The notes beneath the pieces were generated by a model. The model worked only from the letters and a program-made list of their open reading frames with translations. It did no database searches and was not told the DNA's origin. From positions 1-54,904 of the forward strand of contig JAKMCX010000238.1 in the NCBI GenBank assembly GCA_022428285.1: a stretch of DNA of 54,904 bases, given 5' to 3'. The position numbers and the translations under genes are program-made. The stretch comes from Flavobacteriales bacterium (GTDB lineage Bacteria; Bacteroidota; Bacteroidia; Flavobacteriales_D; Sanyastnellaceae). This document shows positions 1 to 54,904 of this stretch, one piece after another. How positions within the stretch are numbered: position 1 is the first letter of the stretch; every line of letters starts with the position of its first letter.

Positions 1-796
1 CTTGAATGCGCCCTGCCCACTCCACCTGGTTCCAGCGCCCGCCCACCGCAGCGGTCCTTTTTTGGTCCGGCCAAGTCTTGCCGATGACACACCAACTGGG
101 CCTCCACCGGCGCGAAAATCCCCGGATTTTCTGCCCTCCCAAGCCATTCCATACCCCGCGCTGGCGAAACAAGGCAGGACGAATTCCCCGGCCAATCTTA
201 TGGCTTCCTTCCATCCCCCCGATGTCATCAAAAGGACTCGGCGTCCACACTACCAAACCTTGCCCGTAGCCGGCCGCCAATGTCCCAAACCACCAATTTC
301 CCTGTACCCCCGCCGTTTTGAGGTGGGCCGATTCGAGTTCTGCCCGTCCCTCTCGATACGCTGCCCTGCACCCCAAATCGCTGCCTGTTCTGCCTTTGTC
401 TCTAAAAGAGAGGTACATGCCAGAAGCACCAGGAGAAAAGTCTCCCCTCAACCGCACATTGGATGCCGGACGGCGGGCTGGAATTTGTGCTGAAAGCCGA
501 AATGCCTCTTGCCATTCGGGAAGACGGCGCAAGCAATCCACAACTTGAGCCGACCGGGACGGTGCCAGCTCAAAGGCCACCGCTTGTTGGGTCCACACAG
601 CCAAGGGTTGATCTCGAAAAGCGGCCGCCAGGGCAGCGCACTCATCGCGCGTCACGCAACCGGCATCCCAAGCCACAGCCACCAGCGGCACGTCCAATGC
701 CTCATCGTACAAGGTCTGGGCATGTGCAACATTGCTGCTGGCCAACCAAAATGGCCACCACAGTGCGGGGGCGCAACGGAGTGTCCAGCCCCTCAC
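1..796 (-). CDS. Putative outer-membrane beta-barrel protein, HHH-domain-protein-like, 3' partial
   Basis: This frame starts with GTG at 796 and stays open to the left window edge, so the C-terminus is missing. The GTG overlaps the TGA of the upstream gene (GTGA), which suggests translational coupling. The first 26 residues look like a signal peptide (hydrophobic WWPFWLASS, then AHA before a Gln). About 70 mostly helical residues follow, then strand-like sequence with SAHLK, YGQGLVVW and KIGRGIRPALF. These recall the barrel part of Bacteroidota helix-hairpin-helix (ComEA-like) proteins, in which FGQGL and GIRPY-type motifs recur; that assignment is from memory. I see no clear HHH motif in the N-terminal part, so it may be degenerate. 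The role is unknown; the outer-membrane location is inferred. Confidence 0.6.
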   Translation of the reverse strand, partial: MRGWTLRCAPALWWPFWLASSNVAHAQTLYDEALDVPLVAVAWDAGCVTRDECAALAAAFRDQPLAVWTQQAVAFELAPSRSAQVVDCLRRLPEWQEAFRLSAQIPARRPASNVRLRGDFSPGASGMYLSFRDKGRTGSDLGCRAAYREGRAELESAHLKTAGVQGNWWFGTLAAGYGQGLVVWTPSPFDDIGGMEGSHKIGRGIRPALFRQRGVWNGLGGQKIRGFSRRWRPSWCVIGKTWPDQKRTAAVGGRWNQVEWAGRIQ

Positions 797-1644
797 TGCC
801 ACAGCCATTGAAGGTGCCATTGCTGGGCGGGATCCGATCCAAAAGCGGGGTTCGAACCGAGGTCTATGCCCGTCCAAGGGATGTCCCCCCTCAGCACGCC
901 CACAGTCAAACGCCATTCAACGGCAGCGCTTTGACCGAACAGGGCATGTCCGAAAGACAACCAGGCTCCGGCTGACCCTGCTCCGGCCGCCCATTTGTCG
1001 GCCACAGCGGTCAGAGACAGCAATGGCAGTGAACCAGGGTGCCACTGAATGTCCGCCATCCCAAGCGCGTCCTGAATCAATGGAAACCTCGCGGACCACT
1101 GCCACGTGGATTGGAATGGCCGCGGATGCGGCTGGCGCAATGGTATGGTGATGTGGGCGGCCCAATCTTGGATTCCCACCGAAAGCAACAGACTCCCCAT
1201 GCCGCGGGCATTGCGGGCCAGACCACTGCCCAGTTTGGCGTCACCGCCCAAAACCACCCACTGCTGCAGGCGCCCTTGAATGGTACCGCCTTTGTCATAT
1301 TGCAGGTAGCCCTGCCAACCTCCCCCCTTTAGAGGAGCGCGGCTGCCTTGGGCGCGGGCAGCCACGGTCCAAACTCCAGGGTCCGCAGCGCGGAAATGCA
1401 CCCCCCACTTTCTGGGTAAAAGGGCGTGGGGGCCTTCCTGCGCGCTGAGACATTGGCCCCCTGAAAACAGCGCACAGAGTACGCCTGTCCCCCCAACGAA
1501 GGCCGACCTCAATCGGTATTGAACACCGAATCGGCCGGCCTCCTGGGGCACCACTTGAAGTACCGCATGTGCTAAAAACAGGGAGAGCACAGCGCCAAAC
1601 TGCGCCACCAACGCGGCCAACCGACATTCAATTCGCAGACGCAA
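793..1644 (-). CDS. Putative secreted or outer-membrane beta-rich protein
   Basis: The 283-residue frame opens with TTG at 1644, and a TTG at 1620 is also possible. The N-terminus is basic then hydrophobic (LVAQFGAVLSLFLAHA), like a signal peptide. The rest alternates hydrophobic and polar residues with many Gly, Trp and Gln, and it ends in aromatic residues (WHLQWLWQ), as barrel strands do. I do not recognise a family; a PorP-like or other Bacteroidota barrel is possible. It is followed by, and overlaps, a second barrel-like gene, so the two probably form an operon. It is divergent from the tRNA-Leu, whose start lies 47 bases away. The start codon is uncertain because no ATG lies near the signal sequence. 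Confidence 0.5.
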   Translation of the reverse strand: MRLRIECRLAALVAQFGAVLSLFLAHAVLQVVPQEAGRFGVQYRLRSAFVGGTGVLCALFSGGQCLSAQEGPHALLPRKWGVHFRAADPGVWTVAARAQGSRAPLKGGGWQGYLQYDKGGTIQGRLQQWVVLGGDAKLGSGLARNARGMGSLLLSVGIQDWAAHITIPLRQPHPRPFQSTWQWSARFPLIQDALGMADIQWHPGSLPLLSLTAVADKWAAGAGSAGAWLSFGHALFGQSAAVEWRLTVGVLRGDIPWTGIDLGSNPAFGSDPAQQWHLQWLWQ

Positions 1645-1675
1645 AGCCGGGCTTCGTCCCCGTCGATGGAAAGCC

Positions 1676-1683
1676 TATCTTCG
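1676..1683 (+). promoter_or_regulatory. Candidate -7 element of tRNA-Leu
   Basis: TATCTTCG sits 8 bases before the tRNA. It fits the Bacteroidota TAnnTTTG box with one mismatch, and the context CCTATcTTCGCGC is almost repeated (CCTATtTTCGCGC) in front of tRNA-Pro. I see no convincing -33 box. Confidence 0.4.
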
Positions 1684-1691
1684 CGCCCGCT

Positions 1692-1773
<82 letters not shown>

Positions 1774-1802
1774 CTTGATAAAACCGAAGGCATAACCAAG
1801 CC

Positions 1803-3158
1803 ATGGAAATCACCAAAGAGAACATTGATGCGCTGAATGGCGTCCTCACGGTTACGGTTCACCCGGAAGATTACCGGGAAAAAGTAGAAGGCATTTTGGA
1901 GGAATACCGGAAGCAGGTCAAAATGCCCGGTTTCCGCCCTGGAAAAGTCCCCATTCAATTGGTGCGGAAACAGTATGGGAAAGCCGTGCTGGCCGACGAG
2001 CTCAACAAGATTCTTGGAGAGCGACTCGACGGCTACATCCGCGAAGAGAAGCTCCGGCTTTTGGGACAGCCCATCCCCACCGTCGAAAACGAAAGCGATG
2101 GCAACTGGGACAAGCCCGAAGCCTTCACCTTTCGGTACGACATCGGTTTGAGCCCAACAGTGGACATCAAGTTCGGTTGGTTCACCAAGTTCGTCAACCA
2201 CAAGGTGCGCATTGACAGCTCCTTGATCGACGATCAGATTGGCGATTTGCGCCGCCGCTACGGCAAAATGTCCGAGCGCGATGAAGCGGGCGAGGAGGAT
2301 CTTCTGATTGGTGAATTCGTCGAATTGGAGTCCGACGGAAAGGAAATCAAGCCCGGAGGGATCATGCACGAAGGCACGATCACCTTGTCTGAAATCAAAG
2401 ACAAATCCACCCGCAAGCAACTCGTCGGCTTGGCCAAAGAGGCCGAGGTGGTGGTCAAGCCAGGCAAAGTGTCCAAGGATGCAGATGACCTGGCCCGCCT
2501 TTTGGGCATCGACCGCAAAGCAGCAGCCGACTTCAGCAGTCCTTTGCGCTTCTCGGTCAAAGAAATCCGCCACATCGAACCCGCTGAACTCGGCGAAGAG
2601 CTGTATGACAAGCTTTTTGGAGAGGATGTGGTCAAGGATGAGGAGGCTTTCCGCGGCAAAGTCGAAGAGGACTTGCGCCGCATTTTTGACCGCGATGGAG
2701 ACCGCGTTTTCCGCCGGAAGTTTGTGGAAGAAGTGGTCGACAAACTGAACCCTCCCCTTCCAGAAGACTTCTTGAAGCGGTGGATTCGGGTGGCCAACGA
2801 GAAGCCCATCACCGCCGAAGAGATCGAATCAGAATTTTCGGAATATGCCAAGGGCATCAAGTGGCAGGTGATCCAAAACCACATCATCGATGAGCACAGC
2901 ATCGAAGTGGGTGGAGAAGAGATCCAGGCGGAAGCCGGAAACGCCATCAAGGCCCAATATGCTCAGTACGGCATTCCATTGGAAGCAGAGCAACTCGAGC
3001 CCATGGTGGCCCAGATGATGAGCGACCAAAAAGAGGTGCGCAGGGTGGCGGAATCCATCTACGAGAGAAAGGCCATCGACAAGCTTCGCGAACTGGCCAA
3101 AATCAAGGAGAAAGAGGTTTCCCACGATGAGTGGATGGAAATCGTGCGTTCCCTTTGA
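1803..3158 (+). CDS. tig: Trigger factor, ribosome-associated chaperone
   Basis: The 451-residue protein binds ribosomes near the exit tunnel and shields nascent chains. The N-terminal domain carries the ribosome-docking signature GFRPGKVP (about residues 43-50). A PPIase-like insertion follows; it looks weakly conserved, as in many Bacteroidota trigger factors. The C-terminal half is long, charged and helical and forms the substrate cradle. The ATG at 1803 gives the expected N-terminus MEITKENID. The clpP-clpX genes follow after 49 bases, so chaperone and protease lie together as in many bacteria. Confidence 0.93.
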   Translation: MEITKENIDALNGVLTVTVHPEDYREKVEGILEEYRKQVKMPGFRPGKVPIQLVRKQYGKAVLADELNKILGERLDGYIREEKLRLLGQPIPTVENESDGNWDKPEAFTFRYDIGLSPTVDIKFGWFTKFVNHKVRIDSSLIDDQIGDLRRRYGKMSERDEAGEEDLLIGEFVELESDGKEIKPGGIMHEGTITLSEIKDKSTRKQLVGLAKEAEVVVKPGKVSKDADDLARLLGIDRKAAADFSSPLRFSVKEIRHIEPAELGEELYDKLFGEDVVKDEEAFRGKVEEDLRRIFDRDGDRVFRRKFVEEVVDKLNPPLPEDFLKRWIRVANEKPITAEEIESEFSEYAKGIKWQVIQNHIIDEHSIEVGGEEIQAEAGNAIKAQYAQYGIPLEAEQLEPMVAQMMSDQKEVRRVAESIYERKAIDKLRELAKIKEKEVSHDEWMEIVRSL

Positions 3159-3207
3159 TTCTGCCTGTGGAGCAATGGCTGTCTGGAACTAACTTTCGGA
3201 CCATACT

Positions 3208-3894
3208 ATGATGAGCACGCGCAAGGAATTTTTGAAGTACGCCGTCCAAGACCGCGGCTTCACCAGCCACCATGTAGAGGACTACATCTCCGCCGTTCAC
3301 GGCCCGGAGAACATGACCCGTACAGTAATCGAAGAACGGCAGATGCCGTTTAGAGAGGTGGACGTCTTCTCCCGTTTGATGGCAGACCGTATCATTTTCC
3401 TCGGTACCGGGGTAGACGATTACATCGCCAATATCATTCAGGCACAGATGCTGTTCTTGGAGTCAACAGACCCCACCAAGGACATTCAGATTTACATCAA
3501 CTCACCTGGAGGCAGCGTTTATGCTGGCTTGGGCATCTATGATACGATGCAGTACATCCGTCCGGATGTGGCCACCATTTGCACCGGAATGGCAGCGTCC
3601 ATGGGTGCGGTTCTGCTGTGTGCAGGAGCTGCTGGAAAGCGCACCGGTCTCAAGCACAGCCGGACCATGATCCACCAGCCTCTCGGAGGTGCACGTGGAC
3701 AGGCCAGCGACATCGAGATCACAGCCCGTGAGATCATGAAGCTCAAGGAGGAGCTCTACAAAATCATTGCCCACCACAGCGGACAGGACTACAAGAAGGT
3801 GTGGGAAGACAGCGACCGCGACTATTGGATGATCGCCGAAGAAGCCAAGGCTTACGGCATGATCGACGAGGTCCTAGAACGCAAACAAGACTGA
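3208..3894 (+). CDS. clpP: ATP-dependent Clp protease proteolytic subunit
   Basis: This serine protease (228 residues) forms the double-heptamer chamber used with ClpX. The catalytic Ser is about residue 131 in GMAASMGA, His about 156 in MIHQPLGG, and the Asp lies in the SDRD motif near 203. The N-terminal extension before the conserved core is some 30 residues longer than in E. coli; part of it may be propeptide. ATG codons at 3208 and 3211 are both possible. clpX starts 7 bases after the stop, so the two are surely cotranscribed. Confidence 0.96.
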
Positions 3895-3901
3895 TAAGGC
3901 C

Positions 3902-5128
3902 ATGGCGGACCGCGAAATCAACTGCTCGTTCTGTGGGCGCAAGAAGGCGGAAGTCGACATCCTCATAGCGGGGGTGACGGGCCACATCTGCGACCACTGT
4001 ATCGAGCAGGCGGACGCCATTGTGAAGGAGGAGCGGAACGACGACAACGATGCAGGGTTCGATCCGGGACTTCAGATGGACCGCCCTGCGGACATCAAGC
4101 GTTTCTTGGACGATTACGTCATTGGCCAAGAAAACGCCAAGCGCACATTGAGCGTAGCGGTGTACAACCACTACAAGCGCCTCGCCCATCCTGCAGCAGA
4201 AGGTGAGATCGAAATCGACAAGTCCAACATTGTGCTCGTCGGAGAGACGGGGACGGGCAAAACCCTGCTGGCCCGCAGCATCGCTCGGCTCCTGAAGGTT
4301 CCGTTCTGCATTGCAGATGCCACCATCCTCACGGAGGCAGGCTATGTGGGTGAAGACGTCGAAAGCGTCCTTTCTCGCTTGTTGCAATCGGCCGACTACG
4401 ATGTGGCCAAGGCCGAGCGCGGCATTGTGTTTATCGATGAAATCGACAAGGTGGCCCGCAAAAGCGACAACCCTTCCATCACGCGCGACGTGAGCGGCGA
4501 GGGTGTTCAGCAAGCGTTGCTCAAACTGCTCGAAGGAGCCGAAGTCAACGTTCCACCACAAGGTGGACGCAAGCACCCTGAGCAGAAGCTCATTTCCATC
4601 GATACCCGGAACATCCTCTTCATCTGTGGAGGGGCGTTTAACGGCATTGAACAGCACATTGAGCGCAGAATCGCCACTTCCAGCATCGGTTTCACCACTG
4701 AGAAGGGAGATCGCCCAGACACACTGCTGTCTTCCATTGCACCCGGGGACTTGCGAAGTTTTGGTCTGATTCCAGAGCTCATCGGTCGATTCCCTGTACT
4801 GACGCATTTGGACCCGTTGGACCGCGAGGCACTGCGGAGGATTTTGACCGAGCCAAAGAATGCCTTGATCAAGCAATACCAGCGCCTTTTCGAAATTGAT
4901 GGCATCGACCTTCAATTCGATGCTGACGCTTTGGACTTCATCGTCGAAAAAGCCGTTGAATTCAAGCTTGGTGCCCGTGGATTGCGCAGCATTTGTGAGG
5001 CTGTACTCAGCAATGCCATGTTCGAGCTTCCTGGAAAGGATGGTGTGGACAGCCTCCGCATTACCGCCGAATACGCCAACCAGCAGTTTGGCGACAGCGA
5101 TACAGGCCGCCTCAAAGTCGCATCCTGA
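3902..5128 (+). CDS. clpX: ATP-dependent Clp protease ATP-binding subunit ClpX
   Basis: This AAA+ unfoldase (408 residues) recognises tagged substrates and feeds them to ClpP. The N-terminal zinc finger has two CxxC pairs (CSFC and CDHC, about residues 8-36). Walker A is GETGTGKT (about 114-121), Walker B is VFIDEIDK (about 178-185), and the pore loop is GYVGEDVE. The GGRKHPEQ loop used for substrate gripping is also present. The gene lies between clpP (7-base gap) and mutS (6-base gap), implying one transcript. Confidence 0.97.
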
Positions 5129-5134
5129 TTCCCC

Positions 5135-7789
5135 ATGGCGCAGGCCAACGGGAAATCCAAGCCGGCCAAAGCCGCAAAGGAGACGCCGTTAATGGCGCAA
5201 TACAACCGCGTCAAGACCCAGCATCCCGACGCCTTGTTGCTCTTTCGGGTCGGGGATTTTTATGAGACGTTCGGCTCCGATGCTGTGACAGCAGCCAAAG
5301 TGCTCAACATCGTGCTCACCGCCCGAAAAAACGGGGCTGCAGCGGAAATCGAACTCGCAGGGTTTCCGCACCATGCGCTGGAGAATTACCTGCCCAAATT
5401 GGTTCGAGCAGGACACCGTGTGGCGGTGTGCGACCAGCTCGAAGACCCCAAAACGACCAAGACCATTGTCAAGCGTGGCGTGACCGAAATGGTCACACCG
5501 GGGGTCGCCCTCAACGACCAGGTGTTGGAGGCGCGCGAAAACAACTGGCTCGCGGCTGTGCACGTGGTCCTAGAAGGACGCGGAAGTTCCAAACGCGAGC
5601 GGGCGGGCGTGGCCTTTTTGGATGTGTCGACGGGAGAATTCCTCGCAGGAGAAGGTGCACCAGAGGACATCGCTCCATTGCTGCGGACGTTTCGCCCCAA
5701 AGAAACCCTGCATTTGAGGCATGGCGAGCCCACATCCCTGCAACTCAGTGGCTATCGCTTTCCTCTGGACGATTGGGTGTGGCAATTGGACTTTGCAAGG
5801 GAAACACTAGAAGGACATTTCGGAACCAAAGGACTCAAGGGATTTGGGCTCGATGGTCAGCCCCTCGCCGTGATTGCTGCGGGTGCTGCGATGCATTACG
5901 TGGGCACGACCAAGCACGACCGCATGGCCCACATCGCCTCATTGGGCCGCGTCGAATGGGGGCAGAATGTTGCGATGGATGGCTTTACCATTCGCAACCT
6001 GGAGCTGTTGGTGCCTACCCACCCCGAGGGCACTGCTTTGGTCGACATCCTCGACCGCTCGGCCACCCCCATGGGCGCCCGAATGCTGCGCCGTTGGATT
6101 GCCCAGCCCTTGTGTGATGCCGGTGCCATCGCCCGGCGCCACGAAGCCGTTTCTGCGTTTTTGGACCAGCCTCAAATGCGGGCCGACCTCATCGCCGAGC
6201 TCGGACGCATCGGTGACTTGGAGCGTTTGCTGGCCAAAACAGCGGCCGTGCGCATTTCGCCTGCCGAGCTCAAAAAACTGCGCCAGGCACTGACCGCTGT
6301 AGAGGCGCTGCGCCTCATGGTCGACAGTTCAGACGACGCCGTCATCGGACGCTGGGCAGGCCGGTTGGACCCTGCCGACGCCGCCTTAGAGCAGCTGCGT
6401 GTCGAGTTGACCGAAGACCCCCCTGGCGTCTTGGGTAAAGGGGCCTCCATCGCCGCTGGTGTCGTCGACGAATTGGACCAACTTCGAGACCTTCGCGACA
6501 ACGGCAAGGCCAAACTGGAAGGCATCCGCATTCGGGAAGCCGACGCCACGGGAATCACTTCCCTCAAAATCGCCTTCAACAACGTTTTTGGGTACTACCT
6601 CGAAGTCCGGCATGCCCACAAAGACAAGGTTCCCGAAACATGGATCCGCAAGCAAACCCTGACCCAAGCGGAGCGGTACATCACCCCAGAGCTCAAAGAA
6701 CTCGAGCAGCGGATCCTCGACGCAGAGGAGCGCCTCGATGTCGTAGAGCGTGAAGCCTACACACGTCTGGTTACTGCAATGCACCCCTTCCTGCCCGTTT
6801 TGCAGGCGACGGCAAGGGCGGTTGCGGGATTGGACCTGCTTCTAGGGTTTGCGACGCTGGCCGAAGACCACGGCTATACCAGGCCCACCTTGGTGGAGGG
6901 ATCAGAGCTTGAAATCGTCGGGGGCCGGCACCCTGTGATCGAACACTGCCTGCCCGATGGAGAAAGCTATGTGGCCAATGACGTCGCATTGGACCGTGAC
7001 CATCAGCAAATCCTGATGATCACGGGCCCCAATATGTCCGGAAAAAGTGCCCTGCTCAGGCAAACTGCGCTCATCGTTCTGATGGCGCAAATGGGATGCT
7101 ATGTGCCCGCTCGGTCTGTGCGAATGGGCGTGGTCGACAAGGTCTTTACACGCGTGGGGGCCTCCGACAACCTGAGCGCTGGTGAGTCCACTTTTATGGT
7201 GGAGATGAACGAGACGGCATCCATCCTGCACAATTTGTCGGACCGGTCGCTTGTCTTGCTCGACGAAATCGGTCGTGGTACCAGCACCTATGACGGCATC
7301 AGCATTGCATGGGCCATTGCAGAGTTCCTGCATGAGCATCCCAAGAGCCGCGCCAAAACACTGTTTGCTACGCATTACCACGAGCTGAACCGCATGGCGG
7401 ACCGTTTCCCACGCATCCACAATGCCAATGTGAGCGTGCGCCAGCAAGACGGTAAAGTGGTGTTTTTGAGGAAGCTCATTCCCGGTGGCAGCGAGCACAG
7501 TTTTGGAATCCATGTGGCCAAGCTGGCGGGCATGCCCGCTGCCCTGGTTCGGCGCGCGGAGGAAGTCCTCACGGGCCTCGAATCTCAAGGTGCAGGGCGC
7601 CAAGAGGGAGGCAAAAGCGCTGGTGCAGTGACGGTGGATGGCGACGGCCTCCAGATGAGCTTTTTTCAGCTCGACGACCCTGTGCTTCAGGACATCAAAG
7701 AAGACCTGCTCGGACTTGACATAGACCGGCTCACGCCTGTTGAAGCCTTGCTCAAACTGCACGAAATCCGCAAGCGGGTAGGTGGTTAA
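5135..7789 (+). CDS. mutS: DNA mismatch repair protein MutS
   Basis: MutS (884 residues) recognises mismatches and small loops and starts repair through ATP-driven clamp formation. The N-terminal mismatch-binding motif is present as FRVGDFYETFG (about residues 34-44; the usual form is a Phe-x-Glu pair). Walker A is GPNMSGKS (about 631-638), Walker B is LLDEIGRGTS, and the ABC-signature region contains NLSAGESTF. The C-terminal dimerisation tail is intact. Its place directly behind clpX suggests cotranscription. It faces ald convergently across 47 bases. Confidence 0.97.
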   Translation: MAQANGKSKPAKAAKETPLMAQYNRVKTQHPDALLLFRVGDFYETFGSDAVTAAKVLNIVLTARKNGAAAEIELAGFPHHALENYLPKLVRAGHRVAVCDQLEDPKTTKTIVKRGVTEMVTPGVALNDQVLEARENNWLAAVHVVLEGRGSSKRERAGVAFLDVSTGEFLAGEGAPEDIAPLLRTFRPKETLHLRHGEPTSLQLSGYRFPLDDWVWQLDFARETLEGHFGTKGLKGFGLDGQPLAVIAAGAAMHYVGTTKHDRMAHIASLGRVEWGQNVAMDGFTIRNLELLVPTHPEGTALVDILDRSATPMGARMLRRWIAQPLCDAGAIARRHEAVSAFLDQPQMRADLIAELGRIGDLERLLAKTAAVRISPAELKKLRQALTAVEALRLMVDSSDDAVIGRWAGRLDPADAALEQLRVELTEDPPGVLGKGASIAAGVVDELDQLRDLRDNGKAKLEGIRIREADATGITSLKIAFNNVFGYYLEVRHAHKDKVPETWIRKQTLTQAERYITPELKELEQRILDAEERLDVVEREAYTRLVTAMHPFLPVLQATARAVAGLDLLLGFATLAEDHGYTRPTLVEGSELEIVGGRHPVIEHCLPDGESYVANDVALDRDHQQILMITGPNMSGKSALLRQTALIVLMAQMGCYVPARSVRMGVVDKVFTRVGASDNLSAGESTFMVEMNETASILHNLSDRSLVLLDEIGRGTSTYDGISIAWAIAEFLHEHPKSRAKTLFATHYHELNRMADRFPRIHNANVSVRQQDGKVVFLRKLIPGGSEHSFGIHVAKLAGMPAALVRRAEEVLTGLESQGAGRQEGGKSAGAVTVDGDGLQMSFFQLDDPVLQDIKEDLLGLDIDRLTPVEALLKLHEIRKRVGG

Positions 7790-7836
7790 CTGGGACCATT
7801 CCATTGAAAGGAACAGGCGCTGTCCAAGCCACGGTT

Positions 7837-9057
7837 TCAGTCCAGGGCAGCCAGCAATAGATTGAGGTCCTTGTAGGGCCACCCAAATGCCTCTGCGAGG
7901 TCTTGGTTGACCACATTGCCCCTGTAGAGATAAAGGCCACTGCGGAACAGAGGATTTCCCTCTACTCCCCGGTCAATCCCTCCATTCTCACCGACCTCTT
8001 TGAGCAGAGGGCCCAATTGGTTCGACAAAGCCAGGCTCGCCGTTCGCGGAACCCGGCTGGGAATGTTTGTGACGCCGTAATGGGTAACGCCGTGTTCCAC
8101 ATAAACGGGGTCTTGGTGGTTGGTCAATCGGGAGGTTTCAAAACAGCCCCCGCTGTCGATGCTGACATCTACAATGACAGAACCATCGCGCATGTCCCTC
8201 ACCATGTCTTCGGTGACGATCATGGGGGTCCTCCCATGGTTTGGCCGCACGGCGCCGATGACGACGTTGGCCTCCTTGAGCGACTCCCGCAAGACCTTGG
8301 AATGGTAGGTACTCGTCCACAGCCGTCCTCCGATTTCGCCGCGCAAACGCCTCAAACGGTAAGGACTGGCGTCAAAAACGCGGACCGAAGCGCCCAGACC
8401 AATGGCTGCACGGGTCGCAAACTCCCCCACCGTTCCCGCGCCGATGATGACCACCTCTGAAGGGGCCACCCCTGTCATTCCGCCCATCATGGAGCCGTCA
8501 CCAAAATCGGGATGGGCCAGGTATTCCGCTGCGATCAAAATGCTGGTGGTGCCGGCAATTTCTCCCATGGCACGCACGAGCGGGAAGATGCCTGTGCGGT
8601 CCTGCATGAAGTCCCAGGCCACCGCCGTGATCTTGCGGTCCATCATTTTTTCGATGGTCGCTTCTGGACGTGTGGCCAGTTGCAGCCCACTGAATATCGT
8701 TTGGCGGTCCCTCATGTGCTCCAACTCCGCTTCTTGAGGAGGGGCAACCTTGATGATCACATCATTGTCGTAGACCGAGCGGGCATCTGGTGCAATGCGC
8801 GCACCTGCTTCGCTGTAATCGGTGTCTGTGAACTGGGCGTGTTTTCCGGCTCCCGTCTCCACCGTCACCTCGTGGCCGTGCGCCACCAGCAGTCCGACGG
8901 CATCGGGATCTAAAGCGACGCGGCGCTCTTGCAGCGCAATCTCTTTGGGGATTCCGATGCTCAGTGAGCCCTCACCAGTGGGCACTGGCAACAGCTCTTC
9001 TTGAGGGGACAGGGCGGCCTGAAAGGCCAGCCGGCGGATGCGTTCCTTGGTTTCCAC
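7837..9057 (-). CDS. ald: Alanine dehydrogenase
   Basis: The enzyme (406 residues) interconverts L-alanine with pyruvate and ammonia using NAD. The N-terminal catalytic domain begins IGIPKEIALQERRVALDP and has the conserved ETGAG stretch. The Rossmann domain shows VVIIGAGTVGEFA (about residues 210-222). DVSIDSGGCFETS and YGVTNIPSRVPRTAS are typical of the family. The N- and C-terminal extensions resemble the longer Bacteroidota form. It is the last gene of a minus-strand run porX-tsaE-ald; tsaE ends 25 bases upstream. Confidence 0.92.
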   Translation of the reverse strand: METKERIRRLAFQAALSPQEELLPVPTGEGSLSIGIPKEIALQERRVALDPDAVGLLVAHGHEVTVETGAGKHAQFTDTDYSEAGARIAPDARSVYDNDVIIKVAPPQEAELEHMRDRQTIFSGLQLATRPEATIEKMMDRKITAVAWDFMQDRTGIFPLVRAMGEIAGTTSILIAAEYLAHPDFGDGSMMGGMTGVAPSEVVIIGAGTVGEFATRAAIGLGASVRVFDASPYRLRRLRGEIGGRLWTSTYHSKVLRESLKEANVVIGAVRPNHGRTPMIVTEDMVRDMRDGSVIVDVSIDSGGCFETSRLTNHQDPVYVEHGVTHYGVTNIPSRVPRTASLALSNQLGPLLKEVGENGGIDRGVEGNPLFRSGLYLYRGNVVNQDLAEAFGWPYKDLNLLLAALD

Positions 9058-9082
9058 GGCAGTATTGGACGGCGTCCGGAAT

Positions 9083-9589
9083 TTACGCGGTTTCCTTTAC
9101 CCACAAAGCAGCAAGTCGAAGGCCATCAGGTTGGCGTTCAATGCGCAGCAATTTGGCGCGGTCTGGAAAGTGGTCCGCTGCGCGTTCTGGCCATTCTACC
9201 AAGGTGATCGCACCCCGGTCTTCCATCAATTCCTCCCAACCGAGTCCATGCAACTCAGCATCGTGCTGGATGCGGTACAAATCGAGGTGGCGTATGGTGC
9301 GCTGCTCAGAAATGCCGGGCTGGCCCTCTATGGGGTACTCTTGGCACAGCGCGAACGTGGGACTCGAAGCGACATCTTGAGCGCCAAGCAATGTGGCCAA
9401 TGCCGCAACAAATGTGGTCTTACCCGTTCCCATGGGCGCTTGGATCGCCACCACGTCACCCCAATCGATGTGCCCAAAAAACGCCCCAGCGACCTCGCCG
9501 ATCTGAGCAACATTGTAAGGTTGGGAGCGCCAAAGGCACCGCAGTGACTTCCCTTCGCCGTTCGTCACATCTGAATCAGAGCGCTTCAT
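9083..9589 (-). CDS. tsaE: tRNA t6A biosynthesis ATPase TsaE
   Basis: TsaE (168 residues) is the small ATPase that cycles the TsaB-TsaD complex in making threonylcarbamoyl-adenosine at position 37 of ANN-decoding tRNAs. The Walker A motif lies in APMGTGKTTF. SSPTFAL, the HLDLYR segment and ITLVEWPER are family landmarks. The roughly 20-residue N-terminal lead (MKRSDSDVTNGEGKSL) is longer than usual, so a later start is possible. porX ends 7 bases upstream, so it is cotranscribed with the T9SS regulator. Confidence 0.9.
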   Translation of the reverse strand: MKRSDSDVTNGEGKSLRCLWRSQPYNVAQIGEVAGAFFGHIDWGDVVAIQAPMGTGKTTFVAALATLLGAQDVASSPTFALCQEYPIEGQPGISEQRTIRHLDLYRIQHDAELHGLGWEELMEDRGAITLVEWPERAADHFPDRAKLLRIERQPDGLRLAALWVKETA

Positions 9590-9596
9590 GTCCTGT

Positions 9597-11165
9597 TCAT
9601 CGGGGACTCAAGTGCACCAAGGGCACCAGCATTTCCTCCATGGAAATGCCACCGTGCTGGAAAGTGCCGGTCAGGTAGCGCACAAACCGATTGAAGTTGT
9701 TGGGGTACACCATGAAATCGCGCTCTTGGGCGAAGATGTAACGGCTCGAAAGGTGGGACTTGGGCAGCCCCACTGCTTCGGGGTCGTCGACCACAAAGAC
9801 GTCCTCGCCATGCCTCAGGTTGCGGCCTGTTTTGTAGCGTGGGTTGTCTGTCACTTCTTTTTCGCCCTGCACCTTGATGGGGTTGTCGACCTGAACCGTG
9901 CCGTGGTCTGAGGTCAGAACCAGGTCCATGCCCTCTTCGGCGGCAAGGGTGAGCAGCTCTTTGAGCGGACTGTGGTCGAACCAGCTCATCGTCAGCGACC
10001 GGTAAGCCCCTTCGTCCTCTGCGAGCTCTTTGATGATCTCACTTTCTGTGCGGGCATGGCTCAGCATGTCCACGAAATTGAACACGACAGCGGTAAAGTC
10101 GCGGTCTTTGATTTGGTGGAAATCCTCCACGAGTTTGCGGCCAGCGGCCACATCGGTGATCTTGTGGTACCCCCATTTTCCTGAGAATCCCCACCGCTTG
10201 AGCTGTTCCCCCAACAAGTCGGATTCGTGGGCATTCTTGGAACCTTTGGCTTGCTCGTCCTTCCACCACTGCGGAAAAGCTTGGGCAATCCGAGCAGGCG
10301 TCATGCCCGCGAACATGGCATTTCGGGCGTATTGGGTGGCCGTGGGCAACATGCTCCAGTGCATGCGCTCAGATTGCACCTGCCATTGGTCCGCCAATGC
10401 CGGCCCCAGCGCCCGCCACTGGTCGTAGCGGAAGTTGTCGATGAGGACAAACAGCGTTTTGCGTCCCTGATCGAGCAGGGGCTTCACGGATTCGGACATG
10501 ACCTTGGGGGCCAAGAGGGGGTCCTCTTCATCGTCACACCGGTCCATGTCTTGCAACCAGTCTCTGTAATTGGCCTTGACAAACTTGGCAAACTGGCGGC
10601 CTGCATCGACGCGCTGCATGTGCAGCACCTCGGCCATGCCTTGGTCACCCGAGGCGGACAACTCCAGGTCCCAATGCACCAGCCGCTTGTGGATGTCCTC
10701 CCAGTCCTCTCGGCCGAGCCTGTCCATCAACCTCATGCCCAGTTCTCGGAACTCCCTTTGGTAGTCGCTCATGGCCTTCTCCCCTACAAGGCGTTTTTCG
10801 TCGAGGATTTTCTTGAGGGAAAGGAGAATCTGATTCGGGTTGAGCGGTTTGATCAAGTAATCGGCCATTTTAGACCCAATGGCCTCCTCCATAATGTGCT
10901 CTTCCTCACTCTTGGTGATCATGACGCACGGCAAATGGGGGCGGCGTTCCTTGATGCGCTGAAGGGTTTCTAGGCCTGTAAGACCGGGCATGTTCTCATC
11001 GAGAAACACCACGTCTACAATCCGCTCGTCTTCCAAAGCATCGAGCAATGCCGCGCCATCGGTGAACCCTGTGACTTCATATCCCTTGGCTTGCAAGAAG
11101 ATGATGTGGGGCTTCAGCAGGTCGATTTCGTCGTCTGCCCAAAGTATGTGTGGAGTGCGCGTCAT
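9597..11165 (-). CDS. porX: T9SS regulator PorX (receiver plus PglZ domain)
   Basis: PorX is the response regulator linked to type IX secretion in Bacteroidota. Residues 1-120 form a CheY-like receiver with acidic pair DD (11-12), phospho-acceptor Asp56 in FLDENMPG, and a Thr-Lys pair in MITKSEEE. The rest is a PglZ/alkaline-phosphatase-like domain with FVLIDNFRYDQW, FVDMLSHAR and LTSDHGTVQV, which supply metal ligands. I chose the ATG at 11165 (MTRTPHILWADDE); an upstream in-frame start at 11192 would add nine unrelated residues. Its partner kinase PorY is not in this window. Confidence 0.93.
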   Translation of the reverse strand: MTRTPHILWADDEIDLLKPHIIFLQAKGYEVTGFTDGAALLDALEDERIVDVVFLDENMPGLTGLETLQRIKERRPHLPCVMITKSEEEHIMEEAIGSKMADYLIKPLNPNQILLSLKKILDEKRLVGEKAMSDYQREFRELGMRLMDRLGREDWEDIHKRLVHWDLELSASGDQGMAEVLHMQRVDAGRQFAKFVKANYRDWLQDMDRCDDEEDPLLAPKVMSESVKPLLDQGRKTLFVLIDNFRYDQWRALGPALADQWQVQSERMHWSMLPTATQYARNAMFAGMTPARIAQAFPQWWKDEQAKGSKNAHESDLLGEQLKRWGFSGKWGYHKITDVAAGRKLVEDFHQIKDRDFTAVVFNFVDMLSHARTESEIIKELAEDEGAYRSLTMSWFDHSPLKELLTLAAEEGMDLVLTSDHGTVQVDNPIKVQGEKEVTDNPRYKTGRNLRHGEDVFVVDDPEAVGLPKSHLSSRYIFAQERDFMVYPNNFNRFVRYLTGTFQHGGISMEEMLVPLVHLSPR

Positions 11166-11242
11166 AAATGGTTCAATGGCCTTTGCTCGCAATTATTTTG
11201 TGAAGGCGGTGCCAATGCAAAGAAAGACACCAAATTTCGGGT

Positions 11243-12484
11243 ATGGCTGCACGACCCAAGCTGCTCAATGACCCGGTCTACGGGTTTATACAATTGCGCC
11301 ACGCTGACTTCACCCAAGTCCTGGACCACCCTTGGGTGCAGCGGCTGCGTAGAATCAGCCAACTCGGGCTGAGTCACCTCGTCTATCCCGGGGCGGTTCA
11401 CAACCGTTTTCACCACGCTGTAGGCGCGCTGCACCTCATGCAAGAAGCCTTGGATTCACTCCGAGAAAAAGGCGTGATCATCACTGAGGAAGAATACCGC
11501 GGAGCCTGCTTGGCCATTTTGCTGCACGATGTGGGCCACGGTCCATTCAGCCATGCCCTGGAGCACACCATCGTTCGCGGCGTCCACCACGAAGAAATCA
11601 GCACGCTCATCATGAATGAGCTCAATGCGCATTTCAATGGCATGCTGGACGTCGCCATCGAAATCTTCAACGACCACCACCCCAAAGGCTTTCTGCACGA
11701 CCTGGTATCGAGCCAACTGGACATGGACCGGATGGACTACCTGCGCCGGGACAGTTTCTTTACAGGGGTGACCGAAGGCCACATCAGCTCGGAGCGCATT
11801 ATCCGCATGCTCAATGTCCACGAAGGACGGCTCGTTGTGGAAGAGAAGGGCATCTACTCCATCGAGAAATTCATCATCTCGCGCCGCCTGATGTACTGGC
11901 AGGTCTATTTGCACAAAACTGTGCTCTCTGCAGAATGGATGATGATGCGCATCCTAGAACGGGCAGGAGAAATTGCCCGCCGCGGCACAGACGTTTGGGC
12001 CACCCCCGCCATTGCTCCATTTCTGTATGAAGACCTCGATCGGGCGCGGTTCATTGCCGATCCTGAAGTCTTGGCCCGGTTCTGTTCTATTGATGACAAC
12101 GACGTCATGTGCTGCATCAAAGCGTGGCAGCACCACGAAGACGTTGTGTTGTCAGAACTGTGTCAGCGGTTGACCGAGCGGCGCCTGTTCAAGATTGAAC
12201 TTCGCGACCAGCCGTTTGACCAAAACGACATCGCAGAGCGCCTGCAATCTGTGAGTGAAGCCTTTGGCATCGGCATGGAAGAGGCTTCCTACTTCGTCTT
12301 GCACGATAGGATTGACAACCGCGCATATTCTACGGCGTCCAATGGCATTAGCATGTTGTACAAAGACGGTTCAGTTCAAGATGTAGCGGCTGCATCAGAC
12401 CACTTGAACCTGAGTGCGCTGAGCATGACGGTGGAGCGGCATTTCCTGGCTTATCCCAAGGAAATACCGCCCCGTCCGCAATGA
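11243..12484 (+). CDS. HD-domain phosphohydrolase (dNTPase-like family)
   Basis: The 413-residue protein has the H...HD...D metal-binding pattern: NRFHHAVGALHL, then LLHDVGHGPFSHALEH, then SSQLDMDRMDYL. This is the layout of the dGTPase-like/SAMHD1-related proteins widespread in Bacteroidota. The substrate cannot be fixed from sequence; deoxynucleotide triphosphates are the usual proposal. It is divergent from porX with a 77-base shared upstream region, in which TATTTTG (11194-11200) is a possible -7 box. Its stop touches the stop of rng with no gap. Confidence 0.85.
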   Translation: MAARPKLLNDPVYGFIQLRHADFTQVLDHPWVQRLRRISQLGLSHLVYPGAVHNRFHHAVGALHLMQEALDSLREKGVIITEEEYRGACLAILLHDVGHGPFSHALEHTIVRGVHHEEISTLIMNELNAHFNGMLDVAIEIFNDHHPKGFLHDLVSSQLDMDRMDYLRRDSFFTGVTEGHISSERIIRMLNVHEGRLVVEEKGIYSIEKFIISRRLMYWQVYLHKTVLSAEWMMMRILERAGEIARRGTDVWATPAIAPFLYEDLDRARFIADPEVLARFCSIDDNDVMCCIKAWQHHEDVVLSELCQRLTERRLFKIELRDQPFDQNDIAERLQSVSEAFGIGMEEASYFVLHDRIDNRAYSTASNGISMLYKDGSVQDVAAASDHLNLSALSMTVERHFLAYPKEIPPRPQ

Positions 12485-14032
12485 TTACAGCGCGATCTCC
12501 TCTCCGTTTCCGTCGTAGAGGTGATGCTCGAGCAACTCCATAGATGAGTTGGCTTCGACGTGGATTTTCATCCCAAAGGACTTCTTCCACGATTTGAGTT
12601 GGTTGTTCCAGAACCCTTTGGTGATGTATGCTTCCACCATGGGGTGCAAGATGAGGGTGGACTCCCCCAAACCTCGGTCGGCTGCTGCCTGAAGGGCTGC
12701 CTCTATGCCGTCCGTCACCAAAATACTGGCCGTCACCTTGCCCGTTCCGTTGCAGGATGGGCATTCTTCGGCGGTTTTGATGTCCGTTACAGGACGAACG
12801 CGCTGACGGGTGATCTCAACAACGCCAAATCGGCTGGGCGCCAGCACGTTGTGCTTGGCTTTGTCCGGCTTCATGGACTTGCGCAGTGCTTCGGTCAATT
12901 GACGGCGGTTCGCCGTCTCACCCATGTCGATGAAGTCGACACAGATGATGCCTCCCATGTCACGCAGGCGCAACAAACGGGCAATTTCCGTGGCACATTC
13001 GAGGTTGGTGGCGGTCGCGTTTTCCTCTTGTGAGGTCGCACCCGCTTTCCTTCCTCCCGAGTTCACGTCAATGACGTGCATGGCCTCCGTGTGCTCAACA
13101 ATCAAATAAGCACCACTCCGCAAATTCACCTGGCGGCCGAAGCTCGCCTTGATCATGCGGTGCACACCACGGTCGTCAAAGACGTCCTTGGCTTTTGACT
13201 CTTTGACAATGTCCACTTTGTCCGGGGCAATGCCAGCGAGGAATTCCCTCACCTCGTTTGCCACGTCTGCGTCGTTGACCAAGATTTGAGAAAAATCAGG
13301 CGTGAGCAGGTCCCTCAAGAGGGAGCTGGTCTTGTTGATTTCTCCCAAGACACGTTGCCTGGGTTTAGCGTTTCGCAGGTTGGAGTGCAACTCCTTCCAA
13401 CGTTGGCTCAATTCTTCGAGATCGGAATGCAGGTCTGCAGCTCCCTTTTCCTGGGCTACAGTTCTGACGATGATCCCGCAGTTCTCCGGACGGATGCTTT
13501 GCAGCAACACCCTGAGGCGTTTGCGCTCGCTTTCCTTCTGGATGCGTTGACTGATGCTGATCTTGCTCGAAAACGGGACCAGCACGAGGTACCTTCCTGC
13601 CAGGGTCACCTCGGCTGTGAGCCGGGGGCCTTTGGTAGAAATGGCCTCTTTCGCGACCTGCACAAGCACATTTTGGCTTGCGGAGACCACGTCTTTCATG
13701 TTGCCCTTTTTGTCGATGTCTCCTTCCAACTTGAAGTTGGTCAGATCACCGCTCTGTTGCGTCCCTTTGACAGAACGTTGGGCATACTTCTTGAAACTTC
13801 GGTACTGCGGACCCAAATCGAGATAGTGAAGAAAGGCATCCTTTGGATGTCCTATGTCCACAAATCCAGCGTTGAGACTGGGCAGCACCTTCTTGACCCG
13901 ACCGAGGTAAATGTCCCCGACCGCATAGTCCTGGTTGCCTTTGTCCTCGTGGAGTTCGACCAAATGGCCGTCTTCCAACATGGCAATACGCAATCCTGAC
14001 TTGGTCTTGTTGATGACCAGTTCGATGTTCAC
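12485..14032 (-). CDS. rng: Ribonuclease E/G family protein
   Basis: The 515-residue endoribonuclease acts in rRNA maturation and RNA decay. An S1-like RNA-binding part at the N-terminus (YLGRVKKVLPSLNAGFVDIG) is followed by the catalytic domain with HVIDVNSGG and GGIICVDFIDM, whose Asp residues bind magnesium. The zinc-link region shows CPSCNGTG. The length matches RNase G rather than RNase E, with no long C-terminal scaffold. The start is GTG at 14032, because an in-frame TGA lies two codons upstream. It closes the HU-TPR-micro-protein-rng minus-strand cluster. Confidence 0.93.
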   Translation of the reverse strand: MNIELVINKTKSGLRIAMLEDGHLVELHEDKGNQDYAVGDIYLGRVKKVLPSLNAGFVDIGHPKDAFLHYLDLGPQYRSFKKYAQRSVKGTQQSGDLTNFKLEGDIDKKGNMKDVVSASQNVLVQVAKEAISTKGPRLTAEVTLAGRYLVLVPFSSKISISQRIQKESERKRLRVLLQSIRPENCGIIVRTVAQEKGAADLHSDLEELSQRWKELHSNLRNAKPRQRVLGEINKTSSLLRDLLTPDFSQILVNDADVANEVREFLAGIAPDKVDIVKESKAKDVFDDRGVHRMIKASFGRQVNLRSGAYLIVEHTEAMHVIDVNSGGRKAGATSQEENATATNLECATEIARLLRLRDMGGIICVDFIDMGETANRRQLTEALRKSMKPDKAKHNVLAPSRFGVVEITRQRVRPVTDIKTAEECPSCNGTGKVTASILVTDGIEAALQAAADRGLGESTLILHPMVEAYITKGFWNNQLKSWKKSFGMKIHVEANSSMELLEHHLYDGNGEEIAL

Positions 14033-14096
14033 GCGTCAATACATGACGATGGTGGTCAGCGAAGCGGAAAGGCTCCCGGTTCCACCATCTGTTGCG

Positions 14097-14189
14097 TCAC
14101 TTCTTCTTCTTGTGACGGTTCTTACGTAGACGCTTCTTCTTCTTGTGCACGGCCATCTTATGGCGCTTGCGCTTCTTTCCACTAGGCAT
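14097..14189 (-). CDS. AURKAIP1/COX24-domain micro-protein
   Basis: A 30-residue protein starts with ATG at 14187-14189, reads MPSGKKRKRHKMAV and ends in a run of Lys after RKNRH. More than half of the residues are Lys or Arg. It matches the tiny basic AURKAIP1/COX24 (DUF1713) proteins annotated across Bacteroidota, related to the mitochondrial small-subunit protein mS38, so a ribosomal role is likely but inferred. It lies between the TPR gene (12-base gap) and rng (64-base gap), in the same orientation. Confidence 0.85.
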   Translation of the reverse strand: MPSGKKRKRHKMAVHKKKKRLRKNRHKKKK

Positions 14190-14201
14190 GGGAAGGGGGG
14201 T

Positions 14202-14822
14202 TTAGGAGTTCGTTGAATTTTCTTCGAGGAGGAGGATCCGTTGTTTGACCGCTTCCTCGATTACGGTATCCGGGGAAAGCGGCAAAAACCGCTTGTAACT
14301 GGAAAGCGCCAAGCCCGGATTTCCCAGACGCTCATGGCATTGGGCTTGGAAAAACCAAGCATTGTGTGCTGCGCTGTCCACGACGAGCGCTCGCTCGAAA
14401 TGGATCAGGGCATCGGCGGGAGAATCGCCGTCCAATTCCAGCATGCCGAGCTGGATCAGAGGTTCGGACCGTTCGGGAGCAAGCTCGATGGCCTGCACAA
14501 AGCGCTCACGGGCTTTGTCGAATTGTCCGGATTGAATGCTGAAGCGACCGAGTTCGATCACAGCATCCACATTGGGTGGTTCCTCTTCAGCCAAAGCTTT
14601 CAAAGCCAAGATGCCGGCCATGGGGTTCGGGCCGTTTACTTGGTCAATGGCCGCTTGAACGGGGTCTATTTCGATGCCCTCCTCCAATGATGTTGGAATA
14701 GGATCGGCAGAATAGGCCTCCGGAGAACGGGGAACCACTTGCCAAACCAACACCGCCAGAAGCACGCACAAGCCTCCTATGATCAGGGGGATGGTGCGGT
14801 TATTTGACGGTGCGTTTGACAT
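14202..14822 (-). CDS. Membrane-anchored TPR protein
   Basis: This 206-residue protein has one N-terminal membrane segment (IPLIIGGLCVLLAVLVWQVV, about residues 11-30), then a short acidic linker and three to four tetratricopeptide repeats (for example NVDAVIELGRFSIQSGQFDKA). The TPR part should face the periplasm if the positive-inside rule holds weakly here; the N-terminus has only one Arg. TPR proteins scaffold complexes, and the partner is unknown. It lies 12 bases downstream of the HU gene, suggesting cotranscription. Confidence 0.75.
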   Translation of the reverse strand: MSNAPSNNRTIPLIIGGLCVLLAVLVWQVVPRSPEAYSADPIPTSLEEGIEIDPVQAAIDQVNGPNPMAGILALKALAEEEPPNVDAVIELGRFSIQSGQFDKARERFVQAIELAPERSEPLIQLGMLELDGDSPADALIHFERALVVDSAAHNAWFFQAQCHERLGNPGLALSSYKRFLPLSPDTVIEEAVKQRILLLEENSTNS

Positions 14823-14834
14823 GAATTGGATGTG

Positions 14835-15140
14835 TCAGCTCGCTGACACTTTGGTCTTTACATTCTCCATAAAGCTCTTAGCTGGCTTGAAGGAGGGGAT
14901 GTTATGGGCTGGAATCTCAATGGTCTTGTTCTTGAGGATGTCCCGTCCGGTCTTCTTTGCGCGTCGCTTGATCACGAAGCTTCCGAAACCGCGGAGGTAG
15001 ACATTGTGTCCATTCTCCAGGGAGTCCCTTACTGATTCCATGAAAGCCTCCACCGTCACCTGGACGTCTTGGCGTTCAATTCCCGTCTTGTCAGAAATGC
15101 GGCCTACGAGATCCGCTTTTGTCATCTTATTGTCAGTCAC
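14835..15140 (-). CDS. HU/IHF-family DNA-binding protein
   Basis: This 101-residue histone-like protein bends and compacts DNA as a dimer. It shows the HU fold sequence with TKADLV, GFGSF at the start of the DNA-grasping arm, and the arm itself with GRDILKNKTIEIPAHNIPSFKP. The helix-rich C-terminus ends SFMENVKTK. The start may be 15140 (MTDNKMTKADL) or 15125 (MTKADL). A TATTTTTG box 53 bases upstream is a plausible promoter. It is the first gene of the minus-strand cluster ending in rng and is divergent from mutY. Confidence 0.93.
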   Translation of the reverse strand: MTDNKMTKADLVGRISDKTGIERQDVQVTVEAFMESVRDSLENGHNVYLRGFGSFVIKRRAKKTGRDILKNKTIEIPAHNIPSFKPAKSFMENVKTKVSAS

Positions 15141-15193
15141 CTTGCTGGATGATTATGAGATTCAATGATTTGGAATTCCATTCATTGGGCCGG

Positions 15194-15201
15194 CAAAAAT
15201 A
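15194..15201 (-). promoter_or_regulatory. Candidate -7 promoter element for the HU gene
   Basis: TATTTTTG (minus strand) is a perfect match to the Bacteroidota TAnnTTTG box, about 54 bases before the HU start. No clear TTG-type -33 box is at the usual distance. Confidence 0.45.
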
Positions 15202-15255
15202 GGACATGGATGGGAGACCTCATGACCCCATCTTGCCAACGATAAATCTTTCCGC

Positions 15256-16323
15256 TTGAGCACGCCCCACCGTTTGACCTCATTGTTGCTGAATTGGTAC
15301 AGCAAAAACGCCCGGCCTTTGCCTTGGAGAACCGCCCCAAAGCCCTACCCTACGTGGCTTTCTGAGGTTATCCTACAACAAACCCGGGTGGACCAAGGCA
15401 CCGCATATTGGGAACGGTTCATGGCTGCATTTCCAACGGTGCAAGACCTCGCCGCAGCAGAAACTGACCAAGTCATGGCCCTTTGGAAGGGCTTGGGCTA
15501 TTACAGCAGGGCCAGAAATCTGCACAATGCGGCACGGCTCATCGTGAACGAAAAAGGTGGTGTTTTGCCCCAAAACGCCAAAGAATGGACCGCCTTGCCC
15601 GGTGTTGGTCCCTATACCGCTGCCGCGATTTCGAGCATTTGTTTCGGAGAGCCTGTGCCCGTGGTCGATGGCAATGTGCAGCGCGTCATGTCTCGGCTGT
15701 TTGACATCGAGCATGCGGTGGACCGAAAAGCAGGCAAGCAATCCGTCGATGAAGCCTGCCAGCTGCTCCTCGACCACACCGATCCTGGCAGCTCCAACCA
15801 AGCGTGGATGGAACTTGGAGCCTTGGTCTGCGCGCCCAAAGCGCCCCTCTGTGCCGAATGCCCGCTGGTCGATGGTTGCTTGGCCCACGCGCGCAAAACC
15901 GTACTTCAACGTCCTGTCAAGCAGCCCAAAAAGCCGGCACTGGCCGTTGAGGTCATTTTTTCGATTGCGCTGCGCAACGGGCCCGGAGCCGCACTCCAGT
16001 GGTGGGTGGAGCGGCGTCCAGATACTGGCATTTGGTCCCAGCTGGAGGCGTTTCCCTGTGAAATGATCCCGCAATCCTCAGAAAAACAGGCTGCCGAAAA
16101 AGTGGGCCTCTTTGCAGAACAGACGGACCCAGAGGAACGGTTTGGGCCCGTGAAACACATCCTCACGCACCGACGGATGACCGCCTACTTTGAAACCGTG
16201 CGCGCTCCTTCCGAGAAGGAAACGCCAGGCCGATGGGTGGATGTAGATTCTGGCGATGCCAACTGGCCCCGGCTCATCGACAAGGTTCTTCCCGAGCTTC
16301 GGTCTTGGATTGTGAAGAATTGA
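15256..16323 (+). CDS. mutY: A/G-specific adenine glycosylase MutY
   Basis: MutY (355 residues) removes adenine mispaired with 8-oxoguanine. The catalytic Glu is residue 37 in SEVILQQTRVDQ and the catalytic Asp is residue 138 in VPVVDGNVQRV. The HhH motif lies around LPGVGPYTAAAI, and the iron-sulfur cluster ligands are Cys192, Cys199, Cys202 and Cys208 (Cx6Cx2Cx5C). The C-terminal domain is the NUDIX-like 8-oxoG reader, with HILTHRRM. The start is TTG at 15256, giving the family-typical length. It is divergent from the HU gene. Confidence 0.95.
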   Translation: MSTPHRLTSLLLNWYSKNARPLPWRTAPKPYPTWLSEVILQQTRVDQGTAYWERFMAAFPTVQDLAAAETDQVMALWKGLGYYSRARNLHNAARLIVNEKGGVLPQNAKEWTALPGVGPYTAAAISSICFGEPVPVVDGNVQRVMSRLFDIEHAVDRKAGKQSVDEACQLLLDHTDPGSSNQAWMELGALVCAPKAPLCAECPLVDGCLAHARKTVLQRPVKQPKKPALAVEVIFSIALRNGPGAALQWWVERRPDTGIWSQLEAFPCEMIPQSSEKQAAEKVGLFAEQTDPEERFGPVKHILTHRRMTAYFETVRAPSEKETPGRWVDVDSGDANWPRLIDKVLPELRSWIVKN

Positions 16324-16357
16324 GGTTTTTGGAAAACGCCACTCGCAGCGCCTTCGG

Positions 16358-16365
16358 TACTTTGC
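16358..16365 (+). promoter_or_regulatory. Candidate -7 element before ssb
   Basis: GTACTTTG lies just before CATCC and the ssb start. It resembles the TATCTTTGCAATCC context in front of the PpiD gene, though one spacer base is missing relative to TAnnTTTG. If used, the leader would be very short. Confidence 0.25.
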
Positions 16366-16369
16366 ATCC

Positions 16370-16795
16370 ATGCCCGGATTGAACAAAGTCATGCTCATTG
16401 GCCACCTCGGCAAGCCACCTGCCTTGCGCTGGCTGGAAAGTGGGCAAGCCTTGTGCAAGCTGTCTTTGGCGACTTCCGAGCGCTACAAAGACCATGAGGG
16501 CAACAGCCACGAACGCACAGAATGGCACCAAGTCGTTTTGTGGCGAGAACTGGCAGAAATTGCCGATCGCTATCTGACCACGGGCCAAAAGGTTTACATC
16601 GAAGGGCGTTTGCGCACCCGCACTTGGCAGGATGCCAACGGCACAGAGCACCGTTCCACAGAGGTGATCGCAGACAGAATGGAAATGTTGTCCCCCAAAG
16701 GCGACTCCGAATCAGACCCAAGCGCCAAGGAGGCCAGTCCAACAGAGCAGAAACCCGGACCATTCCACATGGATGCCTCCAAGCTGCCCTTTTGA
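16370..16795 (+). CDS. ssb: Single-stranded DNA-binding protein
   Basis: The 141-residue SSB has an OB fold from LNKVMLIGHLGKPP through about residue 105, with the WHQVVLW and YIEGRLRTRTW strands. A short disordered acidic linker follows, and the tip ends DASKLPF. The LPF end used to recruit repair partners is kept, but the usual run of Asp before it is weak. gldE begins 3 bases after the stop, so the two are translationally close, as in other Bacteroidota. Confidence 0.93.
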   Translation: MPGLNKVMLIGHLGKPPALRWLESGQALCKLSLATSERYKDHEGNSHERTEWHQVVLWRELAEIADRYLTTGQKVYIEGRLRTRTWQDANGTEHRSTEVIADRMEMLSPKGDSESDPSAKEASPTEQKPGPFHMDASKLPF

Positions 16796-16798
16796 CCC

Positions 16799-18700
16799 AT
16801 GGACAACCTGATGGGCATTCACCTCTGGATTGCAGCGCTGGGATCGCTGCTGCTGCTGGTCGCAAGCGCATTTATATCGGGCAGTGAAATCGCGTTTTTC
16901 TCGCTGACGCCCCAAGACCGGCAGTCGCTCGAAGAAGCCGAGGACGGCGCTTCAAAAATGGTGTTCGATCTGTTGAACACCCCTGACGCAGAGCGTGGCG
17001 CCCGACAATTGTTGGCCACCATCTTGGTGCTCAACAACACGGTAAACATCGTCATCATCTTGCTGTCGACGGCCTTGATGCAGCACTGGCTTGTGGCCCT
17101 TCCACCCATCATTGGAACTGCGCTGCATGTGTTTGGCGTGACCTTTTTGATTGTGCTGTTCGGTGAAGTCTTGCCCAAGGTGTACGCCAACCGGCATCCC
17201 CTCACCTTGGCCCGTCGCATGGTCCGCGTGTTGACTTGGTCCAAAGGGATTTTGAGGCCCATTTGGCAGCCCTTGAACGCCATGGCAGGGTGGCTGGCTC
17301 CGTCTGCTGGGCCTACTGTCGACCTCTCTGTAGAGGACTTGGAGCACGCCGTGAACGTCACCGATTCTGCAGAGCGATCCGAGGAGGAAAACCGCATTCT
17401 GAGTGGCATTGTCAACTTCGGCTCCAAGGATGTCAAACAAATCATGCGTCCGAGAACGGACGTCACCACTTTTTCGCACGACCTGCCTTGGTCTGAACTG
17501 AAAGCCGCCATTTCGGATTCGGGATTCAGCCGTGTTCCAATCCACGCGGACGGTTTGGATCAAGTCAAAGGCATCCTCTACGCCAAAGACCTGCTGCCCC
17601 ATCGCAATGCGACCGACTTTGACTGGAACACGTTGCTCCGCCAGCCTTTTTTCGTCCCAGAAAACCGGATGATTGACGATCTGCTGCGGGACTTTCAAAG
17701 CATGAAGGTTCACCTCGCTGTGGTGGTGGACGAGTACGGAGGGACCAGCGGCATCGTGACGCTGGAGGATGTCATTGAGGAAATTGTAGGGGACATCTCC
17801 GATGAATTTGACGACGAAGATGTTTTGTACTCCCGGATCGACGAGCACACCGTCGTCTTCCAAGGCAAGACCGCCTTGGTCGATGTCTACCGCATTCTGG
17901 AATTGGATGGTGCGGCATTTGAAACGGCTAAAGGAGAGAGCGATACCCTGGGCGGGTTTTTGGTGGAGCAGCTGGCCCGCCTCCCAAAACCCGGGGAGTC
18001 CGTGACCTTTGAAGGCATTCGATTGGTGACGGAGGCCGCCGATCGGCGCCGCGTACTGCAGGTCAAAGTGATCATGAATGAGGGGCCTGCCCGAAAGCCT
18101 GGTCATGGCGGCCAACCGCTGCGCCCCGGTGGCACAGGGGCTGCCGTTGCGCTGCTTGTCACCGCTTTGGCTTTTTGTTCTGGTTGCAGCTCTCCGCCTC
18201 CGGTGCCCCGTCCCGCAGGGTACTATCGAATCGCTGTGCACGACACGACTTTCGAGTCCGTGGCGCTCAGCTGCCCTTTGACGCTGGACATGGCCAGCGC
18301 GGCCACAATGGAAACCGTACAAGAGTTTGCGCCTGACAGCTGCTGGTTCAACATCGTTTACCCGCGCTACAAAGCCCGAATTCACTGCACATATGGTGGA
18401 GGTGTGGCCTTGGAGCCCGTCATGGAAGACGCCTTTAAACTCGCCTATGAACACGAGATCAAGGCCGACGCCATTGAGGTGCGCAAGCGTGAATACGAGC
18501 AAGGCGGCGTGGCGATCACCTGGCGCATTGCTGGAAACGCAGCCAGCCCGCTCCAATTTCTCTGCACCGACGGCGAGGATCAATTTCTGAGGGGGGCACT
18601 GTACTTCGAAGTCCGGCCCAATGGCGACTCTTTGGCACCCGTCACCTCCCGATTGAATGCCGATGTGGAACACCTCATGGCAAACCTGAACTGGTGGTGA
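16799..18700 (+). CDS. gldE-gldD: GldE-GldD in-frame fusion, gliding motility/T9SS
   Basis: One 633-codon frame joins two proteins normally encoded by adjacent genes. Residues 1-425 are GldE: a DUF21 membrane domain with about four hydrophobic helices (SGSEIAFFSL near the start), two CBS motifs (about 220-340, HLAVVVDEYGGTSG) and a CorC_HlyC domain. Residues 426-463 are a basic, Gly/Pro-rich linker followed by AAVALLVTALAFCSGC, which looks like a lipoprotein signal. Residues 470-633 are GldD. No stop separates them. An in-frame ATG at 18074 (residue 426) could start a separate GldD lipoprotein, so two products are possible. GldE and GldD are needed for gliding in Flavobacterium. coaX overlaps the 3' end. 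Confidence 0.85.
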   Translation: MDNLMGIHLWIAALGSLLLLVASAFISGSEIAFFSLTPQDRQSLEEAEDGASKMVFDLLNTPDAERGARQLLATILVLNNTVNIVIILLSTALMQHWLVALPPIIGTALHVFGVTFLIVLFGEVLPKVYANRHPLTLARRMVRVLTWSKGILRPIWQPLNAMAGWLAPSAGPTVDLSVEDLEHAVNVTDSAERSEEENRILSGIVNFGSKDVKQIMRPRTDVTTFSHDLPWSELKAAISDSGFSRVPIHADGLDQVKGILYAKDLLPHRNATDFDWNTLLRQPFFVPENRMIDDLLRDFQSMKVHLAVVVDEYGGTSGIVTLEDVIEEIVGDISDEFDDEDVLYSRIDEHTVVFQGKTALVDVYRILELDGAAFETAKGESDTLGGFLVEQLARLPKPGESVTFEGIRLVTEAADRRRVLQVKVIMNEGPARKPGHGGQPLRPGGTGAAVALLVTALAFCSGCSSPPPVPRPAGYYRIAVHDTTFESVALSCPLTLDMASAATMETVQEFAPDSCWFNIVYPRYKARIHCTYGGGVALEPVMEDAFKLAYEHEIKADAIEVRKREYEQGGVAITWRIAGNAASPLQFLCTDGEDQFLRGALYFEVRPNGDSLAPVTSRLNADVEHLMANLNWW

Positions 18701-19488
18701 ACTTGGTGCTCGACCCCGGAGGAACCCGGCTCAAATTTGCCCGCTCCGCGGGAGGCCCATTGCAATCGGTTCACGCATTGTCTTGGTCGGCACTGCGCGA
18801 AGCAGGCGCCCGAGAAGCCCTGACGGGTGCGGCGCCTTGGCTGTTGGACGCGAAAGGGCGCATGGACTTGCATGTGCTGCACCGTCCCGACCCTCCCGCT
18901 GCTGGGCCGGATTGGCGACGGGCCATCACCGATGCGCTGCCGGCATTGGATGTGACATGGAACGTCATTGACCCGTTTGAAGACTTGGGGTTCGAAATGG
19001 GCTACACGGACGGTCGGCCAGGCGGCGACCGCATAGCGGCTGCCATAGCCTGTCAGCGCAAGGACCCAGGAGGAAGCTTTATCATCATCGATGCAGGCAC
19101 TTGCATCACCATTGACCTCCTCTCGCCAGGAAAATGGCGCGGGGGTGCCATTTTGCCTGGACTCAGGCTGCAAGCCGCTGCCATGCAGCAGGCCGGATTG
19201 CCGGAATTGCGCCCCGATGCCCATCAAAACTGGCCCGCCGCTGCCCAGGCCAATGGCGCGCTTGGGACAGATACCCTGCAAGCGTTGGCGGCAGGCATTG
19301 CCTTTGCCACACAAAAATCCACCGAGGCCATAGCCCGCGAATTCAAGGCCATTGACCCCTGCGCACAGGTCATCCTCACCGGAGGAGACGCCGCACATTT
19401 TGATGGTGTGGGGGGATGGCAGACTTTCGCAGACCCAAATTTGGTTCTCCAAGGATGCGTTACCCTGCTCAACGAGCGAAACCCATGA
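18694..19488 (+). CDS. coaX: Type III pantothenate kinase
   Basis: CoaX (264 residues) phosphorylates pantothenate in the first step of CoA synthesis. The ASKHA-fold motifs are visible: an N-terminal phosphate loop LVLDPGGTRLKFA, GGDRIAAAIA in the middle, IIIDAGTCITID, and GGAILPGLRL. The phosphate loop differs from the usual DIGNT, with Pro and Gly substitutions. The start is GTG at 18694 or 18697, overlapping the end of gldE-gldD. The stop overlaps the start of the next gene (ATGA). Position after gldD is the conserved Bacteroidota order. Confidence 0.88.
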   Translation: MVNLVLDPGGTRLKFARSAGGPLQSVHALSWSALREAGAREALTGAAPWLLDAKGRMDLHVLHRPDPPAAGPDWRRAITDALPALDVTWNVIDPFEDLGFEMGYTDGRPGGDRIAAAIACQRKDPGGSFIIIDAGTCITIDLLSPGKWRGGAILPGLRLQAAAMQQAGLPELRPDAHQNWPAAAQANGALGTDTLQALAAGIAFATQKSTEAIAREFKAIDPCAQVILTGGDAAHFDGVGGWQTFADPNLVLQGCVTLLNERNP

Positions 19489-20900
19489 CACAACTGCCCC
19501 CTTTCCGTAAGCTATCGTTTGCCGCTGTGTTGGCCTTGTTGTTCTGGACTTCGGGAGCGGCATGGGGACAGTCAACCTATTCGCCCTATTCCCGTTTTGG
19601 ACTCGGGAAATTGCAGTCCGGTGCGGGCATTGCCCAAATGGGCATGGGCCAAATGGGCGCCGCGTGGACAGACAGAAGTCACCTCAACACCATGAATCCG
19701 GCTGCAGCAGCCTTTCTGTCGCGCACCACTTTCTCTGGGGGCCTGGAAGTTCGTTCAGAGCGCATCATGGAAGGCGACTCCACCACACAAGGTGAGTTGG
19801 GCGGATTGACACAAGTGGCCTTTGCACTCAAGCGTGCTGGCGGAAAAACCGCCTTCACTTTTGGGATTCAGCCCCGCTCGCAAGCAGGGTACGACGTGAG
19901 CCAAGTTTTGGAAAACAGCGTGGCGGACGAATACCAAATCCGCTACTACGGCTCTGGAGGACTTTCTGAGTCATACATAGGATTGGCCCGCCGCTGGGAA
20001 AGCAACGCGTGGCGCAAATTCACAGGTCCAGAGGGCGAGGTGGTGGACAGCGTGCGCATCATCACAAGTGGGACCGCCATCGGCGGACGTTTTGAGCAGG
20101 TCTTCGGCGGATTGACCCGTTCCAGAACCATCGACATTGCCAACCCCATCTTCATTGACACTCGGGTTCAAACGGACGAAGACCACAGAAGTGCTGGATT
20201 CACCGCAGGAATCGTGCGAGAGCAGCTCCTTTCGGCAGAATTTGACAAAGACCGGAAATTGGTGTCCAGCTCCTTGTTGCGCGTTGGCGCCATTGCGCGC
20301 CTCGGGAGAAGCCACAACATCGCACGTTCTGAGCGCTGGTCCTCGTGGCAAGCCCTCTCTACGGGTCCCATCGAGGTGGATTCCGTGCACGCTACAGAAG
20401 GGTCCTTCACGTTGGACATCCCATTGCAATTGGCGCTGGGCGCGGAATGGGAATTCAACAGCAAATCCGGTGCGCGTTGGCGTGCAGGACTTGAATGGCG
20501 ACAAGCCCGATGGTCCATGGTATCCAACGCATCATTGGACCCCGGCGTTTCTTGGCAAGACGACACCGGACTTTCGGTGGGGGCCTCTTTGACTCCCCGT
20601 TCTCTGGATGATGCCCGCAGCAGCTGGGGGCGCATGACCTACAGTGTGGGCTACCGCCAACAAAATGGATATGTTCTGATCGATCAAGGTGCCATTCAGA
20701 CCCAAGCCTGGAGCTTGGGCTGGTCCCTGCCCATGCTAGGTTCGCGTTCTGGGTCCAGCATCAACGCGGCCTTTTCTTGGACCAGCACAACGGCCGGAGA
20801 AGCAAGCCCACTGCTCGAAAGGGGGATCAGTGCCCTCTTCGGATTCACCCTCCACCCCTTCTTCAAAAACCAGTGGTTGGTTCCCCGCAAATACGACTGA
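19485..20900 (+). CDS. Outer-membrane protein, YSPYSRFGLG family
   Basis: A 471-residue protein starts with ATG at 19485, overlapping the coaX stop as ATGA. A signal peptide (about residues 1-28, ending AAWGQ) precedes STYSPYSRFGLG, a motif shared by a family of Bacteroidota outer-membrane proteins found next to coaX. The rest is strand-rich with alternating polarity, and a C-terminal segment is typical of a barrel. Its task is not known; OmpP1/FadL-like transport has been suggested for such proteins. An upstream in-frame start at 19416 would lengthen it inside coaX and is less likely. Confidence 0.75.
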   Translation: MTQLPPFRKLSFAAVLALLFWTSGAAWGQSTYSPYSRFGLGKLQSGAGIAQMGMGQMGAAWTDRSHLNTMNPAAAAFLSRTTFSGGLEVRSERIMEGDSTTQGELGGLTQVAFALKRAGGKTAFTFGIQPRSQAGYDVSQVLENSVADEYQIRYYGSGGLSESYIGLARRWESNAWRKFTGPEGEVVDSVRIITSGTAIGGRFEQVFGGLTRSRTIDIANPIFIDTRVQTDEDHRSAGFTAGIVREQLLSAEFDKDRKLVSSSLLRVGAIARLGRSHNIARSERWSSWQALSTGPIEVDSVHATEGSFTLDIPLQLALGAEWEFNSKSGARWRAGLEWRQARWSMVSNASLDPGVSWQDDTGLSVGASLTPRSLDDARSSWGRMTYSVGYRQQNGYVLIDQGAIQTQAWSLGWSLPMLGSRSGSSINAAFSWTSTTAGEASPLLERGISALFGFTLHPFFKNQWLVPRKYD

Positions 20901-21008
20901 GGACATCCTCAAGCCGACAATGCGGCCATCCGCTATTTTAGCCGTCCTTAAAACCGAGCGCACAGTTTGGCCCGGTCCTTGATTGTAGAGAACGCAGAAG
21001 TCCATCTG

Positions 21009-22397
21009 ATGACCAAGAACATCCTCCTCACCGGCAGTCTTTTTGCCACTTTCCTGCTGATTCTGGCCCCTGCAGCCTTGGGCCAAGACGACAGCAAGTA
21101 TGGCGAAACCCCTGAGCAGCAATCCGCCTGCAAGGAAAACCTGAGCTTGTACGAGACCTACTACAAGCAGAAGAACTACGACGACGCGTATCCATTCTGG
21201 ATGCAAGCATGTGATGTCTGCCCTCCGAAGGTTTCGCAGAACATGTACATCAAGGGCGTCAACCTTTTGAAGCGCCAAATGAAAGCGGCCATCAAGGCCA
21301 AAGACAATACACGCGCCATCGCTTTGCGCGACAGTGTCTTTACTTTCTACGATTTGCGCATCGAGCACTTCCCCTCGACGACCAAAAAGCCCGACAATGG
21401 ATGTCAGGTTCTGGCGCGGAAAGCCATGGACTGGACGAGTCTCAACAAGCGCACCGCTGCGGAGGCCCGCCCCATGTTCGAACAGGCCATTGACTGCCTC
21501 GAAGACCGCGCAGACGCGGCCGTACTCAACGGGTACTACGCTTTGCTGGTGGAGGCCTTGAATGGTTCAGAAGGTGCAGAAAACAAAGAAGTTGCCATTG
21601 GCGATTTGCTGACCGAGTACTTGCGCTTGAGCGATTTTATCGAGGCTGGACGTCAAAGGAAGTTGGCCGCTGACGACAGCACTGGGGCGGCCAAATACGG
21701 CACCACCCAAAAGAACCTCGACGAGATTTTCGTGCAGGTCGCCAATTGCGAGGACATGGTCCCCGTATTGACCAAGAAGATGGATGCCGCTCCCGATGAC
21801 ATCGACATCAAGAAAAAGACCCTGCGCCTGCTCAATGAGAAAGGCTGCACCGACAACGACATCTTCTTGCCTGTAGCAGAAGCTGTCTACGCGGTGGACA
21901 AGAATGCCGATGCGGCTTACTCCATTGGCATTCAGTTGTCCAAAAAAGGCGACTACAAAGGAGCGCTGCCCTATTTCGAAGAATCGGTTGAGCTCTGCAC
22001 CGACTGCCCCAAGCGCGCCCGGAACCTCATGAAGGCGGGCCAGGTCGCCAAAAATGCCGGCCAGGTATCCAAGTGCATGCGTTATGCGCGTCAGGCGGCC
22101 AAGTCTGATCCCGGAAACGGTGAGCCCTACCTCCTGCTCGGCGATGCCATTGCCTCTATGGTAGGCTCCTGCGCGGACAGCCCGCTGCAAGGACGTGAGG
22201 TGTACTGGTTGGCTGCGGATTACTACCAGCGCGCCAAGGCCATCGACAGTGGCGTGGCCTCCAAGGCCAACACCAAGATTTCTCAGGTCAAAAAGTCCTA
22301 CCCGACCATTGATGACCTCTTCACCTACGGCATCAACGAAGGCAAGGAGATTACCGTGAAGTGCATCGGAGAGACCACAAAGGCCCGGAAGCCCTGA
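21009..22397 (+). CDS. Secreted TPR protein
   Basis: A 462-residue protein has a clear signal peptide (MTKNILLTGSLFATFLLILAPAALGQ). About ten helix-turn-helix TPR-like units follow, several with paired Cys (CDVCPP, CTDCPK), so disulfides are likely in the periplasm. The family is common in Bacteroidota between the coaX-linked outer-membrane protein and lptC; the function is unknown. I chose the ATG at 21009 over an upstream in-frame start at 20967, which lacks a signal. The stop overlaps the lptC start as TGATG. Confidence 0.7.
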   Translation: MTKNILLTGSLFATFLLILAPAALGQDDSKYGETPEQQSACKENLSLYETYYKQKNYDDAYPFWMQACDVCPPKVSQNMYIKGVNLLKRQMKAAIKAKDNTRAIALRDSVFTFYDLRIEHFPSTTKKPDNGCQVLARKAMDWTSLNKRTAAEARPMFEQAIDCLEDRADAAVLNGYYALLVEALNGSEGAENKEVAIGDLLTEYLRLSDFIEAGRQRKLAADDSTGAAKYGTTQKNLDEIFVQVANCEDMVPVLTKKMDAAPDDIDIKKKTLRLLNEKGCTDNDIFLPVAEAVYAVDKNADAAYSIGIQLSKKGDYKGALPYFEESVELCTDCPKRARNLMKAGQVAKNAGQVSKCMRYARQAAKSDPGNGEPYLLLGDAIASMVGSCADSPLQGREVYWLAADYYQRAKAIDSGVASKANTKISQVKKSYPTIDDLFTYGINEGKEITVKCIGETTKARKP

Positions 22398-22951
22398 TGG
22401 GCTTGCGCCCCGTGGTTTTCGCGGCACTGGCTGCAGGGGTCTGTTGCGGCACAGGATGCAGCAATGACATGGATGACGTCGCCGGGTTTGAAACCCTCGG
22501 CGGACCTTCTCAAGTGCTGCAATGTGCCGCTTTGGAATACAGCGACGATGGGACATTGACCCACCGCTTGGGTGCCGAATACATGACCCGCTCCTCAGAG
22601 GAGCCCCCCATTTGGGAAGTGACCGGTGGGTTTACCCTTGAGGTGTTGGATGCCACCGGTGGCACCGATGCTTTGTTGGGTGCTGACCGCGGGGTGTTTC
22701 AGGAGGAAACCCGATTTTTGGAAGCGCATGGAGGTGTGGTTTTGAGGGGCTCAGAAGGCGACACTCTTTACACCGAGTTGCTGTTCTGGAGCGCTGACAG
22801 CGACCGCGTTCACACCACCGCTCCCGTCGAAGTTCGCACCCCACAAGGAACATTGTACGGACGCGGTCTCGAATCCGATGCGCGCTTTCAACGGTACCAA
22901 ATTTTGGAGCCCACAGGCACCTTTATTGTCGACACAACCCGCTCATCCTGA
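22397..22951 (+). CDS. lptC: LPS transport protein LptC (lipoprotein form)
   Basis: A 184-residue protein starts at ATG 22397 with a lipoprotein signal (MGLRPVVFAALAAGVCCGTGC). The mature part is the single beta-jellyroll seen in LptA/LptC/OstA proteins: repeated strands around PIWEVTGGFTLEVLDA, FLEAHGGVVLRGSEGDTLYTELLFW and TPQGTLYGRGLESDARFQRY. LptC passes lipopolysaccharide from LptBFG to LptA. Bacteroidota LptC is often short and membrane-tethered. Both ends overlap neighbours by one or a few bases, so translation is coupled. The ATPase lptB is 30 kb away in this window. Confidence 0.8.
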   Translation: MGLRPVVFAALAAGVCCGTGCSNDMDDVAGFETLGGPSQVLQCAALEYSDDGTLTHRLGAEYMTRSSEEPPIWEVTGGFTLEVLDATGGTDALLGADRGVFQEETRFLEAHGGVVLRGSEGDTLYTELLFWSADSDRVHTTAPVEVRTPQGTLYGRGLESDARFQRYQILEPTGTFIVDTTRSS

Positions 22952-23166
22952 TGCACGAAAAAGTTCACCTGATCGCTGAACGCCTTTGGGGTGTGATTGC
23001 CCTCATCGCCCTGTTTGCTGCAGCATACCACATTGTGGACAAGGGCTGGGACGTGGGCAAAACCTCGTTGATTTTTCCGGGCATTGCCGGCGCCTGGTAC
23101 ATGACCCGCAGGGGCATGCGCAAAAAGATCTATGCGCATACCGAGGACGGAAGCACCTCCGAATGA
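22951..23166 (+). CDS. Small two-helix membrane protein
   Basis: A 71-residue protein overlaps the lptC stop by one base (TGATG). It has a hydrophobic segment at about residues 12-28 (RLWGVIALIALFAAAYHIV) and a second weaker one around SLIFPGIAGAWYM, then a basic stretch and an acidic tail. No family recognised. Close packing with lptC suggests they are cotranslated, but I cannot say it belongs to LPS transport. Confidence 0.6.
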   Translation: MHEKVHLIAERLWGVIALIALFAAAYHIVDKGWDVGKTSLIFPGIAGAWYMTRRGMRKKIYAHTEDGSTSE

Positions 23167-23226
23167 ATGGCGCACCTGCGTTCCCAAAAGCCCCGAGGTC
23201 TTAACTTGGCTAGACCTGTCTGATCC

Positions 23227-24540
23227 ATGGACCTTGACCCGTCGCATTATTTCGCTCTTGTAGCTGCCCTTCTGGCATCGGCTTTTTTTTCGGGCATGGA
23301 GATCGCCTTTGTGTCCGCGAACCGGCTCCAAGCTGAGCTCGACCGGAACCAAGGAGGATGGGCTGGCCGCTTGGTCGAACACCTTCTGAGACATCCCGAG
23401 CGCTTCATCGCAGCCATGCTGGTTGGCAACAACCTCGCCTTGGTCATTTTTGGTTTGGAATCCGGAGCGCTTATCGCGCAGGCGCTATTCGGGGTAGCCG
23501 ACTGGGAGTCCGCCAGCAGTCCGATGTCTGCGCTCGCCGCGCAAACTGCCATCGCCACCCTCGTGGTTTTGGTGACTGCGGAGTTTTTGCCAAAGAGCTT
23601 TTTTCATGGAGCGCCAAACCGCTGGTTGCGCTTCTTTTCGCTGCCGTTGGTGGTGGCGTTCTATCTGCTGTGGCCCTTGGCCATGGTCGTGCTCGCCTTG
23701 AGCAGGTTGTTTCTGGGAAAACAAGCCGATGATGACGAGGCAGACGGCCTGAGCGCGGTCGATCTGGATGACTTTGTGCGCGGATTGAACGAGCGCATGG
23801 TCGATGAGGACGACTCCTCCTTGGACAATGAGCTGCAAATCCTGCAAAACGCGATGGACTTCTCCAACCTCAAAGCGAGGGACTGTTTGGTTCCCCGCAA
23901 TGAGATTGTGGCGCTCGATGCGTCGGCTTCCCTAGAAGAACTGGACCGCTGCTTCACCGATACGGGATTGAGTAAGGTGGTCATCTACAGGGACAACATC
24001 GACCACGTCATCGGTTACGTGCATTCCAAAGACCTGTTGCGCCGTGCGGCACAAGACGGCCAATCTGGCACCGCAGGCTTGGCGCGGTTCCTGCACCCGA
24101 CGATCATCGTGCCCGAGCCCATGGGTGCACAAGACATCCTTGCGGAGTTCATTCGCCGAAAACGTCACCTCGCTGTGGTCGTAGATGAGTACGGAGGGAC
24201 CTCCGGAATCTTGACCATGGAAGACATTGTGGAGGAATTGATCGGCAACATTGAGGATGAACACGACACCGAAGCACTCGTAGAAATGGAGCTCGGTCCT
24301 GGCCACTACCGCTTCAGTGCCCGGCATGAGGTCGATGACATCAACGTTCGCTTTGACCTTCAACTTCCTGAAAACGAAACGTATGAGACGCTCGGGGGGC
24401 TGGTACTTGACCTCACGGAAGAAATTCCAGAAGAAGGAGACCGCCTCGAACTGGATGGTTTCTCCCTGCTCATCACCCGCGTCGATGGGGCTCGGATTGT
24501 CCTGATTGAAGTCTTGAGAAAAGAGGTCGAAGAGGGCTGA
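23227..24540 (+). CDS. CNNM/CorC-type transporter-associated protein
   Basis: A 437-residue DUF21-CBS-CorC_HlyC protein. Residues 1-160 contain the membrane domain (FFSGMEIAFVSANR, LVGNNLALVIFGLES, a helix-rich FSLPLVVAFYLLWPLAMVVLAL). Two CBS motifs follow (about 215-345), with LVPRNEIVALDAS and HLAVVVDEYGGTSG, then the CorC domain. Such proteins are linked to magnesium or sodium movement in other bacteria. It is a paralogue of the GldE half encoded 6 kb upstream, with near-identical CBS2 sequence. It precedes the PpiD gene, the usual Bacteroidota order. Confidence 0.88.
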   Translation: MDLDPSHYFALVAALLASAFFSGMEIAFVSANRLQAELDRNQGGWAGRLVEHLLRHPERFIAAMLVGNNLALVIFGLESGALIAQALFGVADWESASSPMSALAAQTAIATLVVLVTAEFLPKSFFHGAPNRWLRFFSLPLVVAFYLLWPLAMVVLALSRLFLGKQADDDEADGLSAVDLDDFVRGLNERMVDEDDSSLDNELQILQNAMDFSNLKARDCLVPRNEIVALDASASLEELDRCFTDTGLSKVVIYRDNIDHVIGYVHSKDLLRRAAQDGQSGTAGLARFLHPTIIVPEPMGAQDILAEFIRRKRHLAVVVDEYGGTSGILTMEDIVEELIGNIEDEHDTEALVEMELGPGHYRFSARHEVDDINVRFDLQLPENETYETLGGLVLDLTEEIPEEGDRLELDGFSLLITRVDGARIVLIEVLRKEVEEG

Positions 24541-24561
24541 CGCCGTACCGCAAGCGATACG

Positions 24562-24569
24562 TATCTTTG
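24562..24569 (+). promoter_or_regulatory. Candidate -7 promoter element for the PpiD-like gene
   Basis: TATCTTTG matches the Bacteroidota TAnnTTTG box exactly and lies 24 bases before the ATG. The predicted leader would be about 15-20 bases. No obvious -33 TTG at the proper spacing. Confidence 0.5.
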
Positions 24570-24593
24570 CAATCCATCTAAAATCCTGCCACC

Positions 24594-26693
24594 ATGGGCA
24601 TGATCGAAAGCATCCGCAACCGCCAAACTCTGCTCCTCACCATTATTGGTTTGGGCATGTTAAGTTTCCTCGTCCCTTATGATGCCGTTATCGCTATGCT
24701 CGGTAACAATCCCGGCACCCAAGCCGCTGGATCCATCAATGGAGACGACGTCTCCTTTCTCGAATACCGCACGCGGGTCCAAGAAAGGAACAGCTTGTTC
24801 AACTACACGGACGACAAAGCTGCACAGAATGAAGTCTGGGGAGACATCGTCATTGAGCGCCTCTACGGAGACAACTTCGACGCCCTCGGTCTCGGATTGA
24901 CCAAAGAGGAGTTTGACGACATCCGATACGGAGATTATGTGTCTCCTTGGGTGTCCCGTACGTTCTACGGCGGAGATGTGACCGAAGAGAAAAAGCAAAG
25001 CTGGAAACAGAGCTTCAGCAATATGTATTCGGACCCTGCTGGCAAGGCCAACTATGCCGGTTATGCCCGCGTCATTGAGCAGAAGCGCATGCGCGAAAAG
25101 TTCGACGGCATGGTACGTGCCGGTCTGGCAGCCAACTCACTGGAAGGCAAGCGCGAATTCTTGGGCAACGAAGAGAAAGTCGATTTCCGCTATGTGCTCA
25201 AGCGCTACAGCTCTATTTCCGATGCTGATGTCGATGTCACCGATAGCGATGCCCAGGCTTTTTATCGCGAGCACAAAGGCGATGCACAATATGCCCAGCG
25301 CGCTGGCCGTGACATCGAATACATCCGCATTCCATTGACTGCGAGCTTCGACGACCGTCAAAATGCCCAGTCCGGCATGACCGCACTCAAAGGCACATGG
25401 GCCGTTGCCACAGACGACGATGCTTACCTCGCCGAAAACGATTTGATGGCCGAGACGAGCCGTCTTGAAATCATTGGTCCAGCCCTGGACAAGGAGAGCC
25501 AGGCGGCGAACCTCGAGGCTGCTGCGGTTGGCGATGTGGTCGGACCTTATTTCGAAGGCACAGCCATTCGTTTGGACAAAGTCATCTCCAAGGATGCTGT
25601 GGCCGACAGCACCGTCAAGTGCCGCCACATCTTGCTCAAAACTGCGGACATCAAAGACCCCGCCCAATTGGCTGCATTGGAGGACCGTGCCGATTCAATC
25701 AAGCGGCGCTTGCGTGCCGGTGACGAATTTGCCGACCTCGTAAACAAGCACAGTGAGGATCCCGGTTCAAAGGCCACTGGTGGCGAATACGAATTCCGCC
25801 GGGGCCGCATGGTCAAGCCGTTTGAAGACTTCTGTTTCGACAACAGGGTGGGTTCCATCGGCACCGCTGAAACCACCTACGGCCTGCACCTCATCGAGGT
25901 ATTGGACCAGCAATGGACTTCCGATGCGATCACCGTCCAACGGATTGAACGCGAGGTGGCCATTTCCAGCGTTACCGCAGGCGAAGCGGAGGATACTGCT
26001 ATGAATTTCGCCATCGAGTATGGCGACACTGAGGCTTTCCGCAATGCGGCAGACACAATGGGTTATGCCATTGTTGAGGCCCGCAACGTCATTTCGGGTA
26101 CTGCTGCCATCACAGGTTTGCCCAATGGAGCAGAGGTGGTCGGTTGGGCTTACGGCGCTCAACCTGGAGACGTCTCGAACCCCTTCCAGATTGACGGCAA
26201 CTATATCATCGCTTGTCTGGTCAACATCAAGGAGGACGGTGAACCCCCCTTCGAGAATGTGGCCGACGCCATGCGTGCCGGAGCGATCGAGCAGAAGAAA
26301 GCCGAGATGTACCTCGACCTCATGTCAGGTGGAAGCCTGGAAGAGATCGCAGAGAAGGCGGGTGAAGCGATCGGAACCAGCAATGGAACCAGCTTGAAGA
26401 ACCCCAACATCAGTGGTTCAGGCAGCGCTCCAGAGCCAGCAGTGGTCGGAGCCGCTTTTGCACAGACGCTGGATGAAGTCAGTGCCCCCATCAAAGGCAA
26501 CAACGGTGTTTGGGTGGTGATGCCCACGACCCGCAACGCGGTAGAAGCGACAGGTGAATTCTCGACCGAAGTCAAGAACCTCAATGACCGGACTTATTTC
26601 CGGAACCTGCCCCTCAGCAGCGGCGCACCCGTCCGTTTGTCCAATGCCATCCTTGAGAAGGCTGACATCGATGACCAGCGCCAAGGCAGCTGA
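24594..26693 (+). CDS. Peptidylprolyl isomerase, PpiD/SurA-like foldase
   Basis: A 699-residue inner-membrane-anchored periplasmic chaperone. One membrane helix at about residues 11-30 (TLLLTIIGLGMLSFLVPYDAV) is followed by a SurA_N-like helical region. A parvulin domain begins near residue 340 with KCRHILLK, contains SEDPGSKATGGEYEF and ends GLHLIEVLDQ. A second, less typical half follows. PpiD-type proteins help newly exported outer-membrane proteins to fold. The start is ATG at 24594; a Met two codons later is an alternative. It lies downstream of the CorC-type gene but probably has its own promoter. Confidence 0.88.
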   Translation: MGMIESIRNRQTLLLTIIGLGMLSFLVPYDAVIAMLGNNPGTQAAGSINGDDVSFLEYRTRVQERNSLFNYTDDKAAQNEVWGDIVIERLYGDNFDALGLGLTKEEFDDIRYGDYVSPWVSRTFYGGDVTEEKKQSWKQSFSNMYSDPAGKANYAGYARVIEQKRMREKFDGMVRAGLAANSLEGKREFLGNEEKVDFRYVLKRYSSISDADVDVTDSDAQAFYREHKGDAQYAQRAGRDIEYIRIPLTASFDDRQNAQSGMTALKGTWAVATDDDAYLAENDLMAETSRLEIIGPALDKESQAANLEAAAVGDVVGPYFEGTAIRLDKVISKDAVADSTVKCRHILLKTADIKDPAQLAALEDRADSIKRRLRAGDEFADLVNKHSEDPGSKATGGEYEFRRGRMVKPFEDFCFDNRVGSIGTAETTYGLHLIEVLDQQWTSDAITVQRIEREVAISSVTAGEAEDTAMNFAIEYGDTEAFRNAADTMGYAIVEARNVISGTAAITGLPNGAEVVGWAYGAQPGDVSNPFQIDGNYIIACLVNIKEDGEPPFENVADAMRAGAIEQKKAEMYLDLMSGGSLEEIAEKAGEAIGTSNGTSLKNPNISGSGSAPEPAVVGAAFAQTLDEVSAPIKGNNGVWVVMPTTRNAVEATGEFSTEVKNLNDRTYFRNLPLSSGAPVRLSNAILEKADIDDQRQGS

Positions 26694-26707
26694 TTGATCT
26701 TATAGAC

Positions 26708-26764
26708 CTGCTGGGACGCCTGTCCGTTGAAGTGTCAATCCCGACGCTCCAGCAGACAGGCGTC
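26708..26764. repeat. Inverted repeats between ppiD-like gene and queA
   Basis: GACGCCTGTC (26715-26724) faces its complement GACAGGCGTC (26755-26764) across 30 bases, and CTGCTGG (26708-26714) faces CCAGCAG (26749-26755). The two right arms are in swapped order, so both cannot pair in one hairpin. It lies between converging genes and inside the end of queA. It may be a weak bidirectional terminator or chance; there is no T run. Confidence 0.3.
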
Positions 26765-27889
26765 TCCGTAACTCAGGAAACGGTATTCAGAGGAAACGGC
26801 ATGGGCGTATGCGCTGCGCCAACATGGTCCTACCATGGCCTCGACGATGCACAACAAGGTGCTCTTGGGCATGTGGAAGTTGGTCAGCAAGCGCTGAGCA
26901 GACCGGACACGGTAGCCGGGTACAATCATCAACCGGGTTACAAACTCTAGACTGGCGTCCTCTGCGGTTTGTTGGTCCACGAGCCATCTCATGGCTTCGG
27001 CAAACGAGGAGAAGGGGTCGTTCACCTCCTGGTGAACCCATTGCTGCACCTCCAACGCTGGGCCAACCCCCTGCTCTCGCCAACGGCAAGCCAACCAAAA
27101 CAGGCTTTCCAGCGTGCGCAGTGTCGTGGTCCCCACAGCTGTGATCTCAGCACCAGAGGCGAGCATCTGCAGCTCTGATGCCGTCACGATGCAGCGCTCC
27201 CCATGCATGACGTGGCCCGTTGGGTCTCCATTGAGGGGTTTAAACGTGCCCACCCCTACATGCAGCGTCACCTTGCCACAGCGGACGTTGTGCCCGGACA
27301 GCTGCGACAGCATGTCTTCGGTCAAATGCAAGCCGGCTGTCGGGGCGGCAACGCTTCCAGGCAGGCGCGCGAAGACCGTTTGATAGCGGTCTGCGTCTTC
27401 GGCTCCTGCGGCCCTGCGCATGTATGGGGGCAGTGGAATGCGCCCCAAGCGATCGAGCACCGTTCCAAAATCCTCCGTTCCTTCCCAAGAGAACCTCAAA
27501 GATTCTCCTTCACGCTCTACAGACAAATTCACGCCGCTATCGGGCACAGACAAAGCGCCTGACTTCCACTTTTTGGCGCCCCCAACAAGGGCATTCCACA
27601 CTACGGGAGACGCAGCCGTCAGGGCCTGCTCTACCGGCACATGGGCCGGCTCCAGCAGCAGCAACTCAAGGGCTCCCCCTGTGGGTTTCACGGCCATCAG
27701 CCTGGCGTGCAGCACACGGGTCTCATTGACCCATATCTGGCCGTCTGAGGGAATCAATGCGGGCAGGTCCACAATGCACCGGTCCCGCCACACTCCTTCG
27801 CGGTTCAGGTGCAACAGCCGGGCGTCCTCTCGGCGGGCAGGAGGGTGCTTGGCGATCCGGTTTTCCGGCAGCTCGTAGTCGAATTCCAT
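26735..27889 (-). CDS. queA: tRNA preQ1(34) S-adenosylmethionine ribosyltransferase-isomerase
   Basis: QueA (384 residues) transfers and rearranges ribose from SAM onto preQ1 in tRNA, giving epoxyqueuosine. FDYELPENRIAKHPPARRE at the start, LPPYMRR in the middle, TAGLHLT and HVGVGTFKPL are the family's landmark segments. TNFHMPKSTLL lies near the C-terminus. The protein is somewhat longer than the 340-350 residues of E. coli, as some Bacteroidota forms are. It is a single gene on the minus strand, divergent from the threonine dehydrogenase gene with 61 bases between the starts. Confidence 0.93.
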   Translation of the reverse strand: MEFDYELPENRIAKHPPARREDARLLHLNREGVWRDRCIVDLPALIPSDGQIWVNETRVLHARLMAVKPTGGALELLLLEPAHVPVEQALTAASPVVWNALVGGAKKWKSGALSVPDSGVNLSVEREGESLRFSWEGTEDFGTVLDRLGRIPLPPYMRRAAGAEDADRYQTVFARLPGSVAAPTAGLHLTEDMLSQLSGHNVRCGKVTLHVGVGTFKPLNGDPTGHVMHGERCIVTASELQMLASGAEITAVGTTTLRTLESLFWLACRWREQGVGPALEVQQWVHQEVNDPFSSFAEAMRWLVDQQTAEDASLEFVTRLMIVPGYRVRSAQRLLTNFHMPKSTLLCIVEAMVGPCWRSAYAHAVSSEYRFLSYGDACLLERRD

Positions 27890-27950
27890 ATTGTAGGTGC
27901 CCGGTTATACCGGTTCGCATTGCAAGCTACATCCTCCCCATATTTGCTCC

Positions 27951-28904
27951 ATGCCTCAGGACGTGCATTGCATCATTGGTGCCTCAGGTCAACTCGGAAC
28001 CGAGTTGGCGGTCACCTTACACAACGCTGGAGAACAGGTCGTGCTGCTGGACATCAAAGCACCTTCGTTGCCGGCCTTGCTTGAACTGCCCTTCGAAAAG
28101 GTGGATGTGCGAGACCAAGCGGCCCTTTGTGCTGCATTTGGCGCGCACCATGTGACCCATGTGTATCACTTTGCCGCCGCTCTCAGCGCCCGTGGAGAGC
28201 AAGAACCACAGTGGGCCTGGGACCTGAACATGAAAGGGCTCCTCCATGTATTGGACCTGGCCAGCAGCATGGACAGCATCGCACGGGTCTTTTGGCCCAG
28301 TTCTATTGCGGTTTTTGGTCCAGGTTCGGGGCCGGTCGCCGCACAATCGGCCTTCCGTTTGCCCAGCACGGTTTATGGCATCAGCAAAAATGTGGGCGAG
28401 CATTGGTGCTCATGGTACCACCAACACCGCGGGGTCGATGTTCGCAGTGTCCGCTACCCAGGATTGATTGGCACCTTGGCCCCTCCCGGCGGGGGGACCA
28501 CAGACTATGCGGTGGAGGTGTTTGACCAACTGCATGGACCCGCGCCCTACACCTGCTTTCTTCAGGCAAATGAAAAACTGCCCATGATGCACATGGACGA
28601 TGCTGTGGGAGCTGCCTTGCAAATCCTATCGGTCCCCCGCGCCGCTTTGCGCTGCAATGAGGCGTACAACATCAATGCGATGTCCTTTGACCCCCAAGGG
28701 TTGTTTGCAGAAATCGGCCGACATGTTCCAGGGTTCACCGCGGAGTATGCCCCCGACTTCAGGCAAGACATCGCAGCGGGTTGGCCTGATGCATTGAATG
28801 ATGACATGGCCAGAGAGGATTGGGGTTGGTCGCCAAAAATCGACCTTCCCGGGCTGGTGCAATCCATGATGGAGGCCCGCAGGATCGCCAGTCCGGCTCG
28901 GTAA
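27951..28904 (+). CDS. L-threonine 3-dehydrogenase, SDR type
   Basis: A 317-residue extended SDR enzyme that oxidises L-threonine to 2-amino-3-ketobutyrate with NAD. The Rossmann motif is IGASGQLGTEL (about residues 8-18). WPSSIAVFGP carries the catalytic Ser and TVYGISKNVGE the Tyr-Lys pair. RYPGLIGTLAPPGGGTTDYAV, LPMMHMDDAV and PDFRQDIAAGWP match the threonine-dehydrogenase branch and separate it from sugar epimerases. The ATG at 27951 puts the glycine motif at the expected place; an upstream start at 27897 is less likely. Confidence 0.88.
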   Translation: MPQDVHCIIGASGQLGTELAVTLHNAGEQVVLLDIKAPSLPALLELPFEKVDVRDQAALCAAFGAHHVTHVYHFAAALSARGEQEPQWAWDLNMKGLLHVLDLASSMDSIARVFWPSSIAVFGPGSGPVAAQSAFRLPSTVYGISKNVGEHWCSWYHQHRGVDVRSVRYPGLIGTLAPPGGGTTDYAVEVFDQLHGPAPYTCFLQANEKLPMMHMDDAVGAALQILSVPRAALRCNEAYNINAMSFDPQGLFAEIGRHVPGFTAEYAPDFRQDIAAGWPDALNDDMAREDWGWSPKIDLPGLVQSMMEARRIASPAR

Positions 28905-28991
28905 CCGCTTGTTTTTTTATTTCGAATTCTCTCCGAATTGAAACCTTGGAGGAAAGAGCAGCGTATTGGGAGCGTCACAACTGAACGCCCC

Positions 28992-29570
28992 ATGAAATTC
29001 GATTCGTTCCTCTTGCTGGTTTCTTTGATGGTCTCACCCATCATTGGTGGTTTCGCAAACATTGCCACTCCATTTACCGCGGCACCCTCTCAACCTGAGC
29101 ATGTGGTCATCACCGGAGAGAATTCCGGCGTTCAGGACTTTCCTGCCCATGCCGTCTTCGAAGAAGGCGATTTGATCGATGGCCGCAGAGAAGGGCTGTG
29201 GCAGCGCTACCATGCCAATGGCGCGGTCCGCTCAGAAATTCACTACCACAATGACGCGCCTTTTGGCGACTACAAAGTGTACTCAGAAGATGGCCTGCTC
29301 ACAGAGGAAGGCCGATGGGAACAGGGCGTCAACGTAGGCCACCTGCGCCGTTTTTGGCCCAATGGAACCATCCAACAGATGCTCACATTTGACAAAATGG
29401 GGGTCGCGCAAGGGCAACAGCGCTACTTCCATGACAACGGACAACTCGAGATGCTCGTAGACCTTCGGGACGGACAAGAAGAGGGCGACCTCGTCCGCCT
29501 AGACCGCGAAGGCCGCGTGCTCAGCCGCACCACATACCGCTCAGGCCGCATCACCCAGCGCGCCCAATGA
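28992..29570 (+). CDS. YwqK/MORN-repeat secreted protein
   Basis: A 192-residue protein with an N-terminal hydrophobic signal (MKFDSFLLLVSLMVSPIIGGFANIA) and then five to six imperfect repeats of about 22-23 residues, with cores such as GLWQRYHANGAVRSEIHY, GDYKVYSEDGLLTEEGRW and GHLRRFWPNGTIQQ. This is the YwqK/MORN-like repeat, often auto-annotated as an antitoxin; no toxin gene is next to it, and a periplasmic scaffolding role is equally likely. An upstream start at 28938 would bury the signal. A strong terminator follows at 29630-29669. Confidence 0.75.
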   Translation: MKFDSFLLLVSLMVSPIIGGFANIATPFTAAPSQPEHVVITGENSGVQDFPAHAVFEEGDLIDGRREGLWQRYHANGAVRSEIHYHNDAPFGDYKVYSEDGLLTEEGRWEQGVNVGHLRRFWPNGTIQQMLTFDKMGVAQGQQRYFHDNGQLEMLVDLRDGQEEGDLVRLDREGRVLSRTTYRSGRITQRAQ

Positions 29571-29629
29571 GCCCCAGATATACTGCTTGATGCCTTGAGG
29601 CCGGTGCGTCCGGCCCACTTGACCAAGAG

Positions 29630-29669
29630 GACCGGTCCACCGAATGCGTGTGGGCCGGTCTTTGCTTTG
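29630..29669 (+). terminator. Rho-independent terminator after the YwqK/MORN gene
   Basis: GACCGGTCCAC (29630-29640) pairs with GTGGGCCGGTC (29650-29660) over 11 base pairs with one G-U, a 9-base loop, then TTTGCTTTG. It separates the upstream gene from cysS. Confidence 0.75.
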
Positions 29670-29708
29670 CGATATTTGCACCCGGAACCCCCACTCAATT
29701 CGGTCCAT

Positions 29709-31232
29709 ATGGATTCCCATTCAACGCCTGCCGATCGCCCGCTGTCTCCATTTGCTGAAGGCCTGCACATTGGCAATTCTCTCTCCCGAGAAAAAGAACG
29801 CTTTGCTCCCTACAACCCTCCTTATGTGGGCATGTATGTCTGTGGGCCAACGGTTTACAGCAATGTACACCTGGGCAACGTTCGGACGTTCCTGACCTTT
29901 GACATCGTATACCGCTACCTGCTGCACCTCGGCTACAAGGTGCGCTATGTGCGCAACATCACGGATGTGGGACACCTCACCGGCGATACAGACGATGGCG
30001 AAGACAAAATCGGCAAGAAAGCCAGGCTCGAAAACCTAGAGCCGATGGAGGTCGTGCAGCGCTACACCAATGACTTCCACGATGTGATGCGGATCTTTCG
30101 CATCCTGCCCCCTTCCATTGAACCCACAGCCACGGGCCACATTGTGGAACAGATTGGCATGATCCAAAACATCATGGACAACGGGTTTGCATACGAGGCC
30201 AACGGCAGCGTCTACTTCGATGTGCGCAAGTATGCCGAAACCCACGACTACGGTGCGCTGAGCGGACGGAAGATTGACGAGCTCCAGAACCAAACCCGGG
30301 CACTGGACGGACAGGATGAAAAGCGCGACCCCTTGGATTTTGCCCTTTGGAAGAAGGCGGATTCGAGCCACTTGATGCACTGGCCATCGCCTTGGAGTGA
30401 AGGTTTTCCCGGCTGGCACCTCGAGTGTTCGGTCATGAGCACCAAGTACTTGGGCAAAACCTTTGACATCCACGGTGGCGGCATGGACTTGAAGTTTCCG
30501 CACCACGAATGTGAGATTGCCCAGAACATGGGGGCCCATGGTCCTGAGGATCCCGTCCGTTACTGGATTCACGGCAACATGCTGACCGTGAATGGACGCA
30601 AAATGTCCAAGTCAGAAGGCAACGGTTTCACACCCGATGAACTGATTACAGGCAACCACAAATTGCTGGAAAAGGGGTACTCCCCCATGACCGTGCGCTT
30701 CTTTATGCTGCAGGGCCACTATGCAGGCACGTTGGACTTTTCCAACCCCGCACTTCAGGCTGCCGAAAAAGGACTGGAACGCCTCATGGCGGCTTGGGAG
30801 TTGCTCCGTGGCCTCGCTCCATCAGAAGGTGCCGAAGCGCAGCCCGATGTGGCTTCTCTTCGCGCTCGGGCATATGCGGCGATGAACGATGACTTCAATA
30901 CGCCCATGCTGATTGCGGTCCTCTATGATGCGGTCAAAGCCATCAACTCCGTGGCCGCAGGCCACATGTCCATCGACGCTGCAGGTGTCGAAGGTCTGCA
31001 AGCTTTGTTCGAAGACTTTGCCAGCGAAATCCTGGGCCTCGCCCCAGAAAATGAAGGCCCATCGGACGGTCACGACCGATCGGATGGCCTCATGGAAGTG
31101 CTTTGCGCCATTCGTGCAGAGGCCAAATCCAACAAAGACTGGGCGACGGCGGACCTGATCCGGGACCGCTTGGGTGCCATGGGCGTCAACATCAAGGATG
31201 GAAAAGATGGCACGAGCTGGACTTTTGATTGA
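29709..31232 (+). CDS. cysS: Cysteinyl-tRNA synthetase
   Basis: CysRS (507 residues) charges tRNA-Cys. The class I HIGH motif appears as HLGN in [17 protein letters not shown] and the KMSKS motif as KMSKSEGN. The zinc ligands include Cys in MYVCGPT, Cys in LECSVMS and the His and Cys of [10 protein letters not shown]. The C-terminal helical domain ends with the usual [18 protein letters not shown] chose the ATG at 29709; an upstream in-frame start at 29595 crosses the terminator hairpin. The last 26 bases overlap the start of the next gene. Confidence 0.96.
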
Positions 31233-32229
31233 CCGACTCGCTGCTTCCGCTGCGCTGGCTGTCGCGGTGGTGCTGACCTCCTGCGGCGAGGGCAGCCCGG
31301 GGTCCACTTCTCCACCGCAAGCGGAAACCAAAACGGCGGCCTTGGCTGAGACTCCAACCTTCTCTGCCGACAGCGCTTACGCCTATGTGGAGCGGCAGGT
31401 GGCCTTTGGCCATCGGGTTCCCAACAGCATTGGGCACCGGCAATGTGGCGACTACTTGATCGACCAGCTCGAATCATTTGGGGCCACCGTTTCGGTTCAA
31501 GAAGCCCGGGTGACGGCTTATGACGGGACCAAATTGGACATCCGCAACATTTTTGGCGCGTTCAATCCAAGGCAGAAGCGCCGGATCCTGCTCTACGCCC
31601 ATTGGGATACCCGTCCCTATGCCGACAAGGACACCGTGCGGACGCGCGAGCCCATTGATGGTGCAAATGACGGGGCTTCTGGTGTCGGGGTCTTGCTCGA
31701 ATTGGCCCGAATCATGGGCGACTCACTGCCTTCCGTAGGGGTGGACATTGCGTTTTTCGATGCCGAGGACTATGGAGAACCCGAGTGGTTGCCCAATCGG
31801 GATTCTGATTACACCGACTGGTGTTTGGGCTCACAATACTGGGCGCGCAAACCCCACGTTCCAGGATACCGTGCCAAGTATGGCATCCTGCTCGACATGG
31901 TGGGTGCCAAAGGGGCTGTCTTTCACCGCGAGGGAACGTCCATGGCCCTCGCTCCCACCGTGGTGGAAAAGGTGTGGTCCACAGCCCGGCTGTTGGGCCA
32001 TGCAGACCTGTTCCGCAACCGCGTGACCCCTCAGACCATCGATGACAACCTGTTTGTGAGTCAACTGGCGGGCATCCCCTCTGCCAATATTGTTCACTAC
32101 CATTTGGACACGCGGATGATGGGTTACTTCCCCTTCCACCACACCCATGGAGACAACATGGACGCCATTGATCCCGAAGTTTTGGGCAAGGTGGGAGAGG
32201 TCCTGACGCAGGTGGTTTACGCCGAGTAA
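31207..32229 (+). CDS. M28-family lipoprotein, glutaminyl-peptide cyclotransferase-like
   Basis: A 340-residue exported protein starting at ATG 31207 with a lipoprotein signal (LAASAALAVAVVLTSC). The zinc site residues of M28/glutaminyl cyclases are recognisable: AHWDTRPYAD, DGANDGASG, FFDAEDYG and HTHGDNMD. WCLGSQYW is typical of the Bacteroidota cyclotransferase-type members. It would convert N-terminal Gln to pyroglutamate or act as an aminopeptidase in the periplasm; sequence alone does not decide. Pyroglutamate capping is common on secreted Bacteroidota proteins. It overlaps cysS by 26 bases at the start and the convergent gene by 13 bases at the end. Confidence 0.82.
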   Translation: MARAGLLIDRLAASAALAVAVVLTSCGEGSPGSTSPPQAETKTAALAETPTFSADSAYAYVERQVAFGHRVPNSIGHRQCGDYLIDQLESFGATVSVQEARVTAYDGTKLDIRNIFGAFNPRQKRRILLYAHWDTRPYADKDTVRTREPIDGANDGASGVGVLLELARIMGDSLPSVGVDIAFFDAEDYGEPEWLPNRDSDYTDWCLGSQYWARKPHVPGYRAKYGILLDMVGAKGAVFHREGTSMALAPTVVEKVWSTARLLGHADLFRNRVTPQTIDDNLFVSQLAGIPSANIVHYHLDTRMMGYFPFHHTHGDNMDAIDPEVLGKVGEVLTQVVYAE

Positions 32230-34028
32230 ACCGGAAGGCCCACTTCCAAACTGCGCGCACCTGAGGCGTCGCAATCGAGGTTCAAGGAGCCGCCCAAGCG
32301 GTCGCACCGCAGGCGCACAAGCGACCAATGCCGCTCTTCGCTGTCTTGGGCAAACAAGCTCATGGACTCGCGCCACCAGCTGCGCTCGGTGAATTCGTCA
32401 AACCGGACTTCCAAGCCGCTGGACTTGCTGCACATGTTCATCCTGCAGCTGCCCCTTCCCATGCCGTCGATCAGCGCTGAAAAGAAGTCCCTGAGCTGGA
32501 CCTCGTCCCCATAAAAAGGCAACTCTTCGTGCAAAGACCAATCGAGGACGGCACCCAACTTGCGGCCTTCGGCGAGGGTCAGGCACAGCGACTTCAAGTC
32601 AATGCGCTCATGCCGCATTTCTTGGGAACACAGCGTGGCCAGCCTTCCGAATTCATCCAAATTGTGCCTGAATTCAGGGGGCAAACTCTGGCCCGATGCC
32701 GCCTCGGCCAACCGCGCACCCGAAAGGGCCAGCTCTTGGACCTGGTGCTGCCTTCCAGGCAACCACTGCTGCTGCAAGTGACGCAGCCGCTGACGCACCC
32801 TGTTGAGCCGAGCAAAAACCACCAAGGCGAAAATCAAAGCCACCGATCCCAGTGCTCCGAGTACGATGGATACCCATCGCCAGCGTTGCATCTGGGCGGT
32901 CTCCAAGCGCGTCCGGGCATCGCCGATGGCCGAGAGCCAAGGTTCGCTCTCGAATACACCGTTGCGGGCCCTTTCGGCCCGGCCTTGGGCCACAGCCAAG
33001 CTGTCTGCCTCTCGAAGGGCAAAGTAGGCGGGACCATGTGCTCCGGTACTTGCCAAAATGCCGGCCCGCAAGCGCAGTGCCTCTGACAATACGGTCTCGC
33101 GGGTTTCTCGTTCGGGAATGATGCGCGCCGCCAATTCTGCTTGGTGAGAGGCCGCCAAGGCTTGGGCCGCACTGTGGCGCTCGTGACGCTGCGCCCTGAG
33201 CAAGGCCCACTTGGATTCAAACAAAGGGTTGACAGAACCAGGGGCGCCCTCGAGTTTCACCGCCCAAGGCCAACTTGTGAGGGCGTCAAAGGAATTCAAT
33301 GCGCCGGCCTGAAGCAGGAGGCCCGCCCAGGCCACACCTTTGGCGCTGCGTGCATCGACGGTGAGCTCCGTCCACTTGGGGTGCTCTTGAATGCGCTGCC
33401 AATCTTCTGCTTGGTCCTTTCCGTTCAAAGCCATGCACACAGCCGACCAACCCCACGCATCCAAGGCCGCCTCAGGGGCGTCTATGGAAAACTGAACCTC
33501 GGCCAACCGGTCGAAATCTGCCGCCCCCAAAACGTAATCTCCCTCTTGCAAAGACATTTGCGCCAACCGGTCCAAGGATTCGACGGCCAAATGGCGCATG
33601 CGCAGATCAGCGGCCTTCTCCACGCCCAAAGCCGCGAGGTCTGCCAATATCCACCGGGCCTCATCGCGCGCTCCGAGATCAAGCTTGGCTTTGGCCAGCG
33701 CAAACCGCCAACCTGGAACTTCTCCAAAGAGCTCCGGACATGCCGCCGCAGAAACCAAAGCAGCCGCCAAAGCTTCAGCAGCGTGGACCGGATTTTGCCA
33801 ATCCAGATGCACCCTGGCCCTCCTTTCGGCAAACCGGGCCACCCAGCAGTCCTCTCCAGACCGCCTAAACTGCTGCTCAGCCGAATTCAAAAAGTCAAGC
33901 GCCGCTGCGTCTTGGCCTGCGTTGCGCAAAGAATCAGCCTGCTCTATCCACACCTGACCTCCCCGCTCAGCCGCCTGAATGCTGGGAAGAGAACAGAGCA
34001 AAACACCAAATAGGAACAGGCCGCGCAT
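32217..34028 (-). CDS. TPR-TM protein with degenerate histidine-kinase domain
   Basis: A 603-residue protein: signal peptide (1-19), a helical TPR-like periplasmic domain (about 22-370), one membrane helix (about 385-407, VSIVLGALGSVALIFALVVFARL) and a cytoplasmic part. The layout is that of Bacteroidota TPR sensor kinases. The catalytic residues look lost: there is no His-Glu H box after the membrane helix, the N-box region reads LIDGMGRGS, no DxGxG is visible, and the G2 site GLGL is replaced by HWSL in HWSLVRLRCDRLGGSLNL. It is probably a pseudokinase sensor. pheS lies 107 bases upstream on the same strand. Confidence 0.65.
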   Translation of the reverse strand: MRGLFLFGVLLCSLPSIQAAERGGQVWIEQADSLRNAGQDAAALDFLNSAEQQFRRSGEDCWVARFAERRARVHLDWQNPVHAAEALAAALVSAAACPELFGEVPGWRFALAKAKLDLGARDEARWILADLAALGVEKAADLRMRHLAVESLDRLAQMSLQEGDYVLGAADFDRLAEVQFSIDAPEAALDAWGWSAVCMALNGKDQAEDWQRIQEHPKWTELTVDARSAKGVAWAGLLLQAGALNSFDALTSWPWAVKLEGAPGSVNPLFESKWALLRAQRHERHSAAQALAASHQAELAARIIPERETRETVLSEALRLRAGILASTGAHGPAYFALREADSLAVAQGRAERARNGVFESEPWLSAIGDARTRLETAQMQRWRWVSIVLGALGSVALIFALVVFARLNRVRQRLRHLQQQWLPGRQHQVQELALSGARLAEAASGQSLPPEFRHNLDEFGRLATLCSQEMRHERIDLKSLCLTLAEGRKLGAVLDWSLHEELPFYGDEVQLRDFFSALIDGMGRGSCRMNMCSKSSGLEVRFDEFTERSWWRESMSLFAQDSEERHWSLVRLRCDRLGGSLNLDCDASGARSLEVGLPVYSA

Positions 34029-34096
34029 TCTTCCGACAAGCTACCTGCGAACCGGTTGCGCCTGCCATGAGCAGCTCTTCTAGAATCAGGCCTTAG

Positions 34097-34116
34097 CGGT
34101 TGAAAACCCCGCAGTT
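34097..34116 (-). terminator. Weak terminator-like hairpin after pheS
   Basis: On the minus strand AAAACC and GGTTTT flank an 8-base loop shortly after the pheS stop, giving a 6-base-pair stem with a T-rich arm. It could partly separate pheS from the downstream TPR gene. Weak evidence. Confidence 0.3.
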
Positions 34117-34135
34117 GGTTTTGGGACCGTGTGCT

Positions 34136-35170
34136 TTAGGAAGCGGTGGTGAACTGCTCGAGGAAACGGATGTCGTTTTCGAAGAATGCACGCAGGTCTC
34201 CAATTTGCCACTTGAGCATGGCAATCCGCTCAATGCCCATGCCAAAGGCGAAGCCTGTAAACTCATTGGGATCAATGCCCGAAGCCTCTAAAACAGCAGG
34301 GTCGACCATGCCACACCCCATGATTTCGAGCCATCCGGTTCCTTTGGTGATGCGCTTATCAACTTCCGTTTCCAAGCCCCAGTAGACGTCCATTTCGGCG
34401 CTGGGCTCGGTGAATGGAAAGTAGCTGGGACGCAATCGGATTTTGGTGCCGCTGCCAAACAGCTGTTCTGCGAAGACCAGCAGGGTTTGTTTCAAATCTG
34501 CGAAACTCACATCTCGGTCGATGTACAGGCCTTCGATTTGATGGAAGATGCAGTGTGCGCGGGCGCTGATGGCCTCGTTGCGAAATACACGGCCCGGCAT
34601 CACGATGCGCAAGGGGGGCTCGCGCTTTTCCATTTCACGAACCTGCACCGAACTGGTGTGGGTCCGCAAGAGCAAGTCGGGGTCGCGCTGGACAAAGAAG
34701 GTGTCCTGCATGTCCCGTGCGGGGTGCTCTTCGGGGAAATTCAGTCCTGAGAATACATGCCAATCGTCCTCAATCTCTGGACCGTCGGCTACGGTGAAAC
34801 CCATCCGATCAAAAATGGACAAGATTTCCCTCCGAACGATCCGGATGGGATGGTGAGAACCCAATGGAGCTTCACCGCTTGGTCGGGTGTGATCGGCCCC
34901 GCTGGCATGGGCGTCCTCCTCTGCTGTCAGACCGGCCTTGGCCTCGTCAAAATGGCGCTGCAAATCTTGCTTGAACCCATTCAAGGCTTGCCCCATATCC
35001 CGCTTTTGAGGGCCGGGAACTGCGCGAAAGCGCTCATTGAGGTCCTTGAGCAATCCCTGCCTCCCAAAATGCGCGATGCGAAACGCTTCAAGCGCCTCGG
35101 GAGTGGATACATCCGCTTTTTTGGCCTCGGCAAGGAGCCGGTCCAATTCAGCCTGGTTCAGTGTGGACAT
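34136..35170 (-). CDS. pheS: Phenylalanyl-tRNA synthetase alpha subunit
   Basis: PheS (344 residues) forms the catalytic core of the heterotetrameric synthetase. The N-terminal coiled coil is followed by the class II domain, with GSHHPI, GFTVADGPEIEDDWHVFSGLN, HTSSVQVR (motif 2 region), EMDVYWGLE and the motif 3 stretch GFAFGMGIERIAML. It begins 6 bases after the cyclophilin gene, so the two are cotranscribed. The beta subunit gene pheT is 2.9 kb away on the opposite strand and therefore independently transcribed. Confidence 0.95.
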   Translation of the reverse strand: MSTLNQAELDRLLAEAKKADVSTPEALEAFRIAHFGRQGLLKDLNERFRAVPGPQKRDMGQALNGFKQDLQRHFDEAKAGLTAEEDAHASGADHTRPSGEAPLGSHHPIRIVRREILSIFDRMGFTVADGPEIEDDWHVFSGLNFPEEHPARDMQDTFFVQRDPDLLLRTHTSSVQVREMEKREPPLRIVMPGRVFRNEAISARAHCIFHQIEGLYIDRDVSFADLKQTLLVFAEQLFGSGTKIRLRPSYFPFTEPSAEMDVYWGLETEVDKRITKGTGWLEIMGCGMVDPAVLEASGIDPNEFTGFAFGMGIERIAMLKWQIGDLRAFFENDIRFLEQFTTAS

Positions 35171-35176
35171 ACAGGT

Positions 35177-35872
35177 TCAGTTGAGGATTTCCATCCGCAT
35201 GGTGATGTCCTCCAATGGGCGATTGGAGCGCGTCGAAGTGGCTTCACAAATGGCATCCAGCACATCCAAGCCCTCAATGACGCGGCCAAATACAGTGTAC
35301 TGCATGTCAAGGTGTGGCGTGCCGCCAAGCTCTGTGTATTGGGCGATTTGATCGGGCGTGTAAGAAAACGACTCACCGGTAGCTTGGGCAATGTTGCGCA
35401 CCACACCCTGAAGCATTTGCTGGCTGACGTCACGGCCTTGCACAATGTAGAATTGGCTGCCGCTGCTGCGCCGTGCTGGATTGACTTGATCTCCTTGGCG
35501 CGCTGCAGCCAAGGCCCCCTTGACATGAATGAACTGCGGGTCAATTTCCGCGGGGACGGTGTATCCAGGTCCTCCGGACCCCAAACGGACTCCCGACTCA
35601 GCATTGCGCGAATCTGGATCTCCTCCTTGCGCCATGAATCCCTTGATGACGCGGTGCCACAAGAGTTCGTCATAAAAGCCCTCACCCGCGAGCTTCAGAA
35701 AGTTGTCGCGGTGCTCTGGGGTCTCATCGTAGAGCTCCACCACCATGGTGCCGAGCGAAGTTTCGATGCGCACTTGCTTGCGGTCGCCTGAATCTGCTGC
35801 AGCCATGTTGGCCACCGGCAGGAAGAGAAAAGACAACATCAGCACCATTGTGCGGGAGAAAGAGACAACCAT
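35177..35872 (-). CDS. Exported cyclophilin-type peptidylprolyl isomerase
   Basis: A 231-residue cyclophilin with a signal peptide (VLMLSFLFLPVANMAAA). The core shows FLKLAGEGFYDELLWHRVIKGFMAQGGDP, which holds the catalytic Arg, and GSQFYIVQG and QYTVFGRVIEGLDVLD near the end. A roughly 35-residue insertion (DVSQQMLQG to TPHLDMQ) is common in Bacteroidota members. It assists proline isomerisation in the periplasm. It heads a minus-strand pair with pheS and is divergent from a lipoprotein gene. Confidence 0.9.
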   Translation of the reverse strand: MVVSFSRTMVLMLSFLFLPVANMAAADSGDRKQVRIETSLGTMVVELYDETPEHRDNFLKLAGEGFYDELLWHRVIKGFMAQGGDPDSRNAESGVRLGSGGPGYTVPAEIDPQFIHVKGALAAARQGDQVNPARRSSGSQFYIVQGRDVSQQMLQGVVRNIAQATGESFSYTPDQIAQYTELGGTPHLDMQYTVFGRVIEGLDVLDAICEATSTRSNRPLEDITMRMEILN

Positions 35873-35944
35873 CGATTGGAATTTGCGTTATTTGTAAACT
35901 TCGTAGGGACGATGAACCGTCCCGCGGATAGCGACTTCGAAAAT

Positions 35945-36334
35945 ATGAAATCCAACACCCCCCTCCACGTTTTCGGCATGCTGGCCTTGTTGTTTGTTGG
36001 CGCTTTCGGTTTCAACGGATGCAACGAAATCGAAGACACCGTTGCGGTGATCTACGTTCAGAACAGCTTGGGCGCGCCGGTTCAAGGCGCCGAAGTCCGT
36101 CTTTTTGCGGTCGGATCGGTCAACCAAACCGTCATCGGAGAGCTCAGGTTCGACACCACCCAAGTCACCAATGCCGCTGGCAGTGTGAGCTTCAATTTCT
36201 CGGAGTATTACCAGCAGGGTCAGGCTGGATTCGCTGTCCTTGACATCGAAGCCACCAAAGGATCACTCGAAGGCATCGGCATCATCAAGATTGAAGAGGA
36301 GTTGACCAACGAGCAGACGGTCATCATGGAGTGA
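35945..36334 (+). CDS. Small predicted lipoprotein
   Basis: A 129-residue protein from ATG 35945 with a lipoprotein signal (VFGMLALLFVGAFGFNGC). The mature part resembles a carboxypeptidase-regulatory/Ig-like beta-sandwich: AVIYVQNSLGAPVQGAEVRLF, then TNAAGSVSFNF. No enzyme motif is present. Upstream in-frame starts (35876, 35912) would give an unlikely long leader before the signal. It stands alone in front of tRNA-Pro; the function is unknown. Confidence 0.7.
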   Translation: MKSNTPLHVFGMLALLFVGAFGFNGCNEIEDTVAVIYVQNSLGAPVQGAEVRLFAVGSVNQTVIGELRFDTTQVTNAAGSVSFNFSEYYQQGQAGFAVLDIEATKGSLEGIGIIKIEEELTNEQTVIME

Positions 36335-36363
36335 CTTTCTTCCCGTAGACGGGAGGAATTGCC

Positions 36364-36371
36364 TATTTTCG
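36364..36371 (+). promoter_or_regulatory. Candidate -7 element of tRNA-Pro
   Basis: TATTTTCG lies 20 bases before the tRNA, inside CCTATTTTCGCGC, which is almost the same as the sequence in front of tRNA-Leu (CCTATCTTCGCGC). Confidence 0.4.
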
Positions 36372-36391
36372 CGCTCCGCTTCGGCGAAATC

Positions 36392-36464
36392 CGGGATGTA
36401 GCTCAGTTGGTAGAGTACGCGTCTGGGGGACGTGTGGTCGCTGGTTCGAGTCCAGTCATCCCGA
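36392..36464 (+). tRNA. tRNA-Pro (anticodon GGG)
   Basis: A 73-base cloverleaf: acceptor CGGGATG pairs with CATCCCG (36457-36463) plus discriminator A. The D arm is GCTC...GAGT, the anticodon arm CGCGT-CTGGGGG-ACGTG gives GGG, and the T arm is GCTGG-TTCGAGT-CCAGT. The 3' CCA is not encoded. A UUCG hairpin terminator follows at once. Confidence 0.94.
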
Positions 36465-36470
36465 CATCTG

Positions 36471-36505
36471 AAAGGGGAGCCTTCGGGCTCTCCTTTCTGT
36501 TTTCC
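36471..36505 (+). terminator. Rho-independent terminator after tRNA-Pro
   Basis: AAAGGGGAGCC pairs with GGCTCTCCTTT over 11 base pairs (one G-U) around a TTCG tetraloop, followed by CTGTTTTCC. Confidence 0.85.
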
Positions 36506-36522
36506 TACCATTGTAGTTCTCT

Positions 36523-36885
36523 ATGGACGTCGAATTTGAAACCCGCTGGCGCAACCTTCTCACCGTTCTCGAAAAACGGTTTGGAGGAGGTATGGACCTG
36601 CAAGACATCCTGTTTTTGGTGGGTGTCCAAGAGTTGGGCCAGGGTTTTCGCACCTTCAAAAAAGACGAAAAAATGGACCTGATGCACGTCGCTGTGTGCA
36701 CGGTCATGGTGCCGGAAGGCTTCTATGCTTTTGTGGGACGCGACGAAGAAGGCTGGCCCCATTTCGAAGAGAAAGTGCCGTTGCCAGAACTGGAACCCAA
36801 ACAGCAAGACGTGCTGATTCGAAGGGGCTTATTGGAATACTTCGGGGACAATCCCGCAGACCTTATCGGCCCGCAAAGCGCTTGA
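36523..36885 (+). CDS. Conserved Bacteroidota protein of unknown function
   Basis: A 120-residue cytoplasmic protein with no signal or membrane segment. It opens MDVEFETRWRNLLTVLEKRFGGGMDLQDILFL and contains GVQELGQGFRTFKKDEKMDLMHVAVC and EGFYAFVGRDEEGWPHFEE. I recall close relatives as unnamed proteins throughout the phylum but know no function. The gene starts 18 bases after the tRNA-Pro terminator and its last 23 bases overlap the convergent regulator gene. Confidence 0.7.
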   Translation: MDVEFETRWRNLLTVLEKRFGGGMDLQDILFLVGVQELGQGFRTFKKDEKMDLMHVAVCTVMVPEGFYAFVGRDEEGWPHFEEKVPLPELEPKQQDVLIRRGLLEYFGDNPADLIGPQSA

Positions 36886-37915
36886 GGGATACCTCATCTT
36901 CGATGAGGACATTTTTGCCTTTCAGGCTCACCCAACCATCAGATTTGAAATCGCTCAGGGCACGGATCAGGCTCTCCTTTGCGGTTCCCACCATCCCTGC
37001 GAGGTCTTCCCTGCTCAGCTGAGGCTTGGTTTCAGACTCCTTGAATCGGTCGCTCAAATCCAACAACGCCTGCGCCGTGCGCTCCCGAACAGAGGCATAG
37101 GCCAAGGCCAACAGCCGCTCTTGGTTCTGGGTCACCTCGCCGGCCAGCATGCGGATAAATCGCATGGCCACGTCGCGGTTTCGGTGCATCAAGTCCAAGA
37201 AGACTTTGCGCGGAATGAGGTGCACTTCAGAATCCTCTAGCACTTCGGCAGCGCTGGTGTACTCCAAACCTTTAAGGACGTCCATGTGGCCCAAGAAATC
37301 TCCGGGCTTGCACAGTTCGATGATCAATTCCTTGCCGTAGTTGTCGGTGCGGAACACCTTGACCACGCCCGAGGCGACATAGTAGACATTGTTGGTGGCG
37401 TCTCCCTCTGAAAAGAGCACCTGCCCTGCGCCGAAACGCCGCGGCCTGTCTCCAACATCGATGCCCGGAATCCCGCCTTGCTCAGTGGCGTCGGCAATGA
37501 ATTCATTGAGCCGCTGTGGTGGGCGTCCGTATTCGCGTTGGAGGATGGCACTTTTCTTGAGGCGCACCTCGATGGTCGCCAGGAGGTCAGCTTCGCTGAA
37601 CGGCTTCACCAAATAATCGTCGGCGCCGCTGGACATCCCCCTTCTCATTTCTTCAGCTCCGTCTCTTGAAGTCAAGAAAATAAACGGAATCATGGCTGTC
37701 TTTGGATCGTTTGAGAGGTAATGCAGCACACCGTAACCGTCCAGTTCGGGCATTTCCACATCACACACGATCATATCGGGACGGTCCAATTGGGCCCGAT
37801 CGACCCCTGCCTTGCCATGCTCAGCTTGAATGACTTCATATCCCGCCAACTGCAGAATATCAGCGGTAGTAGTCCGAAGAAACTGGTTGTCCTCGATGAT
37901 GAGAATCTTTTTCAC
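36863..37915 (-). CDS. Receiver-CRP/FNR fusion transcription regulator
   Basis: A 350-residue regulator beginning with GTG at 37915 (VKKILIIEDN); a TTG at 37951 would add 12 unrelated residues. Residues 1-120 are a response-regulator receiver with Asp52 as likely phospho-acceptor (IVCDVEMPELDG) and Lys in DDYLVKPFS. Residues about 150-260 form a cyclic-nucleotide-type sensory domain (FGAGQVLFSEGDATNNVYYVASG, GDFLGHMDVLKG). The C-terminus is a Crp-type winged helix with LSREDLAGMVGTAKESLIRAL. It probably combines phosphorelay input with a small-ligand or protein signal; no kinase is adjacent. Confidence 0.85.
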   Translation of the reverse strand: MKKILIIEDNQFLRTTTADILQLAGYEVIQAEHGKAGVDRAQLDRPDMIVCDVEMPELDGYGVLHYLSNDPKTAMIPFIFLTSRDGAEEMRRGMSSGADDYLVKPFSEADLLATIEVRLKKSAILQREYGRPPQRLNEFIADATEQGGIPGIDVGDRPRRFGAGQVLFSEGDATNNVYYVASGVVKVFRTDNYGKELIIELCKPGDFLGHMDVLKGLEYTSAAEVLEDSEVHLIPRKVFLDLMHRNRDVAMRFIRMLAGEVTQNQERLLALAYASVRERTAQALLDLSDRFKESETKPQLSREDLAGMVGTAKESLIRALSDFKSDGWVSLKGKNVLIEDEVSLKRFAGR

Positions 37916-38092
37916 GGCGTCGAAATTGTAGCAAGAAGAAGCACTCCACAACGAAGCATTCTACGGCTGTAAGATATTAAAGGCTTTCGCGGGAACCCAT
38001 CATTCGCCTTCAGCCGCTCAAAAGCTTTGTTTCATGGATTAAATTCGCGTGCGATCTGACGTACTTCCATCGTCCGCAAAAAAACCAGCCGC

Positions 38093-40546
38093 ATGAACGT
38101 TTCCCTCGATTGGCTCAGGACTTGGCTCCCCATCAATCAACAACAAGACCTCGATGCGCAAGCCATTTCCGATATACTGACGGCCACGGGACTGGAGGTC
38201 GAGGGTGTGGAGGAAATTCCTGCTGTGCCTGGCGGTCTGAAGGGCATGGTGGTCGGCGAAGTCCTGACCTGCGAGCAGCACCCCAATGCGGACCGTCTTC
38301 GGGTGACGACGGTAGACACAGGAGGTGATGCTCCGCTGAACATCGTGTGTGGCGCCCCCAATGTGGCGGCAGGACAGAAGGTCATCGTGGCCACTGTAGG
38401 CGCTGTATGCCACCCTACCGAGGGGGATCCTTTCAAAATCAAGAAGGGCAAAATCAGAGGTGAAGTTTCCGAAGGCATGATCTGCGCCGAAGACGAATTG
38501 GGCCTTGGAAAAGGGCACGACGGCATCCTCGTACTCGATGCTTCGGCCAAAGTTGGGGCAGGTGCTGCTGGCGCCTTGGGCGTGGAAAGTGACCACCGGA
38601 TTGAGATTGGACTGACCCCGAACCGAACCGATGCCATGGGCCACATTGGCGTGGCGCGGGACCTTCGGGCGGCCTTGTTGTGGAATGGTGGCACTGGAAC
38701 TGGCGAAGGTGTGCCGGCGTTGACTGCCGCAGCTCCCCATGCGCTTGCCGAAGGAAAAGGCCCCATCTCCCTGCATGTGGAGGACGCCCATGGCGCCCCC
38801 TGTTATTTGGGCATCACCCTGCGCAACGTGCAGGTTGGACCATCGCCCGAATGGCTGCAACAGCGCCTTCGCGCCATTGGTTTGGAGCCCAAAAACAACG
38901 TTGTAGACGTGACCAATTACGTGCTGCACGACTTGGGACAGCCCTTGCATGCTTTTGATGCCGACCGCATTGCTGGCCAACAGGTCCGCGTCCGAAAGGC
39001 CACAGAAGGCGAGGCCTTTACCGCGTTGGACGGCAAGGAAATGACACTTACTGCGGCCGATTTGGTGATCGCAGACGCGGAAAAACCCATGTGCCTCGCT
39101 GGCGTATTTGGCGGCGCCCACAGCGGCGTTCAAGAGGGAACCACCTCGGTCTTTTTGGAAAGCGCCTGGTTCGAGCCTGTCACCATTCGCAAGAGTGCCA
39201 AGCGGCACACCCTTTCTACCGATGCCTCTTTCCGCTTTGAGCGTGGCGTCGACCCCGAAATGACCGCATCAGGGATGGAAAAAGCCGTCTCCCTCCTTGC
39301 AGAATGTGCGGGCGCCACACCCGACGGCGGGTTGCAGGTCTTCTCCGGTGAATTGCCTCAAGGCGCCCAAGTGGAGCTGAGCTGGCATACCCTGGACACC
39401 ATGATTGGCGTCTCCTTGGACCCACAGCGCGTCAAAGGCATCTTGGCCAGCCTCGACATTGGGATTTTGTCAGAAGAAAACGGCGCCCTCCAACTGAGTG
39501 TGCCCGCATACCGCAGGGACGTCACGCGCCCAGCAGATGTGGTCGAAGAAATTTTGCGCATCCACGGATACGATCACATTCCGCTTCCCGGAAGGATGAC
39601 CGTGTCGCTCTCGCCCAAGCCACATCCTGACCCCGAACAGCTCCGCAATGACCTTGCGCGCACCCTCGTGGGCCGAGGCTTCCACGAAGTCATGCACAAT
39701 TCGTTGGTCCCCTCCGAGCACCTCAAACTCGCGGAAGACCTGAGCCTCAATCCCGACCGGGCGGTCATTTTGCTCAATCCACTGAGCTCCGAATTGGATG
39801 CCATGCGGCAATCGCTTCTGTTTCAGGGGCTCGAAACCGTGGCCCGCAACAAGAACCACCAGCGCCCGGACCTGTCGATCTTTGAGTTCGGCAAGGTGTA
39901 CGCCGAAGACGGTCAAGGCGGACACGTTGAATCCGAGCGGCTGGCACTGACGGTGTCGGGGCAGACCGCCCCGGAAAGCTGGCGCAAACTGGATCAAGAC
40001 GGCATGTCTTGGTTGAAAGGTGCTGTGGAGGCCCTGCTCACCCAGTGTGGTGTGGCTGGGCTGCAATGCGCGCGCCTTCCAGGCGGCGATCTGTTCAAAG
40101 AAGGCCTGGAGTGGAAAGGCCCCAAAGGGTTCTCGGTGCGCGCCGGCCTGGTGCACCCCGCCCTCTCTCGCAAATTTGGACTCGACGCCGACGTCTTCCA
40201 CGCAGACCTGCCCTTTGGTGGTTTGGTCAAATGGTCTGGAAAAAGCAAAATCAAGGCGCATGAACTGGCCCGATTCCCATCGGTTCGCAGGGACTTGAGC
40301 CTGCAAGTTCCCGCGGGTGTGACCTATGCTGGCATCGAAGGCGTCGTCCGCCAAACGGGGGGCAAACTGCTTCGAGAGGTCAATTTGTTTGACGTGTACC
40401 ACGACGAAAAGACCGAGAAGACGTCTTACGCCATCTCCATCCAACTGCAGGATGCCGAGAAAACCCTGAGCGAAAAGGCCATCGAAAAAACCGTTGAACG
40501 GATCTGCGGACAATTGGACCAACGGCTTAGCGTCACGTTGAAATAA
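38093..40546 (+). CDS. pheT: Phenylalanyl-tRNA synthetase beta subunit
   Basis: PheT (817 residues) pairs with PheS. The N-terminal MNVSLDWLRTWLP and the tRNA-binding EMAP-like domain (GEVLTCEQHPNADRLRV, IVCGAPNVAAGQKV) come first. The B3/B4 editing domain follows, with VVDVTNYVLHDLGQPLHAFD and FRFERGVDP. Next come the B5 domain and the catalytic-like domain, and the ferredoxin-fold anticodon-binding domain at the end (FPSVRRDLSLQVP). It is transcribed alone. The large divergent gap to the regulator gene (177 bases) shows no other gene. Confidence 0.96.
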   Translation: MNVSLDWLRTWLPINQQQDLDAQAISDILTATGLEVEGVEEIPAVPGGLKGMVVGEVLTCEQHPNADRLRVTTVDTGGDAPLNIVCGAPNVAAGQKVIVATVGAVCHPTEGDPFKIKKGKIRGEVSEGMICAEDELGLGKGHDGILVLDASAKVGAGAAGALGVESDHRIEIGLTPNRTDAMGHIGVARDLRAALLWNGGTGTGEGVPALTAAAPHALAEGKGPISLHVEDAHGAPCYLGITLRNVQVGPSPEWLQQRLRAIGLEPKNNVVDVTNYVLHDLGQPLHAFDADRIAGQQVRVRKATEGEAFTALDGKEMTLTAADLVIADAEKPMCLAGVFGGAHSGVQEGTTSVFLESAWFEPVTIRKSAKRHTLSTDASFRFERGVDPEMTASGMEKAVSLLAECAGATPDGGLQVFSGELPQGAQVELSWHTLDTMIGVSLDPQRVKGILASLDIGILSEENGALQLSVPAYRRDVTRPADVVEEILRIHGYDHIPLPGRMTVSLSPKPHPDPEQLRNDLARTLVGRGFHEVMHNSLVPSEHLKLAEDLSLNPDRAVILLNPLSSELDAMRQSLLFQGLETVARNKNHQRPDLSIFEFGKVYAEDGQGGHVESERLALTVSGQTAPESWRKLDQDGMSWLKGAVEALLTQCGVAGLQCARLPGGDLFKEGLEWKGPKGFSVRAGLVHPALSRKFGLDADVFHADLPFGGLVKWSGKSKIKAHELARFPSVRRDLSLQVPAGVTYAGIEGVVRQTGGKLLREVNLFDVYHDEKTEKTSYAISIQLQDAEKTLSEKAIEKTVERICGQLDQRLSVTLK

Positions 40547-40648
40547 GTGACCTGGAAGGTTCCTGACCTAAAGACCCCCGTGCACACTATCACGCTCAAA
40601 GCATTCACAACGCGCCCACAAGAGCCCTGAACTGCAGGCTGCGCTGTC

Positions 40649-40656
40649 TATTTTTC
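40649..40656 (+). promoter_or_regulatory. Candidate -7 element before the PhoB-like gene
   Basis: TATTTTTC lies 20 bases before the start codon and is one base off TAnnTTTG. Weak on its own, but it resembles the box of the HU gene. Confidence 0.3.
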
Positions 40657-40676
40657 TGCCAAGAACCCAACCCGCC

Positions 40677-41357
40677 ATGGACAGTCAAACGATCCTCGTT
40701 GTGGATGACGAGCCAGACATTCTCGAATTGGTCCAATACAACTTGGAAAAGGAGGGGTTTGCCGTGTACACCGCCGGAAATGGTCGAGAGGCCATCGAAA
40801 TCGCCGAGAAAGTTGCACCTGACTTGATCCTGCTCGATGTCATGATGCCCGAGATGGACGGCATGGAAACGTGCATCGAAATGCGGGAAAACTCCAAGTT
40901 GGATGGCACTGTCATCGCCTTTTTGACCGCCCGTGGAGAGGACTACAGTCAAATCGCTGGCTTCGACGCCGGCGCCGATGACTACATCACCAAGCCCATC
41001 AAACCCCGCGTGCTGTTGAGCCGGATCAAGGCCTTGCTGCGTAGGGGCAAGAAATCCGATCGGGGCCAAGAAGTATTCAAGGGAAAAACCATCACCATCG
41101 ACAGAGACCGGTATATCGTGATCCGCGATGGGAAAGAGTTGAGCTTGCCCAAAAAGGAATTCGAATTGCTGTCCTTGCTGGTAACGCAGCCCGGAAAGGT
41201 CTTCAACAGAAGTACAATTCTGACCCAAGTTTGGGGCAACGACGTGGTCGTAGGAGACCGCACCATCGATGTCCACATTCGCAAGCTCAGGGAGAAGCTG
41301 GGCGACCACTATTTCAAGACTGTCAAGGGCGTCGGATATAAGTTCGAAGAGGAATGA
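40677..41357 (+). CDS. OmpR/PhoB-type response regulator
   Basis: A 226-residue regulator. The receiver has the acidic pocket DDE (10-12), phospho-acceptor Asp54 (LILLDVMMPEMDG), and switch Thr and Lys in LTARGED and YITKPIKP. The winged-helix DNA-binding domain (about 125-226) ends IDVHIRKLREKLGDHYFKTVKGVGYKFE, typical of the OmpR family. The stop overlaps the kinase gene start as ATGA, so the pair is translated together. The stimulus is unknown; PhoB/PhoR-like phosphate sensing is only an analogy. Confidence 0.92.
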   Translation: MDSQTILVVDDEPDILELVQYNLEKEGFAVYTAGNGREAIEIAEKVAPDLILLDVMMPEMDGMETCIEMRENSKLDGTVIAFLTARGEDYSQIAGFDAGADDYITKPIKPRVLLSRIKALLRRGKKSDRGQEVFKGKTITIDRDRYIVIRDGKELSLPKKEFELLSLLVTQPGKVFNRSTILTQVWGNDVVVGDRTIDVHIRKLREKLGDHYFKTVKGVGYKFEEE

Positions 41358-42397
41358 ACATCCGCACACCCCGGGGCGTCGCGCTGGTGTGCGCCCTTCT
41401 CGTCACCTTGTTTGGCACCGCCAGCGTCACGACCGTTTTCTGGATGTATGGCGTTCAAGCTCCGGTGCAGGCACTCGCGTTGGGGGTGTTGGCCTTGTTT
41501 GCGCTTTCCACGGCGATCATCTACAGCGCCATCGAGAAGTTCATCTACCAGAAAGTTCGGATCATCTACAAAAACATCCACCGGTTCAAGAGCACGAAGG
41601 AGCGCGCACGGGATGTGCATATGGGGGAAGATGTGATGGAAAAAGTCCGGCTCGACGTGATGGACTGGGCCACCGAAAAAGTCAATGAGATTTCCTTGCT
41701 CAAGGAGCAAGACACCTTTCGAAAGGAGTTCATCGGCAACCTCGCCCACGAATTAAAAACCCCGGTATTCAACATTCAAGGCTACATCCTGACCTTGCTT
41801 GAGGGGGCGCTTGAGGACCCTGAACACAACCGCAAATTCCTCATGAAGGCTGCCAAAAACGTGGACCGCATGGCGAGCCTCATCGATGACTTGGACGTCA
41901 TCACGAAGATTGAAGGGGGCTCTTTGGAGCTGGACGTGTCCACTTTTGACCTGGGCCATTTGGTCCGGGAGGTAATGGACCAGCTTGAACAACGCGCCAA
42001 AAGGGTGGACATCAATGTGGTTTTTGTGGAGGACGGAACACGCAAAATCGACGTCCAAGGGGACGCCGGAAAAATCGAACAGGTCATCACCAACCTGGTC
42101 TCAAACAGCCTGAGGTACGGCAGAGAAAAGGGCACCACCCAGATCCGCTGTTACGACATGGAAGAGCAGGTTTTGGTGGAAGTGGCGGACGATGGACTGG
42201 GCATGTCCGAAGAACACCTGCCCCGGATTTTTGAGCGCTTCTACAGGGTCGACAAGAGCCGTTCTCGCAATGCAGGGGGCAGCGGACTGGGGTTGGCGAT
42301 TGTCAAGCACATCATTGAGGCGCACGACCAGAGCATCTCCGTGCGCTCGACCCAAGGCAAGGGCTCTACGTTTTCGTTTACCCTCCTGAAGGCCTAA
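41354..42397 (+). CDS. PhoR-like sensor histidine kinase
   Basis: A 347-residue membrane kinase. Two close hydrophobic helices (about 8-28 and 34-54) with almost no periplasmic loop are followed by a short linker, the HisKA domain with phospho-His132 in FIGNLAHELKTPVFN, and an HATPase domain with N box (ITNLVSNSLRYG), VADDGLGM and GGSGLGLAIVKH. The lack of a sizeable sensor domain suggests it senses the membrane or a partner protein. It is co-translated with the response regulator upstream. Confidence 0.92.
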   Translation: MNIRTPRGVALVCALLVTLFGTASVTTVFWMYGVQAPVQALALGVLALFALSTAIIYSAIEKFIYQKVRIIYKNIHRFKSTKERARDVHMGEDVMEKVRLDVMDWATEKVNEISLLKEQDTFRKEFIGNLAHELKTPVFNIQGYILTLLEGALEDPEHNRKFLMKAAKNVDRMASLIDDLDVITKIEGGSLELDVSTFDLGHLVREVMDQLEQRAKRVDINVVFVEDGTRKIDVQGDAGKIEQVITNLVSNSLRYGREKGTTQIRCYDMEEQVLVEVADDGLGMSEEHLPRIFERFYRVDKSRSRNAGGSGLGLAIVKHIIEAHDQSISVRSTQGKGSTFSFTLLKA

Positions 42398-42454
42398 AAG
42401 CCAAAGGCCCTCCAGCCTGCTCCATTATTGGCAACAGGGTTCAACCCCCTTGAA

Positions 42455-43117
42455 TCACTTGCGCTGCAGCATCCCCGTGCCAGCAGCATTGACAAAGGGG
42501 TTGCCCGCCTTTTCCACTCCGATGGTCGTCGCAGGTCCATGCCCAGGCACCACGGTGTAGTGATCCGGCAAGGTGTACAGCGCTTTCTCGATGCTCGATG
42601 CCAGTTGATCGGGGTCTCCCCCTGGCAAATCCGTGCGCCCGATGCTGCCTTGGAAGAGCACATCACCTCCGATGACACGGGCGTTGCGTTCATCTACAAA
42701 CACCACGTGGCCCGGGGCATGGCCTGGGGTATGTCTGACGGTCAATTCAAGTTGGCCCAGCACCAGACGTTGACCGTCCTCAAAGTCCTCGCCGTCGCAC
42801 TCGGGCAGGGGGTCAAGCGCCACGCCGTAGCGCTCCGCTGCCCAATGCGCCATCTCATAGGTGGGCCGGTCCAAACTGTGCAATCGGGGCCGCAGACCAT
42901 ACCGTTTGTGCATCTCGTGGCAGCCCATCACATGGTCCAAATGGGCGTGGGTCAGCCACACCGCATTGGGCTGCAGGCTGTGTTCAGCGAGCACGGCATC
43001 GAACCACTCCCACTCTTGTGGGGCAGAAAAACCAGGGTCAATGACGGCCACGCCCCCTTCGCCATCGGGCAGAAGGACCGTGTTTTCAGAAAAAGCGTTG
43101 CAAGCCTGTACAAACAT
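42455..43117 (-). CDS. MBL-fold metallo-hydrolase, glyoxalase II-like
   Basis: A 220-residue metallo-beta-lactamase-fold enzyme. The binuclear metal site shows THAHLDH (HxHxDH), HTPGHAPGHV, GGDVLFQGSIGRTD and VPGHGPAT. The shape matches the small hydroxyacylglutathione-hydrolase-like family, but Bacteroidota members probably act on other thioesters. I chose the ATG at 43117; a TTG at 43126 adds three residues. It is divergent from the large secreted protein gene with 60 bases between. Confidence 0.87.
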   Translation of the reverse strand: MFVQACNAFSENTVLLPDGEGGVAVIDPGFSAPQEWEWFDAVLAEHSLQPNAVWLTHAHLDHVMGCHEMHKRYGLRPRLHSLDRPTYEMAHWAAERYGVALDPLPECDGEDFEDGQRLVLGQLELTVRHTPGHAPGHVVFVDERNARVIGGDVLFQGSIGRTDLPGGDPDQLASSIEKALYTLPDHYTVVPGHGPATTIGVEKAGNPFVNAAGTGMLQRK

Positions 43118-43177
43118 GGTCTGCAAGTTCCCCTATCCGGGTGAATCCGCGTGTGCAGTTTGTACATTCCGGGTTCG

Positions 43178-46100
43178 ATGTCGTTCACAACGCAGCTTAG
43201 GAACATCCTGGCCTTGGTATTGGGTTGTTGTGCCTTCGGTTCGTCTACGTTGATGGGCCAATTCCACAATGGGCTCGACATGGCGTTTGGTCAGCAGCGG
43301 GTGCAATACCGCACCTTCGACTGGCAGTACCTCTCTGGCGATCCATTTGAACTGCACTTTTATCAAGGAGGGCGGGACTTGGCCGAGTATGGCATGAACG
43401 CTTTGGTGATGGACCTCCCTGATGTCGAGTCGACCTTTCAGCGGCGCCTTTCCGGGCCAGTGGAGGTGTTGGTCTTCAACAAACACGCAGAATTCAGGCA
43501 GAGCAACATCGGCATTGATGGCTCCTCTGCCAGCAACATTGGAGGGTCCACCCTGATTTATGGCAAAAAGCTATTCGCCTGGTATGACGGGGACCACGCT
43601 GCTTTTCGTCTTCAGCTGCGCAAGGGGCTCCACCGCATCTTGTTGCGCCAATACATCTTTGGTGACGATTGGAAAGACGTGGTCAAAAACAGCCAGTTGT
43701 TCGAGCTTCCGCCGTGGATGGAAGAGGGCATGGTCGCCGCGCTGTCGGGACCGATCAGCGGAGCCGATCAAGCCAAGTTGGAGGACCTGACCAACCGCGC
43801 CCTCATCCCGCAACTTCAGGTGCTCGTTGGGGAGGAGCGGCGCATTGCAGCGGAAGCTGTTTGGCGCTTTGTGCTCGAGACTTTTGGCAGGCAGTCGGCG
43901 TTGGAAGTGCTCAGTGGGTTCAAAGCGGGACGCACGGTCGATGCGGGCTTTAGGCGGATTGGCATGGACCTCGAAGGCTTGCTCTCTGCTGCCCAGGCGC
44001 ACCATTCGGTGGGGCAGGCCATTGGATGGGATTCCAACTTAGAAAACGGTGTGCTGGCCGAAACCACGACCACCCAGCTTCGCTCTGCCCATATGGGCGC
44101 CCTGCCTCACCGGGGCCGCCGCAAGTACGCCCACCGCAACTTCTCTTCCTCCGCCGATGGGCGCTGGACCGCCTGGGTCACCGATGAGCGGGGACAGGTG
44201 CGCGTGTGGTGGAGCGATGGAGAGCGCAAGCGGTGCATTGCCAAGGTGGACCACAAGCTGACACGCATCGTAGACGACACTTACCCTGTGCTCGCTTGGC
44301 ACCCGAGCCTGCCGGTGCTCGCCCACATCCACGAAGAAAAAGGACGCGTCTTCCTGACCATTTCCGATGCGGCCTCGGGGGAATCCAACGAGAAAGAGCT
44401 GTTCCGCATCGAGAAGGTGATCGACTTGGACTGGTCGCCCGATGGCCGCCGCATCGCATTCAGCGGTGTGCGCGCCGGCAAAACGGACCTCTACGTCTAC
44501 AACACATTGGCAGGATCTCAGGTGCCTTTGTGGGAAGACGGGTGGGACGACCTCAATCCCGACTGGATGCCCGACGGTCGCAGTCTGTTGTTTAGCAGCA
44601 ACAGGCCAGGGGAAGACGACCTCAACAGCAACCCGGCGGTTCCCGTGAACCGTCCGCGAGACCTGTGGCTCTATGACCTGGACGCGCAAACGATGGAGCG
44701 CATCACCGATACTCCAGAAGAAGACGAGGTCCGGCCCTTGGCATTGGATGCCGCCACCATGGCATACCAACTGGCTGGGCAGCCGAGCATCATGCACATG
44801 GCCAAAAGGGACAGCGCCATTCTGAGGGTGGATACAGCCATCCATTACCGGTACTTTACACGAAAAGCGCCGTGGTTTCACACCGGGGGTCAAGTCGCCG
44901 AGTTGAAACTTTTAGAGTCCCGCGATGGCTGGGAGGCGATTGCGATCGAGCAAGGCCGGCCCCGCTGGCAGAAAGGTGACCTGCCTCCTCCACCGCTCAA
45001 GGCGGCCATGAACGAAGTGGGCGCCGAAGCCGTCCCCTCCTCTCAGAAGCCTTGGGACTATTTGCCCGAAGACAACCTGACATTGCTGCCAGGTCAGGTT
45101 GATTACCGCAATTACACCTTCGAATCAGAACGGGCTTTGGGCAATCCTGATTCAGACAGGAACAGCACGTCACCCTCAGGACCATCGGTAGAACCTGTGG
45201 CCGAATTGCCCCCCATTTCGACCCCATTGCCGTACCGGAGGAACTATGCTTTGGATCAACTGCTGAGCCAGGTAGACAACAGTTTCGCGACGTCATTTTA
45301 TCAGCCTTTTACTGGTGCTGCTGGCAGCTTTCCTGGACTGAGCGGGTTGCTCAAAATTGGAATTTCAGACCTATTCGAAGACATCAAATGGGTCGGGGGC
45401 TTGCGCTTAGCGGGCAGCTTGCAGAACTCCACATTTGTGGTCTCCAACAAAAACTTGGAGCGCAAGGTGGACCGTGAATGGATCATTGAGCGCCAAGGCA
45501 ATGAAGGGGTCAATGCAGAGCTGGGCGCCTTGACCCGCACGCACACCCACGCCGTGCACTACCGCCGAACCATTCCGTTTTCTGAGACGATGAGTGTGAG
45601 GGCGCAGCTCACCTACCGCTTGGATCGGGTTTCCTTGCTCGCGACGGACCCCTTCAATGCCAGCCGCGACGACCTGTATGTTCAGGGAATCGGTGGCACA
45701 GTGAGCTGGGTGTTCGACGACAGCCGAGAACTCAGCCTGAACATCCGCAACGGCACCCGCGCCAAGGCCTGGATGGAAATGCTGGCGCCACCCGATGGCG
45801 CCGGAGGCATGCTCTTGGTGGCCGGATTTGATGCGCGCCGCTACCTGCCGCTGTTTCGCCGCATCACCTTGTGCATGCGCGCCGCAGGCAACACTTCCTT
45901 TGGGGAGCGCGGGGTGCTGCATTACCTCGGTGGTGTGCACGAATCTCTGCTCACCGCAGTCGACGGGGCCATGCCCATCCCCGATGGAAACTTTGCCTAC
46001 CAAACTGCCGCGACGCCCATGCGGGGTTTCGTGCGCAACGTGCGCAATGGCACCAGCTTCGTCGTCGGCAATGCCGAAGTGCGCATTCCCGTCTTTGCCA

Positions 46101-46411
46101 CGCTGTCCCCTCGCAAGAGCCTGACGCCATTCATGGAGCATTTCCAGGCGGTGGGCTTCTTTGATGTTGGTTCGGCTTGGACAGGCCAAGACCCGTACAG
46201 CGACGAGAACTCCTTCAACAGCAGCACCGTCGACCAATACCCCGTCTCGGTGAACGTCGCCAACAATCGGGAGCCCATCATTTGGGACTTTGGATTTGGT
46301 TTGCGCAGCCAGCTGCTCGGCTACTTTGTTCGCGCAGACTGGGGTTGGGGGGTAGACGACGGCCTCATTTTGGACCGTGTTTTCCAATTGTCGCTCACCA
46401 CGGATTTCTGA
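43178..46411 (+). CDS. Large secreted peptidase-MA-like / TolB-propeller / barrel protein
   Basis: A 1077-residue protein with a signal peptide (ILALVLGCCAFGSSTLMGQ). Region 1 (about 25-290) resembles the peptidase-MA superfamily (PVEVLVFNKHAEFRQ, LPPWMEEGMVAALSG), but the zinc motif HExxH is absent where RKGLHRILLRQ stands. Region 2 (about 300-560) contains TolB/WD40-like blades with DLDWSPDGRRIAFSG and NPDWMPDGRSLLFSS. Region 3 (about 690 to the end) is strand-rich and ends in Phe, as an outer-membrane barrel does. Such composite proteins occur in Bacteroidota; the role is not known. The stop overlaps the next start as TGATG. Confidence 0.72.
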   Translation: MSFTTQLRNILALVLGCCAFGSSTLMGQFHNGLDMAFGQQRVQYRTFDWQYLSGDPFELHFYQGGRDLAEYGMNALVMDLPDVESTFQRRLSGPVEVLVFNKHAEFRQSNIGIDGSSASNIGGSTLIYGKKLFAWYDGDHAAFRLQLRKGLHRILLRQYIFGDDWKDVVKNSQLFELPPWMEEGMVAALSGPISGADQAKLEDLTNRALIPQLQVLVGEERRIAAEAVWRFVLETFGRQSALEVLSGFKAGRTVDAGFRRIGMDLEGLLSAAQAHHSVGQAIGWDSNLENGVLAETTTTQLRSAHMGALPHRGRRKYAHRNFSSSADGRWTAWVTDERGQVRVWWSDGERKRCIAKVDHKLTRIVDDTYPVLAWHPSLPVLAHIHEEKGRVFLTISDAASGESNEKELFRIEKVIDLDWSPDGRRIAFSGVRAGKTDLYVYNTLAGSQVPLWEDGWDDLNPDWMPDGRSLLFSSNRPGEDDLNSNPAVPVNRPRDLWLYDLDAQTMERITDTPEEDEVRPLALDAATMAYQLAGQPSIMHMAKRDSAILRVDTAIHYRYFTRKAPWFHTGGQVAELKLLESRDGWEAIAIEQGRPRWQKGDLPPPPLKAAMNEVGAEAVPSSQKPWDYLPEDNLTLLPGQVDYRNYTFESERALGNPDSDRNSTSPSGPSVEPVAELPPISTPLPYRRNYALDQLLSQVDNSFATSFYQPFTGAAGSFPGLSGLLKIGISDLFEDIKWVGGLRLAGSLQNSTFVVSNKNLERKVDREWIIERQGNEGVNAELGALTRTHTHAVHYRRTIPFSETMSVRAQLTYRLDRVSLLATDPFNASRDDLYVQGIGGTVSWVFDDSRELSLNIRNGTRAKAWMEMLAPPDGAGGMLLVAGFDARRYLPLFRRITLCMRAAGNTSFGERGVLHYLGGVHESLLTAVDGAMPIPDGNFAYQTAATPMRGFVRNVRNGTSFVVGNAEVRIPVFATLSPRKSLTPFMEHFQAVGFFDVGSAWTGQDPYSDENSFNSSTVDQYPVSVNVANNREPIIWDFGFGLRSQLLGYFVRADWGWGVDDGLILDRVFQLSLTTDF

Positions 46412-46818
46412 TGCGCCACATGCCCTTAGACGCAAATACGATCATCATATTGCTGCTCATTGGCGCGGCTGCAGGTTGCCTCAGTGGCTTCATAGGCATT
46501 GGCGGCGGGCTGCTCATCGTCCCTGCATTGATGTACTTCATGGGCATGTCTCAGATGGCCGCCCAGGGCACCAGCCTCGCGCTGATGCTTCCCCCCATCG
46601 GTGCGCTCGCGGTCATGAATTACTGGAAAGCCGGCGAACTGGACATTCGCGCCGCCGGCATCATGGTGGTGGCCTTTGTGTTGGGCGGATGGCTCGGAAG
46701 CCGTTTTGCGCTGTCCATGAACCCCATGAAAGTTCGCCTCGCCTTTGGCCTCATCATGCTCTATGCTGCCGTCCGCATGATCTGGAGCGCTGGCCGCGCC
46801 CTGTGGTGGGCACCTTGA
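46411..46818 (+). CDS. Half-size TSUP (TauE/SafE) family permease
   Basis: A 135-residue membrane protein from ATG 46411, overlapping the upstream stop. It has four hydrophobic helices, the first with the TSUP signature GCLSGFIGIGGGLLIVPAL and the second with GTSLALMLPPIGALAVMNY. Full TauE/SafE transporters have two such halves in 240-270 residues, so this one would have to dimerise. TSUP proteins move sulfur-containing organic or inorganic anions; the substrate here is unknown. An in-frame start upstream at 46177 lies inside the previous gene and is rejected. Confidence 0.78.
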   Translation: MRHMPLDANTIIILLLIGAAAGCLSGFIGIGGGLLIVPALMYFMGMSQMAAQGTSLALMLPPIGALAVMNYWKAGELDIRAAGIMVVAFVLGGWLGSRFALSMNPMKVRLAFGLIMLYAAVRMIWSAGRALWWAP

Positions 46819-46828
46819 CCCCTTCGCC

Positions 46829-48055
46829 ATGCTGAAATCTGCCCTGCTTACCGCTGTACAGGCCACCCGGGAAAACGTGGTCCAACACCGCCGTCACCTG
46901 CACCGCCATCCTGAGCCCTCCTTCGGAGAAACGAAAACATCGGCCTATGTGGCCGCAGCATTGCGCGGTATGGGGATCGCCTTCTCTGACGGCTGGTGCG
47001 CAGACCATGGTGCTGCCGGCATCATCGCCAAGGTCGAAGGCACGGACGCAGGTACACGGAGCATGGCCTTGCGCGCCGATATGGACGCCTTGCCCATACA
47101 GGAAGTCGACCGTCCCCATGCCAGCGCCATTCCCGGTTGGATGCACGCTTGTGGACACGATGCCCATACCGCTTGCTTGCTGGGCGCTGTTGAAGCACTT
47201 CAAGCCACGCGGGATCAATGGTCGGGAACGGTGCATTGCGTGTTTCAGCCGGGCGAAGAGAACCTGCCCGGCGGGGCCTCCATCTTGGTTCAAGAGGGGG
47301 CACTGCGCACCGACGCGCCCACCACCGGCCCCCGCCAAGCTGGTGGACCGCTGGTAGACGGCATTGTGGGCCAGCACGTATACCCTCAATTGGATGCGGG
47401 AACTGTCGGGTTCCGCAGTGGAGCCTACATGGCCGCTGCCGATGAATTGCGCATCCGCATTGTGGGCAAAGGCGGCCATGCCGCTCTTCCCCACCGCACC
47501 ATCGACCCCATCGTGGTTTCCGCACACGTCATTGCGGCCCTTCAAACGGTGGTGAGCCGTTCTTGCGACCCCACGCAACCCGCTGTGCTGACCATCGGCA
47601 AAATCCGAGGTGGACATGCCCGCAATGTCATCCCCGATGACGTCGTCCTCGACGGAACGCTCCGCACCTATGACATGGCGACGGCGGACAGCCTGCGCGC
47701 GGCCATCAAGCGGGTCGCTGTGGGCACTGCGGAAGCCTATGGCGCCGTTGCTGAAGTGGACCTGGCCATTGGGTATCCTCCCGTCATCAATGCCCCTGCC
47801 CTGACCGCCTCGTGCCGAGCGCGCGCCATCGAGTTGCTCGGAGAACAGCACGTGGTCGACCTCCCCCTCCGCATGACCGGCGAAGACTTCAGCTTCTATC
47901 AACGCGAAGTTGATGGCTGCTTCTATCGGTTGGGAACGGGTGGTGACGGACCGGGCTGCCGGTCGGGCTTGCATACTGCCGGGTTCGACATTGACGAACG
48001 CGCGCTCACAACTGGAACGGCCATGATGGCCTGGTTGGCGGCAACTGAAGCTTAA
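46829..48055 (+). CDS. M20-family amidohydrolase
   Basis: A 408-residue metal-dependent hydrolase of the IAA-amino-acid hydrolase/N-acyl-amino-acid amidohydrolase group. Metal-binding segments are ALRADMDALPIQE, MHACGHDAHTACLLG, FQPGEENLPGGA, HVYPQLDAG and LHTAGFDIDE. The lid domain starts GAYMAAADELRIRIVGKGGHAALPHRTIDP. It would remove acyl or similar groups from amino acids in the cytoplasm; the exact substrate is not set. It follows the TSUP gene by 10 bases and faces recQ convergently. Confidence 0.88.
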   Translation: MLKSALLTAVQATRENVVQHRRHLHRHPEPSFGETKTSAYVAAALRGMGIAFSDGWCADHGAAGIIAKVEGTDAGTRSMALRADMDALPIQEVDRPHASAIPGWMHACGHDAHTACLLGAVEALQATRDQWSGTVHCVFQPGEENLPGGASILVQEGALRTDAPTTGPRQAGGPLVDGIVGQHVYPQLDAGTVGFRSGAYMAAADELRIRIVGKGGHAALPHRTIDPIVVSAHVIAALQTVVSRSCDPTQPAVLTIGKIRGGHARNVIPDDVVLDGTLRTYDMATADSLRAAIKRVAVGTAEAYGAVAEVDLAIGYPPVINAPALTASCRARAIELLGEQHVVDLPLRMTGEDFSFYQREVDGCFYRLGTGGDGPGCRSGLHTAGFDIDERALTTGTAMMAWLAATEA

Positions 48056-48073
48056 AAGACCAGGCGGGCGGGC

Positions 48074-50296
48074 TCAGTTGGCCACCTCACTCATGAACTT
48101 GATGCGCACCAGGCGAATTTCCTCTTCGCTGTATGCATCGTCCATTTCCTCCAACACCTCTTCCATGGTGCCGTTCTCGGTTTCCATGAAACACTCCCAA
48201 AGCTCTTCAATGCTTTCTTCGTCGAGGTATTCCTCGATGATGTAGTCCAAGCCCACTTTGGTTCCCGAGGCGACGATGCCTTCGATCATGCCGAGAAGCT
48301 CATCCACTGTGCTTTTTTGTGCGGCAGCAATGTCTTCGAGGGACATACGCCGGTCCAGCTTTTGGATGATGGTCACCTTTGATGCGTTCCGGCCCGCTAC
48401 ACTGCGCACCACGGTGTCGCTCGGACGGTCAATCTCCTCGTCCTCTACATACCCCTTGATGAGCTTGATGAAGGGCACTCCGAACTTTCTGACTTTGGAA
48501 GACCCCACCCCATTGATCATGAGGAGCTCGTCGTCATTGCAGGGGTAGTGGGTCGCCATCTCTTCGAGGCTGACGTCGGAGAACACCACAAAAGGCGGCA
48601 ATTCCAGCCTGTCGGCTTCGTCTTTGCGCAGGGCTTTGAGCAAATCGAACAACGGCTGATCCAAGGCAGCACCTGTGGCCGACTCGGTCGTGGTGGTCAC
48701 CCTCATCGGCTTTGGACGATAGAGTGTCAAAGCCGTAGGGTTTGCCAAGTATTCCTCCCCTTTTTCGGTGAGCGAAAGCACACCGAACTCCTCTGTTTTT
48801 TTCTGCAAGAACCCGGCGAGCGTCACCTGTCGGATGATGCCGGCCCATTCGTCGGCATCGGCCATCCCTTCTCCAGTGCCTTTGAATTCGGCGACCTGTT
48901 CGGTGCCGCCGTAGGTGCTGGTTTCTTGGGTTTCTCGGTTCAAGAGAATGTCACACAGGAAACCTCCCCGACGCTTGCCGCCCGTGGCCTTTACCAACTT
49001 GAGCAAATGGACCGCCGTTTCTTGTCCTGCGTAGGACTCTGGCGGGTTGCGGGCGTTGTCGTCCATGTCCCATCCAGGACCGGAATTGGGGTCAAACTCT
49101 TCTCCGAAATAGTGGAGGATGTACTGTCTGCGCGAAGTGGGCGTTTCGGCATAGCCGGAAACTTCTTGCAACAACTGCATCCCGATTTCACGTTCTGCAA
49201 TGGGCTTTCCGGAGAGGAACTTCTCCATCTTCTCCATGTCTTGGATCCCATAAAATGCGATGCAATGCCCCTCCCCACCATCGCGGCCTGCTCGGCCGGT
49301 TTCTTGGTAATAGGCCTCCAGCGACTTGGGCATGTCGTAGTGAATGACGAACCGCACATCGGGCTTGTCGATGCCCATTCCGAAAGCGATGGTGGCCACA
49401 ATCACATCCACGTCTTGCATGAGGAACTCATCCTGCATGCGAGAACGGTGCGCGGCATCCATTCCGGCGTGGTATGGGGCTGCCTTGATGCCGTTCACCT
49501 TCAAGGTTTCGGCGATTTCTTCGACTTTTTTGCGGCTGAGGCAGTAGATGATGCCACTGCGGCCTTTGTGCTCCTGGGTATACTGGACGACCTGCCTGAT
49601 GGCGTTCTCCTTGGGCCTCACCTCATAGAAAAGGTTGGGCCGGTTGAAGCTGGCCTTGTAGACATCGGCTTCCAGAATGCCGAGGTTTTTCTGGATGTCG
49701 TTCTGGACTTTGGGCGTGGCTGTCGCCGTCAATGCGATGATGGGAAACTTGCCAATGCCGTCAATGATCTCCCTCAACCTCCGGTATTCCGGTCGGAAAT
49801 CATGCCCCCATTCTGAAATGCAGTGCGCCTCATCAATGGCGAAGAAACTGAGGCGGACCGAGCGCAAAAAGTCTGCGTTTTCCTTTTTGTTGAGCGATTC
49901 CGGAGCGACGTAAAGCAGCTTGGTCTTTCCGGTGGCCACCGCTTCTTTGACCCTGAGCATCTCATTCTTGGTGAGAGAACTGTTCAAGAAGTGGGCGATG
50001 TCGGGATCGTCAGAATGGCCGCGAATGGCGTCCACTTGGTTCTTCATCAATGCGATGAGGGGACTGACGACGATGGCCGTCCCTTCCTGCAGCAAAGCGG
50101 GAAGTTGATAGCAGAGGGACTTCCCTCCACCTGTCGGCATGATCACAAAAGCATTGCGTCCCTCCATGAGGCTTGCCATGACTTCTTCCTGTTCTCCTTT
50201 GAACTGGTTGAAGCCGAAAAAACGGGCAAGTCCCTCTTTGAGAGAGGAGCCGACCAAAGAGCCGGCATGCAGGAAAGAGTCTACGGGCGTCTCCAT
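48074..50296 (-). CDS. recQ: ATP-dependent DNA helicase RecQ
   Basis: RecQ (740 residues) unwinds 3'-tailed duplexes in repair and recombination. Helicase motifs: FGFNQFKGEQ, MPTGGGKSLCYQLPA (Walker A), VVSPLIALMKNQ, DEAHCISEWGHDFRPEY (DEAH), ATIAFGMGIDKPDVRFVIHYD and YYQETGRAGRDG. The RQC region keeps SRRQYILHYFGEEFD but the zinc-binding cysteines of E. coli RecQ are not visible. An HRDC domain (FVVFSDVSLEEMATHYP) and a helical tail end the protein. It is divergent from kdsD. Confidence 0.94.
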   Translation of the reverse strand: METPVDSFLHAGSLVGSSLKEGLARFFGFNQFKGEQEEVMASLMEGRNAFVIMPTGGGKSLCYQLPALLQEGTAIVVSPLIALMKNQVDAIRGHSDDPDIAHFLNSSLTKNEMLRVKEAVATGKTKLLYVAPESLNKKENADFLRSVRLSFFAIDEAHCISEWGHDFRPEYRRLREIIDGIGKFPIIALTATATPKVQNDIQKNLGILEADVYKASFNRPNLFYEVRPKENAIRQVVQYTQEHKGRSGIIYCLSRKKVEEIAETLKVNGIKAAPYHAGMDAAHRSRMQDEFLMQDVDVIVATIAFGMGIDKPDVRFVIHYDMPKSLEAYYQETGRAGRDGGEGHCIAFYGIQDMEKMEKFLSGKPIAEREIGMQLLQEVSGYAETPTSRRQYILHYFGEEFDPNSGPGWDMDDNARNPPESYAGQETAVHLLKLVKATGGKRRGGFLCDILLNRETQETSTYGGTEQVAEFKGTGEGMADADEWAGIIRQVTLAGFLQKKTEEFGVLSLTEKGEEYLANPTALTLYRPKPMRVTTTTESATGAALDQPLFDLLKALRKDEADRLELPPFVVFSDVSLEEMATHYPCNDDELLMINGVGSSKVRKFGVPFIKLIKGYVEDEEIDRPSDTVVRSVAGRNASKVTIIQKLDRRMSLEDIAAAQKSTVDELLGMIEGIVASGTKVGLDYIIEEYLDEESIEELWECFMETENGTMEEVLEEMDDAYSEEEIRLVRIKFMSEVAN

Positions 50297-50381
50297 CTAA
50301 CTTTGGCGACTTCAATATAGTCCAACCGCGCCCATATATCAATCCTCGGAACCCAAGGATTTGTCAACCACTCCAACCAAT

Positions 50382-51371
50382 ATGCCACCGTCATCCAATC
50401 ATGCCCCTTGGCTGCAATCGGCTCAGCACACCATCCGCCTGGAGGCCAAGGCGATTGGCGCACTTGAGGCGCGAATCGGTCCTGCCTTTGAGCAAGCGGT
50501 CCTGCAAATTTTAGAAGGCACCCAGCGCGGGGGAAAATTGGTGTTCACCGGCATCGGAAAGAGTGCGGATGTCGCCAGAAAGACTGTAGCCACACTGAAC
50601 AGCACTGGCACCGCTGCCGCATTTCTTCATGCTGCCGACGCCCTGCACGGTGATTTGGGACTCGTTTCGGAAGGCGATGTCGTCATGGCCGTCTCCAAAA
50701 GCGGCGCTACCGCTGAACTCATCGCGCTGCTCCCCATGCTGCAGGCGCGAGACTTGAATTTGATGGCCATGGTCGGCAGGCCAGACAGCCCGGTGGGCCG
50801 CGCTGCCGGCGTTGTGCTCGACGTCTCGGTCGACCAAGAGGCCTGTCCCTACGACCTCGCCCCCACCACAAGTTCTGCCGCGCAGCTTGCCATGGGCGAC
50901 GCGCTCGCCATGGCCCTGATGGAGGCCCGCGGTTTCAGCAGCGACGATTTTGCGCGCCACCACCCCGGTGGCAGCTTGGGCCGAAGGTTGCTGCTCAATG
51001 TGGGCGATCTGCTGGTCCCTGAACACCGCGTGAGCGTGTCCCCCGAGGCGGGCCTTCGCGATGTTGTGATGGCGGTTTCCCAAGGACGTGTCGGCGCTAC
51101 GGCCGTCATGGAGGGCACTACGCTTCAGGGAATCGTCACCGATGGTGACCTCCGAAGGGCACTCGAACGGGAGCCCGACACATGGTCTTCTTTGCGCGCA
51201 GCTGACGTCATGCAAACCCAACCCCGCTGTCTGACGTCCGCCACCCGCGCCATTGAAGCGCTGGATATATTGGAATCCAAGCGGATCTCTCAAATTCTTG
51301 TGACCGACGAGGGTGGTGCGTTCTTGGGATTTGTGCACCTGCACCAATTGATGGATGCTGGCATCCGTTAA
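50382..51371 (+). CDS. kdsD: D-arabinose 5-phosphate isomerase (KdsD/KpsF family)
   Basis: A 329-residue SIS plus CBS enzyme that turns ribulose 5-phosphate into arabinose 5-phosphate for Kdo in lipopolysaccharide. The SIS domain shows FTGIGKSADVARK, AAFLHAADALHGDLG and AVSKSGATAEL. ALMEARGFSSDDFARHHPGGSLGRRL lies before the CBS pair (about 210-325). I chose ATG 50382 over a TTG at 50361. The tatC-lptB genes follow, so LPS supply and export genes are grouped. Confidence 0.9.
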   Translation: MPPSSNHAPWLQSAQHTIRLEAKAIGALEARIGPAFEQAVLQILEGTQRGGKLVFTGIGKSADVARKTVATLNSTGTAAAFLHAADALHGDLGLVSEGDVVMAVSKSGATAELIALLPMLQARDLNLMAMVGRPDSPVGRAAGVVLDVSVDQEACPYDLAPTTSSAAQLAMGDALAMALMEARGFSSDDFARHHPGGSLGRRLLLNVGDLLVPEHRVSVSPEAGLRDVVMAVSQGRVGATAVMEGTTLQGIVTDGDLRRALEREPDTWSSLRAADVMQTQPRCLTSATRAIEALDILESKRISQILVTDEGGAFLGFVHLHQLMDAGIR

Positions 51372-51389
51372 TCCTCACAGACGATCAGC

Positions 51390-52223
51390 ATGGGCCAAGA
51401 AGACGTTCAACAGAAAGAGGAGATGGGGTTTATGGACCACCTCGAGGAATTGCGACGGCGGCTCTTTTTTGCCTTAATCGGCATTCTCACAGGTGGCATC
51501 ACGCTCTTTGTGATGAAAGACTGGGTCTTTGAACGGCTCATTTTTGCTCCGAGAAACCCCGACTTCATCACATTTCGGGCCTGGTGCGCCTTGGGGCAAT
51601 TCACCGGAGCCGGAGACCGCTTGTGCGTCACAGAAATCAACTACGAGTTGATCAACACCACCATGCTTGGCAATTTCTCGGCGCACATTCTGGTCTCGGC
51701 CATCGGCGGGTTCATCCTGTCGTTTCCGCTAACGTTTCAACAAATCTGGCGGTTCATTCGGCCGGGCCTCCACAGTTCAGAAGCCACGGCTGCACGCGGT
51801 GTGACCTGGGCGGCGACGGGATTGTTTTTTCTGGGGGTGTGCTTTGGGTACTTCGTCATCGCTCCTTTGAGCTTGCAGTTTCTGGGCCACTATGAAATCG
51901 GAGATGTTCAAGCGCGGATTGCCCTCATGAGCTACCTCAAGACGGTGGCCAGCATCACCTTGGCTGCAGGTTTGATTTTCCAGGTTCCCGTGGTGGTCCA
52001 CTTCTTGGCCAAGCTCGGCCTGGTGACCCCGACCTCACTCCGAAAATTTCGAAAGCACACGTTGGTTGTTACGCTCGTGATTGCGGCGATCATTACCCCG
52101 CCAGACCTCACGAGTCAAGTCTTGGTGGCGCTGCCCGTTCTGGGTCTTTATGAAATCGGGATCCTTCAAGCCCGGCGCATTCAAAAACGCCGAGACAAGG
52201 AGGAGCGCAGTGCGAACCCGTGA
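51390..52223 (+). CDS. tatC: Twin-arginine translocase subunit TatC
   Basis: TatC (277 residues) binds twin-arginine signals and, with TatA, moves folded proteins across the inner membrane. The signature near the start, [20 protein letters not shown], includes the conserved HLEELR and the first helix. Further helices include [83 protein letters not shown] and the C-terminal [33 protein letters not shown]. No tatA gene lies in this window. It lies 18 bases after kdsD and 22 before lptB. Confidence 0.95.
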
Positions 52224-52245
52224 AACCACCGACCTTCGCCATCGC

Positions 52246-52995
52246 ATGAAGCTCTCCGCAAACCAACTCGTCAAGCAATACGGCCGCCGAAAGGTGGTGG
52301 ACGAGGTTTCCTTTGAGGTCAAAACCGGGGAAGTGGTGGGGCTGCTCGGGCCAAATGGCGCCGGTAAGACGACCTCGTTTTATATGGTCACGGGCTTGGT
52401 GCGACCCGATGCAGGGGGCGTGACTTTGGTCGACGGCGAAGGAAGCACACACGACATCACACGGGAACCCATGTACCGGAGGGCCCAGCGGGGCATTGGA
52501 TACCTCCCGCAGGAACCTTCGGTGTTTCGAAAGCTGAGTGTGGAAGACAACATATTGGCCGTACTCGAGCTCCACAAAAACGACCCCAAGGAGCGCCAAG
52601 ACCGGCTAGAAGCTTTGTTGGAAGAGTTTGGCCTTGTGCATGTGCGGAAGAACCGGGGCGATGTGCTCAGCGGAGGCGAAAAGCGCAGAACGGAAATCGC
52701 CCGTGCCCTGGCTGCCGACCCCAAATTCATCCTGCTCGATGAACCTTTTGCCGGCGTGGACCCCATCGCCGTTGAGGACATACAGCAGATCGTGAGCCAA
52801 CTGCGCACCAAGGGCATTGGCATCCTGATCACCGATCACAATGTCCAAGAAACGCTGCACATCACCGACCGCGCCTACCTGCTGTTCGAAGGGCACATCC
52901 TCAAAGCCGGAACTGCAGAGGAGTTGGCCGACGACCCTCAGGTGCGCAAGGTCTATCTGGGGCAGAACTTTGTGCTGCGCAGCAAGCTGAAGTAA
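52246..52995 (+). CDS. lptB: LPS export ABC transporter ATPase LptB
   Basis: LptB (249 residues) is the ATPase that powers lipopolysaccharide extraction by LptFG-LptC. Walker A is [12 protein letters not shown], the Q loop follows, the signature is [15 protein letters not shown], Walker B is [13 protein letters not shown] and the switch His is in ITDHNVQE. The start is ATG 52246 ([15 protein letters not shown]); an upstream in-frame start inside tatC is rejected. It ends 13 bases from convergent riboflavin synthase. Confidence 0.95.
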
Positions 52996-53008
52996 AGGTG
53001 TTGGCGGA

Positions 53009-53599
53009 TCAGCTTTGACGCGCCACCAATGCGGCCACGTATTTGCCCACCACGTCAAACTCGAGGTTGACACTGTCCCCCGTCTTGAGACGGTGGAACC
53101 CGGTATGGTCCCATGTGTAGGGGATCACCGTGATGCTGAATCCGTCTTCTGTGGAATCCACCACCGTGAGGGACACCCCATTCACCGTGATGGACCCTTT
53201 GGCCACCGTCAGGTGGTGCGGAGCGCGGGCGTGTCGAAAATGCACATTCCATGAGCCGTCGCGGGCATCGATGTCCACCACTTCTGCCGTGGTATCCACA
53301 TGACCTTGAACGATGTGTCCATCCAGCCGGTCGCCCAAGCGCGTGCAGCGCTCGAGGTTGACGAGGTCGTCCACCTGCCACGTTCCCAAGGTGGTCCGAG
53401 CCAAGGTCTCCTCAACCGCAGTGACGGTATAGCTCTGCCCTTCAATGGAGACCACTGTGAGGCAGACCCCATCGTGGGCGACACTCTGGTCCACCTTTAG
53501 CTCGGAGGTCATTTCGGCCTTGAATGTGAAATGCCGATTGGTTCCTTCTGTCCTCACGTCGAGGATGGTGCCCATGGACTCTATGATACCCGTAAACAT
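53009..53599 (-). CDS. ribE: Riboflavin synthase, alpha subunit
   Basis: The 196-residue enzyme dismutates two 6,7-dimethyl-8-ribityllumazines into riboflavin. It begins MFTGIIESMG, the universal start of the family, and consists of two similar lumazine-binding barrels, with DGVCLTVVSIEG in the first and VNGVSLTVVDS in the second. GHIVQGHVDTTAEV bridges them. The upstream extension to 53725 is rejected because it lacks family sequence. It lies 10 bases after the T9SS cargo gene, so they are likely cotranscribed; no FMN riboswitch is visible. Confidence 0.95.
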   Translation of the reverse strand: MFTGIIESMGTILDVRTEGTNRHFTFKAEMTSELKVDQSVAHDGVCLTVVSIEGQSYTVTAVEETLARTTLGTWQVDDLVNLERCTRLGDRLDGHIVQGHVDTTAEVVDIDARDGSWNVHFRHARAPHHLTVAKGSITVNGVSLTVVDSTEDGFSITVIPYTWDHTGFHRLKTGDSVNLEFDVVGKYVAALVARQS

Positions 53600-53609
53600 C
53601 AGTGGTGCT

Positions 53610-54904
53610 TTATTCTCCTGGAGGGGCCACCCCACCCAGCATTTGAACCGTGCCCGAGAAACGCTCGGGAACGGTGCCGACCAACCTTCTGGTGTAGGCC
53701 GTGCAAGTGTAATGGAAGGCCCCATCGGCGCACATCACCCCTGTCCTCTGGTGCAGCCCGTCCCACCCCAAGTCGGGGTCAGTGGACCGCCAGACCTCCT
53801 CTCCCCAGCGGTTAAACACCCGGAAATCCACACTGTCAACGAACTTCCAAGGGAAGGGACGGTAGAGGTCGTTGGCACCGTCCAGGTTGGGCGTAAAGAC
53901 GTTGGGCAAGAAATAGAATGGGCAGTTGTCCGTGCACAGGGTGTCGCTCAAGGCACTCTCATTGCGCCGGAGTTCACCATTCGGCCCTGGCATCAGGCTG
54001 TCCAAAGCGGAAACTGCCCAGCACCCGGCAATGGTATTGCCCCAATCTTCTGCAGACAATGTGATGGACGTGTCCTCTACATTGTCCAGCTCGAAGAGCA
54101 ATTCCAACGGGCCCGAAAGGCTGTCGCTGCGGTAGACCCGGTAAGACATCACGTCGTCGGCGCAGGTCAATCGCGGCCACGACAAGGTGACTTCTTCTGC
54201 CGAACAGTCCGGGGTCACGCTGAGCACGGGGGGGCATGGCGGCTCCAGGTCGTAGGGCGTTGCGCACCGCACCGCGCTCCAGTTTTCGATGGGGTCCAAA
54301 ATGTTTTCGGCGCCGTAAGTTCCCAAGGTGCGCACCCGGTAGCAGGACTGCTCCCCGTTGACCAGTCCAGAATCCACCAGAAGGGGGACGGACATGGTGT
54401 CGAGCAATTGCAAACTGCCGTCTTCCAAAACGCGGTGGAACACGAACGCTGTATCGCTCCACGGCCGACCGGGAAGCACACTCAGGGTGACGCGGTTGTC
54501 GCCCGCTGTTGCCCGAAAATCTGGCACCGGTGCAGGACTGCTCGTCCCCATCAAATCTGCTCCACTCCAAGCCGAAACCCGGTATCCCCAAAGGAGCAAC
54601 TCGCTGTTGATCCCGCTGTGCACCTCGGCTGTATCCAAATCGCCCAAGGCCACCGAAGTGGCTGTCTCTGCAATCGTCTCCCAGTCTTCACCCACGGCCG
54701 GACGCGCTTCCACCACATAGCGGTAGGGTCCGGGAAACGCCTCCAATGTATCGGCGTCCGTAGGAGGCGACCACCTAACTTCCACTGCACCCCCTGTCAG
54801 GTCCGAAACCTCCACCGATGCGCCGGTCATGACGGGAATCTCCTTGTTGATTTCTGCGCAAGCCTCCGGCCCGAAACGCGAACGGGCCCCGTTGGGCATG
54901 ACCG
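53610..54904 (-). CDS. T9SS type B sorting-domain protein, 5' partial
   Basis: The frame is open to the right edge, so the N-terminus is missing; the ATG at 54899 is not necessarily the start. Visible are fibronectin-III/Ig-like beta-sandwich units (VEVRWSPPTDAD, VTLSWPRLTCADDVMSYRVYRSD), with many Cys. The last 90 residues are the type B sorting domain (gliding-motility-associated C-terminal domain, CHU_C): NVFTPNLDGANDLYRPF, FRVFNRWGEEVW and GWDG. It should be exported by the type IX system and kept on the surface or secreted. The PorX and Gld genes in the window support an active T9SS. Confidence 0.88.
   Translation of the reverse strand, partial: VMPNGARSRFGPEACAEINKEIPVMTGASVEVSDLTGGAVEVRWSPPTDADTLEAFPGPYRYVVEARPAVGEDWETIAETATSVALGDLDTAEVHSGINSELLLWGYRVSAWSGADLMGTSSPAPVPDFRATAGDNRVTLSVLPGRPWSDTAFVFHRVLEDGSLQLLDTMSVPLLVDSGLVNGEQSCYRVRTLGTYGAENILDPIENWSAVRCATPYDLEPPCPPVLSVTPDCSAEEVTLSWPRLTCADDVMSYRVYRSDSLSGPLELLFELDNVEDTSITLSAEDWGNTIAGCWAVSALDSLMPGPNGELRRNESALSDTLCTDNCPFYFLPNVFTPNLDGANDLYRPFPWKFVDSVDFRVFNRWGEEVWRSTDPDLGWDGLHQRTGVMCADGAFHYTCTAYTRRLVGTVPERFSGTVQMLGGVAPPGE

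Follow-up and report, generated by a model that had tools for sequence, protein, structure and literature searches.

GldE and GldD are long-known neighbours whose roles are unclear. In other Flavobacteriales, their separate genes stand in the same order and on the same strand as at the locus described here, and a stop divides the two products. GldE proteins of the Flavobacterium johnsoniae type consist of a CNNM/DUF21 membrane domain, a CBS domain and a CorC domain, in that order, and end there; they are encoded just upstream of gldD and near ssb and a mutY-like gene. By its domains GldE is a putative magnesium transporter; the CorB/CorC/CNNM transporters, unlike the fused protein described here, have no periplasmic GldD domain. 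The described GldD is a lipoprotein with its own N-terminal signal peptide and a lipobox cysteine (TIGR03512/PF25593). F. johnsoniae requires GldD to glide and to keep GldJ and GldK stable (reviewed in PMC9127263), and a gldB mutant is partly suppressed when GldE is overexpressed (PMC5395568).

The window analysed here (the whole stretch of DNA, 54,904 nucleotides) comes from a draft genome of 261 contigs that is 90% complete. Its gldE shares the domain order and the surroundings of the F. johnsoniae type, with a mutY-like gene upstream of ssb, but it runs on without a stop into a membrane segment and a full-length GldD domain. The features of the locus are as follows.

16370..16795, + strand: ssb, the upstream neighbour, with its stop 3 nt before the fused gene (ORF; Pfam SSB, 121.5 bits)
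16799..18700, + strand: fused gldE-gldD reading frame, 633 codons plus stop (ORF, Pfam, NCBIfam)
16844..17380, + strand: CNNM/DUF21 membrane domain of GldE, residues 16-194 (PF01595, E 1e-32; helices in the model)
17639..17788, + strand: CBS domain, residues 281-330 (PF00571, E 1.4e-13)
17834..18073, + strand: CorC_HlyC domain, residues 346-425, the predicted cytoplasmic end of GldE (PF03471, E 7e-15)
18074..18133, + strand: variable Gly/Pro linker, residues 426-445, whose first codon is an in-frame ATG (disordered in the model)
18134..18184, + strand: hydrophobic stretch, residues 446-462, putatively the old GldD signal peptide turned into an internal membrane segment
18185..18187, + strand: Cys463, the lipobox cysteine (invariant in the alignment, 15/15 fusions)
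18200..18694, + strand: GldD domain, residues 468-632 (PF25593, GldD_lipo, 151.6 bits; TIGR03512; model pLDDT 91)
18694..19488, + strand: coaX-like type III pantothenate kinase gene, sharing 7 nt with the 3' end of the fused gene (ORF; Pfam Pan_kinase)

Both halves of the protein were recognised over nearly the full length of their family models. The GldE model TIGR03520 scored 490.4 bits against a curated cut-off of 376 (residues 17-426, profile positions 2-407 of 408), the GldD model TIGR03512 scored 148.1 bits against 120 (profile positions 3-181 of 182), and the CNNM membrane, CBS and CorC_HlyC domains all exceeded their Pfam cut-offs. GldE also matched MtCorB (7m1t) and E. coli CorC (4hg0) in sequence and fold, over residues 18-330 and 195-426. 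The single frame across GldE and GldD with no internal stop, which a first-pass annotation had reported from the letters alone, is thereby confirmed, as are its positions for the in-frame ATG (18074, codon 426) and for the lipobox-like CSGC (residues 460-463). Neither a stop nor a conserved start lies between the halves, and the fused GldD differs from the described lipoprotein in that it has no N-terminal signal peptide of a polypeptide of its own. We found no direct or inverted repeats at the fusion junction and, with a simple consensus, no promoter-like sites on the + strand inside the fused gene that could serve a separate gldD transcript.

Since the genome is a draft in 261 contigs, and a single frameshift can merge two overlapping genes, the open frame might in principle reflect an assembly or sequencing error, the more so as one relative (G012) has apparent frameshifts in two other genes. 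The alignment with relatives that the first-pass annotation had proposed makes such an error highly improbable. A gldD match was present in 16 of the 17 genomes of the genus, with one GldD each, and in 14 of these 16 it lay in one open frame with gldE, the genes being separate in G003 and G007. The fused proteins were 53-89% identical to that of the window, so the same frame was open in 14 assembled genomes down to 53% identity, with differing linkers. All of the fused genomes are draft assemblies, and those with titles are metagenome-assembled genomes of uncultured Flavobacteriales, such as UBA1995 and UBA4474. In the main clade (n=13) the linkers were 123-138 nt long and came in five lengths, all multiples of three. 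Frame 0 was free of stops in 13/13 of them, while a stop occurred in another frame in 11/13; when the linker bases were shuffled, each linker stayed open only 11-52% of the time, although multiplying these odds across linkers would overstate the case because the linkers are related. In comparisons among the window and its two nearest relatives, G002 and G010, differences in the linker fell at first, second and third codon positions in the numbers 14/11/25, 17/11/26 and 15/11/29. This third-position excess is what a translated stretch would show, and it agrees with the pair G011/G016 (5/2/8), whereas third positions were not favoured between G001 and G008 (5/10/10). Relatives with separate genes at a junction identical but for one base, which the annotation had named as evidence against a fusion, were not found. 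These comparisons confirm the gldE-gldD fusion as real, with error or chance merger excluded for practical purposes. As for G012, the frameshifted-looking genes are homologues of two conserved window genes (L147; G012:C17:32000-51900) and are probably assembly errors.

The ATG at 18074 had also been put forward as the start of a free GldD that would be made beside the fusion, giving two products from one gene. In the window and its close relative G002 this ATG coincides with the domain boundary, but it is common to these two only; G010 has TTA at this place and the others have other codons. The G001 linker contains no ATG, GTG or TTG, its sole GTG lying one codon before the linker, and the only candidates in the linkers of G012 and G004 are TTGs that fall within the hydrophobic stretch. 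With the ATG restricted to the window and G002, the comparison lends no support to the two-product proposal: internal initiation as a general mechanism appears unlikely, and we would give an additional free GldD, from this or another start, a rather small chance. For the window taken by itself, its sequence would still allow a free GldD start at 18074.

To place the fusion among relatives, we surveyed the family (114 genomes) and samples of the order and the phylum (~400 each, roughly 800 distinct genomes). Among the matches listed, the best ~150 per search, which were ranked such that fusions were expected to stand high and a weakly scoring one could be missed, stop-free fusions occurred only in the genus of the window and in G055, a genome from another family. 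The linker of G055 is different (32 aa), and the genes are separate in G045 and G138, the two relatives listed from its family; by these features its fusion is of separate origin. Two further open frames, in G735 and G550 (654 and 661 aa), were rejected as fusions, being genes in the same frame with stops between them, and the same applied to loci in Flavobacterium and Lacinutrix where one in-frame match ran over both genes, which proved to be separate genes with a stop. Many other relatives have gldE and gldD either overlapping slightly or in a common frame with an intervening stop, so that a fusion is sometimes only one mutation away, and nonetheless it is rarely kept. A search of titles and abstracts brought up no described gldE-gldD fusion that we recognised; the GldE and GldD families are known, and their fusion is new as far as the literature was searched.

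Within the genus, a tree of GldE and GldD separated a main clade (13 fused genomes and G007) from the pair G003 and G004. Parsimony alone could not choose between a single early fusion that was later split twice and a history of two fusions and a single split. The linker of G004, however, has 18 aa against 41-46 residues in the main clade, which favours a fusion of its own there and may make it a third origin. G007 is nested inside the fused clade, although its exact position is weakly supported (37), and its separate genes are probably the result of a secondary split that looks recent and due to a frameshift. At its junction (L016, position 2779) the gldE stop TGA is followed 4 nt on by the gldD ATG in another frame, and the gldD frame is open far upstream of this ATG. 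Poor assembly as the cause of the split was unsupported, since none of the remaining clearly conserved genes across 40 kb of this assembly was broken.

What the fused gene would produce can be outlined from the domains. An in-frame merger of gldE and gldD would have made a linker of the last part of GldE and the first part of GldD, and a single inner-membrane polypeptide would be translated, with the GldE membrane domain and the cytoplasmic CBS and CorC domains first in the chain. The former signal peptide of GldD would then serve as an extra membrane crossing, leaving GldD to face the periplasm. We infer this topology because it follows the domain layout described for CNNM/CorB/C proteins. 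An arrangement of this kind would set a 1:1 ratio and a joint delivery to the membrane of two partners that support the gliding/T9SS machinery. We think it likely that this account holds as a whole, from in-frame merger and one-chain translation through the new crossing to a periplasmic GldD with a probably lipidated Cys463, even though G007 and G003 have separate genes and the fusion is hence not indispensable. An AlphaFold2 model of the fused protein (pLDDT 87.9, pTM 0.46) was confident for both halves and disordered over residues 430-465, with the linker at a pLDDT below 50; it placed no GldE-GldD contact confidently at this pTM, which is no evidence either way.

The separate GldDs of six sister genera (g3, g4, g8, g9, g17 and g20; the family relatives L148-L179 and L191) bear on this topology. 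In these proteins a membrane helix stands directly before the GldD domain; a cysteine is absent before the domain in 28 of the 33, and in the other five it lies inside the hydrophobic stretch. Unless signal peptidase I cuts them, and no site for it was evident, these proteins are predicted to sit anchored in the inner membrane. The family models carry the name lipoprotein, but on these predictions the name does not hold for every GldD. An inner-membrane tether would thus be natural in the family, which supports the first-pass argument that the fusion is topologically possible: a cytoplasmic CorC end, a hydrophobic crossing and a periplasmic GldD all fit what is found among its relatives.

The fate of the chain at Cys463 is a separate matter. 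Signal peptidase II (LspA) may cut before this residue and release an ordinary GldE and a lipoprotein GldD; otherwise GldD would stay tethered. Cys463 and a small residue before it were kept in 15/15 fusions (Gly in 13, Ser in 2) while the linker around them was unconserved, and the lipobox of several fusions is of textbook form (LAGC, LSGC or VTGC). Because the cysteine is readily lost where a plain anchor suffices, as in 28/33 of the sister-genus proteins, the fact that every fusion retains it suggests a continued use of lipidation, and Cys463 is probably still lipidated. The genome also has an lspA-like gene (L144; G000:C11:14325-14648), though its match of 40.8 bits falls below the TIGR00077 cut-off of 73.95; judged by this match, it is a divergent LspA. 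These points argue for a two-part precursor in which Lgt would lipidate Cys463 and LspA would cut before it, a reading to which we give nearly an even chance. If it is correct, the products would be an ordinary lipoprotein GldD and a GldE that ends in an additional C-terminal helix, and the fusion would alter expression only, the end products being the same. Against it stands the lipobox of the window's own subclade, which is degraded: in place of Leu, Val or Ile, position -3 is Gly in five genomes and Cys in the window, and position -2 is Trp in two. Gly at -3 was found in 0/74 separate GldDs, and its presence in five close relatives is probably one ancestral change and not independent evidence, so that a p-value computed from it carries no meaning. 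Nor do we know of a case where LspA cuts after 425 residues of folded cytoplasmic domain, and a literature search for an internal lipobox found nothing.

The same degraded lipobox speaks for a chain that stays whole, in which a permanent tether would hold GldD to GldE in the inner membrane. The anchors of the six sister genera, which look uncleaved and mostly lack a lipobox, point the same way, as does the non-polar run up to the cysteine, which at a median of 18 residues is long enough to span the membrane; a run of this length, however, is also found in the unfused G003 and G007, and the invariant cysteine, the small residue before it in all fusions and the textbook lipoboxes of several of them speak against an uncut chain. 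We regard the permanent tether as possible but somewhat doubtful, and we lean slightly towards cutting. Cutting would make the fused protein a gliding-motility polyprotein, composed of a polytopic CNNM protein and a lipoprotein, which lipidation and LspA would separate at a lipobox inside the chain, after the folded cytoplasmic part. We advance this tentatively, as a reading that falls a little short of even chances; if true, the lipoprotein pathway would be used here in an unusual way, with LspA accepting internal sites.

The fusion has been kept to genus depth and has arisen at least twice, which is evolutionary evidence that GldE and GldD act together; a kept fusion is the expectation if the two are partners in a fixed ratio. 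Together with the cysteine-free, anchored GldDs of the sister genera, it would place the working site of GldD at the periplasmic face of the inner membrane and give this protein a testable location and partner. From the sequence comparisons, then, the pattern suggests that GldE and GldD function next to each other at the inner membrane. The genome of the window has a GldM match above the cut-off (summed score), a GldJ match that is strong (1.9e-113) but below the cut-off, and a GldB match below the cut-off; judged by these matches, components of the gliding/T9SS machinery are present.

Finally, the predicted fold of GldD (window positions 18185-18700, pLDDT 91) was compared with known structures. 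Foldseek returned no significant match for it, and a sequence-profile search with GldD against solved structures found no relative. VIA-align aligned it best with domains of the PsbP/Mog1/LpqN type (PsbP 2vu4, Apa 5zx9, LpqN 6e5d and Mog1 5yfg; Z about 9-10, rmsd 3.2-4 over 125-142 residues), a likeness of a modelled fold that is suggestive only. A second, unfused CNNM/CorC paralogue is encoded at 23224-24537 of the window, ~5 kb downstream of the fusion, and lies at a similar distance in many relatives.
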